From assembly GCA_027311945.1 (NCBI GenBank), contig DAICXZ010000022.1, positions 62,001 to 126,000 of the forward strand: a DNA stretch of 64,000 nt, in the 5' to 3' direction. Source of the stretch: Erythrobacter sp. Lineage in GTDB: Bacteria > Pseudomonadota > Alphaproteobacteria > Sphingomonadales > Sphingomonadaceae. The notes beneath the pieces were generated by a model that was not told where the DNA came from, searched no databases, and saw only the letters and a program-made list of their open reading frames with translations. This document shows, one piece after another, positions 1 through 64,000 of this stretch. Each line of letters starts with the position of its first letter. Position 1 is the stretch's first letter. The position numbers were made by a program, and so were the translations under genes.

Positions 1-1074
1 CGCTTCATCAACCAGAGACGATGCGCTGGCAGGATGGGAAACGCCGATTTCAGCCTCATTCGCGATCCAGCCCGAAGCGAATACCGCAAGGATAGCGGCA
101 GCCTTGGCCCACCGATTGCGCGAGCGGTTGTCGTTCGCGGCAGAGGTTGCCTGCACCCTGGCCGGTTCAGCAGCCGCTTGCTCGCTCGCGGATTGAGCCG
201 ACCAGTTCTCGCTGTAATAACGGGCAAAAAACGGGTCGAGATTGCGGTCGATGTAGTCGTCGACAAAGGCGATGTCTTCCGCCGTCAGATAATCGACGTA
301 GCCACCGACCTTTCCGCGGCGAACCTTGAAGCTTTCCGGATTGTTCGGATCGGCAGGGCGAAGGCGCTCGTGCTTGAAGCTGTCCTGCAACTCAGCCTTG
401 CGCATGTTGCGGAACGAGCCCTTTTCGACAATCTCATCGACCAGTTCGGCGCTCGGATCGGGCAGGCCGAAGAACTTGGCAGAATCCCGGATCACCTTTC
501 GCGGATCGCTCTGCATATCCTCGTAGGTGATCCAGAGAAAGTCGCGCGGCACGGACCGCGCCTGCGCCCAGGCGTTGTAAAACGCCACGATGGCATCGAT
601 GCTGCCCTTCTCACAACGCAGATAGGTCGAGATGTCGCAATCGATCACCTTCATCCTGTTCTTGGCGTCAAAGTAGTAGGAAACCAGAACGTCGCGAGGG
701 TCGCGGGTGAGCAGCAGCACCTTCTTTCTGCGATAGAACGACTTGTTCCACTCGACATCGCGCCCGAACTTCAGATTGGGATAATCATCGTGCGTAAACC
801 CGATGTTCGGGATGCCGGGCGAGAGCTTCCAGAAATGCTGAAGCTCCATGGGATTATCGACCTTGAGGCCGAACTGCGCACAGGCCATGCTCCCGAACAT
901 GGTGCGAAACCATGTCCGACCGGACTTGGGATAGGAGAGGACATAGCCATCCCTCGCCCAGGCGCTCGCCGAACGGCGCATTGCCAGCAATATGCCCTTG
1001 TTCTTGATCGAGCGCGGCAGCAACACCTCACCTGCGGAAAAGGCGAAGTCCCGGAACATCGTGCGTAATGTCAT
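1..1074 (-). CDS. Sulfotransferase family protein, partial (runs off left edge), with C-terminal TM/anti-sigma-like tail
   Basis: Open minus frame from ATG at 1074 to position 1 (absent from the ORF track because it has no stop in the window). Translation MTLRTMFRDFAF...YVLSYPKSGRTWFRTMFGSM...KVLLLTRDPRDVLVSYYFD has PAPS-binding 5'-PSB (YPKSGRTW) and 3'-PB-like motifs. Confidence 0.85.
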   Translation of the reverse strand, partial: MTLRTMFRDFAFSAGEVLLPRSIKNKGILLAMRRSASAWARDGYVLSYPKSGRTWFRTMFGSMACAQFGLKVDNPMELQHFWKLSPGIPNIGFTHDDYPNLKFGRDVEWNKSFYRRKKVLLLTRDPRDVLVSYYFDAKNRMKVIDCDISTYLRCEKGSIDAIVAFYNAWAQARSVPRDFLWITYEDMQSDPRKVIRDSAKFFGLPDPSAELVDEIVEKGSFRNMRKAELQDSFKHERLRPADPNNPESFKVRRGKVGGYVDYLTAEDIAFVDDYIDRNLDPFFARYYSENWSAQSASEQAAAEPARVQATSAANDNRSRNRWAKAAAILAVFASGWIANEAEIGVSHPASASSLVDEA

Positions 1075-1745
1075 CTGACTGATTCCCAATCCTGTTGAGC
1101 GATGGGCTGGCCGATGCCCCCGGCCATTTAAATCCTACGCTAATGTAGCGAAGGCCATACTCAGGAGGACCGGTTTGGCAAGCGGAGCCGGTGCCAAGTC
1201 GGCCTGATTGGTAGCTTGAAACGCTATCCGGTCACTGCCGGGGGCATGGGTTTGCAAAAGTGTGCCACTTAGAGACGTTTAGCGTAAAGTTCGTCGGCGG
1301 CCGAGTCTCGAAATTCCAACGTCCTTTTGTGCGATGATCGCCCGAAGCCGGCGTTGGTTTTGTTGCCAGGAGCTGCCGCCTTCTCCGGAAAATCGCCGCT
1401 GTTGGGGTGTCATTCCGGGCGTGATCGAGTTTCGGCGCGGTCGCTGGTGGGGCTCGCGAGCACAGGCGAACTGCGGATCGTCCGCGGCGGGCGGCGAGCC
1501 GGGCGCGGTCATATAGCTTGTGCGCTGACGCGCTGGTGGGCGCGGGGGGGTGTCAGTAATGGGTCGCTGTGGGCGAGCGGGCTTATTCGGGGACTCGGAC
1601 ATCTGCCAGTGTGGAGCAGATTTGGGGGTTTGTAGGAAAGGGGCTTTCTCTGCTGCTAACTGCCACCTTCCCCCTGTCGTAACAAGTTGACGCGAGGATT
1701 CACCTTGAGTTAGGCGGAAAAGTGGCACGCAAAAAACAATTGTAG

Positions 1746-2978
1746 TTAGCTCGCGGAAGTCGTTGTAAAACGGCCGTATAGCTCTTCGCAGAGCGAAGTT
1801 ATAATTCGTTGAGTGCCATTGACTATACTGGCAAGCCAGCCGATCTTCCGCATGGCCCAATCGAACCAGAAGCTCAGCGCGATAATTGCGATCATCAAAG
1901 CGGTCGCAAGACCTAGTGCCGAACCACTGCTCTGGGGCTTGATCACAACACAATACAGCAGAATATTGCCAAAGGCGAAGGTAAAGAGGCTTGTGCGCCC
2001 AAAGAACGCTAGGACTCGCCATTCGCGGTCCGTCCAAACCGCTGTTGTAAGAAGCACCGATGCGGCCGTCAGAACGGATGCGCAAAGCACTCCGACTAGA
2101 AAATAGAGTGGATGCTCTGCGATCCGAAGGGACAAATTTCCAAGACTTCGGACGGTTTCGTGGTCGAGCATTATAAAAAGTAGCGAGACCGGGATGCCCG
2201 CGCCCAAAAGAAGAAGTGTCGCTTTGTGACGAATATCCTCACTCCGGGGCTGTGCTTTGTTCGGGCCAATGAGAAACTTCCCTATGACCATGCCTGCGAG
2301 CACCAAGGTGATACCGCGCATGATTGACGGTCCCCCAAGCTGGGCCTCACCTAAACCAAAAAGGAACTTCCAAAGCCGCCCAACTTCTATGGGCATGTTG
2401 GACCCAGCGGGAGTGGGAAGGGATATAAATAGAGGGTATAGCAGATGGATGGCAATCGCTCCAACTGTCAGTGCGACGAGGCCAAAGCGTTGACGCGCCC
2501 ATATCAGGATTGGGGCTATTGCCAGCACAACTACGTAGAACTTGAGGATATCCGTGAAGGGCGTGACGCCAAGCATCAATATTGTGGCGATCGAGAACTT
2601 CGCCGAGTAATCATCGCGTGTCAGAAAAAGTACTACGACGGAGAGGCAGTACAGGAGCCAGCACTGGGCGGCGCGTGACAACAGCCTTGTGGAGGTTGCC
2701 CTTCTCGCGCCTGGACCAAAGCGTGGGAGGTAAACGATCTCCAACATGGTTCCGAACAGCACGATAAAGGTCGGGGTCGCAGAGGCCATCGCCACGCGGA
2801 GCGCTGTAACCCAGGCACCACGATAGAATTCTCCCAAATACGCGACAACCCAGACGTGACTCGCCATCGCCAACAGTATTGCGATCGAACGCGCAAGATC
2901 AATGCCGACAATCCGGGTCCGTTTGAAGGGCGGGGCGGTGAAGGCATTCTGGGTCATTGTTTTCGTTGCGGAAGTCAT
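1746..2978 (-). CDS. Multi-TM acyltransferase-like membrane protein (OpgC/acyltransferase-3 type)
   Basis: ORF with start at MTSATKTMTQN; RIVGIDLARSIAILLAMASHVWV opening and about 10 hydrophobic segments typical of membrane acyltransferases. Confidence 0.6.
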   Translation of the reverse strand: MTSATKTMTQNAFTAPPFKRTRIVGIDLARSIAILLAMASHVWVVAYLGEFYRGAWVTALRVAMASATPTFIVLFGTMLEIVYLPRFGPGARRATSTRLLSRAAQCWLLYCLSVVVLFLTRDDYSAKFSIATILMLGVTPFTDILKFYVVVLAIAPILIWARQRFGLVALTVGAIAIHLLYPLFISLPTPAGSNMPIEVGRLWKFLFGLGEAQLGGPSIMRGITLVLAGMVIGKFLIGPNKAQPRSEDIRHKATLLLLGAGIPVSLLFIMLDHETVRSLGNLSLRIAEHPLYFLVGVLCASVLTAASVLLTTAVWTDREWRVLAFFGRTSLFTFAFGNILLYCVVIKPQSSGSALGLATALMIAIIALSFWFDWAMRKIGWLASIVNGTQRIITSLCEELYGRFTTTSAS

Positions 2979-3178
2979 TGAGTGAGGGCCTTGCTGCTTC
3001 GTCCCGTTTAATGATTTGCATCTTGCGAAAATCGCCGACCTCAGGTCATGATTCGATAAAGAATACCAAGATAACATGTGATCGTAGCCCATTAATCGAT
3101 CGAGAGGTCAAGCGGTGACTAGGTCAAACCTTTGCAAGCATGGTCGCCGTGGGAAGAGCCAGCGGCTAGCCAACAGGC

Positions 3179-3643
3179 ATGAACGGGAAAGTCCAAGCGC
3201 ATCGTTTCGGTCATCACGCTCTTGCTGTTCTGGGCGCAGCCACGGTCGGGTCGACTATATTCTCGCTAGTCTGGACCGCTGGATTGGGGCTGGCGGCAGC
3301 TGAGCAGTGGCGCGGACTAGGGTGGTTGGCGACTATGGCGGTGCTTTTCTGGCTTGGCACATTCATGATCGCACTGCCGAGCGCCGGGAATGTGTTTTCA
3401 GTTTTCTGGCCTGTGATCCGACGTAAGACTGTGGCTGCCAATTGTATCTGCGTGCTGTCGGGCGCGACTATGGGCTTGATCATCGCTCCCACGGCAAGTT
3501 CGGGCGCGCGCGGTGCCTCTTTGCCGCAGCTGGCCATCTTTGCAGCGTTTGGGGCAACGGTTGCAGTGTCCTATCTGGTCATCGTCAATCGGTTTGGCCG
3601 GAAGGTCGGTCTTGTCGTCGACCCCGCAATTTTCGCCGATTGA
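3179..3643 (+). CDS. Small hypothetical membrane protein
   Basis: 154-aa ORF with about four hydrophobic segments; no recognised family. Confidence 0.5.
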   Translation: MNGKVQAHRFGHHALAVLGAATVGSTIFSLVWTAGLGLAAAEQWRGLGWLATMAVLFWLGTFMIALPSAGNVFSVFWPVIRRKTVAANCICVLSGATMGLIIAPTASSGARGASLPQLAIFAAFGATVAVSYLVIVNRFGRKVGLVVDPAIFAD

Positions 3644-4030
3644 GCATCCTTGAGGTGTGACTGGCGAAATCGTCGGCCCGTCCACAGTCTCCAACAGACG
3701 CTAGGAGCGCACCCCGGCACGGCCTTCTCCTCTTGACCCGCGCCCAACACCCCGCTAATGGCCCGCCCTTCGCAGGTCCGTCCGCAAGGTCGGCTTTGCA
3801 ATCATAGAGCTGAACATTGTCGGCCCCGTCCCTAGGCTAACGCAAAGGGGCAGTCGGCAAAGTAACCCGGTCTTCTGGCTGTGCCAGCACTCCGGGTGGA
3901 GCGTTTCAGGCTCGCGCGATAAATGCTCGCTTGTCCCTCGCGGCAGGCAGCTTCGCACGATCCCGATACATTCCACCCGGAACGCTGTTTCAACCCGGTG
4001 ACCAATTAGGGTCCGGGTCAACACCCAAGC

Positions 4031-4147
4031 CCGCTCGCCCTGAGCTTGTCGGAAGCGAAAGCTGATCGGCAAGATCAACGGCTGTTCTTGTTCGTAGTGC
4101 CTGGTCCGGAAGGGAAGGGCGATGCTTCGACAAGCTCAGCATGAGCG
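4031..4147. repeat. REP-like inverted pair upstream of rpsL
   Basis: ccgctcgccctgagcttgtcggaagcg ... gcttcgacaagctcagcatgagcgg; the arms are inverted copies. Confidence 0.75.
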
Positions 4148-4193
4148 GATTTGGAAAGGTGGCCTTGTCCCGCAACCCGCACGAAGGATATCA

Positions 4194-4565
4194 ATGCCTA
4201 CGATCAACCAGCTGGTCCGCAAGGGCCGCCATCCCATCGTCAAGAAGTCGAAGTCGGCGGCGATGGATTCGAACCCGCAGAAGCGCGGCGTTTGCACCCG
4301 CGTTTACACCACCACTCCGAAGAAGCCGAACTCGGCTCTGCGCAAGGTGGCCAAGATCCGTCTCACCAACAAGCGTGAGATCATCGCCTACATTCCGGGC
4401 GAGGGCCACAACCTGCAGGAGCACTCGGTGGTGCTGATCCGCGGCGGCCGTGTGCGCGACCTTCCCGGTGTGCGTTACCACGTGCTGCGCGGCGTTCTCG
4501 ACACGCAGGGCGTGAAGGACCGCAAGCAGAGCCGTTCGAAGTACGGCGCCAAGCGGCCCAAGTAA
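4194..4565 (+). CDS. rpsL: 30S ribosomal protein S12
   Basis: [57 protein letters not shown]. Confidence 0.98.
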
Positions 4566-4692
4566 GTTTGTCGCGGCGGCGGGCCGCTCCCCCATCAGGC
4601 TATCCTGCGCGGGTGGCCCAAGGTGGTTGGGAGAGGGTGCTGCCGCAAGGAAGCCCCGGATGGGGCTGACGCATTCCGAAGGAATTTGAAAC

Positions 4693-5163
4693 ATGTCACG
4701 TCGTCGTCGTCCCGAAAAGCGGGAAATCCTGCCTGATCCGAAGTTCGGAGATCAGGTCCTGTCGAAGTTCATGAACAACCTCATGCTTGACGGCAAGAAG
4801 GCCGTTGCCGAAGGTATCGTCTACACCGCGCTCGACACCGTCGAGGCCCGCGCCAAGACCGATCCGGTGCAGGTGTTCCACGATGCGCTCGAGAACGTGA
4901 AGCCGCAGGTCGAGGTGCGTTCGCGCCGCGTCGGTGGTGCCACCTATCAGGTGCCGGTCGAGGTTCGCCCCGAGCGCGGCCAGGCGCTGGCCATCCGCTG
5001 GCTGATCTCGGCCGCGCGCGGCCGGGCCGAAACCACCATGTCGGCCCGCCTCTCGGGCGAGCTGATGGACGCCGCCAACAACCGCGGCAACGCGGTCAAG
5101 AAGCGCGAAGACACGCACCGTATGGCCGATGCCAACCGTGCCTTCTCGCACTATCGCTGGTAA
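4693..5163 (+). CDS. rpsG: 30S ribosomal protein S7
   Basis: [40 protein letters not shown]. Confidence 0.98.
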
Positions 5164-5173
5164 GATGCTGAAC

Positions 5174-5208
5174 CGGCCCGCCGCCACGCGTTTGTGGATG
5201 GCGGGCCG
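5174..5208 (+). promoter_or_regulatory. Strong hairpin in rpsG-fusA spacer
   Basis: CGGCCCGCC...GGCGGGCCG 9-bp stem plus inner CCAC/GTGG; no U-tract. Confidence 0.5.
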
Positions 5209-5291
5209 TCAGGTCTTCAAGCTGACACATTAATAGCCATATGGGGCGCGCTTCGGACGTCTGAAGTCCCCCAACGCTCAAGGAATTCATT

Positions 5292-7385
<2,094 letters not shown>

Positions 7386-7404
7386 GGCAGGTTCAACGTT
7401 TAGG

Positions 7405-7434
7405 GGCGGGCGCCTGATTCAGCAGGTGCCCGCC
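7405..7434 (+). promoter_or_regulatory. Strong hairpin in fusA-tuf spacer
   Basis: GGCGGGCGCCTG-attcag-CAGGTGCCCGCC, 12 bp with one G-U pair. Confidence 0.5.
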
Positions 7435-7478
7435 TGATCTTGAAGCAAATCAGATTCGAACAAGAAGGTTATTGGAAA

Positions 7479-8654
7479 ATGGCAAAGGCAAAATTCGAGC
7501 GGAACAAGCCGCACTGCAACATCGGCACCATCGGTCACGTCGACCATGGCAAGACCACGCTGACCGCTGCAATCACCAAGGTGCAGGGCGCAGCTGTTGA
7601 TTTCGCAAACATCGACAAGGCTCCTGAAGAGCGCGAGCGCGGCATCACCATCTCGACCGCCCACGTGGAATACGAGACTGACGCCCGTCACTATGCGCAC
7701 GTCGACTGCCCGGGCCACGCTGACTATGTGAAGAACATGATCACCGGTGCCGCCCAGATGGACGGCGCGATCCTCGTGGTGAACGCTGCTGACGGCCCGA
7801 TGCCGCAGACCCGTGAGCACATCCTGCTTGCCCGTCAGGTCGGCGTGCCGCAGCTGGTCGTGTACCTGAACAAGGTCGATCAGGTCGATGACGAGGAAAT
7901 CCTCGAGCTGGTCGAAATGGAAGTGCGCGAGCTGCTCTCGTCGTACGACTTCGACGGTGACAACATTCCGATCATCAAGGGTTCGGCTCTGGCCGCTCTC
8001 GAAGGCCGTGACGAAGAAATCGGCGAGAAGTCGATCAAGGCTCTGATGGACGCTGTTGACAGCTACATCCCGCAGCCCGAGCGTCCGGTGGACAAGAGCT
8101 TCCTGATGCCGATCGAAGACGTGTTCTCGATCTCGGGTCGCGGCACCGTGGTGACCGGCCGTGTGGAATCGGGCATTGTGAACGTTGGCGACGAAGTCGA
8201 AATCGTCGGCATCAAGGACACCCAGAAGACCACCGTCACCGGCGTGGAAATGTTCCGCAAGCTGCTCGATCGTGGTGAAGCTGGCGACAACATCGGCGCC
8301 CTGATCCGCGGCATCGGCCGTGACGACGTCGAGCGTGGCCAGGTGCTGTGCAAGCCGGGTTCGGTCAGCCCGCACACCGACTTCGAAGCCGAGGTCTATG
8401 TGCTGTCGAAGGACGAAGGTGGCCGTCACACCCCGTTCTTCGCCAACTACCGTCCGCAGTTCTACTTCCGCACCACCGACGTGACCGGTGAAGTGGTTCT
8501 GCCGGAAGGCACCGAGATGGTCATGCCCGGCGACAACGTGTCGATCGGCGTGAAGCTCATCGCCCCGATCGCCATGGACGAAGGCCTGCGCTTCGCCATC
8601 CGCGAAGGCGGCCGCACCGTCGGCTCGGGCGTGGTCTCGAAGATCACCAAGTAA
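7479..8654 (+). CDS. tuf: Elongation factor Tu
   Basis: [34 protein letters not shown]. Confidence 0.98.
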
Positions 8655-8693
8655 GCCTGTCGCGCCCCTCGGGGCGCCAGGATAAAAAAGAGC

Positions 8694-8728
8694 GGCCCGG
8701 TTCACTTAGGTGAGCCGGGCCTCTTTTT
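8694..8728 (+). terminator. Intrinsic terminator after tuf
   Basis: ggcccggttcac-ttag-gtgagccgggcc followed by tcttttt. Confidence 0.9.
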
Positions 8729-8797
8729 ATGTGAGCGGAATTTCCCCCTTCCTGTCGCAAAAGTGAAAGGTAAGGGGGCAATTGCCCGATTTTCGGG

Positions 8798-8826
8798 TTG
8801 TCAGTTCGGGCCAAGGCCCGTATAGG
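8798..8826 (+). promoter_or_regulatory. Predicted sigma70-type promoter for the S10 operon
   Basis: TTGTCA - 17 nt - TATAGG, followed by an untranslated leader before rpsJ. Confidence 0.65.
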
Positions 8827-8836
8827 CGCGTTCACA

Positions 8837-8924
8837 GAGAGAGATTCGTCTCTCTCGCAACGAATTCATGCATGAGGCCGCCCTGTCCGGTTGTACCGGA
8901 AAGTGGGGCGGGCTTTTGTTTTTT
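8837..8924 (+). promoter_or_regulatory. rpsJ leader: UUCG-loop hairpin plus terminator-like hairpin with U-tract (candidate attenuator)
   Basis: GAGAGAGA-TTCG-TCTCTCTC (8837-8856); CCGCCC..TCCGGT-TGT-ACCGGA..GGGCGG (8878-8911) then cttttgtttttt. Confidence 0.55.
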
Positions 8925-8990
8925 GGTGGGAAGTATCCCCGTCGCAAGAACGGGCTCTTCCTTGGCTCTTTCGCATCGGTAGTTGGAATT

Positions 8991-9302
8991 ATGGACGCTC
9001 AGAACATCCGCATTCGTCTCAAGGCCTTTGATCACCGTGTGCTTGATCAGGCGACTGGCGAAATCGCAGATACCGCACGCCGCACCGGCGCGCTGATCCG
9101 GGGTCCGATTCCTCTCCCGACGCGCATCGAGAAGTTCACTGTGAACCGCGGCCCGCACATCGACAAGAAGTCGCGCGAGCAGTTCGAGGTGCGCACCTAC
9201 AAGCGGCTGCTGGACATCGTGCAGCCGAACGCCCAGACGGTCGACGCGCTGATGAAGCTCGATCTGGCCGCTGGCGTGAACGTCGAGATCAAGCTCGCTT
9301 AA
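8991..9302 (+). CDS. rpsJ: 30S ribosomal protein S10
   Basis: [34 protein letters not shown]. Confidence 0.98.
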
Positions 9303-9551
9303 GCGAGAAACGCCCCGGCATCAGGCCGGGTGCTCCGGCTCCGACAAGGGGCCGTGAAGACAGAGCCCGGTGAAACGCCGCCGGGACACAAGGGATACCA
9401 CCGGAGGGTTCCTCCTTCGGGTTTGCGTCCCCCGTCTTAGTCCTTCCTTTCGGGGAAGGGCGCTTCAGCCCGGACGGGGCTCGCTTCTTACAACAGGGCT
9501 GGGCACGCACCTGGGGATGGTCTCCTTGTGCCTCTGTAAGGAGTTAGGATC

Positions 9552-10322
9552 ATGCGCACTGGCGTGATCGCGAAGAAAGTCGGGATGACCCGCCTCTTCC
9601 AGGAGGACGGTCGGCACGTGCCGGTCACCGTTCTCTCGTTGGAAGAGTGTCAGGTTACTGCCCACCGCACAGCCGATCGCGACGGCTATTTCTCTGTTCA
9701 GGTCGGCTCCGGCAAGGCCAAGCAGAAGAACGTCAACAAACCGCAGCGCGAAGCTTTTGCGAAGGCCGAAGTTGGTCTGAAGCAGAAGGTCGCCGAGTTC
9801 CGCGTCGAGAACGAAGAGGGCCTGCTTCCGGTCGGCTCGCTTATCTCCGCTGAGCATTTTATCATCGGCCAGTTGGTCGACATCACCGGGCACACCGTTG
9901 GTAAGGGCTTTGCCGGCGCCATGAAGCGTTGGGGCTTCGGTGGTCTGCGCGCTACCCACGGCGTGTCGATCTCGCACCGTTCGCACGGTTCGACCGGTAA
10001 CCGCCAGGATCCCGGCAAGGTGTTCAAGGGCAAGAAGATGGCCGGCCACATGGGCGACCGTCAGCGCACCCAGCAGAACCTCGAAGTGGTTCGCACCGAC
10101 GTCGAACGTGGCCTGATCTTCGTGAAGGGCTCGGTGCCCGGCTCGAAGAATTCGTGGCTGATGGTCAAGGATGCCGTGAAGGTTGCAGCGCCCGAGGGTC
10201 TGCCTTTCCCCGGCGCCGTGATCGACCGTTCGGCTCCCAAGGATGTCGCGCAGCCCGAGGCTGAGGTCGAAGTCACCACCACCGCCGAAGCACCCGCTTC
10301 GGACGAGAACAAGGAGGGCTGA
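9552..10322 (+). CDS. rplC: 50S ribosomal protein L3 (with acidic C-terminal extension)
   Basis: [35 protein letters not shown]. Confidence 0.97.
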
Positions 10323-10325
10323 TCC

Positions 10326-10949
10326 GTGAAGGTGAAGGTCCAGAAAATTGACGGCGCAGCAGCCGGTGACGTGGAGCTGAATGAGGCCGTTTTCGGCGTC
10401 GCGCCGCGTGCCGACATCCTGCACCGGGTTGTCACCTGGCAGCTTGAGAACCGCCGCGGCACTGCCCGCCCGACGCGTGAGCGGTCGGACGTGGCTCGCA
10501 CCGGCAAGAAGTGGGGCAAGCAGAAGGGTGGTGGTACCGCCCGTCACGGCGACCGTGCAGCTCCGATCTTCATCGGCGGCGGCAAGGCCCACGGTGCCCG
10601 CAAGCGCGAGTTCGAGCAGTCGCTCAACAAGAAGATCCGTGCTCTCGGCCTGAAGATGGCTCTTTCGAGCAAGGCAGCTGGTGGCCTCGTGGTCGTCGAC
10701 AGCCTTGAGCTGAAGGATGCCAAGACCAAGGCTCTCGCCGGTATCTTCGGCAAGAATGGCTGGAACGGCAAGGTGCTCGTGATCGACGGTGAAGCTGTCG
10801 ACGAGGGCTTCCGCAAGGCTGCCGGCAACCTGCCGGGCGTGGACGTGCTCCCGGCTGCCGGCGCCAATGTCTACGACATTCTCAACCACGACACGCTGGT
10901 CCTGACCAAGGACGCTGTCGCCAAGCTGGAGGCGCGTTTCAATGGCTAA
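10326..10949 (+). CDS. rplD: 50S ribosomal protein L4
   Basis: GTG start; [43 protein letters not shown]. Confidence 0.97.
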
Positions 10950-11253
10950 GCAGCAGATCGACGCGCGTCATTACGACGTTATCCTGTCGCCGCACATCAC
11001 CGAGAAGACCACGCTTCTCTCGGAGAACAACGCGGTTGTGTTCAAGGTCGCCGGTTCCGCCACCAAGCCGCAGATCAAGGAGGCCATCGAGGCTCTCTTC
11101 GATCGCAAGGTGAAGGCGGTCAACACGATCGTGAGCAAGGGGAAGACGAAGCGGTGGAAGGGCAAGCCCTACACCCGCACCGACTTCAAGAAGGCGATCG
11201 TGACTCTCGTTGAGGGTCAGGACCCGATCGACATCACCGAAGGTGTGAGCTGA
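10942..11253 (+). CDS. rplW: 50S ribosomal protein L23
   Basis: [44 protein letters not shown]. Confidence 0.97.
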
Positions 11254-11257
11254 TCCG

Positions 11258-12094
11258 ATGGCACTGAAGAACTATAACCCGACTAGCCCGGCCCGCCGCG
11301 CGCTTGTCCTCGTCGACAAGACCGGCCTGCACAAGGGCAAGCCCGTCAAGGCGCTGACCGAAGGTAAGCGCAAGACCGGTGGCCGTAACAACAAGGGCCA
11401 TGTGACCAGCCGCGGCATCGCCGGTGGCCACAAGCAGAAGTATCGCTTCATCGACTTCAAGCGTCGCAAGTGGGGCGTTGAGGGCACCGTGGAACGGCTC
11501 GAATACGATCCGAACCGCACCGCTTTCATCGCGCTCATCAAGTACGCCGATGGCGAGCTGGCCTATATCATCGCGCCGAACCGCGTTGCCGTTGGCGACA
11601 AGATCATCGCCGATGAGAAGACCGACACCAAGCCGGGCAACGCCATGTTGCTGGGCCAGATGCCGGTCGGCACGATCTGCCACAACGTCGAGATGAAGCC
11701 GGGCAAGGGCGGTCAGATCGCCCGTTCGGCCGGCACCTATGTGCAGCTCGTCGGTCGCGATCGCGGCATGGTCATCGTTCGCCTGAACTCGGGCGAGCAG
11801 CGCTACCTGCGTGCCGATTGCATGGGCACGGTCGGTTCGGTGTCGAACCCCGACAACCAGAACCAGAACCTCGGCAAGGCCGGGCGCGTCCGTCACATGG
11901 GCCGTCGTCCGCTGACCCGTGGTGTCGCCAAGAACCCGGTCGATCACCCGCACGGTGGTGGTGAAGGCCGGACCTCGGGCGGTCGTCACCCGGTTACTCC
12001 GTGGGGCAAGCCGACCAAGGGCGCGCGTACCCGCAACAACAAGCAGACGGACAAGATGATCATCCGTTCGCGTCACGCCAAGAAGAAGAGGTAA
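11258..12094 (+). CDS. rplB: 50S ribosomal protein L2
   Basis: [20 protein letters not shown]...[23 protein letters not shown]. Confidence 0.98.
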
Positions 12095-12100
12095 GCGAAG

Positions 12101-12376
12101 ATGGCACGTTCCGTCTGGAAAGGTCCGTTCGTCGATCTTCACCTGCTGAAGAAGGCGCAGGAAGCTCAGGAAGCCAGCAACACCAAGCCGATCAAGACCT
12201 GGTCGCGTCGGTCCACTGTGCTCCCCGATTTCGTCGGCCTGACGTTCAACGTCTACAATGGCCACAAGTTCATCCCGGTGTCCGTTTCGGAAGAAATGGT
12301 CGGCCACAAGCTCGGCGAGTTCGCTCCTACGCGTACTTTCCCGGGTCACGCTGCCGACAAGAAGGGTAAGCGCTGA
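12101..12376 (+). CDS. rpsS: 30S ribosomal protein S19
   Basis: [23 protein letters not shown]. Confidence 0.98.
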
Positions 12377-12753
12377 TGAGCAAGCAGAAAGCCCCCCGTC
12401 GCGTTGCCGACAATGAGGCTCTGGCGGTTGGCACCACGATCCGTGGTTCGGCCCAGAAGCTGAACCTCGTCGCTGCGCTGATCCGTGGCCGCAAGGTGGA
12501 AGAGGCGATGAACATCCTCTCCTTCTCGAAGCGTGCCATGGCCCGCGACGCGCAGAAGGTACTGGCCTCGGCCATCGCCAATGCCGAGAACAACCACGAT
12601 CTCGACGTCGACTCGCTGGTCGTCGCCGAGGCGAGCGTTGGCAAGTCGGTCACCATGAAGCGCTTTGCGACCCGTGGCCGCGGCAAGTCGACCCGGATCC
12701 TCAAGCCGTTCAGCCGGCTGCGGATCGTCGTGCGCGAACAAGAGGAGGCCTGA
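12376..12753 (+). CDS. rplV: 50S ribosomal protein L22
   Basis: [42 protein letters not shown]. Confidence 0.97.
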
Positions 12754-12755
12754 TC

Positions 12756-13451
12756 ATGGGTCATAAGAGCAATCCGATCGGCCTGCGTCTGCAGATCAAC
12801 CGTACCTGGGACAGCCGCTGGTACGCCGAGGGCGGCGACTATGCGCGTCTGCTCAAGGAAGACATCGAGATCCGCAAGTACATCATGGAAAAGCTGCCCC
12901 AGGCCGCGATTTCCAAGGTTGTGATCGAGCGTCCGGCCAAGATGTGCCGCGTGTCGATCTTCGCTGCGCGTCCTGGTGTCATCATCGGCAAGAAGGGCGC
13001 GGATATCGAGAAGCTGCGCACCGAACTGGCCAAGATGACTGCCAGCGAAGTGAAGCTGAACATCGTCGAGATCCGCAAGCCGGAAGTCGATGCCAAGCTC
13101 GTCGCTCAGGGCATCGCCGATCAGCTGATCCGCCGTGTCGCTTTCCGTCGCGCGATGAAGCGTGCGATGCAGTCGGCCATGCGTCTGGGTGCCGAAGGCA
13201 TCAAGATCATGTGCTCGGGCCGCCTTGGCGGTGCCGAAATCGCCCGCGTCGAACAGTATCGCGAAGGCCGCGTTCCGCTGCACACGCTGCGTGCCAACAT
13301 CGACTACGCTGAAGCCGAGGCGCTGACCGCCTATGGCATCATCGGCATCAAGGTGTGGGTCTTCAAGGGCGAGATCATGGGCCATGATCCGACCTCGACC
13401 GACCGCCTGATGATGGAATCGCAGACGTCCGGCGTCCGCCCGGCTCGCTGA
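12756..13451 (+). CDS. rpsC: 30S ribosomal protein S3
   Basis: [43 protein letters not shown]. Confidence 0.98.
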
Positions 13452-13462
13452 GGTAGAAGATC

Positions 13463-13897
13463 ATGCTGCAACCGAAAAAAACCAAGTTTCGCAAGGCCTT
13501 CAAGGGCCGCATCCATGGCCTCGCCAAGGGTGGCTCGGCGCTGAACTTCGGCTCCTATGGCCTCAAGGCGATGGAACCGGAACGTATCACCGCGCGTCAG
13601 ATCGAAGCTGCGCGTCGTGCGATCACCCGCCACATTCGCCGTCAGGGCCGTCTGTGGATCCGCGTGTTCCCCGATGTGCCGGTGTCGAAAAAGCCTGCCG
13701 AAGTCCGTCAGGGTAAGGGCAAGGGTTCCGTCGAATACTGGGCTGCTCGTGTGAAGCCGGGCCGTATCCTGTTCGAGCTCGATGGCGTTCCCGGCCCGCT
13801 GGCTGCTGAAGCGTTCGAACGTGCCGCGATGAAGCTGCCGATCAAGACCAAGGTCGTTGCCCGCCTCGGCGACACCTCGCACCTGGGAGGCGAATAA
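13463..13897 (+). CDS. rplP: 50S ribosomal protein L16
   Basis: [39 protein letters not shown]. Confidence 0.98.
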
Positions 13898-14106
13898 TGG
13901 CCAAGATTGAAGATCTTCGCACCAAGACCGATGATCAGCTTGGTGAACAGCTGACCTCGCTCAAGCGCGAACAGCTCAACCTGCGGTTCCAGGCCGCGAC
14001 CAACCAGCTCGAGCGTTCGGCTCGCGTGAAAGAGGTCCGCCGCGAAATCGCTCAGATCAAAACCCTGCAGACCGAACGCGCCAAGAGCGCGGCCGCGCAG
14101 GGCTGA
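13897..14106 (+). CDS. rpmC: 50S ribosomal protein L29
   Basis: [39 protein letters not shown]. Confidence 0.96.
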
Positions 14107-14117
14107 GGAGACAGACT

Positions 14118-14408
14118 ATGCCCAAGCGTATCCTGATCGGGACCGTCAGCTCCGACAAGACCGACAAGACCGTGACCGTGCTGGTCGAACGCCGTGTGAA
14201 GCACCCGCTTTACGGCAAGATCATCAAGCGGTCGAAGAAGTACCACGCTCACGACGAAGCCAACGAGTACAAGGTTGGTGACAAGGTTCGCATCGAGGAG
14301 ACCAAGCCGATCTCCAAGACCAAGACCTGGACCGTGAAAGATCGCATCGTCGCATCAAAGGGTGTTGCGATCGAGGCCGATCTCGATGTAGAGGCCGCCG
14401 GCAACTAA
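14118..14408 (+). CDS. rpsQ: 30S ribosomal protein S17
   Basis: [47 protein letters not shown]. Confidence 0.97.
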
Positions 14409-14429
14409 GCCGACAAGCCGATTTAGTTT

Positions 14430-14457
14430 CCCTTCCTCGCATTCCTGCGGGGAAGGG
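14430..14457 (+). promoter_or_regulatory. Hairpin in rpsQ-rplN spacer
   Basis: CCCTTCC-t-CGCA-ttcc-TGCG-gg... GGAAGGG nested stem. Confidence 0.5.
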
Positions 14458-14530
14458 TTAGGCGTTTAGGAACTGCCGGGCCCCAGTCGTATTGGGTGTC
14501 TCGGCAAGCCAATGAGAAGGAACCGGATCA

Positions 14531-14899
14531 ATGATCCAGATGCAGTCCAATCTCGACGTCGCGGACAACTCCGGCGCCAAGCGCGTCCAGTGCATTAAGG
14601 TACTGGGTGGCTCGAAGCGTCGTACCGCGAGCGTCGGTGACGTGATCGTCGTTTCCGTCAAGGAAGCGCAGCCGCGTGCCCGCGTCAAGAAGGGCGACGT
14701 TCACCGTGCGGTGATCGTGCGCACCAAGAAGGATGTCCGCCGTGTCGACGGCACCGTCATCCGCTTTGACAGCAATGCTGCGGTGCTCGTGAACAAGAAC
14801 GAGGAGCCGATCGGCACCCGTATCTTTGGCCCGGTTGTGCGCGAACTGCGCGGCAAGGGCTTCATGAAGATCATCTCGCTCGCTCCGGAGGTGCTGTGA
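14531..14899 (+). CDS. rplN: 50S ribosomal protein L14
   Basis: [37 protein letters not shown]. Confidence 0.98.
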
Positions 14900-15219
14900 T
14901 GGCTGCCGCAAAGATCAAGAAGGGCGACAAGGTCGTCGTGCTTGCGGGCAAGGACAAGGGCCAGACCGGTACGGTCGCCAGGGTCATTCCCGCTGACGGC
15001 AAGGTTGTGGTCGAGGGCGTCAACGTGATGACGCGTCACCGCAAGCCGAGCCAGGCAAATCCGCAGGGCGGCATCGACCGTGTTGCCGCGCCGATGGCGA
15101 TTTCGAATGTCGCCGTTGCCGATCCCAAGGATGGCAAGCCCACCCGCGTCCGTTTCGAAACGAAGGACGGCAAGAAGGTGCGCGTCGCCGTCAAGTCCGG
15201 GGAGACGATCGATGGGTGA
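14899..15219 (+). CDS. rplX: 50S ribosomal protein L24
   Basis: [41 protein letters not shown]. Confidence 0.97.
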
Positions 15220-15796
15220 TTACACGCCGCGTCTGAAGACCAAGTACAACGAGGAAATCGCCAAGGCGATGACCGAGAAGTTCGGTTACAAGAACCACAT
15301 GGAAGTCCCCAAGCTGGAAAAGATCACGCTCAACATGGGCGTGGGCGAAGCCAGCCAGGACAAGAAGAAGGTTCAGGTTGCCGCTGAGGAAATGGAACTG
15401 ATCGCAGGCCAGAAGCCCGTGATCACCAAGGCCAAGAAGTCGATCGCCCAGTTCAAGCTGCGTGACGGCATGCCGATCGGCTGCAAGGTCAACCTGCGCC
15501 GTGACCGGATGTACGAATTCCTCGATCGTCTGGTGACGATCGCGATGCCGCGTATCCGAGATTTCCGTGGCCTCAACCCCAAGTCGTTCGATGGCAATGG
15601 CAACTATGCCATGGGCATCAAGGAGCAGATCATCTTCCCCGAGATCAGCTACGACAAGATCGACAAGGTGCGTGGCATGGACATCATCGTCACCACCACC
15701 GCCAAGACCGACGAGGAAGCGCGCGAGCTGCTGCGCCTGTTCGGTTTCCCGTTCCCGGCCGAGCAGTCGGCTGACGAAGAAAAGGCGGCGGCGTAA
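15212..15796 (+). CDS. rplE: 50S ribosomal protein L5
   Basis: [47 protein letters not shown]. Confidence 0.98.
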
Positions 15797-15837
15797 GCCG
15801 CTGCCCCATTGCTGAGAAAAGAGAGAGCTTAAGTCCA

Positions 15838-16143
15838 ATGGCGAAACTGAGTTCCATCAACAAGAACGAGAAGCGCAAGGCGCTCGTTCAGAAGTATGCC
15901 GCGAAGTATGCGAAGCTGAAGGCGATTGCCGACGATGAGTCGCTCGACGAGACCGAGCGCCTGATGGCCCGCCTCAAGATGGCCGAGCTGCCGCGCAACG
16001 CGAACCCAACCCGCGTGCGCAACCGCTGCAACACCACCGGCCGCCCGCGCGGCTACTACCGCAAGTTCGGCCTCTGCCGTATCGAGCTGCGTGATCTTGC
16101 CAACAAGGGCATGATCCCCGGCGTGACCAAGTCGAGCTGGTAA
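15838..16143 (+). CDS. rpsN: 30S ribosomal protein S14
   Basis: [36 protein letters not shown]...[26 protein letters not shown]. Confidence 0.98.
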
Positions 16144-16155
16144 GGACCTAGAGAG

Positions 16156-16551
16156 ATGGCATTGACCGATCCCCTGGGTGATATGCTCACCCGCATCCGC
16201 AACGGCCAGCAGGCGAAGAAGGACTCCGTCCTGACCCCGGCGTCGAAGCTGCGTGCCAACGTGCTCGAGGTTCTCCAGCGCGAAGGTTACATCCGTGGCT
16301 ACAGCGAAGATACCAGTGGTGCCCACAAGGCTCTGCGTATCGAGCTGAAGTATTTCGAGGGCGAACCTGCGATCAAGCACGTTGCCCGTGTCTCCAAGCC
16401 GGGCCGCCGCGTCTACTCGGGTTCGAAGGAACTGCCGAGCATCCGCAACGGCCTTGGCATCACCATCGTCTCGACGCCCCGCGGCGTGCTTTCGGATGCC
16501 GAAGCGCGTGTGCAGAACGTCGGCGGCGAAGTGCTGGCGGAGGTGTTCTGA
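16156..16551 (+). CDS. rpsH: 30S ribosomal protein S8
   Basis: [46 protein letters not shown]. Confidence 0.98.
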
Positions 16552-17084
16552 TGAGCCGCATCGGCAAAAAGCCGGTTGCCATCCCGAGTGGGGTGACGGC
16601 CACCATCGAAAACGGTTCGCTCAACGTGAAGGGGCCCAAGGGCACCCTGTCGATGAGCACCTCGGACCTGATCACCTACACCATCGAGGACGGCCAGATT
16701 TCGGTCCAGCCGGCCAACAACGGCAAGCCTGCCCGCTCCCACTGGGGCATGCAGCGTACGCTGGTGGCAAACCTGGTGGAAGGCGTCACCGACGGCTTCT
16801 CGAAGGTTCTGGAGATCACCGGCGTCGGTTACCGCGCGAACATGCAGGGCAAGACCCTGAAGTTGCAGCTCGGTTTTTCGCATGACGTCGATCTCGATGT
16901 GCCGGAAGGCATCGAGGTGAAGACCCCCGATCAGACCACGGTCGAGATCTCGGGTATCGACAAGCAGAAGGTCGGCCAGTTCGCTGCCGAAATTCGCGAA
17001 TGGCGCAAGCCCGAGCCTTACAAGGGCAAGGGTGTGAAGTATCGCGGTGAGTATATCTTCCGCAAGGAAGGGAAGAAGAAGTAA
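16551..17084 (+). CDS. rplF: 50S ribosomal protein L6
   Basis: [34 protein letters not shown]. Confidence 0.98.
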
Positions 17085-17085
17085 G

Positions 17086-17430
17086 ATGGCAAAGCTATCC
17101 CTTTTCGAACGTCGTCGTCGCCGTGTCCGCACGGCCCTGCGCGCCCGCGCCGGCGGCAAGCCGCGTTTGTCCGTGCACCGCACCGGCAAGCACATCTACG
17201 CCCAGATCATCGACGATGCCGATGGTCGCACCGTTGCCGCTGCCTCCACGCTGGGTGGCAAGGTTTCGGGTGCCAATGTCGCTGCTGCCGAACAGGTCGG
17301 CAAGGACATTGCCGCAGCGGCCAAGAAGGCTGGTGTGATCACTGTCGTGTTCGATCGCGGCGGGTTCCTGTTCCATGGCCGCGTCAAGGCGCTGGCCGAT
17401 GCCGCTCGTGAAGGCGGGCTGGAGTTCTGA
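17086..17430 (+). CDS. rplR: 50S ribosomal protein L18
   Basis: [44 protein letters not shown]. Confidence 0.97.
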
Positions 17431-18239
17431 TGATGGCTGATGAAAACAACAACGCGGAAACTCCCGTGGTAGACAATGCGGGTTCGACCCCGACGCCGAC
17501 CACCGCTCCGAGCGAAGCTGCTGAGAACCAGTCTGCTGCCGGCGCAACCGATGGCCAGGCGCGCGAAGCGTCGGGCGGACGTGGGCGTGGTGGTCGCGGC
17601 GGTGACCGTGGCGGCAATCGTGGTGGACGTGACGGCGGACGTGATGGTCGTGGTCGCGGCCGCGGCCGTGATGACCGTCGTGGCGGTGACGATGATGGTG
17701 GCGAGGAGCTGATCGAAAAGCTCGTGCACATCAACCGCGTCGCCAAGGTGGTGAAGGGCGGTAAGCGCTTCGGTTTCGCCGCGCTGGTCGTGGTGGGTGA
17801 CGGCAAGGGCCGCGTGGGCTTCGGTCACGGCAAGGCCCGCGAAGTGCCGGAAGCCATCAACAAGGCCACCGCTGCCGCCAAGAAGAAGATGATCCGCGTG
17901 CCGCTGAAGGAAGGCCGCACGCTGCATCATGACGGCAAGGGCCACTTCGGCGCTGGCAAGGTCAACGTGCGTTCGGCGCCTCCGGGCACCGGCATCATCG
18001 CGGGTGGTCCGATGCGCGCCGTGTTCGAAAGCCTTGGCGTGGCCGACGTGGTCACCAAGTCGATCGGCACCTCGAACCCCTACAACATGATCCGCGCCAC
18101 GTTCGACGCGCTCGTCAACCAGTCTTCGCCGAAGTCGGTTGCAATGCGTCGTGGCAAGAAGGTCGCCGACCTTCTTGGTCGGGGCGGTCAGGTCAGTGAA
18201 GCCGAGGCGGAAGCCGAAGCTGCTGCTATCGCGGAGTAA
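17430..18239 (+). CDS. rpsE: 30S ribosomal protein S5 with RG-rich N-terminal extension
   Basis: [51 protein letters not shown] preceded by about 90 aa including [36 protein letters not shown]. Confidence 0.97.
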
Positions 18240-18244
18240 GTCTG

Positions 18245-18424
18245 ATGGCGACTATCAAGATCAAGCAGATCGGTTCGCCGATCCGTCGTCCGGAAAGCCA
18301 GCGCAAGATCCTGATCGGCCTCGGGCTGAACAAGATGCACAAGGTGGTGGAACGGGAGGATACCCCGGAAGTTCGCGGTGCAATCCGCAAGCTGCCGCAC
18401 ATGGTGCAGATCATCGAAGACTGA
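18245..18424 (+). CDS. rpmD: 50S ribosomal protein L30
   Basis: 59-aa ORF below the track cutoff: [59 protein letters not shown]. Confidence 0.97.
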
Positions 18425-18449
18425 CGATCACAGCCAGTAATTGACAAGT

Positions 18450-18484
18450 GGTGGCCCGGGCGCGTACCGGGCCACCTTTATTTT
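18450..18484 (+). terminator. Intrinsic terminator-like hairpin between rpmD and rplO
   Basis: Perfect 10-bp stem GGTGGCCCGG-gcgcgta-CCGGGCCACC followed by tttatttt. Confidence 0.8.
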
Positions 18485-18515
18485 GGCGCGAACAAAGCGA
18501 AAGCGAGTGCAAGAC

Positions 18516-19040
18516 ATGAAACTTACCGACATCCGTGACAACGATGGTGCCCGCAAGGGCCGCATGCGTGTTGGCCGTGGCATCGGCTCTGGCAAGGGCA
18601 AGACCTCGGGCCGTGGCCAGAAGGGCCAGAAGAGCCGCTCGGGCGTGGCCATCAAGGGCTTCGAAGGCGGCCAGATGCCGCTGCACATGCGGGTCCCGAA
18701 GCGTGGCTTCAACAACCCGTTCGGCAAGGACTATGCCGAGGCGAACCTTGGCCAGATCCAGGCGCTGGTCGACGCTGGCAAGCTCGACGCCAAGGCGACG
18801 ATCGATCATGCTGCGCTGAAGGCCGCTGGCATTGCCCGTGGCGGCAAGGACGGCGTGCGTCTGCTCGGCAAGGGCGAAATCACTGCCAAGGTCGCCTTCA
18901 AGGTTGCCGGTGCCTCGAAGGGCGCGGTTGCCGCGGTCGAGAAGGCTGGTGGCTCGGTCGAGGTGATCGATCTTGGTGCTCCCGAGCACGAAAAGAAGGC
19001 TGCCCGCGCTGCCGCCAACAAGGCTGCGCGCGCGCAATAA
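18516..19040 (+). CDS. rplO: 50S ribosomal protein L15
   Basis: [56 protein letters not shown]. Confidence 0.97.
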
Positions 19041-19149
19041 CCGCTTAAAGGGGTGCGCGGGTTCGACAAAGGACCTGCGCGCCCCTATCTACCCTGCCGG
19101 GCTCGCCAGGGGGTGGGCCGGATAGTCAGGAAGTCAAAAGACAGAACCG

Positions 19150-20514
19150 ATGGCATCACGCGCCGACAACATCGCCTCATCGCTGAGCTTTGCCAACTTC
19201 GGCAAGGCCACCGAGCTCAAGCAGCGTATCTGGTTCACCATCGGTGCGCTGATCGTGTTCCGATTCATGAGCTTCGTGCCGCTGCCGGGTGTGAATCCGC
19301 AGATCCTCGAAACGCTCTACGACCAGACCCGCGGCGGTATCCTCGATCTGTTCAACACATTTTCGGGCGGTTCGCTTGAGCGCATGAGTCTCATCGCGCT
19401 TGGCGTCATGCCCTACATCACGGCCTCGATCGTGGTGCAGCTGGCCGCTTCGCTTCACCCTGCGCTGATGGCGCTGAAGAAGGAAGGCGAGGCCGGGCGC
19501 AAGAAGCTCAACCAGTATACCCGCTATGGCACCGTGTTCCTGTGCGCGGTGCAGGGCTGGTTCCTCGCCTCGGGCCTTGAGGCCTACGGCGCGCAGTCGG
19601 GCCTGCAGGCCGTGGTTGATCCGGGCATCATGTTCCGCATCGTGGCCGTCATCAACCTCGTCGGCGGCACTATGTTCCTGCTGTGGCTGGGGGAGCAGAT
19701 CACTTCGCGTGGCATCGGCAACGGTGTTTCGCTGATCATTATGGCAGGCATCGTTGCGCAGTTCCCGACCTTCACCTCGAACCTGCTTGAAGGCGGCCGC
19801 ACCGGCGCGATCAGCCCGGTGATCATCGGCGGCTTCCTGGTCATGGTGGTGGTGCTGATTCTCGGCATTTGCTTCTTTGAGCGTGCCCAGCGCCGTCTGC
19901 TGATCCAGTATCCCAAGCGCGCGACCGAGCGCGGCGGGATGCAGGCCGACCGGTCGCACCTGCCGCTGAAGCTCAACACCGCAGGCGTGATCCCGCCGAT
20001 CTTCGCCAGCTCGCTGCTGCTGCTGCCGCTGACGATCACCCAGTTCGCGGGCAACTCGATCGATCCAAGCAGCAGCTTCGGCGGGTTCGTACAGAGCCTC
20101 AACCAATACCTCGCGCATGGTCAGCCGCTGTACATGGCGCTCTATGCAATCGGCATCGTGTTCTTCTGCTTCTTCTACACTGCGGTGGTGTTCAACCCCG
20201 AGGATACGGCGGAGAACCTGAAGAAGAACGGCGGGTTCATCCCCGGCATCCGTCCTGGCAAGCGCACAGCCGACTATCTCGACTATGTGCTGACCCGCAT
20301 CACTGTTGTGGGCGCGATCTACCTGACCGTGGTCTGCGTCGTTCCCGAGTGGGGCATCGCGCAGACGGGCATTCCGCTTTTCCTTGGCGGTACGTCGCTG
20401 CTCATCGTGGTGAACGTGACCGTGGATACGATCAGCCAGATTCAGTCACACCTGCTTGCACATCAGTATGGTGACCTTATCAAGAAAGCCAAATTGAAGG
20501 GCCGCCTGCGCTGA
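19150..20514 (+). CDS. secY: Preprotein translocase subunit SecY
   Basis: ELKQRIWFTIGALIVFRFMSFVPLPGVNP...GIGNGVSLIIMAGIVAQFP; 10-TM pattern. Confidence 0.98.
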   Translation: MASRADNIASSLSFANFGKATELKQRIWFTIGALIVFRFMSFVPLPGVNPQILETLYDQTRGGILDLFNTFSGGSLERMSLIALGVMPYITASIVVQLAASLHPALMALKKEGEAGRKKLNQYTRYGTVFLCAVQGWFLASGLEAYGAQSGLQAVVDPGIMFRIVAVINLVGGTMFLLWLGEQITSRGIGNGVSLIIMAGIVAQFPTFTSNLLEGGRTGAISPVIIGGFLVMVVVLILGICFFERAQRRLLIQYPKRATERGGMQADRSHLPLKLNTAGVIPPIFASSLLLLPLTITQFAGNSIDPSSSFGGFVQSLNQYLAHGQPLYMALYAIGIVFFCFFYTAVVFNPEDTAENLKKNGGFIPGIRPGKRTADYLDYVLTRITVVGAIYLTVVCVVPEWGIAQTGIPLFLGGTSLLIVVNVTVDTISQIQSHLLAHQYGDLIKKAKLKGRLR

Positions 20515-20563
20515 GTCTACGGACTCAGGCGTGGAGTTGCTCCGGCTATAAGAGGGGGCTTTC

Positions 20564-21211
20564 GTGAACATTATTCTTTTGGGGCCTCCGGGCGCGGGCA
20601 AGGGGACGCAGGCTGCACGCCTGGTCGCCAGGCATGGCATGCGCCAGCTTTCGACCGGCGATATGCTGCGGGCGGCCGTGAAGGCGCAGACGCCCGTTGG
20701 GCTCGAAGCCAAGGCCGTGATGGATCGCGGCGAGCTGGTCTCGGACGCAATCGTCTCGGCACTGATTGACGAAGAGTTGGCCTCGATGGGCGCAGATACC
20801 GGCGCGATCTTCGACGGCTATCCGCGCACTGCCGCGCAGGCCGAGGCGCTCGATGCACTCCTCGCCAAGCACAGCCGCCAGCTGCGCCATGTCATCGAGC
20901 TTGAGGTCAACGAAGATGCGCTAGTGGAGCGGATCACCGGCCGCTTCACCTGCGCCAACTGCGGCGAGGGCTATCACGACCAGTTCAAGCAGCCAAAGGT
21001 CGAAGGTGTCTGCGACAAGTGCGGCGGCACCGAGTTCAAGCGTCGGCCCGACGATAACGAGGAAACCGTGCGCACGCGCATGACCGAGTATCGCGCCAAG
21101 ACCGCTCCGATCCTGCCGATCTACGATGCCCGCGGGATCGTGACCAGGATCGACGGCATGGGCGATATCGACGTTGTCAGCGAATCGATCGAGCGGGTTC
21201 TGGCCAGCTGA
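20564..21211 (+). CDS. adk: Adenylate kinase (Cys4 zinc-type LID)
   Basis: MNIILLGPPGAGKGTQAARLVARHGMRQLSTGDMLR; CANCGEGYH...CDKCGG in LID. Confidence 0.97.
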   Translation: MNIILLGPPGAGKGTQAARLVARHGMRQLSTGDMLRAAVKAQTPVGLEAKAVMDRGELVSDAIVSALIDEELASMGADTGAIFDGYPRTAAQAEALDALLAKHSRQLRHVIELEVNEDALVERITGRFTCANCGEGYHDQFKQPKVEGVCDKCGGTEFKRRPDDNEETVRTRMTEYRAKTAPILPIYDARGIVTRIDGMGDIDVVSESIERVLAS

Positions 21212-21326
21212 CGGCGGGCGCGGGCCGCGTGTTTTGACGCGCGGCTTCGCTTGATGTATATGTTTTGCGGATAAGGCGCTTCGCGCCGGGCGGGCCCGGA
21301 ACATTCCGATGGCCCGCTATCCGCTG

Positions 21327-21355
21327 TTGACGTGGTCCGCGAATCACCCTATCTG
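21327..21355 (+). promoter_or_regulatory. Predicted sigma70-type promoter upstream of rpsM-rpsK-rpoA-rplQ
   Basis: TTGACG - 17 nt - TATCTG in the 310-nt adk-rpsM gap. Confidence 0.6.
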
Positions 21356-21521
21356 CGCGGTCCATTCGTCTCATTCGAAATGATCGGTTTCGGGGCGGGC
21401 TCCCTTCCGGGTTGTCCACTTCCTCGCCAGTTCATTGTCGGAAGGGCGATAATTGCAGCTATGAGATAGGGGCACCGCGGTTTCGGCAACGGTCCTACCC
21501 CTGTGGAGCATGGAGAAGTAA

Positions 21522-21890
21522 GTGGCTCGTATTGCAGGGGTGAACATCCCCACCAACAAGCGCGTTATCATTGCGCTCACCTACATTCACGGTATCGGCC
21601 CGACCTCGGCCAAGGCGATTGCTGAAAAGCTCGGCATCGACCTCTCGCGCCGCGTTCAGGACCTGTCGGACGCCGAAGTCCTGCAGATCCGCGAAACGAT
21701 TGACGCTGAGTACACCGTGGAAGGCGATCTTCGTCGCGACACCGCGATGAACATCAAGCGCCTGATGGACCTGCGCTGCTATCGCGGCCTGCGTCACCGT
21801 AACGGCCTGCCCGTTCGCGGCCAGCGCACTCACACCAACGCCCGCACCCGCAAGGGCAAGGCCAAGCCGATCGCCGGTAAGAAGAAGTAA
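21522..21890 (+). CDS. rpsM: 30S ribosomal protein S13
   Basis: [39 protein letters not shown]. Confidence 0.98.
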
Positions 21891-21945
21891 GCAGAGCGCC
21901 TAACTCTCGCTTTTCCCTTCTTTCTCAATACGAGGAACCAGAACA

Positions 21946-22335
21946 ATGGCACGCGAACCTAACCGCATCCGGCGGCGCGATAAGAAGAATATTTCGAGCG
22001 GTGTTGCCCACGTCAACGCCAGCTTCAACAACACCATGATCACCATCACCGATGCTCAGGGCAATGCGATCAGCTGGTCCAGCGCCGGCATGATGGGCTT
22101 CAAGGGCAGCCGCAAGTCGACTCCCTATGCTGCCCAGGTTGCCGCCGACGATGCCGGCAAGAAAGCTGCCGAGCATGGCGTGCGCACCCTTGAGGTGGAG
22201 ATCAAGGGTCCGGGCTCGGGCCGTGAGAGTGCGCTGCGTGCCCTCCAGGCCGTGGGCTTCACGATCACCTCGATCCGCGATGTGACCCCGATCCCGCACA
22301 ACGGGGTTCGGCCGTCCAAGCGTCGTCGCGTCTGA
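21946..22335 (+). CDS. rpsK: 30S ribosomal protein S11
   Basis: [52 protein letters not shown]. Confidence 0.98.
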
Positions 22336-22350
22336 TCGAACTCGTGCCCG

Positions 22351-22418
22351 GTGGCAGGGCTCTCCTGCCACACCACACTTTTTCGCATCGGCCGCGGCGC
22401 TTCCAAGCGACCGCGGCC
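22351..22418 (+). promoter_or_regulatory. Tandem strong hairpins in rpsK-rpoA spacer
   Basis: GTGGCAGG-gctct-CCTGCCAC (22351-22371) and GGCCGCGG-CGCT-tcca-AGCG-a-CCGCGGCC (22390-22418). Confidence 0.55.
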
Positions 22419-22451
22419 TTTGCCGCCAATACGAACCTTTAGGGGAAGTCC

Positions 22452-23507
22452 ATGTCCGTCAACATGAAGAACTGGCAGGAGCTGAAGAAGCCCAACACCC
22501 TCGAGATCAAGGAAGGCGGCGACAAGAAGCGCAAGGCCACCTTCGTCGCAGAGCCGCTTGAGCGCGGCTATGGTCTCACGCTGGGCAACGCCCTGCGCCG
22601 CGTTCTGCTTGCCAGCCTTCAGGGTGCCGCCATCACCTCGATCAAGATCGAGAACGTGCTGCACGAATTCTCGAGCCTCGCTGGTGTTCGCGAGGATGTC
22701 ACCGACATCGTGCTCAACGTGAAGCAGATCGCGCTGAAGATGGAAGGCGAAGGCCCCAAGCGCCTTCAGCTTTCGGTCACCGGCCCGGCCGAAGTCACCG
22801 CCGGCGATATCGCCGTTACCGGTGACATCGAAGTGCTGAACAAGGATCTGGTGATCTGCCACCTCGATGAAGGTGCGACGCTCAACATGGAGCTGACCGC
22901 CGACACCGGGAAGGGCTACGTCCCCGCCGTGCAGAACCGCCCGATCGATGCGCCGATTGGCCTGATCCCGATCGACTCGCTCTATTCGCCGATCAAGCAG
23001 GTCAGCTACAAGGTCGAGAACGCTCGCGTCGGCCAGGAGCTGGACTACGACAAGCTCTCGCTGACCGTGGAAACCGACGGCACCGTGACCCCGGAAGATG
23101 CCGTGGCCTATGCCGCGCGCATCCTGCAGGATCAGCTCACGCTGTTCGTCCACTTCGAGGATGGTATCCCGCAGCCGCAGTCGTCGATGATCGGCGTTGC
23201 TGCCGAGCCGCAGGAAAGCGACACCAACCAGCTCAACCGTTACCTGCTCAAGAAGGTCGACGAACTGGAGCTGTCGGTGCGTTCGGCCAACTGCCTCAAG
23301 AACGACAACATCATCTACATCGGCGATCTGGTCCAGAAGACCGAAGCCGAGATGCTGCGCACGCCGAACTTCGGCCGCAAGTCGCTCAACGAGATCAAGG
23401 AAGTGCTTTCGAGCATGGGTCTGCGCCTCGGCATGGACATCCCTGGCTGGCCGCCCGAGAACATCGAGGAAATGGCCAAGAAGCTCGAGCAAGAGCTGCT
23501 GGGCTAA
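22452..23507 (+). CDS. rpoA: DNA-directed RNA polymerase subunit alpha
   Basis: [22 protein letters not shown]...[33 protein letters not shown]. Confidence 0.98.
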
Positions 23508-23514
23508 CCAGCTA

Positions 23515-23540
23515 CGGCCTCCGGTGCGAGCCGGGGGCCG
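23515..23540 (+). promoter_or_regulatory. Hairpin in rpoA-rplQ spacer
   Basis: CGGCCTCCGG-tgcgag-CCGGGGGCCG, 10 bp with one G-U pair, followed by attttgggg. Confidence 0.5.
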
Positions 23541-23627
23541 ATTTTGGGGCAAGGTGGCACCCCTGAGAACAGCCACCGGGATCGGGGTACCTCACACGGC
23601 CCCCCTACGAACTGAAGGAAGACAATT

Positions 23628-24047
23628 ATGCGTCACGGTATTTCTGGCCGTAAACTGAGCCGCAAGTCGCAGCACCGCACGGCGATGTTCCGCAACATGG
23701 CGGCGGCTCTTATCAAGCACGAGCAGATCCTCACCACGCAGGCGAAGGCCAAGGAACTGCGTCCCTATGTCGAGAAGCTGATCACTCTCGCCAAGAAGGG
23801 TGGCCTGTCGAACCGCCGGTTGGCCCACGCCCGAATAATGGATGACGCGCAGGAAAAGAAGCTGTTCGAGGTTCTTGCCGAGCGTTACGCCGACCGTGAA
23901 GGCGGCTACACCCGCATCATCAAGGCCGGCTACCGCGCCAGCGACGCCGCTCCGATTGCCTATATCGAACTGGTTGACCGCGATGTCGATGCCAAGGGCC
24001 AGGATTCGGGCCCGGTGCTGACCGAAGACGAATACGAAGACGCGTAA
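23628..24047 (+). CDS. rplQ: 50S ribosomal protein L17
   Basis: [46 protein letters not shown]. Confidence 0.98.
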
Positions 24048-24076
24048 GCGCTCGTCGTCTTAACGACTGACAAGTG

Positions 24077-24114
24077 AAGGGGCCGAGGCAGCGATGCACC
24101 GGCCCCTTCTTTTT
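24077..24114 (+). terminator. Intrinsic terminator after rplQ
   Basis: aaggggccg ... cggcccctt followed by cttttt. Confidence 0.85.
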
Positions 24115-24256
24115 GTCACCTGCAGCATTGTTCATGTTGAACCGCTGAAAGCTGAATATTGGCTAACGCGAGAGTTCAGTCCCGTCTCACGAAGACTCGC
24201 TTAGATCCATGTCATTGGGAGGCCACCTGGGTCTCCCCGATGTGAGGAGAAGCCAG

Positions 24257-24817
24257 ATGACTGCCATTTCCACAGCTCTCGCCAAAGGCACCATAGCGAC
24301 CGTCGCGGCAGGTGCGATGGCGATGGCTGCCGCCAGCCCCGCCGCCGCGCAGGACCGTTATCGCCATAACGACCGCGATCGCGGTGGCCTTTCGACCGGC
24401 GAGATCATTGCCGGTGTCGCCGTCCTCGGCGGTCTTGCCGCAGTGCTTGCCTCGTCGCGCAACAATCGCGACCGCGACTATCGCTATGACGACCGCCGCG
24501 ATAATCGTCGGGGCTGGAACGATTACCAGCGCAGCGCCGATCGAGCTATCGACCAGTGCGCGCGTGCAGCCGAACGAAATGCCCGCCGCTGGAGCGGCAG
24601 CCGAGCCGAAGTAACCGATATCCGCGACATCGACCGCAACCGCCGCGGGTTCGAGGTCAAGGGCCGGATCGCGGTGCGCGACGACTATCGCGGCCGTGGC
24701 TGGGAACGGTCGGCCTATCGGGGCCGTAACGACCGCTGGGACGAAGGTCGCTTCACTTGCCGGGTGCGCAATGGCCGGGTGGTCGACATCGACTTTAGCG
24801 GTATCCGTGGCTTGTAA
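24257..24817 (+). CDS. Secreted/periplasmic Arg/Tyr/Asp-rich hypothetical protein, paralog A
   Basis: Signal peptide MTAISTALAKGTIATVAAGAMAMAAASPAAAQ; GEIIAGVAVLGGLAAVLASSRNNRDRDYRYDDRR; RAIDQCARAAERNARR. Confidence 0.7.
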   Translation: MTAISTALAKGTIATVAAGAMAMAAASPAAAQDRYRHNDRDRGGLSTGEIIAGVAVLGGLAAVLASSRNNRDRDYRYDDRRDNRRGWNDYQRSADRAIDQCARAAERNARRWSGSRAEVTDIRDIDRNRRGFEVKGRIAVRDDYRGRGWERSAYRGRNDRWDEGRFTCRVRNGRVVDIDFSGIRGL

Positions 24818-24911
24818 GTGGGTGAGTTTGGGGCGGGGCATGGCGGTTCAGGCATGGGACAGCCTGAGCCGCCTAGCTTTCCTGCAATATCCTCCTGAAG
24901 GACTTGTGCGC

Positions 24912-25691
24912 ATGATCCGTCTCCCCACCGCCGTCACCTCGCTGGCCGCGCTGGCCATGGCGGCGACGCCTGCCGGTGCGGTGGAAATGCCCGCGTCGGG
25001 CGCGCTCGCTCCACACTTGTCTAGGGCGATGCAGATGGAGGCGCATGGCTGGGGCTACGATCGTTATGACCGTTACGATCGCTATCGCGGCCACCGTAAT
25101 CGCGGCATAGACGCTGGTGATGTGATCGCTGGCGTCCTCGTGATCGGCGCGATTGCCGCTATCGCGAGTTCTGCACGAAACAACTCGCGCGAGCGATATG
25201 ACGAGCGCTATCCGCGCCGGGAACCAGCTCAGGCAGACTATCGCCGTGGCAGCCGCAGTTCAGAGAGCGGTATCGACCGAGCGGTAGACATCTGCGTCGA
25301 TCAGGCCGAACGCGGTTCCGCGCGGGTCGACAGCGTTGATGACGCCTCGCGCCGGCCGGATGGCTGGCGGGTGTCGGGGCGGATGTCCGATGGTGAGGGT
25401 TGGAACTGCTGGATCGACAATGACGGGCGCCTGCGCTCGCTCGATTTCGGCACTGCCAATACCGACTATGGCACTGGGGGCCGTTACCAGTCCGCTGCCG
25501 CCAGCGGCCAGTTGAGCGACGAGGCCTATTCCCGCGCACGCGCCGCCACGCGCTATGGCCGAGCCAATGGCGACTATGAGGCGAGCGGCCAGCGCACCTA
25601 TGCCAACAGCGGCGAAATTGACGCTGATCTCGCCAGTGGCCCGGTGCCTGCCTATCCGGGCGGCCCCCTGCCGGGTGAAGAGAGCTATTGA
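24912..25691 (+). CDS. Secreted/periplasmic Arg/Tyr/Asp-rich hypothetical protein, paralog B
   Basis: MIRLPTAVTSLAALAMAATPAGAVE; DAGDVIAGVLVIGAIAAIASSARNNSRERYDERY; RAVDICVDQAERG aligns with the preceding gene. Confidence 0.7.
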   Translation: MIRLPTAVTSLAALAMAATPAGAVEMPASGALAPHLSRAMQMEAHGWGYDRYDRYDRYRGHRNRGIDAGDVIAGVLVIGAIAAIASSARNNSRERYDERYPRREPAQADYRRGSRSSESGIDRAVDICVDQAERGSARVDSVDDASRRPDGWRVSGRMSDGEGWNCWIDNDGRLRSLDFGTANTDYGTGGRYQSAAASGQLSDEAYSRARAATRYGRANGDYEASGQRTYANSGEIDADLASGPVPAYPGGPLPGEESY

Positions 25692-25697
25692 GGAGTA

Positions 25698-26321
25698 TCA
25701 GGCCTCGGGCTTGCTGGCCCGCGTATAGGCGGGCAGCTGCAGGCTCCAGATAAGGGCTGCGGCGCGCAGAGCGAAGCCGACCACCGATCCCGCCAGCAGG
25801 GCCAGCGTCTCGTCCACACCGCACAGCATCATCGTGGCTGCGGTGGCGGCGGCCAGTGCCGAGGGGGTGACATAAAGGTCCGGCCGCATGAGGATCGATG
25901 GCACTCCTGCCATCACGTCGCGCAACATGCCGCCCGCACAGCCCGTTATCACGCCGAGGATCATGGCAGGCACCGGCTCGACCCCGTAGGCCAGCGCCTT
26001 ACCCGCACCCAGCGTCGAAAAGGCGGCCAGCCCCGCCGCGTCGGCCCATTCGAGCAAGCGCCCCTCCCATAACCTGGCGGGGGTGATCCACACTGCGCCC
26101 GCGCTCAGCAGGATCAGCGGCGCGACCAGTGGATCGACCAGCCAGAACACCGGCGCATCGAGCATTACGTCACGGATCGTCCCGCCCCCGACTCCGGTGA
26201 GCAGGGCGAAGAAGCAGGCGGTGACGAAGGTCTGGTTAAGCTGAGCGGCCAGCAAGGCGCCTGACAAGGCAAACACGGCGATGCCGCCGAGCGAGAGCAG
26301 CGGCAACAAGGGATCGATCAT
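25698..26321 (-). CDS. TRIC/UPF0126 family membrane protein (YicG/YadS-like)
   Basis: MIDPLLPLLSLGGIAVFALSGALLAAQ...GVGGGTIRDVMLDAPVFWLVDP and repeated GCAGGMLRDVMAGVPSIL. Confidence 0.88.
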   Translation of the reverse strand: MIDPLLPLLSLGGIAVFALSGALLAAQLNQTFVTACFFALLTGVGGGTIRDVMLDAPVFWLVDPLVAPLILLSAGAVWITPARLWEGRLLEWADAAGLAAFSTLGAGKALAYGVEPVPAMILGVITGCAGGMLRDVMAGVPSILMRPDLYVTPSALAAATAATMMLCGVDETLALLAGSVVGFALRAAALIWSLQLPAYTRASKPEA

Positions 26322-27016
26322 GCCCGCCCCCCAAACCGCGGCTTGGCCTTGCGCCGGCGGAACATCAGCACGCAGCCGAGCAGTGCCCCGATCACGGCGA
26401 GCGCGGCAAAGATCGTCAGCACCGGGTGAGAGGTATCCTCGCGCGTTTCGAGGTCCATGATGTGCAGGCCCCACATGAAGTCATAGATGCGCCACCAGCC
26501 GGTGCGCACCGCCACGATCTCGCCGGTGCTCGAGCGCATATAGATGTTGGTGCCATCGGAGAAATGCGCCCGCCACGCGTCGAACGGTGCGCGCAGGTCC
26601 ATCGGGGATAGATCGGCGGGGAAGTAGGTCACGCTTTTGATCTTGCCGCCGCCCGCATAGGCCGCTTCGGCTACGCGCCGTGCTTCGCTTTCGATCAGCG
26701 GTGGCAGCACCTCGCCGGTGCGCGCCGAATAGCGATAGCGTCCGCCATCTGCCTCGGTGACGAGCCAGGCCGGGCCGTCGACCTGCTGGACCAGCGAGAT
26801 CGCGCTCGCCTCGTTCAGGCTGTCGGCGGGGAACACCAGGCCGCGCGGATCGATCAGCGGAGCCTCGGCGCGCAGGTGTTCGCCTCGCACCTCCTCGATC
26901 GGGTAAAGCGTCATCACCAGACCGGTGATGCACCACATCAGGATCGGCACCCCCACTAGCCAGCCAAGCCAGATATGCCAACGGGCGAATTTCAGCATGA
27001 GGTTACGACGGGCCAT
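26318..27016 (-). CDS. PepSY-domain membrane protein
   Basis: MARRNLMLKFARWHIWLGWLVGVPILMWCITGLVMTLYPIEEVRGEH...YFPADLSPMDLR. Confidence 0.75.
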   Translation of the reverse strand: MARRNLMLKFARWHIWLGWLVGVPILMWCITGLVMTLYPIEEVRGEHLRAEAPLIDPRGLVFPADSLNEASAISLVQQVDGPAWLVTEADGGRYRYSARTGEVLPPLIESEARRVAEAAYAGGGKIKSVTYFPADLSPMDLRAPFDAWRAHFSDGTNIYMRSSTGEIVAVRTGWWRIYDFMWGLHIMDLETREDTSHPVLTIFAALAVIGALLGCVLMFRRRKAKPRFGGRA

Positions 27017-27039
27017 GGCCGCGCGCCTACACGAAAGTG

Positions 27040-27462
27040 CTAAGTTGTGGCGAACAGTTTTGAACGGTCCGCAAAGGCCTTCATCTCGATGGCATTGCCC
27101 GAAGGGTCGGTGAAGAACATCGTCGCCTGCTCGCCCGGCTCGCCCTTGAAGCGGATATAGGGCGCGATCTTGAATTCGGTTCCGGCGGCGGTGAGCCGGT
27201 CGGCCAGTTCCTGCCATTCCTCCATGCCCAGCACGATGCCGAAATGCGGCACGGGCACGCCGTGCCCATCGACCGGGTTTTCGTGCGCATCGGAGCGCTT
27301 ACCGGTGAGGTGAGCGACGATCTGGTGGCCGAAGAAGTCGAAGTCGACCCAGTGCTCGCTGCTGCGCCCTTCCGGGCAGCCCATCACGCCGCCCCAGAAC
27401 GCGCGCGCTTCGGCGAGGTCGTAGACGGGGAAGGCGAGGTGAAAGGGGGAAAGCTCTGCCAT
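27040..27462 (-). CDS. VOC/glyoxalase family protein
   Basis: MAELSPFHLAFPVYDLAEARAFWGGVMGCPEGRSSEHWVDFDFFGHQIVAH...FFTDPSGNAIEMKAF. Confidence 0.88.
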   Translation of the reverse strand: MAELSPFHLAFPVYDLAEARAFWGGVMGCPEGRSSEHWVDFDFFGHQIVAHLTGKRSDAHENPVDGHGVPVPHFGIVLGMEEWQELADRLTAAGTEFKIAPYIRFKGEPGEQATMFFTDPSGNAIEMKAFADRSKLFATT

Positions 27463-27463
27463 A

Positions 27464-28030
27464 TCAGAACCCCATCGGATGCTCGTCGAGGAACGCGTGC
27501 TCTTCCGCAGTTGTGGCGCGACCAAGCGCCGCGTTGCGCGAGGGATAGCGGCCAAAGCGGGCGATTACCTCGGCATGGCGGCGGGCAAACTCCTCGCCCT
27601 CGCCAAGGCCTGCCTCCTGCATCAGCGTGATCGAGCGTTCGACATCGGCGAGCTGCTCGGAATGCATGAACGGCATGTAGAGGAATTGCTTTTCCTCACC
27701 CGTCATGCCGGTATCGAAACCTTTGTCGAGCGCCTCACGAGCGAGCGCAAGCGCTGCTTCGTCCTGCGCATAGGCACGGCCATCGTCGCGAAACATGTTG
27801 CGGCTGAATTGATCGAGCACGATGATGGCGGCGAGAATGCTACGCGGATCGTCTCGCCAATCGGCAGGAACGACCTCGGACAGCTCGCCATGGAGCGGGC
27901 CGAAACGCTGTTCGATCTTCACATCGATCGCATCGTCCTGGGCGAAGCGCTTGTCGGCGGGAACCTCGCCCAGCCAGAAGCCGAGCACGTCGGCGGCTGC
28001 CTGCACGGGGTCGGATGGTGAGATCGTCAT
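27464..28030 (-). CDS. DUF924 family protein
   Basis: VLGFWLGEV...DDPRSILAAIIVLDQFSRNMFRDDGRAYAQDEAALALA...FLYMPFMHSE. Confidence 0.88.
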   Translation of the reverse strand: MTISPSDPVQAAADVLGFWLGEVPADKRFAQDDAIDVKIEQRFGPLHGELSEVVPADWRDDPRSILAAIIVLDQFSRNMFRDDGRAYAQDEAALALAREALDKGFDTGMTGEEKQFLYMPFMHSEQLADVERSITLMQEAGLGEGEEFARRHAEVIARFGRYPSRNAALGRATTAEEHAFLDEHPMGF

Positions 28031-28848
28031 CGGCTAGCTCCTGACGGCCATGCGAGCGCCACGGCATAGCCGATTATCGGTGCCGCGCCATAGCCGATTA
28101 GGGGGGTGGGATAGTTGTTGATCACGGCCATCACCGCAAATCCGAACAGCGAACCTGCCAGCGCGAACCGCTCCGCCCGCGTTCCGGGACCGGTCAAGAG
28201 CATCAGCGCAAAGGAGGCTAGCAGAGTGATGAATAGCAGTAGGGCAAAGGGGATGCTGTCACCCGCCGCCTGAACGAGCACCCGCTCGACAAAAGGCACG
28301 GCGGGCAATTCGCCGTGTATCCCGGCATACATACTGGCGAAAAAGCCGAGAATGGCGATGAAGCCCACGCGCCAGTTCTTCGTCACGTGATGGAGCCCGA
28401 CGGCCGCGATGGTAAGCGCGAAGGTAGCGGCAGCATCGGGTTGCAGCAGCGCGGCGAAAAGCGCAGCGGCCAGCATCCAGTGCCCATATTCGTGGTCCTG
28501 CGCTGCCAGCCGCGCCAGCAAGGGCAGGGTAAGCAGGCCGCTATTGAGGATGGCCGGACCAAGCGGGAGCCAGCGCGCAATCCCATTCACATCGGGGCCA
28601 GTCGCGAGCGGCAGCAGCAGCAGCGCCACGCAGACGGTGGCCGCGATCCGCTGCGTGGGCGCCGTGGTGAGGCCTTGCGGGACCGCCACCACCAGGGCCA
28701 GCGCGATAACGAGCGAAGCGAAGGTAACGGCGAGGTAAGCCTCGGGCGCGCCAAAGCTCGCCATGTAGGCGAGCCCCGACAGCACCGGGAGCGCGAGCGC
28801 CAGCAGCGCGGGCAGTCGGGCGGTGACGTGCTCGCGGGGGCTGATCAC
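28027..28848 (-). CDS. Multi-TM hypothetical protein (weak FtsW/RodA-like flavour)
   Basis: Hydrophobic 273-aa ORF; RWLPLGPAILNSGLLTLPLLARLAA and LLQPDAAATFALTIAAVG resemble SEDS-type segments. Confidence 0.45.
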   Translation of the reverse strand: MISPREHVTARLPALLALALPVLSGLAYMASFGAPEAYLAVTFASLVIALALVVAVPQGLTTAPTQRIAATVCVALLLLPLATGPDVNGIARWLPLGPAILNSGLLTLPLLARLAAQDHEYGHWMLAAALFAALLQPDAAATFALTIAAVGLHHVTKNWRVGFIAILGFFASMYAGIHGELPAVPFVERVLVQAAGDSIPFALLLFITLLASFALMLLTGPGTRAERFALAGSLFGFAVMAVINNYPTPLIGYGAAPIIGYAVALAWPSGASR

Positions 28849-28852
28849 AAGA

Positions 28853-30250
28853 TTACATATGGATCGGCTTGCCGCGCACCGCCATTGCCGCTTCCTTGAT
28901 TGCCTCGGAATGGGTGGGGTGCGCGTGGCAGGTGTAGGCGATGTCCTCGGAGAGCGCGCCGAATTCCATCGCCTGCGTCGCCTGCGCGATCATCGTGCCC
29001 GCCACCGAGGCAATGCACCAGACGCCCAGAACCTCGTCGGTTTCGGCATCGGCGATCACTTTCACGAACCCGTCAGGCTCGTGGTTGGTCTTGGCGCGGC
29101 TGTTGGCCAGCATCGGGAACTTGCCGACCTTGATCGCACCGCGCTCCTTCGCCGCTTCCTCGGTGAGGCCAATGCCTGCGAATTCGGGCATGGTGTAGAC
29201 AACGCCGGGGATCAGGTCGTGGTTGACGATGCCGATCTGGCCGGCGATCCATTCGGCCACGGCAATGCCTTCGTCCTCAGCCTTGTGGGCGAGCATCGGG
29301 CCGGGGACCACGTCACCCACGGCGCGCACGCTTTTCACCTTGGTGCGGAACTGCCCGTCGACCTCGATCTGGCCGCGCTCGTTGGTGGCAAGGCCGATAG
29401 CTTCGAGGTTCAGCCCCTCGGTGTTCGGACGCCGCCCGATCGACACCAGCACGCAATCGGCCTCGATTACCTCGGCCTCGCCGCCAGCGGCGGGTTCGAC
29501 GGTGACCTTGGCGCTCTTGCCCTTGACCTCGACGCCGGTGACCTTGGTCGAAAGCTTGAGCGTCATCCCCTGCTTCTTGAAGATCTTGGCCGCTTCCTTG
29601 CGCAGGTCGCCGTCCATGCCGGGCAACAACTGGTCGAGGAATTCCACCACGATGACTTCGGCGCCAAGGCGGCGCCAGACCGAGCCAAGCTCCAGCCCGA
29701 TCACGCCGCCACCGATGACGACCATTTTCTTCGGCACGGCCGGCAGATCGAGCGCGCCGGTGCTATCGACCACGACGCCGCCTTTGTTGTCGATCTCGAC
29801 GCCGGGCAGGGGAGTGACCGAAGAACCGGTGGCGATCACGATGTCCTTGGCCGAGTGGCTTTCGCCGCCGACTTCGATGGTGTGTTCGCCGGTGAACCTG
29901 GCGTGGCCCTTGAGCCAGGTCACCTTGTTCTTCTTGAACAGCATCTCGATCCCGCCGGTGAGCTGCTTCACCGCATCGCGGCGCTGGCCATGCATGGCAT
30001 CGAGATTGAGCTTGGGGGTCACGTCCACGCCCATCTTCGCCATCGCGCCGTTGGCGGCAGCGTCGAAGTACTCGGAGGCATGGAGCATCGCCTTGGAGGG
30101 AATGCAGCCGACGTTGAGGCAGGTGCCGCCCAGCGTCTCGCGGCTTTCGACGCAGGCCGTCTTCAGGCCCAGCTGCGCGGCGCGGATCGCCGCGACATAG
30201 CCGCCGGGGCCGGCACCGATCACAATGACGTCGAAATCGTAGTCTGCCAT
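28853..30250 (-). CDS. lpd: Dihydrolipoyl dehydrogenase (E3)
   Basis: MADYDFDVIVIGAGPGGYVAAIRAAQLGLKTACVE...GGTCLNVGCIPSKAML. Confidence 0.97.
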   Translation of the reverse strand: MADYDFDVIVIGAGPGGYVAAIRAAQLGLKTACVESRETLGGTCLNVGCIPSKAMLHASEYFDAAANGAMAKMGVDVTPKLNLDAMHGQRRDAVKQLTGGIEMLFKKNKVTWLKGHARFTGEHTIEVGGESHSAKDIVIATGSSVTPLPGVEIDNKGGVVVDSTGALDLPAVPKKMVVIGGGVIGLELGSVWRRLGAEVIVVEFLDQLLPGMDGDLRKEAAKIFKKQGMTLKLSTKVTGVEVKGKSAKVTVEPAAGGEAEVIEADCVLVSIGRRPNTEGLNLEAIGLATNERGQIEVDGQFRTKVKSVRAVGDVVPGPMLAHKAEDEGIAVAEWIAGQIGIVNHDLIPGVVYTMPEFAGIGLTEEAAKERGAIKVGKFPMLANSRAKTNHEPDGFVKVIADAETDEVLGVWCIASVAGTMIAQATQAMEFGALSEDIAYTCHAHPTHSEAIKEAAMAVRGKPIHM

Positions 30251-30257
30251 ATATACT

Positions 30258-30350
30258 CCGCTCATCCTGAGCTTGTCGAAGGATTGCTCTTACTTCGGTC
30301 TTGCTGCTCCCGTTACAAGGGCAGGGCTTCGACAAGCTCAGCCCGAACGG
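30258..30350. repeat. REP-like inverted pair between lpd and sucB
   Basis: ccgctcatcctgagcttgtcgaagga ... gggcttcgacaagctcagcccgaacgg. Confidence 0.8.
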
Positions 30351-30363
30351 GGGCGAGGTAGTC

Positions 30364-31611
30364 TTACAAGTCGATCAGCAGCCGGGTCGGGTCCTCGATC
30401 GCTTCCTTGATCGTCTTCAGCGCGGTGACAGCCTCGCGGCCGTCGATGATGCGGTGATCGTAGGAGAGCGCGATGTACATCATCGGGCGGATCACGATCT
30501 CGCCATTGCGCACGACCGGGCGGTCTTCGATCCGATGCAGGCCGAGCACGGCCGACTGCGGCGGATTGATGATCGGGGTGCTCATCAGCCCGCCGAACAC
30601 ACCGCCGTTGGAGATGGTGAAAGTGCCGCCCTTCATCTCGTCCATGGTCAGCGTGCCGTCCTTGGCCTTGCCGCCATATTCAGCAATCGCCTTCTCGATG
30701 CCTGCGAAGCTCAGCTGGTCGACATTGCGCACCACCGGCACGACGAGGCCGTTGGGCGCCGAGACGGCCACCGAGATATCGACATAGTCGAAGTAGACGA
30801 TCTCATCGCCATCGATCTGCGCGTTGACGCTGGGGAAGGTCTTCAGCGCCAGCACCGAGGCCTTGGAGAAGAACGACATAAAGCCGAGCTTCACGCCGTG
30901 CTTCTTGGCGAACACGTCCTTGTACTTCTCGCGCGCCTCGATCACCGCCGTCATGTCGACGTCGTTGAAGGTGGTGAGCAGGGCGGCAGTGTCCTGCGCG
31001 CTCTTCAGGCGCTTGGCGATGGTCTGGCGCAGGCGCGTCATCTTGACGCGCTCTTCCTTGCGCTCGCCGCCAGCGGCGGGGGCGGGTGTAGAAGCCGACG
31101 TCGATGCAGTGGGAGCAGGCGCAGCGCCGCCCGATTTGGCCTTGGCCGCGGCCAGCACGTCTTCCTTGGTCAGGCGGCCGTCCTTGCCGGTGCCCTTGAT
31201 CGTGGTCGGATCGACGCCTGCTTCGAGCACCGCGCGGCGCACGGCGGGCGACATGGTCGGCGAGCCGTCGGGCAGGGCCTCCACCTCGTTCTCGCTGGCC
31301 TTCGCGGCAGGAGCTTCCTCAACCTTGGCGGCAGGCGCTGGAGCAGGCGAGGGCGAAGGAGCCGCACCGCTGCCGCCTTCGGAAACGGTCGCGATCACCG
31401 CGCCCACTTCCACCGTATCGCCCACGGCGACGATGTGCTCGCCCATCACACCCGCCACCGGCGAGGGCACTTCGATGGCGACCTTGTCGGTCTCGAGGCT
31501 GGCGATCGGTTCGTCCTGCGCCACGGCATCGCCGGGCTGCTTGAGCCATTCGCCAACGGTTGCTTCGGTGACGCTTTCGCCCAGCACGGGCACTTTGACT
31601 TCGATGGTCAT
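30364..31611 (-). CDS. sucB: 2-oxoglutarate dehydrogenase E2 (dihydrolipoyl succinyltransferase)
   Basis: [52 protein letters not shown]-terminal [16 protein letters not shown]. Confidence 0.97.
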
Positions 31612-31629
31612 GATCTCTTGTCTCTCAGC

Positions 31630-34470
31630 CTAGTTGGCGCCGCGCTTTTCGGCGTATTCTGCTGCGGTCTTGCCGCGCGTGGAAAGTCCCAGGGCGACCG
31701 ACACCAGCGCTTCCTGCTGCGCCTGATGGCGCTTGGCATAGCCGGTGGCGGGCGAAGCCGCCACCTCGCGCCCGGCATAGCTTGGGCGCATGCCCTTGTG
31801 CCCGGCGGCGATCAGCGCGTCTTCGATCTTGCTCTCGACGAAGAACCACGAGCCGTTGTTCTTCGGCTCTTCCTGGCACCACACCACCTCTTCGAGGTTG
31901 GTCATGCGCTGCATGCGCGTGGCCAGCGGTTCGCCGGGGAAGGGGTAAAGCTGCTCGATGCGAACGATCGTCACGTCATCGACGCCTTCTTCGTCGCGCT
32001 TGGCCATCAGGTCGTAGGCGACCTTGCCCGAGCACAGCACGAGGCGGCGCACCTTCTTGTCCTCGACCGGCTTCTTGTCGGAGAGGATGCGCATGAAGTG
32101 CCCCTCGCCGGTGAACTTGTCCTCGTCGCTTTTGGCCATCGGATGACGCAGCAGCGACTTGGGGGTCATGATCACGAGCGGCTTGCGGAACGGACGCAGC
32201 ATCTGCCGGCGCAGCACGTGGAAGTAGTTCGCCGGGCTGGTGATGTTGCAGACCTGAATATTGTCGTTCGCGCACAGCTGCAGGAAGCGTTCGAGACGCG
32301 CCGAGCTATGCTCTGGCCCCTGACCCTCGAACCCGTGCGGGAGCAGCAGGACAAGGCCGTTGGCGCGCAGCCACTTGGCTTCGGCGGCGGCAATATACTG
32401 GTCGATGATGATCTGCGCGCCGTTGGCGAAATCGCCGAACTGCGCTTCCCACAGCACCAGCGTCTTGGGGTCGGCCATGGCAAAGCCATATTCGAACCCG
32501 AGCACGCCATATTCGCTGAGCGTGGAATCGTAGACCTCGAACTTGCCGTGCGGCAGCTTCGACAGGGGCACGTACTTCGCCTCGGTCTTCTGGTCGATCC
32601 AGATTGCGTGGCGCTGGCTGAAGGTGCCGCGTCCCGAATCCTGCCCCGACAGGCGCACGCCGAAGCCCTCGGTCACCAGGCTGCCGAAGGCGAGTGCCTC
32701 GGCGGTGGACCAGTCGAAGCCTTCACCGGTTTCGAACATCTCGCGCTTGGCGTCGATCACGCGCTGCAACGTCTTGTGGATGGTCACATCCTCGGGGACG
32801 GTGGTCAGCGTGCGGCCGAGATGGTCGAACAGCTTCTTGTCGATCGCGGTGTCGATGTTGCGGCGCGCGTGTTCGGGATCGGCGGGTTTGTGCAGCCCGC
32901 TCCAGCGACCGGCGAACCAGTCCGCCTCGTTGGGCTTGTAGCTCTGCCCGGCCTCGAATTCTTCGTCGAGCTGCTTGGTGAAGTCTTCACGCATGGCAGG
33001 CGCAGTGCCCGCCTCGATCACGCCTTCGGCCTTCAGGCGCTCGGAATAGATTTCCGACACGCGCGGATGAGCCTTGATCGCCGCATACATCAGCGGCTGG
33101 GTGAACATCGGCTCGTCACCCTCGTTGTGACCGAAGCGGCGATAGCACCACATGTCGATCACGATATCGCGCTTGAAGGTCTGGCGGTATTCCACGGCCA
33201 GCTTGCAAGCGAAGGTCACAGCCTCGGGATCGTCGCCGTTGACGTGAAGGATCGGGGCCTGCACGCCCTTGGCGACATCGCTCGGATAGGGCGAGTTGCG
33301 CGCGAACTTGGGGCTGGTGGTGAAGCCGATCTGGTTGTTGATCACGAAGTGGATGCAGCCGCCGGTGTCATAACCGCGCACGCCCGAGAGGCCGAAGCAC
33401 TCCCACACCACGCCTTGCCCGGCGAAGGCCGCATCGCCGTGGATCAGCACCGGCAGCACCTTCTGGTGCACGCCGAGATCGTCGTGAATCGCCTGCTGCG
33501 CACGGGTCTTGCCGAGCACGATGGGGTCGACCGTTTCGAGGTGTGAGGGATTGGGCACGAGGCTCATGTGCACTTTGATGCCGTCGAACTCGCGATCGGT
33601 GCTGGTGCCGAGGTGATACTTCACATCGCCCGAACCGCCGACATCGTCGGGGTTGGCGCTGCCGCCCGAGAACTCGTGGAAGATGACCTTGTATGGCTTG
33701 GCCATCACGTTCGCGAGCACGTTCAGGCGGCCGCGGTGGGCCATCCCGTAGATGATCTCGCGCACACCGGTGGAGCCGCCATACTTGATGACCGCCTCGA
33801 GCGCGGGGATCATCGCCTCGCCGCCATCGAGCCCGAAGCGCTTGGTGCCGACGTATTTCTTGCCGAGATACTTCTCGTATTCCTCGCCGCGGATCACCGC
33901 CTGGAGGATCGCCTTCTTGCCCTCGGGCGTGAACTGGATCGTATCCTCGGGGCTTTCGAAGCGCTCCTGCAGGAAGCGCCGCTCCTCGGTGTCGGCAATG
34001 TGCATGTATTCGAGGCCGACATTGCCGCAATAGGTCTTGCGCAGGGCCTTATACAGCTCGCCGACCTTGACCCATTCGAACCCGAACGCGCCGCCGACAT
34101 AGACTTCCTGATCCTCGCGCCCGGCAAAGCCGTGGGCGGCGAGCGACAGTTCCTCTTCCTTGTCGCGGTGAGTGAGGCCGAGCGGGTCGAGCGTTGCCGC
34201 CATGTGTCCGCGCACGCGATAGTGCCGGATCAGCATCATCGCCTGGATCGAATCGTTGGCCGCCGCCTCGATGCTCTTGGCATCGGCCGGCTTGCCCGCG
34301 TTCTTGGTCGCCTTCTCGACCGACAGCTTCATCGCCGTCGGGTCGAGCCCAGCGGTGAGGTCGCTGCCGTCGTCAGCCAGCGGCCAGCGCGGGTTTGCCC
34401 AGCTTGGCCCTGCCTGGGCCGCGCCCTGATCGGGCATTTCGGGAAGGAAATTCAGCGGTTCATTACCCAT
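31630..34470 (-). CDS. sucA: 2-oxoglutarate dehydrogenase E1
   Basis: [23 protein letters not shown]...[27 protein letters not shown]. Confidence 0.97.
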
Positions 34471-34523
34471 GGCAGGGACCTTCACACAAACTCTTCGTCA
34501 ACCATAACCCTTACGGGCAGAAC

Positions 34524-35414
34524 TCAGGCAAGTTCCTTGAGCAGGGCATCCAGAGTAATACCGAGCTCGCTGGGCGAAGGGCTTACACGAATGCCGGCCG
34601 CTTCCATCGCCGCGATCTTGTCATCCGCGCCGCCCTGGCCGCCCGAAACGATTGCACCGGCATGGCCCATGCGGCGGCCCGGAGGGGCGGTGCGCCCGGC
34701 GATGAAGCCGACCATCGGCTTGGAGCGGCCCTTGGCAGCTTCCTGCTTGATGAACTCGGCAGCTTCTTCTTCGGCGCTGCCGCCGATTTCGCCGATCATG
34801 ATGATGGACTTGGTCTCGTCGTCCGACAGGAACAGGTCGAGCACGTCGATGAAGTTGGTGCCGTTGACCGGGTCGCCGCCGATGCCGACTGCCGTGGTCT
34901 GGCCGAGGCCGACCGCAGTGGTCTGGTGCACGGCTTCATAGGTCAGCGTGCCCGAGCGCGAGACGACGCCGACGCTGCCCTTCGAGAAGATCGAGCCGGG
35001 CATGATGCCGATCTTGCACTCGTTCGGGGTCAGCACGCCGGGGCAGTTCGGGCCGATCAGGCGCGACTTCGAACCCGACAGCGCACGCTTCACGCGCACC
35101 ATGTCGAGCACCGGAACGCCTTCGGTGATGCAGACGATCAGCTCGATCTCGGCCTCGATGGCTTCGAGGATCGAATCCGCGGCGAATGGCGGCGGGACGT
35201 AGATCACAGAAGCAGTCGCGCCGGTTTCGGCCTTGGCTTCCTTCACGGTGTCGAAGTTGGGCAGGCCGAGGTGGGTGGTGCCGCCCTTGCCGGGGGTTAC
35301 GCCCGCGACCATCTGCGTGCCGTAGTCCAGCGCCTGCTGGGTGTGGAAAGTGCCGGTATTGCCGGTCATCCCCTGGGTGATGACCTTGGTGTCTTTGTTA
35401 ATGAGGATGGACAT
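34524..35414 (-). CDS. sucD: Succinyl-CoA ligase subunit alpha
   Basis: [55 protein letters not shown]. Confidence 0.97.
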
Positions 35415-35518
35415 TCGTCGTTCCTTTTTCTTCGGGCGTCTTGTCCGGCGAGGGCTGGAACTCCGCACGAGAGAGAGCTTGCAAACCCCGGCGGCGCCAG
35501 GGCTCGCGGAGTGAAGTT

Positions 35519-36526
<1,008 letters not shown>

Positions 36527-36706
36527 CTATCCGGAACGTCACCGCATTGCCCTGCGCCCGGCCGGACAATGCTTTTACGCGAGGTGCGTTAGGCCTGCCC
36601 AAGCCCTATTGCAACAGCGAAAGCGGCCACGAAATGGCTTATCTTTGCAAACACTTCGCAATATCAAAAGGAGTGGCGTCCGGCCGGGCTTGTCGAGCTG
36701 CTGAGG

Positions 36707-38641
36707 CTAAAGCGCTACGTCGAAACGGGTTTGATGGTTCATGTCGCGCTCAAGCAGCTGCTGGGCCATTTCCGCGGTTACGGCGCGGCTGAAGTAGAAC
36801 CCCTGTCCCAGCGTGCAACCCGCCCGGCGCAGGCTGTTGGCCTGCTCGGCCGTCTCGATCCCCTCGGCGACGATTTCCATCCCGAGCTTGCGGCCCATCC
36901 CGGCCACGGCGCGAACGATCGCATCGCTGTGCGGGCCAACCTCCGGACCGCAAACGAAGCTGCGGTCGATCTTGATCTTGTCGAAGTGGTAGCGGTGCAG
37001 GTAGCTGAGGGACGAGTAGCCGGTGCCGAAGTCATCGAGCGCGAAGTGAACCTGCGCGCGCGTCAGGTCGTCCATAAAGTGGCGCGCGTGGACGCTGTCT
37101 TCCAGAAACACGCTTTCGGTTACCTCGATCACCAGCCGGTGCGGCGCGAGGCCCGCCTGTCGCAGGGCATGCAGGATGCCAAGCGCAGCGCCCGGTGCCC
37201 GCATCTGCGTGGGCGAGAGGTTTACGGCCAGCAAGATGTGATCGGGCCAGGTGGCGGCGGCGCGCGCGGCCTGCGCGGTGACCCAATTGCCCAGCGTGAT
37301 GATCTGGCCGGTTTCCTCGGCCACCGGAATGAATACCTCGGGGGAAATCTCTCCCTTCTCGGGGTGCGTCCAGCGCACCAGCGCCTCGAAGCTGCATATG
37401 CGCCCGCTGTCGAGATCGATCAGCGGCTGGAAGTGGACCGCCAGTTCCCCGCGCGAAATGGCGGACCGCAGGTCGCGTTCCAGTTCCTTGCGCTCTGCAC
37501 GCTTGCTGCCCATTTCGGGAACATAGAAGCAGGTCTCCAGGCCCTGTTCCTTGGCTTGCATCAGCGCGACATTCGCCGATTGCATCAGGTGCGAAACCGT
37601 TGCCGAATCCTCGCCCAGGATCGCCACGCCGATCGATGTGCCCGCTTCCACCAGGGCAAGGTCAAGCCGCAAGGGCCGGTTCAGATGCTCGCTGATCTTG
37701 CTGACCAGCTGCTCGGCGTGGGCACGCGAGGCAACCGGCAGGGCTAGCAGGAACTCGTCGCTGCCGAACCGTGCCAGCACGGCATCGTCCGGGGTGCAGG
37801 CGCGCATCCGCCGGGTCATCTCGCACAGCAGCTTGTCGCCGGTGGCATAGCCCTGGCTTTCGTTGACATCGCGCAGGCGGTGCAGGTCGAGCCAGAGCAG
37901 GGCTACCCGCTGGTGGGGGCCGTGCTGTGCGAGCAGGTCATCGAGCGCATAGTGAAATCCGTCGCGGTTGAGCAGGTTGGTCAGGCCGTCATGCATCGCG
38001 AGAAAGTGATACTGCTCGCTCACCGCCTTGCGCTCCTGCGAGATCCGCACGATGTTGCAGAGGTTGTAGTGAACCGCTTGGGTTAGCTTATCCATCGACA
38101 GCGCGAGACCGGGCACGATCAGCGCCAGCACTGTTGAGCCCGGCGTTGCCACATAGAGGCCCGCCAGAACGATCGGCGCGGCGATCAGGCCCATGTGCGC
38201 GCGCGCCCAGCCAGGCCGATCGGCGCAGCGAACCGTCATCGCGGTGGCGTAGGTCAGTGCGTAGCCGAGCGCCAGTGTCTCCAGATTGTGGCTTAGCTGC
38301 AAGACAAGGGCCAACGCTCCGAACAAGCCGAGGTTGGCGGAAATTGCGATTTCGATCGCCTGAACATACGCATTCAAGCGCTTGTGCGGCATCTTCTCGA
38401 TAAGCCGAGCGTGAAATAGCGACATGCCCAGACGGACGAAGATGGCAAGGGACATGACGATCGCTGAAGCGACAAGCCATTGCGAGTTGCCGAACAGCGC
38501 GCAGACCCAGCCAACGATCAAGTTCGCGCCACTGGCGAGAAACAGGCCGAGGTGTGGAACGAGGAAGCTGTCGTAATAACGCCGATCGGGGATCGGCGGC
38601 ATCACGCTTTCGCTCGTTCGGTTGTCAACGCTGTTTGCCAA
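36707..38641 (-). CDS. Membrane protein with degenerate GGDEF (GSDEF) and intact EAL domains
   Basis: HDGLTNLLNRDGFHYAL, ARFGSDEFLLALP; SFEALVRWTHPEKGEISPEVFIPVAEETG, DDFGTGYSSLSYLHRYHFDKIKID, EGIETAEQ. Confidence 0.93.
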   Translation of the reverse strand: MANSVDNRTSESVMPPIPDRRYYDSFLVPHLGLFLASGANLIVGWVCALFGNSQWLVASAIVMSLAIFVRLGMSLFHARLIEKMPHKRLNAYVQAIEIAISANLGLFGALALVLQLSHNLETLALGYALTYATAMTVRCADRPGWARAHMGLIAAPIVLAGLYVATPGSTVLALIVPGLALSMDKLTQAVHYNLCNIVRISQERKAVSEQYHFLAMHDGLTNLLNRDGFHYALDDLLAQHGPHQRVALLWLDLHRLRDVNESQGYATGDKLLCEMTRRMRACTPDDAVLARFGSDEFLLALPVASRAHAEQLVSKISEHLNRPLRLDLALVEAGTSIGVAILGEDSATVSHLMQSANVALMQAKEQGLETCFYVPEMGSKRAERKELERDLRSAISRGELAVHFQPLIDLDSGRICSFEALVRWTHPEKGEISPEVFIPVAEETGQIITLGNWVTAQAARAAATWPDHILLAVNLSPTQMRAPGAALGILHALRQAGLAPHRLVIEVTESVFLEDSVHARHFMDDLTRAQVHFALDDFGTGYSSLSYLHRYHFDKIKIDRSFVCGPEVGPHSDAIVRAVAGMGRKLGMEIVAEGIETAEQANSLRRAGCTLGQGFYFSRAVTAEMAQQLLERDMNHQTRFDVAL

Positions 38642-38724
38642 GATACCCTCCGCCGAGCGTGGATTCTAAGCGAGTGGCACGTTTAGAAATCTTAATATGG
38701 CCCTGCGTAATGTTGACAGGTCAA

Positions 38725-39042
38725 TCACATAGGCGCGCTTGTTTGCTCCTGGAAACGAGCAAGATCATGCGCGAGCCTGCGGTCGAGATTGGCGCAGATT
38801 TCGCGCCAGATGGAAAAGCCCTCCATATCGCCACTGATCGCCGCGCTCTCGGCGGCACCGTGTGCCACCTGGGCAGCGCCAAGGCCGTGCTGACCAAACA
38901 GGTCAAGCGCGCGGCGGAAAGCCGCATCGCAATCGGCACTGGTGGCACGGTTGTCGTTCGCGGCCTCTCGCTGCAGACGCAGGATGTGCGAAGTCGAAAG
39001 ACGCTTGCGCGAAAGTCTGGGGACGGCAAGTCGGATCGACAT
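38725..39042 (-). CDS. Hypothetical protein
   Basis: MSIRLAVPRLSRKRLSTSHILRLQREAANDN..., about 105 aa; no recognised family. Confidence 0.5.
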   Translation of the reverse strand: MSIRLAVPRLSRKRLSTSHILRLQREAANDNRATSADCDAAFRRALDLFGQHGLGAAQVAHGAAESAAISGDMEGFSIWREICANLDRRLAHDLARFQEQTSAPM

Positions 39043-39186
39043 GGCTGGTAGCTCTCTCGGCTGTAGTTTCGTCACCGCTGACATGCAGCTGGATATCGGC
39101 TAGGCCGACTACCTTAATGCCGGGTATCCAAACATGGTTTACAAGATGTTTGCCATGTTCCGGCAGCAACCCCGGTCGGCGTGTGC

Positions 39187-40350
39187 TCAGTCTTTCCGGG
39201 CGTCCTCGCGCCAGGCGCCGCTGCGCGCATATTCGGCGCGGATCGCACCGCCGCCGGGCAATCGCGAGCCACGCGCCGCTGCCGGAACCGCGCCGGGGCC
39301 GCGCGTCTCCTCGCCAGTTGCAGCGGCTTCTGGCATCATCGCCGGTGAGGTGGCGAAATCGCGTTCAGGCCGGGGGCTGCTGCTTTCGGACAGACGGCTT
39401 TCTGGTGCCAGCGCAGTGGCCGGATCGGGCGCCGGTCCGGCGTCAGCCTGCGCCATGATCGCGGCCGCGCGGCCGGGTGCGGGCTCGCCTCCAAGATAGC
39501 GTCCGGTAAAGGCCCGGCTGGTTCCTGCCTCTCCGCGCCAGCGGTAGAACTGGTGCGCGCCAATCACCGCCACCTCATCAAGGCTGCTGGCCCAATAGGG
39601 GTGAACCGCAAGCGTATGGTAATGTGTGGCTAATCCTACCGGAGCATAAACTGCGCCTGCCAGCGCCTGCCGTGCAATGCGGCTGGCGCGGCCCCACATG
39701 AAGGCTGAAGGTTGGCGCGACAGCGATCCGTCGCAGGTGAAGGTGAACTGACACCCGGTGCTGCGCTCCGAACCCTGAAACACGACGCCGCATACGGTCG
39801 AGGGGTAAGCCGGATGGGCCAGCCGGTTCAGCACCACCTGGGCCACGGCGCGCTGCCCGGCGTCGGATTCACTCGCTGCTTCGTAGTAGATCGCCTGCGT
39901 CATGCATTGCTGGGCACGGGCCTGGTCGGTCAGCGAGCCTGCCACACGCAGCGAGCGCGCTGCGGGGCCGGCGATGAAGGCACTGGCGGTGGCTTGTCCA
40001 AGCGGCGCAGCGGCATCAGCTGCATGAACGAGACCGGGCGCTGCAACGGCAGCTTGGGGCAAGTCCTCAAGGTAGTAAAAGGCTGAGCCGGGAAAGCTTT
40101 CGCCCGGTGTCTCGAAGCCCATGGGTGCGACCGTGGCGTCAGCTGCATTCGCTGATGGCATGGTCAGGCCCTGCAAGCCGCCGGGCAGGGCCAGCGCGGG
40201 CACGGCGGCCGCAGCAGCAAGCACGCCCGCCTTTCGTATCGAACGTTTGCCCTTGCCAATTGCCGCCAGCGAGCGCGCCGCGCGGGCGCGGGTGATGCGG
40301 TCGCGGAAGTCGGGCAGCGACTCGTCGGGCAGGATGCAACTGGCGCGCAT
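39187..40350 (-). CDS. Cell wall hydrolase, SleB family
   Basis: CMTQAIYYEAASESDAGQRAVAQVVLNRLAHPAYPSTVCGVVFQGSERSTGCQFTFTCDGSL. Confidence 0.92.
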   Translation of the reverse strand: MRASCILPDESLPDFRDRITRARAARSLAAIGKGKRSIRKAGVLAAAAAVPALALPGGLQGLTMPSANAADATVAPMGFETPGESFPGSAFYYLEDLPQAAVAAPGLVHAADAAAPLGQATASAFIAGPAARSLRVAGSLTDQARAQQCMTQAIYYEAASESDAGQRAVAQVVLNRLAHPAYPSTVCGVVFQGSERSTGCQFTFTCDGSLSRQPSAFMWGRASRIARQALAGAVYAPVGLATHYHTLAVHPYWASSLDEVAVIGAHQFYRWRGEAGTSRAFTGRYLGGEPAPGRAAAIMAQADAGPAPDPATALAPESRLSESSSPRPERDFATSPAMMPEAAATGEETRGPGAVPAAARGSRLPGGGAIRAEYARSGAWREDARKD

Positions 40351-40651
40351 TGTGCCCCGTTAGCGGCAAATGTTTGCCAGGACATTGACGATGGTTCGAT
40401 TGTCTCCAATCGGGACGTTGCGGCAAGGGTTGATGAAATTTCGATAATTTGCTGATTGCCGCCGGAGGAAGCCGTTGCTAGCTCCTTGCCGGACAGCCAG
40501 CAGTTTGGGCGCTGAAGGTTGCCGGTCGCGAGAATTGTCCGACGGTGACGCTCGGCCCACTATGCTTTTTGCAGGCGTCCCAGGGGTGCGTGATGGCGTA
40601 GGGGGCCGCGCGTCGGAACGGCACGTTTGCGCAAGGCGGCTATAAGAACTC

Positions 40652-41479
40652 GTGAGCATAAGCAGAGCATTGTCTGGTGCATGGGTGGCACTGTTGGTGG
40701 CCGCCTGCGGCGCGCCGCCCACAGATAGCCGCGCGGATGGCCGACCCACCATCGTCAGCCTTAATCCGTGCAGCGACGCAATTCTTGCCGAACTCGCACC
40801 GCCCGAGCAGCTGCTGGCCATTTCGCACTTCAGCAAGGATCCCGCGGCGACTTCGATGCCTGCGGAGCAGGTCGCCCGCTATCGTTCAACTTCCAGCCGC
40901 GCCGAGGAGATCATCGCGCTCGCGCCTGACGTCGTCGTGACGGACCGGTTCCTGCCCGCGCCTACCCGGCGCGCTCTCGAAAAGAGCGGCATCGTATTGT
41001 TCGACCTCGACATCGTGAACACGGTGGACGACAGTCTGGCACAGGTGGATGCCTTGGCCGCCCTTGCCGAACGCAGGGACGAAGGAAAGGCGCTGGCCCG
41101 CAGAATGGCCGAGGCGTGGAATCAGAACACGCCCGGTCGCAACGCCCCGGTTGCCGTGCTGTTGTGGCAGGAAGACGGGATCGTGCTGGGGCCGGATAGC
41201 CTGGCAGCCGCGCTGCTCGAACATTCCGGCTTCACTCTGCAATCGGCGGCGCAGGAACTTGGCTATGGTCAGTATCTGCCGCTCGAACAGGTCCTGGCCG
41301 ATCCGCCGCAACTCCTTCTCACCTCCGGCGCAACGCGTGCCTTGCATCATCCTGCACTCGATGTTCTCAGCGGCACGGTGCGCGCGCAGCTTGATCCCCG
41401 CCTGCTGTATTGTGCCGGGCCGACGATCCCTCGCGCGCTGGCGAGGCTTCGCGAGATCAGGGAAGGGTTTTCGCGTTGA
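40652..41479 (+). CDS. ABC transporter substrate-binding lipoprotein (BtuF/FepB-like)
   Basis: GTG start; lipobox LVAAC; RPTIVSLNPCSDAILAELAPPEQLLAISHFSKDP. Confidence 0.85.
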   Translation: MSISRALSGAWVALLVAACGAPPTDSRADGRPTIVSLNPCSDAILAELAPPEQLLAISHFSKDPAATSMPAEQVARYRSTSSRAEEIIALAPDVVVTDRFLPAPTRRALEKSGIVLFDLDIVNTVDDSLAQVDALAALAERRDEGKALARRMAEAWNQNTPGRNAPVAVLLWQEDGIVLGPDSLAAALLEHSGFTLQSAAQELGYGQYLPLEQVLADPPQLLLTSGATRALHHPALDVLSGTVRAQLDPRLLYCAGPTIPRALARLREIREGFSR

Positions 41480-42438
41480 GGCTCGTGCCGGGGCTTCTTG
41501 TCGCTATCGCGGTTGCGCTGGTGGCTTCGCTCTTCGCCGGGCGGGTCTGGCTGGATCCGGCTGCCATGCCCAATGCCTATGTCATCCTTGCCGAGCTGCG
41601 GCTGCCGCGCAGTGTTCTGGCATTGGTGATCGGTGCAGGGCTTGGCGCAGCGGGTGCGGGAATGCAGGGCTACCTGCGTAACCCGCTGGCCGACCCCGGC
41701 TTGTTCGGGATTGCTCCCGGCGCGGCATTTGGCGGCGTGCTTGCCTTGTCGAGCGGGGGTGGGAATTTCGGCTCGCTGACCGTGCCATTGGGAGCCTTGA
41801 TGGGAGCCGGAGCGGCCATGGGCCTGCTTTCGCTGCTGGCGGGGCGCACTGCTGGCGTGACGTTGTTTACGCTGGCCGGACTGATGATCTCCAGCCTTGC
41901 TGGTGCCCTAACGTCGCTGGTGATTACGCTGGCATCCAATGCTTTTGCGCTGGCGGGCATGATGAACTGGCTGATCGGTGCGCTGACCGACCGCAGCTGG
42001 CAAGATGTGGCCATTGCCGCGCCGCTGGCTCTGGTCGGCGTGGGCCTGCTTTTTGGGGCGGGCCGCGCGCTCGATGCTCTGACCCTGGGGGAGGAAGCGG
42101 CGCGTTCGCTCGGGATCGATCCGCAAGCGCTGCGCTGGCTGATGATCATGGGCGTGGCGCTGACCGTGGGCAGCGGCGTAGCCGTGGCCGGGGTGATCGG
42201 CTTCGTTGGCCTGATGGTGCCGCATCTGGTGCGGCCCTTCACCGATCGCGCCCCGTCGTCGCTGATCCTGCCCAGCGCCTTGGCAGGCGCGCTGCTGGTC
42301 CTGCTGGCAGACATCTTCTGCCGGGTGCTGCCACTGGTCAACGAACTGAAACTCGGGATCGCACTCAACCTGCTTGGTGCACCGTTTTTCCTCCACCTTC
42401 TGCTCAAGATGCGGCGCGGAAATTCGCCATGGAGCTGA
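41476..42438 (+). CDS. FecCD/BtuC-family ABC transporter permease
   Basis: LRLPRSVLALVIGAGLGAAGAGMQGYLRNPLADPGLFGIAPGAAFGGV; probable TTG start overlapping the preceding stop. Confidence 0.9.
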   Translation: MRLVPGLLVAIAVALVASLFAGRVWLDPAAMPNAYVILAELRLPRSVLALVIGAGLGAAGAGMQGYLRNPLADPGLFGIAPGAAFGGVLALSSGGGNFGSLTVPLGALMGAGAAMGLLSLLAGRTAGVTLFTLAGLMISSLAGALTSLVITLASNAFALAGMMNWLIGALTDRSWQDVAIAAPLALVGVGLLFGAGRALDALTLGEEAARSLGIDPQALRWLMIMGVALTVGSGVAVAGVIGFVGLMVPHLVRPFTDRAPSSLILPSALAGALLVLLADIFCRVLPLVNELKLGIALNLLGAPFFLHLLLKMRRGNSPWS

Positions 42439-43184
42439 GCACGCGCGTTGTCACCGTGATGCGCGGCGATCATGCGGCCTTGTCGCAGGTGTCGGTCGCG
42501 CTGCAGCCCGGAGAGCTGGTAGCGATCTGCGGGCCTAACGGTGCGGGCAAGTCCACGCTGCTTTCGGCGCTTTCGGGGCTGGAAATGCCCGAACTCGGCG
42601 CGGTCTTTCTGGGCAAGGAACTGCTGCAGACGATTGCTCCACGCGAACGCGCCATGCAGATCGGCTACTTGCCGCAGACCGGCGAGATCGCCTGGGACAT
42701 GGCCGTGGCGCGGCTGGTGGCGCTGGGCCGCCTGCCGCAAGGAGACAGCGAAAGGCCTAACGGGCTGGCCGCCATCGACAACGCACTGGCGACCTGCGAC
42801 CTCACCGCCTTCGTCGAACGCCCTGTCTCCAGCCTGTCGGGCGGGGAGCGCGCGCGCGTTCTGCTGGCGCGGGTTTTGGCGGGCGAACCGCTCTGGCTCC
42901 TCGCCGATGAGCCGCTTGCGGCGCTTGATCTTGCCCATCAGCTGCGCCTGCTGCGCGTGCTGCGCGGTGTGGCGGATGAGGGGCGCGGCGTGGTGCTGGT
43001 GCTGCACGATCTCGCGCTGGCGATGAACCACACCGACCGGGTGATCGTGCTCGATAACGGCCAGGTCGCCGCCGATGGCAAGCCCGATCACGCACTTTCC
43101 AGCAAGGTGCTGGCGGATGTCTGGGGTGTCGACGCGCGCTGGATCGGCGAACCGGGCCAGCGCGCGCTGACGATCAGGCGTTAG
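42429..43184 (+). CDS. ABC transporter ATP-binding protein (BtuD/HmuV-like)
   Basis: ICGPNGAGKSTLLSALSGLEMPELG; SSLSGGERARVLLARVLAGEPLWLLADEPLAALD. Confidence 0.92.
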   Translation: MELSTRVVTVMRGDHAALSQVSVALQPGELVAICGPNGAGKSTLLSALSGLEMPELGAVFLGKELLQTIAPRERAMQIGYLPQTGEIAWDMAVARLVALGRLPQGDSERPNGLAAIDNALATCDLTAFVERPVSSLSGGERARVLLARVLAGEPLWLLADEPLAALDLAHQLRLLRVLRGVADEGRGVVLVLHDLALAMNHTDRVIVLDNGQVAADGKPDHALSSKVLADVWGVDARWIGEPGQRALTIRR

Positions 43185-45346
43185 TCGGTCAGGCCGAGCG
43201 ATTCCAGCAGCGGGCCGACCTCAGGGTCATGCCCGGTGAAGTCGCGGTACATCTGCTCGTAGCTCTTCGAATGGCCCTGTCCGAGGAAGGTCGCACGGAT
43301 GTGATCGCCATTGGCGCGGGTCATCCCGCCGTTGGCCTCGACCCAGGCATAGCCGTCCTTGGCCAGCATGTTGGTCCAGGTGTAGCTGTAGTAGCCCGCC
43401 TGATAGCTGTGGCCGAAGATGTGCCGGAAATAGGGCGTGTTGTAGCGCGGCGGCACCAGATCGGTGCGCAGGCCAAGGCTGGCGAGAGCATCGCGGTCGA
43501 AGGCCAGCACGTCGCTCGGTGCCTCGCCGGGGGCGAGCGAGTGCCACTTCATGTCAAGCAGCTGCGCGGTGAGCAGCTCGCCAAAGTCATAGCCCTGGTT
43601 GAACTTGTTGGCCCGGTCGATCGCCTCGATCATCTCCATCGGGATCGCCTCGCCGGTCTGCCAGTGCTTGGCATAGTTCTGCAGCACTTCGGGCACGGAT
43701 GCGAAGGGCTCGTGGAACTGGCTCGGGAATTCGACCCAGTCGCGCGCAGTGTTGGTGCCCGAGAGCGAAGGATATTGCTGGTCGGCAAACATACCATGCA
43801 GCGCGTGGCCGAACTCGTGGAAGGTCGTGGTCACGTCGTCCCAGGTCATCAGCGCAGGCTGGCCGGCGGCGGGCGGGGCGACATTGAGCGTGTTGGCGAT
43901 CACCGGCTTCAGGCCCAGCAGGTGGCTCTGCTCGATGAAGTTGTTCATCCAAGCGCCGCCGCCCTTGCTGTCGCGCTGGAACGGATCGAAGTAGAACAGC
44001 GCCAGTTCGCTGCCATCGGCATCGAACACGGTGTAGACGCTCACGCCCTCGCGGTAGACGGGGATGTCGGTGCGCTTTTCGAAGGTCAGGCCGTAAAGCT
44101 TGTTGGCCATGTAGAACACGCCGTCTTCGAGCACGCGGTCGACCACGAAGTACTGCTTGATGGCCTCGTTATCGAGGGCATAGCGCTCCTGCCGGATCTT
44201 CTCGGCATAGTAAGGCCAGTCCCACGGCTGCACGGTGAAATCGCCACCGTCGCGCGCGATCATGGCGTTGATCTCGGCGGCTTCGCGCTCCTGCGTGGCG
44301 CGCAGGGCAGGCACCATCTCTTCCATGAAGCCGATGGCGCGTTCGGGCGTCGAGGCAAAGCGGTCGTACATCTGCCAAGTGGCATAGTCGGGCGTGCCGA
44401 AGATGCGCGCGATCTGCGTGCGCAGGTCGATCACCTCGCGGATCATGTCGACCGTTGCGTTATCGCCGGCATAGTTGCGGGTCGAGTTGGCGCGATAGAG
44501 CCGCTCGCGCGTGGTGCGGTTGTTCAGCTGCGAAAGCAGCGGGTGCGAGGTGGTGTTGGTCATCGCCAGCACATATTTGCCGGGCACCCCGGCAGCCTCT
44601 GCGGCGGCGGCAGCAGCGGCGATCTGGCCTTCGGAGAGGCCCGACAGTTCCTCCACCGTATCCACCGTGAGCGCGGCATCGGCCTGGCCTTCGGTGATCC
44701 GCTGCGGGATCTGCGCGCCGAGTTCAGACAGGCGGCCGTTGATCTGCTTCAGCTCGGCTTTGGCCGCATCCGACAGGAGCGCGCCGTTGTGCACGAAATC
44801 GGCATAGGTCGTCTCCAGCAGCATGGCGTCTTCGGGTGTCATGCTCATGGCGGCGCGGTTGTCGTAGATCGCCTTCACGCGGGCGAACAGCTTGGGGTTG
44901 AGGTAGATCGCGTCGCTGAGCGCAGCGCGCTGCGGGGCCAGCGCCTCGTCGGCAGCGGCGAGCGTATCGTTGATATCGGCCGAGACCTTCTGGTCAAACG
45001 CGGCGGTGGCGCGCGAATAGACCTGGCCGGTACGCTCCATCGCCACGATGGTGTTCGAGAAGGTGGGCGGCGCGGGGTTGTTGGCGATCTGCTCGATCTC
45101 GGCGATCTCGATCGCGATCGCTTCCTCGATAGCCGGCTGGTAGTCGGCATCGGTCAGCGCGGCGAAGTCGGGCGCGTGGAAGGGCAGGGTGCTCAGCTCG
45201 GCAAAGGCGCTGGTGGCTTCGGGAACGGCCGGAGCTTCGGGAGCGGGGGGCGCGGCGGCAACATCCATCGGGGCACTTTCAGGCGTGGTGGCACAGGCGG
45301 CGGTCATAATGGCCAGCATGGAGCTGGCGAGCAAACGGGTTTTCAT
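43181..45346 (-). CDS. M3 family metallopeptidase (Dcp-like), lipoprotein
   Basis: MKTRLLASSMLAIMTAACATTPES; zinc motif TTFHEFGHALHGMFADQQYPSLSGTN. Confidence 0.95.
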   Translation of the reverse strand: MKTRLLASSMLAIMTAACATTPESAPMDVAAAPPAPEAPAVPEATSAFAELSTLPFHAPDFAALTDADYQPAIEEAIAIEIAEIEQIANNPAPPTFSNTIVAMERTGQVYSRATAAFDQKVSADINDTLAAADEALAPQRAALSDAIYLNPKLFARVKAIYDNRAAMSMTPEDAMLLETTYADFVHNGALLSDAAKAELKQINGRLSELGAQIPQRITEGQADAALTVDTVEELSGLSEGQIAAAAAAAEAAGVPGKYVLAMTNTTSHPLLSQLNNRTTRERLYRANSTRNYAGDNATVDMIREVIDLRTQIARIFGTPDYATWQMYDRFASTPERAIGFMEEMVPALRATQEREAAEINAMIARDGGDFTVQPWDWPYYAEKIRQERYALDNEAIKQYFVVDRVLEDGVFYMANKLYGLTFEKRTDIPVYREGVSVYTVFDADGSELALFYFDPFQRDSKGGGAWMNNFIEQSHLLGLKPVIANTLNVAPPAAGQPALMTWDDVTTTFHEFGHALHGMFADQQYPSLSGTNTARDWVEFPSQFHEPFASVPEVLQNYAKHWQTGEAIPMEMIEAIDRANKFNQGYDFGELLTAQLLDMKWHSLAPGEAPSDVLAFDRDALASLGLRTDLVPPRYNTPYFRHIFGHSYQAGYYSYTWTNMLAKDGYAWVEANGGMTRANGDHIRATFLGQGHSKSYEQMYRDFTGHDPEVGPLLESLGLTD

Positions 45347-45514
45347 GGAGTTGCGTACCTCGGATCTGGGGAATTTCATTTCGTTTGAAACCGAACTCAT
45401 AGCAGGGCCATCGTGAGGCGCAACTGAATGGGGGCGGGGGCGGCACACAGGATTGGCGGATAAGCGGCTGAGCCAGCTTGCGAGATTGCGCGGCGGACGG
45501 CAGGCTGGCGGGTG

Positions 45515-47092
45515 ATGGCGGAAGTGTCGATCAAATCGCGCAAGGACTTAAGAAGCTGGCTTGATGACAAGCCCGCGGAATGGGCGCATGTGCTGGCTGT
45601 ACGCACGGCCTTACGGCTATTGCCTTTAGTAAGCGATCCAGAGCTGTTCTATGATGAGCAACCGAATGCCGATTTGACGTTGCAGGCGTTTCGGGCAATG
45701 GTCGTATCATCGGGCGCGGCCAAGATTCCGCCTGATGTTACGGTAACCCTTGCTGCCCGCGCAGCCGCCCGCGCCGCTCCCGCCACCCAAGCCGCGTCAG
45801 TTCCTTCCGCTGCTGCCCGCTCTGCCGCCCGGGCTGCCCACGCTGCCGCTGTCCCCGCCGCCGCCGCCGCCGCCGCAGAAGCAGCCATTGATGATGCTGC
45901 GGACGCAGCCGTCGGTTACGATTCCTGGCATAGCTTTTCGATCGATTGCGTTGCGTTGCAGGATGGAGTGCAACCGCAAAAACTGCTGGCAAGGCCGCTC
46001 TGGCTCGAGCAGCCCGACTGGTTCACCCAAAGCTGGCGACGCGCGGAAGAGTGGCTAGAATTGGACTACGCATTCTTCTGGCGTAATTGGTATCTTGCTC
46101 GCCTCAAGGGCTCGCGTCATGCGCTGCCTTGGTTCGATGCGGATACTGATCGCCGCTTCCACCAATTTCTGTTCGAGCAGGACGATGACTGGTGGAGACG
46201 CAACCCGGTTGAGGTCAATCGTCAAATCGCTGACTGGGTGAATACGGAGCCGCTCGGTGGTTCAGAGGAGCAAGAATATTACCCTGATGGTCAGCGCAAC
46301 GAGACAACACCGCGCGATATCCTCGAAAACACCGCCGACCCACAAGCCGTAGAAGAGGGTGGCAAGTTAGGGATCAAGCAGAACGCCGAATTTGGTGTCG
46401 CGATTACCCAAACCAAGGCGCAGATCGCGCAGCGACTGATCGATCTCGCATTCGCCCTTTCGTCGGGCTTGGAAGCAAATGCTCCGTCAGGTCTCCCGGC
46501 TGCACTTGCGCGTTACGCCACTGTGCTGGAGCGCAACATCGCGGAGCCGGCCACAGATACGCTCAATCCCCTTGCCGGCATCGTCAGGAATTTACGTCGG
46601 GAGGACGGCCATGAGGCATGGGCGCGAGGTCTGGCTGAAACCTTCGATCAATTCCTCACAGACCATAATAGACTGTTTGGGGAGGCCGAAAGCCAACAGG
46701 ACAAGGCGAGTGAGCGCGAAAAGCTGACCTTAGAGGAAAGTCTCAGGGATCAGTCGCTGGCGAACGATGTCGAGAAATTCACGGCTTTGGTGCGATCTCT
46801 GGCTGAGGCGGGGGTGACGAACGAAACCGCCCAAAAATATCTCGATATACTCGTCAAAATGGGGATGGAGATAGCCTATGGCGGGCCGCAGTACCTTGAT
46901 CGGGACCAAGAGATCGTTGGCGTTCCGAAGGGGTGGTCGATCACTGATTCCTATCGTGCAAACGTTGCCGGGCTTTCGATGCAGATTCAAAACGTGGCCT
47001 TTGCACTGAGTGTGACGGGACACCCACAATTCCAGAGTGTCATTCCGGTTGTCACGGACTTCGTCACGCACATGGCGAGGTATTGGCTCTGA
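45515..47092 (+). CDS. Modular protein: Ala-rich N-terminal domain plus uncharacterised C-terminal region
   Basis: DDKPAEWAHVLAVRTALRLLPLV ... ARAAARAAPATQAASVPSAAARSAARAAHAAAVPAAAAAAAEAA ... WHSFSIDCVALQDGV...PLWLEQPDWFTQSWRRAEEWL. Confidence 0.75.
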   Translation: MAEVSIKSRKDLRSWLDDKPAEWAHVLAVRTALRLLPLVSDPELFYDEQPNADLTLQAFRAMVVSSGAAKIPPDVTVTLAARAAARAAPATQAASVPSAAARSAARAAHAAAVPAAAAAAAEAAIDDAADAAVGYDSWHSFSIDCVALQDGVQPQKLLARPLWLEQPDWFTQSWRRAEEWLELDYAFFWRNWYLARLKGSRHALPWFDADTDRRFHQFLFEQDDDWWRRNPVEVNRQIADWVNTEPLGGSEEQEYYPDGQRNETTPRDILENTADPQAVEEGGKLGIKQNAEFGVAITQTKAQIAQRLIDLAFALSSGLEANAPSGLPAALARYATVLERNIAEPATDTLNPLAGIVRNLRREDGHEAWARGLAETFDQFLTDHNRLFGEAESQQDKASEREKLTLEESLRDQSLANDVEKFTALVRSLAEAGVTNETAQKYLDILVKMGMEIAYGGPQYLDRDQEIVGVPKGWSITDSYRANVAGLSMQIQNVAFALSVTGHPQFQSVIPVVTDFVTHMARYWL

Positions 47093-47211
47093 TCGCAGCG
47101 CCGCTCTGCTCCCCCTTGACCCGCGCGAACATTTGCGGAACATTGGCATTCCCTGCCACGCGCCCTCTGGGGCGCTGGACTCTGTGCCAACCAGTCCCCA
47201 AGTGAGCCCCC

Positions 47212-50109
<2,898 letters not shown>

Positions 50110-50141
50110 GCGACGTTGGCCATGACGATGACAGAGGCCTG

Positions 50142-50160
50142 CCCCGGGCTTGACCCGGGG
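50142..50160. repeat. Palindromic intergenic repeat unit
   Basis: CCCCGGG-cttga-CCCGGGG; recalled as a common alphaproteobacterial intergenic motif. Confidence 0.5.
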
Positions 50161-50162
50161 TG

Positions 50163-50333
50163 GTGGTGATCGAGCACAACCTCGATGTGATCAAAACGGC
50201 TGATTGGGTGCTCGATCTTGGGCCGGATGGCGGCGTGCGCGGGGGTGAGATCGTGGCTGAGGGCACGCCGGAGCAGGTGGCCGCTACGCCTGCGAGCTAT
50301 ACGGGGCAGTATTTGAAGCCGATGCTGGGGTAG
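50163..50333 (+). pseudogene. Remnant of a second, divergent uvrA 3' end
   Basis: Translates [56 protein letters not shown]; no upstream gene body. Confidence 0.9.
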
Positions 50334-50527
50334 GTCTACGCCGATCCTCCCCCACCGGGGGAGGGGGACCACCCGCAGGGTGGTGGAGGGGCTTGACGGT
50401 TATTCCGGGCGGGTGAGGCTGCGCTGGCTTTTGTGCTCACAGAGGACGCAGAGGGGTTGCGCTGCAAACGCGAGGCGTCGCGCGCATAACCGTCGCTTCG
50501 GACCCTCTTGACCCTTGCGCCAGTTCG

Positions 50528-52099
50528 TCACCCTGCACCTGGTACAGAGACTGGCTTGCGAGATGCGCTTGCGGAGGCAAATGCTTCTGCAATTTCCTTA
50601 ACCTGTGATTCAGCTAATTCAGAAAGCTGGTCCATTTCTGAATGAACGTAATAGGGAATAGAAGTCAAAAAAGTTGGGGAAGCTTCAAGTTTATTCCACT
50701 TCAACGCTGAACCATCACCATTTTTTCGTTTGGTTGACCGAGCAAAAGCCCGTTTAAAGCCCAGCGGGGTCACGCCTTTAAGGCTGCAAAAGTTGACACG
50801 ATGGTCGTGATCACTGCCTTCAAAAACAACTGAATCCTTGAAAAGCTCGCCAGAGAGACTCTTTACGTATGGTTGAACGTAAACCACCCGCTTTATTCCC
50901 GACGCGATGACAAGCTTTGTGCACATGTGACAAGGCATTGTTGTGCAGTATAGCGTTGTACCGCTAGTTGACCTGTTGAATCTCGCGGCATCAGTTATCG
51001 CGTTCATTTCAGCATGAACCATACGCCCAAATTCAATGATGTCTGTGAGCATAGACTTATTCCATGGGCCACGTGATTTGCCTTCTTTCCGATCTTCATC
51101 TTGAAGGGCAGCATCACATAGGTCCTGTAGGTCTTGGCCCGCTATTTCCTCATTTAACCAGCCGCTCTCCTTAAGCTGAGAAATAGCATCTCGAACCATG
51201 TCCTCTTTAACGCGGTGATTTGAATCATAACCTAAAACATAATCTCGCGCATCATTTTTATGGTGCTCCCAGTAAGTTCCTCCCATCGGAGATGGAACTT
51301 CATTACAGCCCATGGATACGACTTCCCCCTCGTCGGAAAATATAGCTGCTCCTACTTGTCGAGATAGGTCAAGCGAGCGGTATGCTGCTGCGTTTGCTAT
51401 GTAGGAGCAATACTCATCCTTGCTTGGTGACACGAACGGGTCGCCGAAGTATATACGAAAGAATCTATCGCATGAAGCTTCTAAGGTTTTCAATGAGGTA
51501 CAATCAAGTACAAAGTCAGATTTTGGATAGCAGTCTATAATTTTCTGACCGAAATCCTCTTCTGACTCGTCTTCATCTGTGGAGATGATATCTAGTGCTT
51601 TAGATTCCAGTTTAATTTGCGTTGATTTTCTATCGCTGACCCTCATCCTGTCGACTAGGTAATCAACTCGCGACTGTTTTGGGGCATAACATCCGAGAAA
51701 TATAATGTTCCGTCCGTAAATTCGGTCAAGAGTTCGATATTCTTCTAAGTGTTTTATTTGTCTAAAAATGGTCATTCTTGGCTGAAGAGCTTGCTTTTCA
51801 CGCTCTTCATGACTTTGTTGCAATAAGCGTGTAACTCCTAAGAGGGCGAGAATGTCGCCTCTTTTTGCATCAGCGCAGAGCTGATCTCCTGCTTTGATAT
51901 ATATACTATACCTGGAGACCTCGTCATTAAAATTTTTGGGTACACGTCCGAACGCCTTTAAAAAATCAGTCAGCTTAATGAGGTTTGGACTGTAGGCGAC
52001 TTGAGAGGCTTTTTCCGAAAGGACTCTTGTCACCTCGTCCATGTCTATGCCTATCGGCGCGATAAGGGCCGTAAACACTTCACGACGATTTGTAGACAT
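50528..52099 (-). CDS. Two-domain cytidylate deaminase, AvcD-like (anti-phage dCTP/dCMP deaminase family)
   Basis: N-terminal degenerate P-loop-like FTALIAPIGIDMDEVTRVL, NIIFLGCYAPKQSRVDYLVDRM; C-terminal zinc deaminase VHAEMNAI ... TLYCTTMPCHMCTKLVIASGIKRVVY; AT-rich relative to neighbours. Confidence 0.88.
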   Translation of the reverse strand: MSTNRREVFTALIAPIGIDMDEVTRVLSEKASQVAYSPNLIKLTDFLKAFGRVPKNFNDEVSRYSIYIKAGDQLCADAKRGDILALLGVTRLLQQSHEEREKQALQPRMTIFRQIKHLEEYRTLDRIYGRNIIFLGCYAPKQSRVDYLVDRMRVSDRKSTQIKLESKALDIISTDEDESEEDFGQKIIDCYPKSDFVLDCTSLKTLEASCDRFFRIYFGDPFVSPSKDEYCSYIANAAAYRSLDLSRQVGAAIFSDEGEVVSMGCNEVPSPMGGTYWEHHKNDARDYVLGYDSNHRVKEDMVRDAISQLKESGWLNEEIAGQDLQDLCDAALQDEDRKEGKSRGPWNKSMLTDIIEFGRMVHAEMNAITDAARFNRSTSGTTLYCTTMPCHMCTKLVIASGIKRVVYVQPYVKSLSGELFKDSVVFEGSDHDHRVNFCSLKGVTPLGFKRAFARSTKRKNGDGSALKWNKLEASPTFLTSIPYYVHSEMDQLSELAESQVKEIAEAFASASASRKPVSVPGAG

Positions 52100-52136
52100 T
52101 TGAACGGCCACTCCCGACATGCAATCTCTGGAAAAA

Positions 52137-52165
52137 ATCAAATCTAGGATTGAGTCACGAGTCAA
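52137..52165 (-). promoter_or_regulatory. Predicted promoter for the deaminase gene
   Basis: On minus strand: TTGACT - 17 nt - TTTGAT about 40 nt upstream of the preferred ATG. Confidence 0.45.
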
Positions 52166-52211
52166 GAGGGTTTAGTGACATGTCCCGGAGAGAACTCAGG
52201 AGTAATTTGTG

Positions 52212-52385
52212 ATGGACAACGACATTTCTCGTGAATGGCTCGTGGAAATTTTCATCACATATCAAGAAGCCATTGATCGACGTAAGCAATCTCAATCTCC
52301 TTTATGGTTAAGAGATGCGTTGGAGGATGATCGTAGAAACCGCGCTTCTGTGCGAGATTCTGCGGCGAGGTTGGATTCGCTTTGA
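52212..52385 (+). CDS. 57-aa hypothetical microprotein, divergent from the deaminase
   Basis: MDNDISREWLVEIFITYQEAIDRRKQSQSPLWLRDALEDDRRNRASVRDSAARLDSL; AGGAG at 52198-52202, 9 nt before ATG; below the track cutoff. Confidence 0.5.
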   Translation: MDNDISREWLVEIFITYQEAIDRRKQSQSPLWLRDALEDDRRNRASVRDSAARLDSL

Positions 52386-52566
52386 AATCACATTTTTAGT
52401 GTGACATGTTTCTGGTCGATTGAGTTTCACACTAGACGTTCCGAATGCACTTTATGGTTGGTGTAGGTGAGTCAATCCCCTTTCCTACACACCCCAAAAT
52501 ATGCCTCACTGCGCGCCCGCTTTGCCCAAGGCGGTCCACGAAACGCGCAGACCATGAGGCTCCCCC

Positions 52567-52761
52567 ATGCCAAAACCCCCCGACGTCCCCACCACCTATA
52601 AACTCCCGGTCCCCGCTCCCGGCGACCCCGCGCCGCTTGAGCACGCCCAACGCTGGCTCGCCCATGTCGAAGCGGGCCGCATCGGCAAGCCGCGTCCGGC
52701 AACGTCCAAGGCCACCAGTACAAGGTGCGCCTTCCCGTGGGACCGGGAGCGCGCCCGATGA
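52567..52761 (+). CDS. Small hypothetical protein (64 aa), ATGA overlap with next ORF
   Basis: MPKPPDVPTTYKLPVPAPGDPAPLEHAQRWLAHVEAGRIGKPRP; stop overlaps the 52758 ATG. Confidence 0.4.
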   Translation: MPKPPDVPTTYKLPVPAPGDPAPLEHAQRWLAHVEAGRIGKPRPATSKATSTRCAFPWDRERAR

Positions 52762-53771
52762 CCTCTATCGTTCAGCTCACCCCGCTCCAGCTCGCCCAGC
52801 TTGACCCCCACGTCTTCGCCGATCCCGACCACCCGAAAATCGCCCGCACCGCCAATGGCCAGCAGGTCGCGCTCACCCCCGCGCGGATGGCGGACTTTCT
52901 CGAAAGCCTGATGACCATGGGCAGCGTCGCCATCGCCTGCCAGCGCGCCGGGGTTGCGCGGCAGACCGCTTATCGCACCCGGCGCCGGTCTCCTGGGTTT
53001 GCCAGAGCGTGGGATGCGGCGCTGATCGCCGCGCGCACCGTCGCCGAGACCGAGCTGGCCGAGCGTGCCATCAACGGGGTGGAGGAGGCGGTGTTCTATC
53101 ACGGCGAGGAGGTCGCGCGGCGGCGGCGTTTCGACAGCCGCCTGCTGCTCGCGCACCTTGCCCGGCTCGACAAGGCGGCCGAGCGGCTCGACCTTGCCGC
53201 CACGCTCCCGCAGCTCGACGACCAGATCGCGGCGCTGCGCCTTGCGGGTGAGGGGGCGGAGGACGCGGTGCTTCCGGGCGCAGTTGCGGCGGAGGATTTG
53301 CGCCGGGTGCAGGACGAGCGCGAACTGGTGCGCGATCCGGCGGGCTATGCGGAGCGTGAGACTGCGCGGAATGCGGCGGAGAAAGAAAGGGCGATCCTTC
53401 GGAAGCGAAGCTGTGGCGAAGCCACACCGGCTCAGGATGAGCGGGGGGTGGGAAAAACTCCTCAGGACACTGTCACACCTGTCACACCTTGCCCGATCAC
53501 ACCGTGCGAGGACTGCGGCGGCTTCTGCCTCGATGCCGAGACCGAGCCGGGGGTCAGGCTGACGCAGGCGGACTGTCAGTGGCTGGGCAACCGACTTGAA
53601 CGGATGGAGGAGGCGCGGCCCGAGGGGGCGCTGCCGCCGTTCCGGCTATGCCCCGAGGGCGATCGCACCGGCGCGCTGGAGATGGCGCAGCTGCATGCGT
53701 TCGAGGCGGGGGTGCCGCGTTGGTGGGAACTGGTGCCCGAGGGGGCGGATGACGCGCTCGAAAGCGCCTAG
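52758..53771 (+). CDS. HTH-containing protein, phage terminase small-subunit-like N-terminal region
   Basis: RMADFLESLMTMGSVAIACQRAGVARQTAYRTRRRSPGFARAWDAALIAARTVAETELAERAINGVEEAVFYHGEEV. Confidence 0.6.
   Translation: MTSIVQLTPLQLAQLDPHVFADPDHPKIARTANGQQVALTPARMADFLESLMTMGSVAIACQRAGVARQTAYRTRRRSPGFARAWDAALIAARTVAETELAERAINGVEEAVFYHGEEVARRRRFDSRLLLAHLARLDKAAERLDLAATLPQLDDQIAALRLAGEGAEDAVLPGAVAAEDLRRVQDERELVRDPAGYAERETARNAAEKERAILRKRSCGEATPAQDERGVGKTPQDTVTPVTPCPITPCEDCGGFCLDAETEPGVRLTQADCQWLGNRLERMEEARPEGALPPFRLCPEGDRTGALEMAQLHAFEAGVPRWWELVPEGADDALESA
53391..53447. repeat. REP-like element lying inside the HTH ORF
   Basis: gcgatccttcggaagcgaagctgtggcgaagccacaccggctcaggatgagcgg; gctcaggatgagcgg matches gctcagcatgagcgg (rpsL REP) at 14 of 15 positions; internal TGTGGC-gaa-GCCACA. 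Confidence 0.6.
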
Positions 53772-54340
53772 CTGGAGAGCACTTCCAGCTCGACCGTGCC
53801 GTGGCCCTGCGCGACGAGGCCGATCTCCTCGGCGGCGGCGCGCGAGAGGTCGATCAGGCGGCCATGCGAGTAAGGCCCGCGGTCGTTGATGCGCACGATC
53901 ACGCTGCGGCCGGTGCGCGGGTAGGTAACGCGCACGCGGGTGCCGAAGGGCAGCGTCTTGTGCGCGGCGGTGAGCGCGGTCATGTCGAAGGCTTCGCCGC
54001 TGGCAGTCGGTCGGCCGTTGAAGCGGCGACCGTAGTAGGAGGCATTGCCGCTGCCAAGCGGGGTGGCCTCGGGCTCGGCGGGGACGGCAACGGGCGCATC
54101 CTGTTGGTCGAGCGGGGCGGCGGGGTCGGCGTATGGGGCGAGGGCCTCGACGAAGCGGGCTTCCTCGCTGGGGGTGAAGACGGGGTCAGTGGCGGCACGC
54201 GGGGCGACCAGCGCTGCCGTTTCGAGCTGGGTTTCGGCATGACCGGCACCGACCATGCCAAGCATTGCAGCAAGGCTTGTGGCGACACCGATGAGAGCCA
54301 GCGTCCGGCGCGATGTGCGCTTGGGATCTAGAGCGTTCAT
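53768..54340 (-). CDS. RlpA-like septal/rare lipoprotein A family protein
   Basis: GNASYYGRRFNGRPTASGEAFDMTALTAAHKTLPFGTRVRVTYPRTGRSVIVRINDRGPYSHGRLIDLSRAAAEEIGL. Confidence 0.9.
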   Translation of the reverse strand: MNALDPKRTSRRTLALIGVATSLAAMLGMVGAGHAETQLETAALVAPRAATDPVFTPSEEARFVEALAPYADPAAPLDQQDAPVAVPAEPEATPLGSGNASYYGRRFNGRPTASGEAFDMTALTAAHKTLPFGTRVRVTYPRTGRSVIVRINDRGPYSHGRLIDLSRAAAEEIGLVAQGHGTVELEVLSS

Positions 54341-54612
54341 GGGGGGCGCCTTTACGGGTGTATGGCGCGGGTGCCCACCCCGGGTTCCTCCGGTGGTCGC
54401 CCAAACCGGGCAGTTCGTCGCGGATTGAGGTGCAAATGCGGCGAAGCGAGCCGGTTTGGACAGGGATTTGCAGCGCGGGTGAGGCCGTTACCCGGTCAAT
54501 CGCCCGCAATTGGGGCTTACAAGCGATTCGCGGTTGGAAAAGCGATGAGGATCAATTGCTTGTCTCGAAATACGGGGCCAACACAGCCGTCGGCCCCGCA
54601 CGGCATCAGGAG

Positions 54613-55830
54613 TTAGCGATGGTCTCGCTGGGCCAGCAGACGCAGGCGCAGGGCGTTGAGCTTGATGAAGCCTGCGGCGTCCTTCTGGTCGTAGGCACCG
54701 GCATCGTCCTCGAAGGTGACATGGGCCTCCGAATAGAGCGAGTTCGCAGACTTGCGGCCCACCACCATGGCATTGCCCTTGTAGAGCTTCAGCCGCACGG
54801 TGCCGCTCACCTTCTGCTGGCTGAGGTCGATCGCCGCCTGCAGCATCTCGCGCTCGGGGCTGAACCAGAAGCCGTTGTAGATCAGCTCGGCATACTTGGG
54901 CATCAGCTCATCCTTCAGGTGAGCAGCGCCGCGGTCGAGCGTGATCTGCTCGATCCCGCGATGGGCGCGGGCGTAGATCTCGCCGCCGGGCGTCTCGTAC
55001 ATGCCGCGGCTCTTCATACCGACGAAGCGGTTTTCGACCAGATCGAGGCGGCCGATGCCGTGTTTGCGGCCAAGGTCGTTCAATGCCGCCAGCAGCGTAG
55101 CCGGGCTCATCGCCTCGCCGTTGAGAGCAACGCCGTCACCGTGCTCGAAGTCGATCGTGATGTATTCCGGCGTATCGGGCGCATTCTCGGGGTGGTCGGT
55201 CCGCGAGTAGACGTAGTCGGGCGTCTCTTCCCACGGGTCTTCCAGCACCTTGCCTTCCGACGAGGTGTGCAGGAGGTTCGCATCGGTCGAGAACGGGCTG
55301 TCGCCGCGCTTGTCTTTTGGAACAGCGATCTGGTGCGCCTCGGCCCAGGCGATGAGCGCGGTCCGGCTGGTGAGGTCCCACTCGCGCCAGGGGGCGATCA
55401 CCTTGATGTCCGGGTCAAGCGCATAGGCCGACAGCTCGAAGCGGACCTGATCGTTGCCCTTGCCGGTCGCGCCATGCGCCACGGCATCGGCGCCGGTGGC
55501 GTGGGCGATCTCGACCAGACGCTTCGAAATCAGCGGACGGGCGATCGAGGTGCCGAGCAGATAGTCACCCTCGTAGCGGGCGTTGGCGCGCATCATCGGG
55601 AACACGAAGTCGCGCACGAACTCTTCGCGCAGATCTTCGATGAAGATGTGCTTGTCGGGAATGCCCATCGCACGAGCCTTCTCGCGCGCCGGTTCGATCT
55701 CCTCACCTTGCCCAAGGTCGGCGGTGAAGGTGACGACCTCCAGACCGCGCTCCACCTCGAGCCACTTGGCGATCACCGAGGTATCGAGGCCGCCAGAATA
55801 GGCAAGGACAACGCGCTTGATCTCGGACAT
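54613..55830 (-). CDS. argG: Argininosuccinate synthase
   Basis: [44 protein letters not shown]. Confidence 0.97.
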
Positions 55831-55893
55831 TATGGCACACTCCAAAGGCTGAATTTCGCGCGCGACTATCAGCAAGCGACAAGCGCCGCAATG

Positions 55894-57222
55894 TCAGGTG
55901 TGGCCGATAGTGCGCACAAGGCGCGGAAGCTGCCAGCCAAGCGCCACCGCGCGCAGCAGATAGCTGGCGCTGAACGCGATCCACAGGCCAAGCTGCCCCT
56001 CGCTCCGCAGTGCCAGATCGAGGGCGATGTAGGAAAGCGTTGCGAGCACGGCGGCATTGCGCAAGGCGCGGCCCTGCGTTGCACCGACGAACACGCCGTC
56101 GAGCATCCAGCTCGGCATCCCGATCAGCGGGATCAGCGCGGCGAAGGGGAGGAAGCGGCGGGCGGTCTCGCGCACTTGCGGCTCGGTGGTGAGGAAGTCG
56201 ATCACCGGGCCGCCCGCGAGCAGGAACAGCGCCGAGAGCAGCACGCCCGCCAGCAACGAGAACTCTCCCGCCAGCCGGATCGCGCGGGTGAAGTCCGTCC
56301 GCGAGCGCTTGCCCACCGCATTGCCCACCCGCGCCTCCGCGGTGAAGGCGAAGGCGTCGAGGACGAAGGCGGCGACGTTCACGAACTGCAACAGCACGTG
56401 GTTCGCCGCCAGGGCCGCCGCGCCGAGCCGCGCCCCGGCATTGGCGAACCAGACGAACAGCAGCAGCAGCGAGACCGTGCGGATCATGATATCGCGGTTG
56501 ACGGCGAAAAGCTGCTTCAGCCGGGCCGGGTCAAGCACCTGCGCGCGTGTGGCGCGGCGGACGAAGGCGACCACGCTGCCCGCGCCGTCGCGGCCGACCA
56601 GCGCAAGGCCTGTGATCAGCGCGACCAGCTCCGCCAGCGCCGTGCCAGCGCCAACACCGAAGGCGCCCCAGCCGAAGCCTACAACGAACCACAGGTCGAA
56701 GCCCGCATTGGCGGCGTTCATCACCAGTTGCAGCACCAGCGCATCACGCGTGCGGCCCAGCCCGAACAGCCAGCCGGTGATCGCATAGACCGTCAGCGCG
56801 GCGGGCGCGCCCATGAAGCGGCCGTGCATATAGGCGGCGGCCTCTGCGCTCACGCTGTCGCCGCCCGCCATCAGCGCGAGCGCGGCGCGGCCCAGCGGCA
56901 CTTGGAGCGCGAAGATGGCAAGGCCCAGCGCCAGCCCGATGGCGATCCCGCGCAGCAGCAGCGCCTCGACCTCGTGGCGTGCGCCCGTGCCCTGTGCCTG
57001 CGAGGTAAGGCCGGTAAGCCCCATGCGCAGGAAGCCGAAGCTCCAGAACACGAGGCCGATCAGTGTTGCCCCCAGCGCGACGCCCGCGAGCGCGGCGGCA
57101 TCGCCGCTGCGCCCGATCACGGCGGTGTCGACAATGCCCACGAGCGGGATCGACGCCTGACCGAGCATGATCGGCCAGGCCTGCGAGAAGATCGCGCGGC
57201 GGGTGAGGGGCAGGGCACTCAT
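55894..57222 (-). CDS. MATE family efflux transporter (DinF-like)
   Basis: MSALPLTRRAIFSQAWPIMLGQASIPLVGIVDTAVIGRSGDAAALAGVALGATLI. Confidence 0.93.
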   Translation of the reverse strand: MSALPLTRRAIFSQAWPIMLGQASIPLVGIVDTAVIGRSGDAAALAGVALGATLIGLVFWSFGFLRMGLTGLTSQAQGTGARHEVEALLLRGIAIGLALGLAIFALQVPLGRAALALMAGGDSVSAEAAAYMHGRFMGAPAALTVYAITGWLFGLGRTRDALVLQLVMNAANAGFDLWFVVGFGWGAFGVGAGTALAELVALITGLALVGRDGAGSVVAFVRRATRAQVLDPARLKQLFAVNRDIMIRTVSLLLLFVWFANAGARLGAAALAANHVLLQFVNVAAFVLDAFAFTAEARVGNAVGKRSRTDFTRAIRLAGEFSLLAGVLLSALFLLAGGPVIDFLTTEPQVRETARRFLPFAALIPLIGMPSWMLDGVFVGATQGRALRNAAVLATLSYIALDLALRSEGQLGLWIAFSASYLLRAVALGWQLPRLVRTIGHT

Positions 57223-57255
57223 TGTTCGGCGACTACCCATTGCCTCGGTGACTGT

Positions 57256-57352
57256 GAAGCTCCCCTCCCCTTGGGGAGGGGCTGGGGTGGGGGTTCGACG
57301 CCCGACAGGTCGCGAGCCCCCCTCCCAACCCTCCCCCGCGGGGGAGGGCTTT
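57256..57352. repeat. Palindromic intergenic repeat (ctccccttggggag / cctcccccgcgggggagg)
   Basis: Two GC-rich palindromes between convergent-free gene ends; similar palindrome (cctcccccaccgggggagg) at 50347-50366. Confidence 0.6.
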
Positions 57353-57366
57353 CAGGAAGTGAGCGC

Positions 57367-58692
57367 TTACTCCGCCGCCTGCTTGAGCGCCGGATCGAGG
57401 TGCCACGCGGGCGGCTCTTCCGAATTGCGCAGGCGGGCGGCCTCTTCCTCCATGTAGTCGCGGATCATCGGCACGGCATTGCGATCCTTCACATATTGCA
57501 GCTGCCAGTTGACCAGCGTGCCATGGCGGAAGCTCTGCTCCGCGCCCGCGAGATAGAACAGCCACATCTTGTAGAACTGCTCGTCGTACATCTCGGTGAT
57601 CTCCTCGCGGTGGAGGACGGTGCGGTTGTACCATTCCTCCAGCGTGTGCGAGTAGTGGAAGCGCATCGCCTCAACATCCATCACTTGCCAGCCGGCCTTC
57701 TCGCTCTCGGTCACGAGTTCGGAAAGTGCGGGGATATAGCCGCCGGGGAAGATGTACTTGCGGGTCCACGCGTCGGTGAAGCCGGGAGGGCCGGCGCGGC
57801 CGCAGCAGTGCGAGAACATCACGCCGTCGTCGGCCAGCAGCCGGTGGGTGTGTTCCATGAACTGCGGATAGTGCGGGGTGCCCACGTGTTCGAGCAGGCC
57901 GACCGAGGAAATGCGGTCGAACGTGCCTTCCACGTCGCGGTAGTCCATCAGCTTGAACTTGACCTTGTCCTCGACGCCTGCCTGCTTCGCGCGTTCCTTG
58001 CAAAAGGCGATCTGGTCGGGCGCCAGCGCCACGCCGAGCACTTCGCAGCCGTAGTGCTTGTTGAGGTAAAGCGCGAGGCCGCCCCAGCCGCAGCCGATAT
58101 CGAGCACGCGCATCGGGCGCTCCATCTCGCGCGCCTTCTGCATGTACATCTTGCCCGCGATCAGCGCCTTCTTGTCGAGCTGCGCCTTTTCGAGGCTCAC
58201 GTCCGTGCGGCGGTGATAGCCCATGGTGTACTGCCGGTCCTCGTCGAGGAACAGCTCGTAAAGGCGGCGGGTGAGGTTGTAGGTGTGCTCGGCGTTCTTG
58301 CGCGCCTTGCTCTTGAGGTTGATCGAATCGACCTTGGCCGCGGTCTTCTGGATCAGGCGCTTCATCGGGCCTTGCGGCTGCAAGGCGCGGTCGCCGTGGA
58401 CCTTGGCCTGACCCGTGACATAAAGAATCATGTCGCGGATATCGTAAGGCGCTTCCACGTGGAGCCAGCCCCACATGAACGCCTCGCCCGCGCCAACCTG
58501 CGGATAGCGCGCGATGTGGCCCGAGGCCTTCTTGTCGGTGAGGCGGATGTGGATCGGCTGGTCATAGGTGCCGCCTTGCCCATCGGGCACGGGGCCGCCA
58601 GGGCCATATTCGTAAACCTTGCCGTCGTAGTCGGTGATCACGAGCTTTCCGGCCCGGATCAGTTTCGTAAGCATTTTGTCGAGCAGCCACAT
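57367..58692 (-). CDS. Cyclopropane-fatty-acyl-phospholipid synthase family SAM methyltransferase
   Basis: MRVLDIGCGWGGLALYLNKHYGCEVLGVALAPDQ; MGYHRRTDVSLEKAQLDKKALIAGKMYM; FPGGYIPALSEL. Confidence 0.93.
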   Translation of the reverse strand: MWLLDKMLTKLIRAGKLVITDYDGKVYEYGPGGPVPDGQGGTYDQPIHIRLTDKKASGHIARYPQVGAGEAFMWGWLHVEAPYDIRDMILYVTGQAKVHGDRALQPQGPMKRLIQKTAAKVDSINLKSKARKNAEHTYNLTRRLYELFLDEDRQYTMGYHRRTDVSLEKAQLDKKALIAGKMYMQKAREMERPMRVLDIGCGWGGLALYLNKHYGCEVLGVALAPDQIAFCKERAKQAGVEDKVKFKLMDYRDVEGTFDRISSVGLLEHVGTPHYPQFMEHTHRLLADDGVMFSHCCGRAGPPGFTDAWTRKYIFPGGYIPALSELVTESEKAGWQVMDVEAMRFHYSHTLEEWYNRTVLHREEITEMYDEQFYKMWLFYLAGAEQSFRHGTLVNWQLQYVKDRNAVPMIRDYMEEEAARLRNSEEPPAWHLDPALKQAAE

Positions 58693-58799
58693 GGGCGCGC
58701 GTCCCTTTCTATCAGTCCCGTTGAAGGGCTGTGTGCGGGCCGATTGGCGGCAAGTCAATCACACGGTGGGATGCGCGGGGGTGGGCAGGGACAATAAGG

Positions 58800-59543
58800 C
58801 TAGATCCCGGCATACCATTGGTAGCCTGCGCGATCCTCCCAATAGCCGCCCTTGCCCCCCGCAATCGGGGTGAGGCTGTCGACCAGTTCGATGCCGGTCA
58901 GGTACTTGGCGTGCTTGTAGCCCAGTTGCCGCTCGATCCGCATCCGCAAAGGCGCGCCGTTGATCACCGGGAGCGGTTCGCCGTTCAATTCATGCGCGAT
59001 GATGGTCTGCGGGTGGTAGGCATCGTCGAGGTCGACGCTCTCGTAATATTCGGAACCGCCGAGCGTGTCGGCGCAGCGGAACACCGCGAAGCGCGCGCCT
59101 TCCTTTACGCCTGCCGCTTCGAGCACATGCGAAAGCTGCGGCCCGGTCCACTCGCCGATTGCGCTCCACCCCTCGACGCAATCATGCCGGGTGATCTGGG
59201 TGCGCTGGGGCAGGGCGCGGATGTCCTCCAGCGAGAGGCTGAGTTCCTTGTCGACCAGCCCGGTGACGCTGAGCCGCCAGTTGGCAAAGCCCTCGGCCTC
59301 GGCCTTGCGATAGGCATCGGTATCGACATCGCGGCTCCCATTGCCGCGGAAGAACGGCGAAATTTCGCTCGCCTTGTATTCGGGTGCCATGGTGATCCGC
59401 CCGAAGCCGAGCGCCCGGTGCAGCCCGCGGTGCCAGCTTTGCGCGCCATCGACGAGGTTGCGGAACACCGAGGTTTCGCTCACCTCGTTGCAGGCAGATA
59501 CGAAGGCGGCCATCGCGCCGACAAGAACGTTGCGCCGCTTCAT
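58800..59543 (-). CDS. Molybdopterin-dependent oxidoreductase (YedY/sulfite oxidase-like)
   Basis: NWRLSVTGLVDKELSLSLEDIRALPQRTQITRHDCVEGWSAIGEWTGPQLSHVLEAAG. Confidence 0.92.
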   Translation of the reverse strand: MKRRNVLVGAMAAFVSACNEVSETSVFRNLVDGAQSWHRGLHRALGFGRITMAPEYKASEISPFFRGNGSRDVDTDAYRKAEAEGFANWRLSVTGLVDKELSLSLEDIRALPQRTQITRHDCVEGWSAIGEWTGPQLSHVLEAAGVKEGARFAVFRCADTLGGSEYYESVDLDDAYHPQTIIAHELNGEPLPVINGAPLRMRIERQLGYKHAKYLTGIELVDSLTPIAGGKGGYWEDRAGYQWYAGI

Positions 59544-60232
59544 TCTGCTCGCCCTCCGGTGATCATGTCGCGCAACTGCCTGATCGGGCCGGACACGAGC
59601 ACGAGCAGCACATGCACAATCAGAAAGGTGATCAGCGCAAAGGCGCAGATAAAGTGGATCGAGCGCGCGCTCTGGCGGCCGCCGAACATCTCGCCCAGCC
59701 ATGGCCAGGCTGCCTCCATCCCCGGGCTCATCGCCATGCCGGTGAACACCATCAGCGGCAGCAGCACGAACACCACCCCGGCATAGGCGATCTTCTGGAG
59801 GATGTTGTACTTGCCCTCGACCGGCTCGAAGTTGAACTTCAGATGCTCCTTGATGTCGAGCCACACGTTGGCGGGTGACCATTCGCGGGCGCGGGCGAAG
59901 AGGTCGCGGTAGATGTGGCCGTTAAGCAGCGCGGTCAGCATGAAGGCGAGCAGCGAAAAGCCGAACACCAGCGCGAAGAGCACGTGATAGTCGCGCGCGA
60001 TGGCGAGGCTGTAGCGGGTGGGGATGGTCGCCCAGCCGGGGAACATCGGCGCGACGAACCAGGCCTGCGAGCTGTCGAAGCCCCAGTCGCCCCAGTACAG
60101 GCGGCGGTGGGCGTTGGAGATGGTCAGTCCGCTCATGAACAGGATGATGACGCTGATCGCGTTGACCCAGTGCCAGATGCGAGTCGAGAGAGCGTGCCGC
60201 TTGGTCAGTTTGATCTTGCCCAGTTTGGTCAT
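59540..60232 (-). CDS. Cytochrome b561-type membrane subunit
   Basis: TRIWHWVNAISVIILFMSGLTISN ... DYHVLFALVFGFSLLAFMLTALLNGH ... RSIHFICAFALITFLIVHVLLVLVSG. Confidence 0.9.
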   Translation of the reverse strand: MTKLGKIKLTKRHALSTRIWHWVNAISVIILFMSGLTISNAHRRLYWGDWGFDSSQAWFVAPMFPGWATIPTRYSLAIARDYHVLFALVFGFSLLAFMLTALLNGHIYRDLFARAREWSPANVWLDIKEHLKFNFEPVEGKYNILQKIAYAGVVFVLLPLMVFTGMAMSPGMEAAWPWLGEMFGGRQSARSIHFICAFALITFLIVHVLLVLVSGPIRQLRDMITGGRAE

Positions 60233-60990
60233 CCCGATTGGCTCTCCTCGCGCGCAAGGTAAATCACATCGCGGTTTTGGCAAAGCAGGTGTTGTCCCGA
60301 ATCGACGAACAGCTCCTGCCCGCTGGCGAGCTGCCCCTCTGCCATGAACAGCGCGGCCTCGGCCACTTCGCTGGCATCGGTGCGCCGTTCGAGCAGGTTG
60401 AGCCGGTGCGAGCGCTCGGCCTCGTTGTCGGTCTGGTCGTGGCTGGCGAGGATCGCGCCGGGGGCGAGCCGATAGACCCGATCACCCGGCGCGGCGGCTT
60501 GTGCCAGCATCCGCGCTGCCGCATCGACCGCCGCCTTGCTCATGGTGTAGCTGAAGAAGTCGGGGTTGATGTTGGCGAGCTTCTGGTCGGTCACCTGAAT
60601 GACCCGCCGCCCGGCGTTTGAGCGGGCATGGGCGAAGAACGCGCTCGCCAGCTGCACCTGCGCGCGGGCGTTTACCGCCATGGCGCGGGCGAAGGCATCC
60701 GAATCGAGCGCGTCATGGCTGTCGTACTCGAACAGGCTCGCGCAATTGACCAGCGCCTGCCAGTTGCCAAGTTCGCCCGCGAGAGTGCGCGCCAGACCTG
60801 CGCAGGCGGCTTCGTCCGCCAGATCGCATTGCAGGGTGCGTGCGCTGGGCAGGCTGGCGGCAAGGGCCTGCGCCTCATCGCGTGAGCGGCGATAGTGCAC
60901 CACCACATGCCATCCCGCCGCGCCGAAGCGGCGGGCAATGGCGGCACCGATGCGGCGTGCGCCGCCTGTTATCAGCACACTGCGCATCAT
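60229..60990 (-). CDS. SDR family oxidoreductase (pteridine reductase/FolM-like flavour)
   Basis: MMRSVLITGGARRIGAAIARRFGAAGWHVVVHYRRSRDEAQAL ... NCASLFEYDS ... FFSYTMSKAAVDAAARMLA. Confidence 0.88.
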   Translation of the reverse strand: MMRSVLITGGARRIGAAIARRFGAAGWHVVVHYRRSRDEAQALAASLPSARTLQCDLADEAACAGLARTLAGELGNWQALVNCASLFEYDSHDALDSDAFARAMAVNARAQVQLASAFFAHARSNAGRRVIQVTDQKLANINPDFFSYTMSKAAVDAAARMLAQAAAPGDRVYRLAPGAILASHDQTDNEAERSHRLNLLERRTDASEVAEAALFMAEGQLASGQELFVDSGQHLLCQNRDVIYLAREESQSG

Positions 60991-61179
60991 GGGGCGATCC
61001 GGCAGAAACGAGGGCGGTTGCAGTGCAGCATTGGCGCAGGTTTGCACGGTCGCGCCCGGCTTGCAAAGGCTGGCTTCGTAAAAGAGTCTTGCACGATCGC
61101 TCAACAGCGGCTTTCTATTCAGGATAAAGTCAATTTGTGGCAGCCATTCAAAGGCCGTCGCAGGGGAGGAACTTGCAGG

Positions 61180-62439
61180 ATGATCCGGATCGCAACTGCG
61201 GTGAGCGCGCTGGCGCTGGCCTTTGGCGCATGTCAGACGCTGGCGCAGGATGCGCCGACTGCCGCCTCGAAGCCCACGCCCGCACCGGCGCCCTTCATGG
61301 GAACGGCGCTGGGCGAGGGGCCGTGGGACATGAGCAGCGCCGAAGGCCCGATCCATGTTGAAGTGCTGACGCGCGGGCTGGTCAATCCGTGGGGCATGGC
61401 TTTTCTGCCAGATGGCTCCATGCTGGTGACCGAGCGACCGGGGCGGCTGCGGATCGTTGCTGGCGATGGAACGCTCGATCCCGAGCCGATCAAGGGACTG
61501 CCGGAGATCTATGCTCTGGGCATCGCCGGGCTCAATGACGTGGTGCTCGATCCCCAGTTTGAGACCAACCATCGGATATATCTTGCCTATTCCAAGCCCA
61601 ATCCCTCGGGCGCGGACGAGCAGGCCTTGGCCGTGGCGCGCGCGGTGTGGGATGGTGGGCACGAATTGCACGATGTTGAGGACATCTTCCTAGCCGCGCC
61701 CTGGTATGGCGCGCAGACCCAGCCCGAGCGGTGCTGCGGGCAGGGCCCGGCCTTCGGCAGCTTTGGCGGACGCCTGCTGTTCGATGGTGAGGGCCATCTT
61801 TTCGTCACCAGCGGCGACCGCAATTATGGCGAAATGGTTGCCGGCCAAGACAACCACTTCGGTAAGATCCTGCGCCTCAACGCCGATGGCTCGGTGCCCG
61901 CCGACAACCCCTGGGTTGGGCGCGATGGCGCGCGGCCCGAGGTGTGGTCGACCGGCCACCGCAACCCACTCGGGCTTACCATCAATCCCTTTACGGGCGA
62001 CCTGTGGGATACCGAATTCGGCCCGCGCGGGGGCGACGAGATGAACCGGATCATGCGCGGCGGCGACTATGGCTGGATGAGCGTCACGCAAGGCTTCCAC
62101 TATAATGGCGAACCGACCGAAGCAGTGAGCAAGGTTCCCGGCAAGATCGACCCGGTGCTGGCCTGGGGGCCGCCGAGCCTCAACCCCGGCAACATCGCGT
62201 TTTACAAGGGCGAGGCCTTCCCCGGCTGGCAGGGCGACCTGCTGCTCGCCACTTTCACTGAAGGCCTGCTGCGGTACGACACCGATGCGCAGGGGATGCC
62301 GCTCAATCAGCCCGAGACGTTGCTGAAAGACCTTGGCCAGCGCTGGCGTGACGTGCGCGTGGGGCCGGACGGGGCGCTATACCTGCTGACCGACATGGCT
62401 GACGGCGCCATCATCAAGGTTACGCCCGCCGAAGGCTGA
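61180..62439 (+). CDS. PQQ-dependent sugar dehydrogenase (YliI/soluble aldose dehydrogenase type)
   Basis: RGLVNPWGMAFLPDGSMLVTERPGRLRIV ... WSTGHRNPLGLTINPFTGDLWDTEFGPRGGDEMN. Confidence 0.94.
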   Translation: MIRIATAVSALALAFGACQTLAQDAPTAASKPTPAPAPFMGTALGEGPWDMSSAEGPIHVEVLTRGLVNPWGMAFLPDGSMLVTERPGRLRIVAGDGTLDPEPIKGLPEIYALGIAGLNDVVLDPQFETNHRIYLAYSKPNPSGADEQALAVARAVWDGGHELHDVEDIFLAAPWYGAQTQPERCCGQGPAFGSFGGRLLFDGEGHLFVTSGDRNYGEMVAGQDNHFGKILRLNADGSVPADNPWVGRDGARPEVWSTGHRNPLGLTINPFTGDLWDTEFGPRGGDEMNRIMRGGDYGWMSVTQGFHYNGEPTEAVSKVPGKIDPVLAWGPPSLNPGNIAFYKGEAFPGWQGDLLLATFTEGLLRYDTDAQGMPLNQPETLLKDLGQRWRDVRVGPDGALYLLTDMADGAIIKVTPAEG

Positions 62440-62473
62440 GCGCGCGTCGCGAGCCGGGCAAAGTCAACCGGGG

Positions 62474-64000
62474 TCAGGCCTCCGGCACATTTGCTTTCAG
62501 CTCGGCCTTCCACAGATCGGCCACCGCGTCGCTCGGCGCGCGCCAGTCGCCGCGCGGGCTGAGCGCACCGCCTGCGCTCACCTTCGGCCCATTGGGAATA
62601 GCGCTGCGCTTGAACTGGCTGAAGCCGAAGAAGCGCGCGAGGAACTTGTCGAGCCATGAGGTGATGGTGGCAAGATCGTATTCGTTCTTCTTGCCCTCGG
62701 GGAAGGCGTGCGGCCACAGCCCTTCGTTGCGATCGCGCCAGGCGTGCCAGGCGAGGAAGGCGACATGGCTCGGTTTCTGGCCGTAGCGCACCACGTGGTG
62801 GAGAAAAAAGTCGTTGAGCTCATAGGGGCCGATCACGGCCTCGGTGCTCTGGATTTCCTCGTCCTCGCCCGCCGGGACCAGCTCCGGGCTGATCTCGGTA
62901 GCAAGGATCGCTTCGAGCACTTCGTCGGTCTGCGGATCGAACTGGTTGCTCCGCGTGGCCCAGCGAATGAGGTACTGGATCAGGGTCTTGGGCACGCCTG
63001 CGTTGACCGCATAGTGGCTCATCTGGTCGCCCACGCCATAGGTGCACCAGCCCAGGGCCAGCTCGCTGAGGTCGCCGGTGCCGATCACGAAGCCGCCGTG
63101 ATGCCCGGCAAGCCGGAACAGATAGTCGGTACGCAGGCCCGCCTGCACGTTCTCGAAGGTGGTGTCGTAGACCGGTTTGCCGTCCGCGTACGGGTGGTCG
63201 ATGTCTTTCAGCATCAGTTCGGCGGCGGGGCGGATGTCGATCTCCTCGGCGGTGATGCCGAGTGCCCGCATCAGCTTCCAGGCGTTGCTCTTGGTGCCTT
63301 CCGAGGTGCCGAAGCCGGGCATGGTGTAGCCGCGAATGGTGGTGCGCGGCAGGCCGAGCCGGTCGCAGGCCTTGGCCGCCACGATCAGCGCATGGGTGGA
63401 ATCGAGCCCGCCCGAAATGCCGATCACCATGCATTTGGCGTGGGTCGACTGGAACCGGCGCATCAGGGCATCGACCTGGATGTTGAAGGCTTCGTAGCAG
63501 TCCTCGTCAAGCCGATGCTGGCGGTTGGGCACGAAGGGAAAGCGGCGGATCGGCCGGATCAGACCGATGTCGCCGGGAGCAGGGGTATGGTCGAAGGCGA
63601 TGGTGCGGAAGCTGTCTTCGGGGCGGCCTTCAGCCTCGGCGCAATCGTTGAACGTGCCCATGCGCATCCGGTCATCAAGAATGCGACGGGTGTCGATGTC
63701 GGTGATGCACAGTTCAGGGTGAAGATCGAACCGGCTGCTTTCGACCAGCAGGTCACCCAGCTCGTAGATCATGCCCTGGCCGTCCCAGGCAAGGTCGGTG
63801 GTGCTTTCACCGTGGCCGCTCGCCGAATAGGCATAGGCGCAGACCGCGCGCGAGGAACTGGCGCGGCACAGCATATGCCGCTCGTCGGACTTGCCAATCA
63901 CGATGTTCGAGGCCGAGAGGTTGAGCACGATGGTCGCCCCCGCGAGGGCGGCGCGGGTGCCGGGCTGGGTGGGCGCCCAGAAATCCTCGCAGATTTCGAT
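62474..64000 (-). CDS. nadE: Glutamine-dependent NAD+ synthase, partial (runs off right edge)
   Basis: Open frame continues past the track start to 64000 ([32 protein letters not shown]...); [48 protein letters not shown]. Confidence 0.95.

Follow-up and report, generated by a model that had tools for sequence, protein, structure and literature searches.

The question raised by this locus is whether a two-domain deaminase gene in an AT-rich islet is a horizontally acquired anti-phage gene and, if so, what restrains the enzyme it encodes. We use the window for the whole stretch of DNA that was analysed, 64,000 nucleotides in length. The gene at the centre of the question is:

50528..52099, minus strand: protein of 523 aa assigned to the two-domain anti-phage dCTP/dCMP deaminase family (AvcD/dCTPase family), from its translation, PADLOC, NF041025 and fold matches

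The deaminase and its family

The first-pass annotation had described a protein of 523 aa whose N-terminal half resembles a degenerate P-loop domain, and this open reading frame was found exactly at 52099..50528 (minus strand) with the motifs given for it, LIAPIGIDMDEVTRVL, HAEMNAI and PCHMC. The zinc site consists of H362-A-E364 and P389-C-H-M-C393, and an alignment of 20 relatives showed that H362, E364, C390 and C393 are invariant. The DNA of the islet is AT-rich as claimed: its GC content is 0.41-0.48 over 50500-52500, but reaches 0.63-0.69 on the uvrA side and, past position 52500, 0.69-0.72.

A profile and structure comparison, asked for in that annotation, agreed with its assignment to the AvcD/dCTP-deaminase family. 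The PADLOC dCTPase model matched residues 3-504 (1.5e-130, 435 bits), and the NCBIfam model NF041025, 'anti-phage dCTP deaminase', was matched over its full length (model positions 1-437) with 388.3 bits, 12 bits below the curated cut-off of 400. With the ComEB model the protein scored 52 bits against a cut-off of 219, and the full-length similarity is thus to the anti-phage family and not to ComEB-type housekeeping enzymes. Pfam detected only the deaminase zinc domain (2.1e-19), and sequence matches in the PDB were restricted to the deaminase half. An AlphaFold2 model (mean pLDDT 81.5) compared with solved structures by Foldseek matched both UMP-CMP/adenylate-kinase-like folds and dCMP/dCTP and TadA deaminases, and showed a kinase-like N-terminal domain fused to a zinc deaminase. 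Judged from its sequence, the protein is a member of the anti-phage dCTP/dCMP-deaminase family, a family that is itself already known, and it would be expected to act on dC nucleotides and in phage defence.

The P-loop had been called degenerate, and it reads G17-I18-D19 where AvcID, the copies on E. coli plasmids and numerous further relatives have Gly-Ser-Gly. Among aligned relatives this position varied widely, many having GSG and others GTD, GVN, GCP or GID. Because of this variation, with GID among the variants, the degenerate P-loop is a property of a living clade, whose kinase-like domain lacks Gly-Ser-Gly, rather than decay of the window copy, and for the same reason it bears on the subtype and not on family membership. 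For the V. parahaemolyticus system the inactive control is a double mutant, S49K plus E376A (PMC10511110); that S49 is the P-loop serine is our reading.

The gene was present in 1 of 40 genomes of the genus and in 13 of 301 genomes of the family (Sphingomonadaceae), where its closest relatives, 78 and 73% identical, belong to other genera. The full-length named relatives from the alignment search are Alphaproteobacteria, and identity to the E. coli and Vibrio plasmid copies is about 26-30%. A phage origin of the gene was considered and is unsupported, as viral contigs and phage records gave only distant full-length relatives (30-32% identity).

Horizontal acquisition had been proposed together with two findings that would speak against it, conservation at the locus across the whole genus and best homologs of the ComEB type lacking the N-terminal domain. 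Neither was observed, because 39 of the 40 genomes are without the gene, the cargo at this position differs between genomes and the full-length match is to the anti-phage family; the AT-rich islet likewise agrees with acquisition.

A divergent small gene and the region between

Upstream of the deaminase lies a second gene on the opposite strand, and the features between the two are:

52212-52385, plus strand: divergent 57-codon gene, candidate partner or antitoxin (MDNDISREWLVEIFITYQEAID...), from cross-genus conservation, Shine-Dalgarno (SD) sequence and third-position substitution excess
52100..52211, no strand: putative shared divergent promoter region, from an alignment of four relatives with the promoter assigned by eye
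52160-52165, minus strand: putative deaminase -35 box TTGACT, by eye
52137-52142, minus strand: putative deaminase -10-like box TTTGAT, spacer 17, by eye
about 52141-52152, no strand: inverted element CAATC-N3-GATT, conserved in four relatives

The 57-codon reading frame runs in the direction away from the deaminase, and the starts of the two genes are 112 nt apart. At the same place in three other loci, from three other genera, the small protein is 70, 59 and 60% identical, and a ribosome-binding site (SD) precedes each copy. In the closest pair the substitutions pile up at third codon positions (15/9/30; dN 0.26, dS 1.5), and the conservation pattern indicates that 52212-52385 (plus strand) is a coding gene. 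Among the 301 genomes of the family it was found only alongside the deaminase.

To score the small gene across the deaminase family we required the opposite strand, an ATG or GTG start with an SD, 48-75 codons and a start 90-170 nt from the P-loop codon. With these criteria, which were narrowed after a wider first scan (60-330 nt, 45-110 codons) and not fixed blind, and by which shuffled sequence was judged as well, the gene was detected in 29 of the 31 sampled members of one clade vs 1 of 36 others, where the shuffles predict 1.1 and 1.2. Removal of close relatives left 23 of 25 clade members with the gene. The positives form one clade on the protein tree (SH-aLRT 98), except for the one in L114, which is likely a random ORF, and none of 500 label shuffles was as clustered. 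Fisher's test for the association gave P 1.7e-15, a value that ignores relatedness and cannot be read as a probability. The two clade members without the gene, L051 and L060, are both on long branches. What argues for a partner gene is the persistence of the small gene next to deaminases whose identity has fallen to about 30%. Type II-like pairs have a small conserved protein gene adjoining the effector, and so do 29 of the 31 clade members.

Small proteins of this clade are about 50-67 aa long, and the one in Pararhizobium gei carries the annotation 'hypothetical protein'. A second subfamily, from Rhodobacterales, also has the third-position excess, so that SD and codon-position bias are found in two subfamilies. 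Profile-profile comparison detected no sequence similarity between the small proteins of the two main subclades, which have size and position in common. As this comparison does not support common ancestry we do not claim a single family, and neither common ancestry nor common function of the two subclades' proteins is proven. The small protein of the window was predicted as a two-helix hairpin by a weak model (pTM only 0.37).

The intergenic region is conserved in four relatives, with a CTTGA(C/T) box and a weak -10-like hexamer separated by a spacer of 17 nt in which CAATC-N3-GATT occurs (boxes assigned by eye), and this putative deaminase promoter lies 38-66 nt from the start codon. An operator common to the whole clade was not found. 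GANTC sites (CcrM methylation) between the small gene and the deaminase numbered 24 in 25 clade members vs 13.9 expected from shuffles, an excess that is modest and not common to all members; in the window copy the stretch is 52145-52165. An inverted repeat around the deaminase (50502-50517/52156-52171) was rejected as terminal repeats, since repeats of similar quality arise by chance and the relatives' flanks have no equivalent by eye.

In the studied systems AvcD is a toxin kept inactive by a labile RNA antitoxin and freed when the phage stops host transcription (PMC10511110). Since a conserved small divergent protein gene here adjoins the same kind of enzyme, a labile protein inhibitor is the cheapest explanation. 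We therefore consider it probable, although by no means certain, that the locus is a horizontally acquired single-slot defence islet in which a deaminase of the AvcD/dCTPase family is restrained by a small protein antitoxin in place of an AvcI-type RNA. The inhibitory role would follow by analogy with AvcD. The two proteins would be encoded back to back from the shared promoter region, and the small one would be a short-lived inhibitor, replacing the RNA, that keeps the deaminase silent until a phage stops host gene expression. Once infection releases it, the enzyme would convert dCTP/dCMP to dUTP/dUMP, and phage replication would run short of dC nucleotides.

The divergent layout would suit a transcriptional regulator or a sensor too. 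It is possible, if rather doubtful, that the small protein regulates the shared promoter, or serves as a sensor/adaptor activating the deaminase on infection, instead of inhibiting it. The inverted element kept inside the deaminase promoter of four relatives is in line with regulation, and a small fast-changing protein beside a conserved enzyme fits the arms-race pressure expected of a sensor, but a 57-aa protein predicted (by the weak model) as a plain helical hairpin belongs to no recognised DNA-binding family, and a regulator would have to do without an operator common to the clade. Control by an AvcI-type non-coding RNA as in Vibrio, with the small ORF an unrelated passenger, is quite unlikely. 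Studied AvcD systems do have an upstream inhibitory RNA (PMC10511110; PMC9455884), but at this locus the space upstream of the putative promoter is taken up by a gene conserved at the protein level. That divergent protein-coding gene is the conserved upstream feature, and nothing was found in favour of an RNA there; the window has no Rfam match, which is a weak point against an RNA as AvcI may not be in Rfam. That the deaminase is an ordinary enzyme of nucleotide metabolism without a defence role is very improbable: its deaminase half resembles dCMP deaminases, but this reading is hard to combine with the full-length anti-phage match, the presence in a single congener of 40 and the position in an AT-rich islet, within a slot where defence genes are frequent.

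The cargo slot beside uvrA

The islet with the deaminase and its probable protein inhibitor lies in a variable stretch of the chromosome, bounded by the following features:

47212..50109, plus strand: uvrA, which bounds the cargo slot on one side and is syntenic in every congener sampled
50160-50333, plus strand: diverged duplicate of the uvrA 3' end, a probable scar of recombination
52480-52497, plus strand: edge motif CTTTCCTACACACCCCAA, where AT-rich cargo gives way to GC-rich flank, from a motif search
52758-53771, plus strand: solitary phage small-terminase-like gene (TerS-like) on the uvrA-distal side of the slot, PHROG 4044

Each of the 15 congeners examined has a variable stretch after uvrA, beyond which come rlpA and argG. 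AT-rich cargo was present in this stretch in 14 of the 15, different almost every time, mostly as one cargo of about 2 kb per genome and in most with a TerS-like gene on one side; the slot is empty in one genome (G009, L218). By model matches the congeners' cargo includes type II restriction-modification, a TIR protein (PDC-S35), an OLD-like ATPase, a Panacea antitoxin with a phospholipase-like protein, GmrSD-type proteins with FRG or HEPN partners, NACHT, a PD-T4-10-like protein and HEC-03B. Some matches are weak or generic (AAA ATPases, DpdB, PDC-S60), and the apparently high share of defence genes is an uncorrected one. At this position other genera of the family carry a dGTPase-like protein, Drt8, PDC-S49, PDC-M38A, Schlafen-type and NACHT proteins. 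Deaminases were found at this position in five further loci from other genera or metagenome-assembled genomes. One slot copy (L052, G122) is only 33% identical to that of the window, and therefore different deaminases have reached the same slot. In L052 the deaminase, between uvrA and argG, has no divergent small gene of the expected kind, and it has a co-directional upstream gene of 250 aa, of unassigned family.

Besides uvrA and the cargo, only the TerS-like gene, rlpA and argG make up the window slot. Neither an integrase nor replication genes or attachment sites were seen there, and the window has no tRNAs. The uvrA 3' end exists in two tandem versions, roughly 70% identical (49936-50109 and 50160-50333), which are likely traces of recombination at the cargo slot. 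To move such islets, homologous recombination in the flanks would be enough, and the second uvrA end looks like its scar. A partial second uvrA tail was also seen in a congener (G302, L085). On the other side of uvrA an ORF of 526 aa (45512-47092, 56-63% GC) gave no convincing family match; it was not near uvrA in the related loci searched and is possibly a second variable spot.

The gene at 52758-53771 was matched by PHROG 4044, 'terminase small subunit', at 3.9e-20, as were all paralogues tested, and the islet thus has beside it a small-terminase-like gene of its own, a feature of PICI-type elements. Pfam Sf6_terminase gave only 13.8 bits, below the cut-off, and the gene had no further phage genes in sight next to it. 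At the terminase-side edge of roughly half the slots, where AT-rich DNA switches to GC-rich DNA, we found CTTTCCTACACNCCCCAA or a sequence close to it. The exact pattern occurred 0-3 times per genome in 40 congeners, and the reversed control gave no match. At four other chromosomal loci CTTTCCTACACNCCCCAA again separates an AT-rich islet from a diverged TerS gene, and in each case the start codon of this gene follows exactly 36 nt downstream of the motif. A stretch below 52% GC was present 0.6-2.4 kb upstream of 13 of 20 TerS copies outside the uvrA slot and downstream of about 4 (somewhat shorter span), while 2.5-8.6% of arbitrary anchors in the window gave such a stretch. Since a DNA methylase, a SEFIR/TIR protein, a P-loop protein and a 5'-nucleotidase were found at other TerS loci, their cargo is not all defence.

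Across the genus we counted 1-7 PHROG 4044 matches per genome, and CTTTCCTACACNCCCCAA with a solitary TerS-like gene repeatedly flanks AT-rich islets (loci L219-L238, L269-L288). The window's genome has two further TerS-like copies, one of them just outside the window start (G000:C1:61027-61353). Upstream of the latter, window positions 1-3300 form a lower-GC stretch (53-60%) that includes one sulfotransferase-like and one acyltransferase-like ORF (by eye), possibly cargo of a non-defence kind.

These observations allow a wider reading, which we regard as unlikely: the islet would be one copy of a widespread and undescribed integrase-less cassette of Sphingomonadaceae, made up of about 2 kb of AT-rich, mostly defence cargo, CTTTCCTACACNCCCCAA and a solitary TerS, with CTTTCCTACACNCCCCAA as a pac-like site, packaging by a helper phage or gene transfer agent (GTA) and recombination in the flanking core genes. 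If so, the deaminase and its small protein would be one cargo among many. A role of the solitary TerS and CTTTCCTACACNCCCCAA as a packaging tag is speculation, and CTTTCCTACACNCCCCAA may be no more than a promoter or operator serving the terS-like gene.

Relation to known systems

With AvcID of Vibrio and E. coli the deaminase shares full-length homology and the order of a kinase-like N-terminal and a dCMP-type deaminase C-terminal domain. It differs from AvcID in its P-loop, GID instead of GSG, and in the upstream feature, which is a divergent protein gene in the window clade whereas the E. coli copies have a small co-directional upstream ORF. PADLOC 'dCTPase'/NF041025, which the protein matches at full length, is catalogued as a single-gene system, whereas the clade of the window protein has a partner gene. 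It is this partner gene that makes the deaminase a variant of the known family. Our literature search, mostly without subscription papers, found no description of a clade with a conserved divergent small partner gene, nor of a protein partner of dCTP deaminases.

The slot resembles the defence hotspots of the E. coli pan-genome (PMC10121019) in being a fixed place between core genes with changing defence cargo, but differs in holding mostly one AT-rich cargo of about 2 kb with, in most genomes, a TerS-like gene on one side. In other bacteria, chromosomal defence islands have been shown to move by lateral transduction and then to recombine in the flanks (PMC12829572). Like PICI-type satellites, the slot has defence cargo beside a small-terminase-like gene, and exchange through flanking homology is plausible; unlike them it has no integrase, replication genes or attachment sites that we could see, and packaging here is speculation. 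The same search, again mostly without subscription papers, gave no match for a hotspot at uvrA, for a defence hotspot in Sphingomonadales or for an association of TerS with such islets.

Taken together, these results bear on two points. The uvrA slot is one chromosomal position where defence genes replace one another beside a solitary terminase gene, and it bears on how defence islands without an integrase move. Catalogues list anti-phage deaminases as systems of a single gene, and those studied in Vibrio and E. coli have an RNA antitoxin; a whole clade with a divergent small protein and a lost P-loop serine suggests that there is a second way to restrain a nucleotide deaminase that is toxic to the cell.
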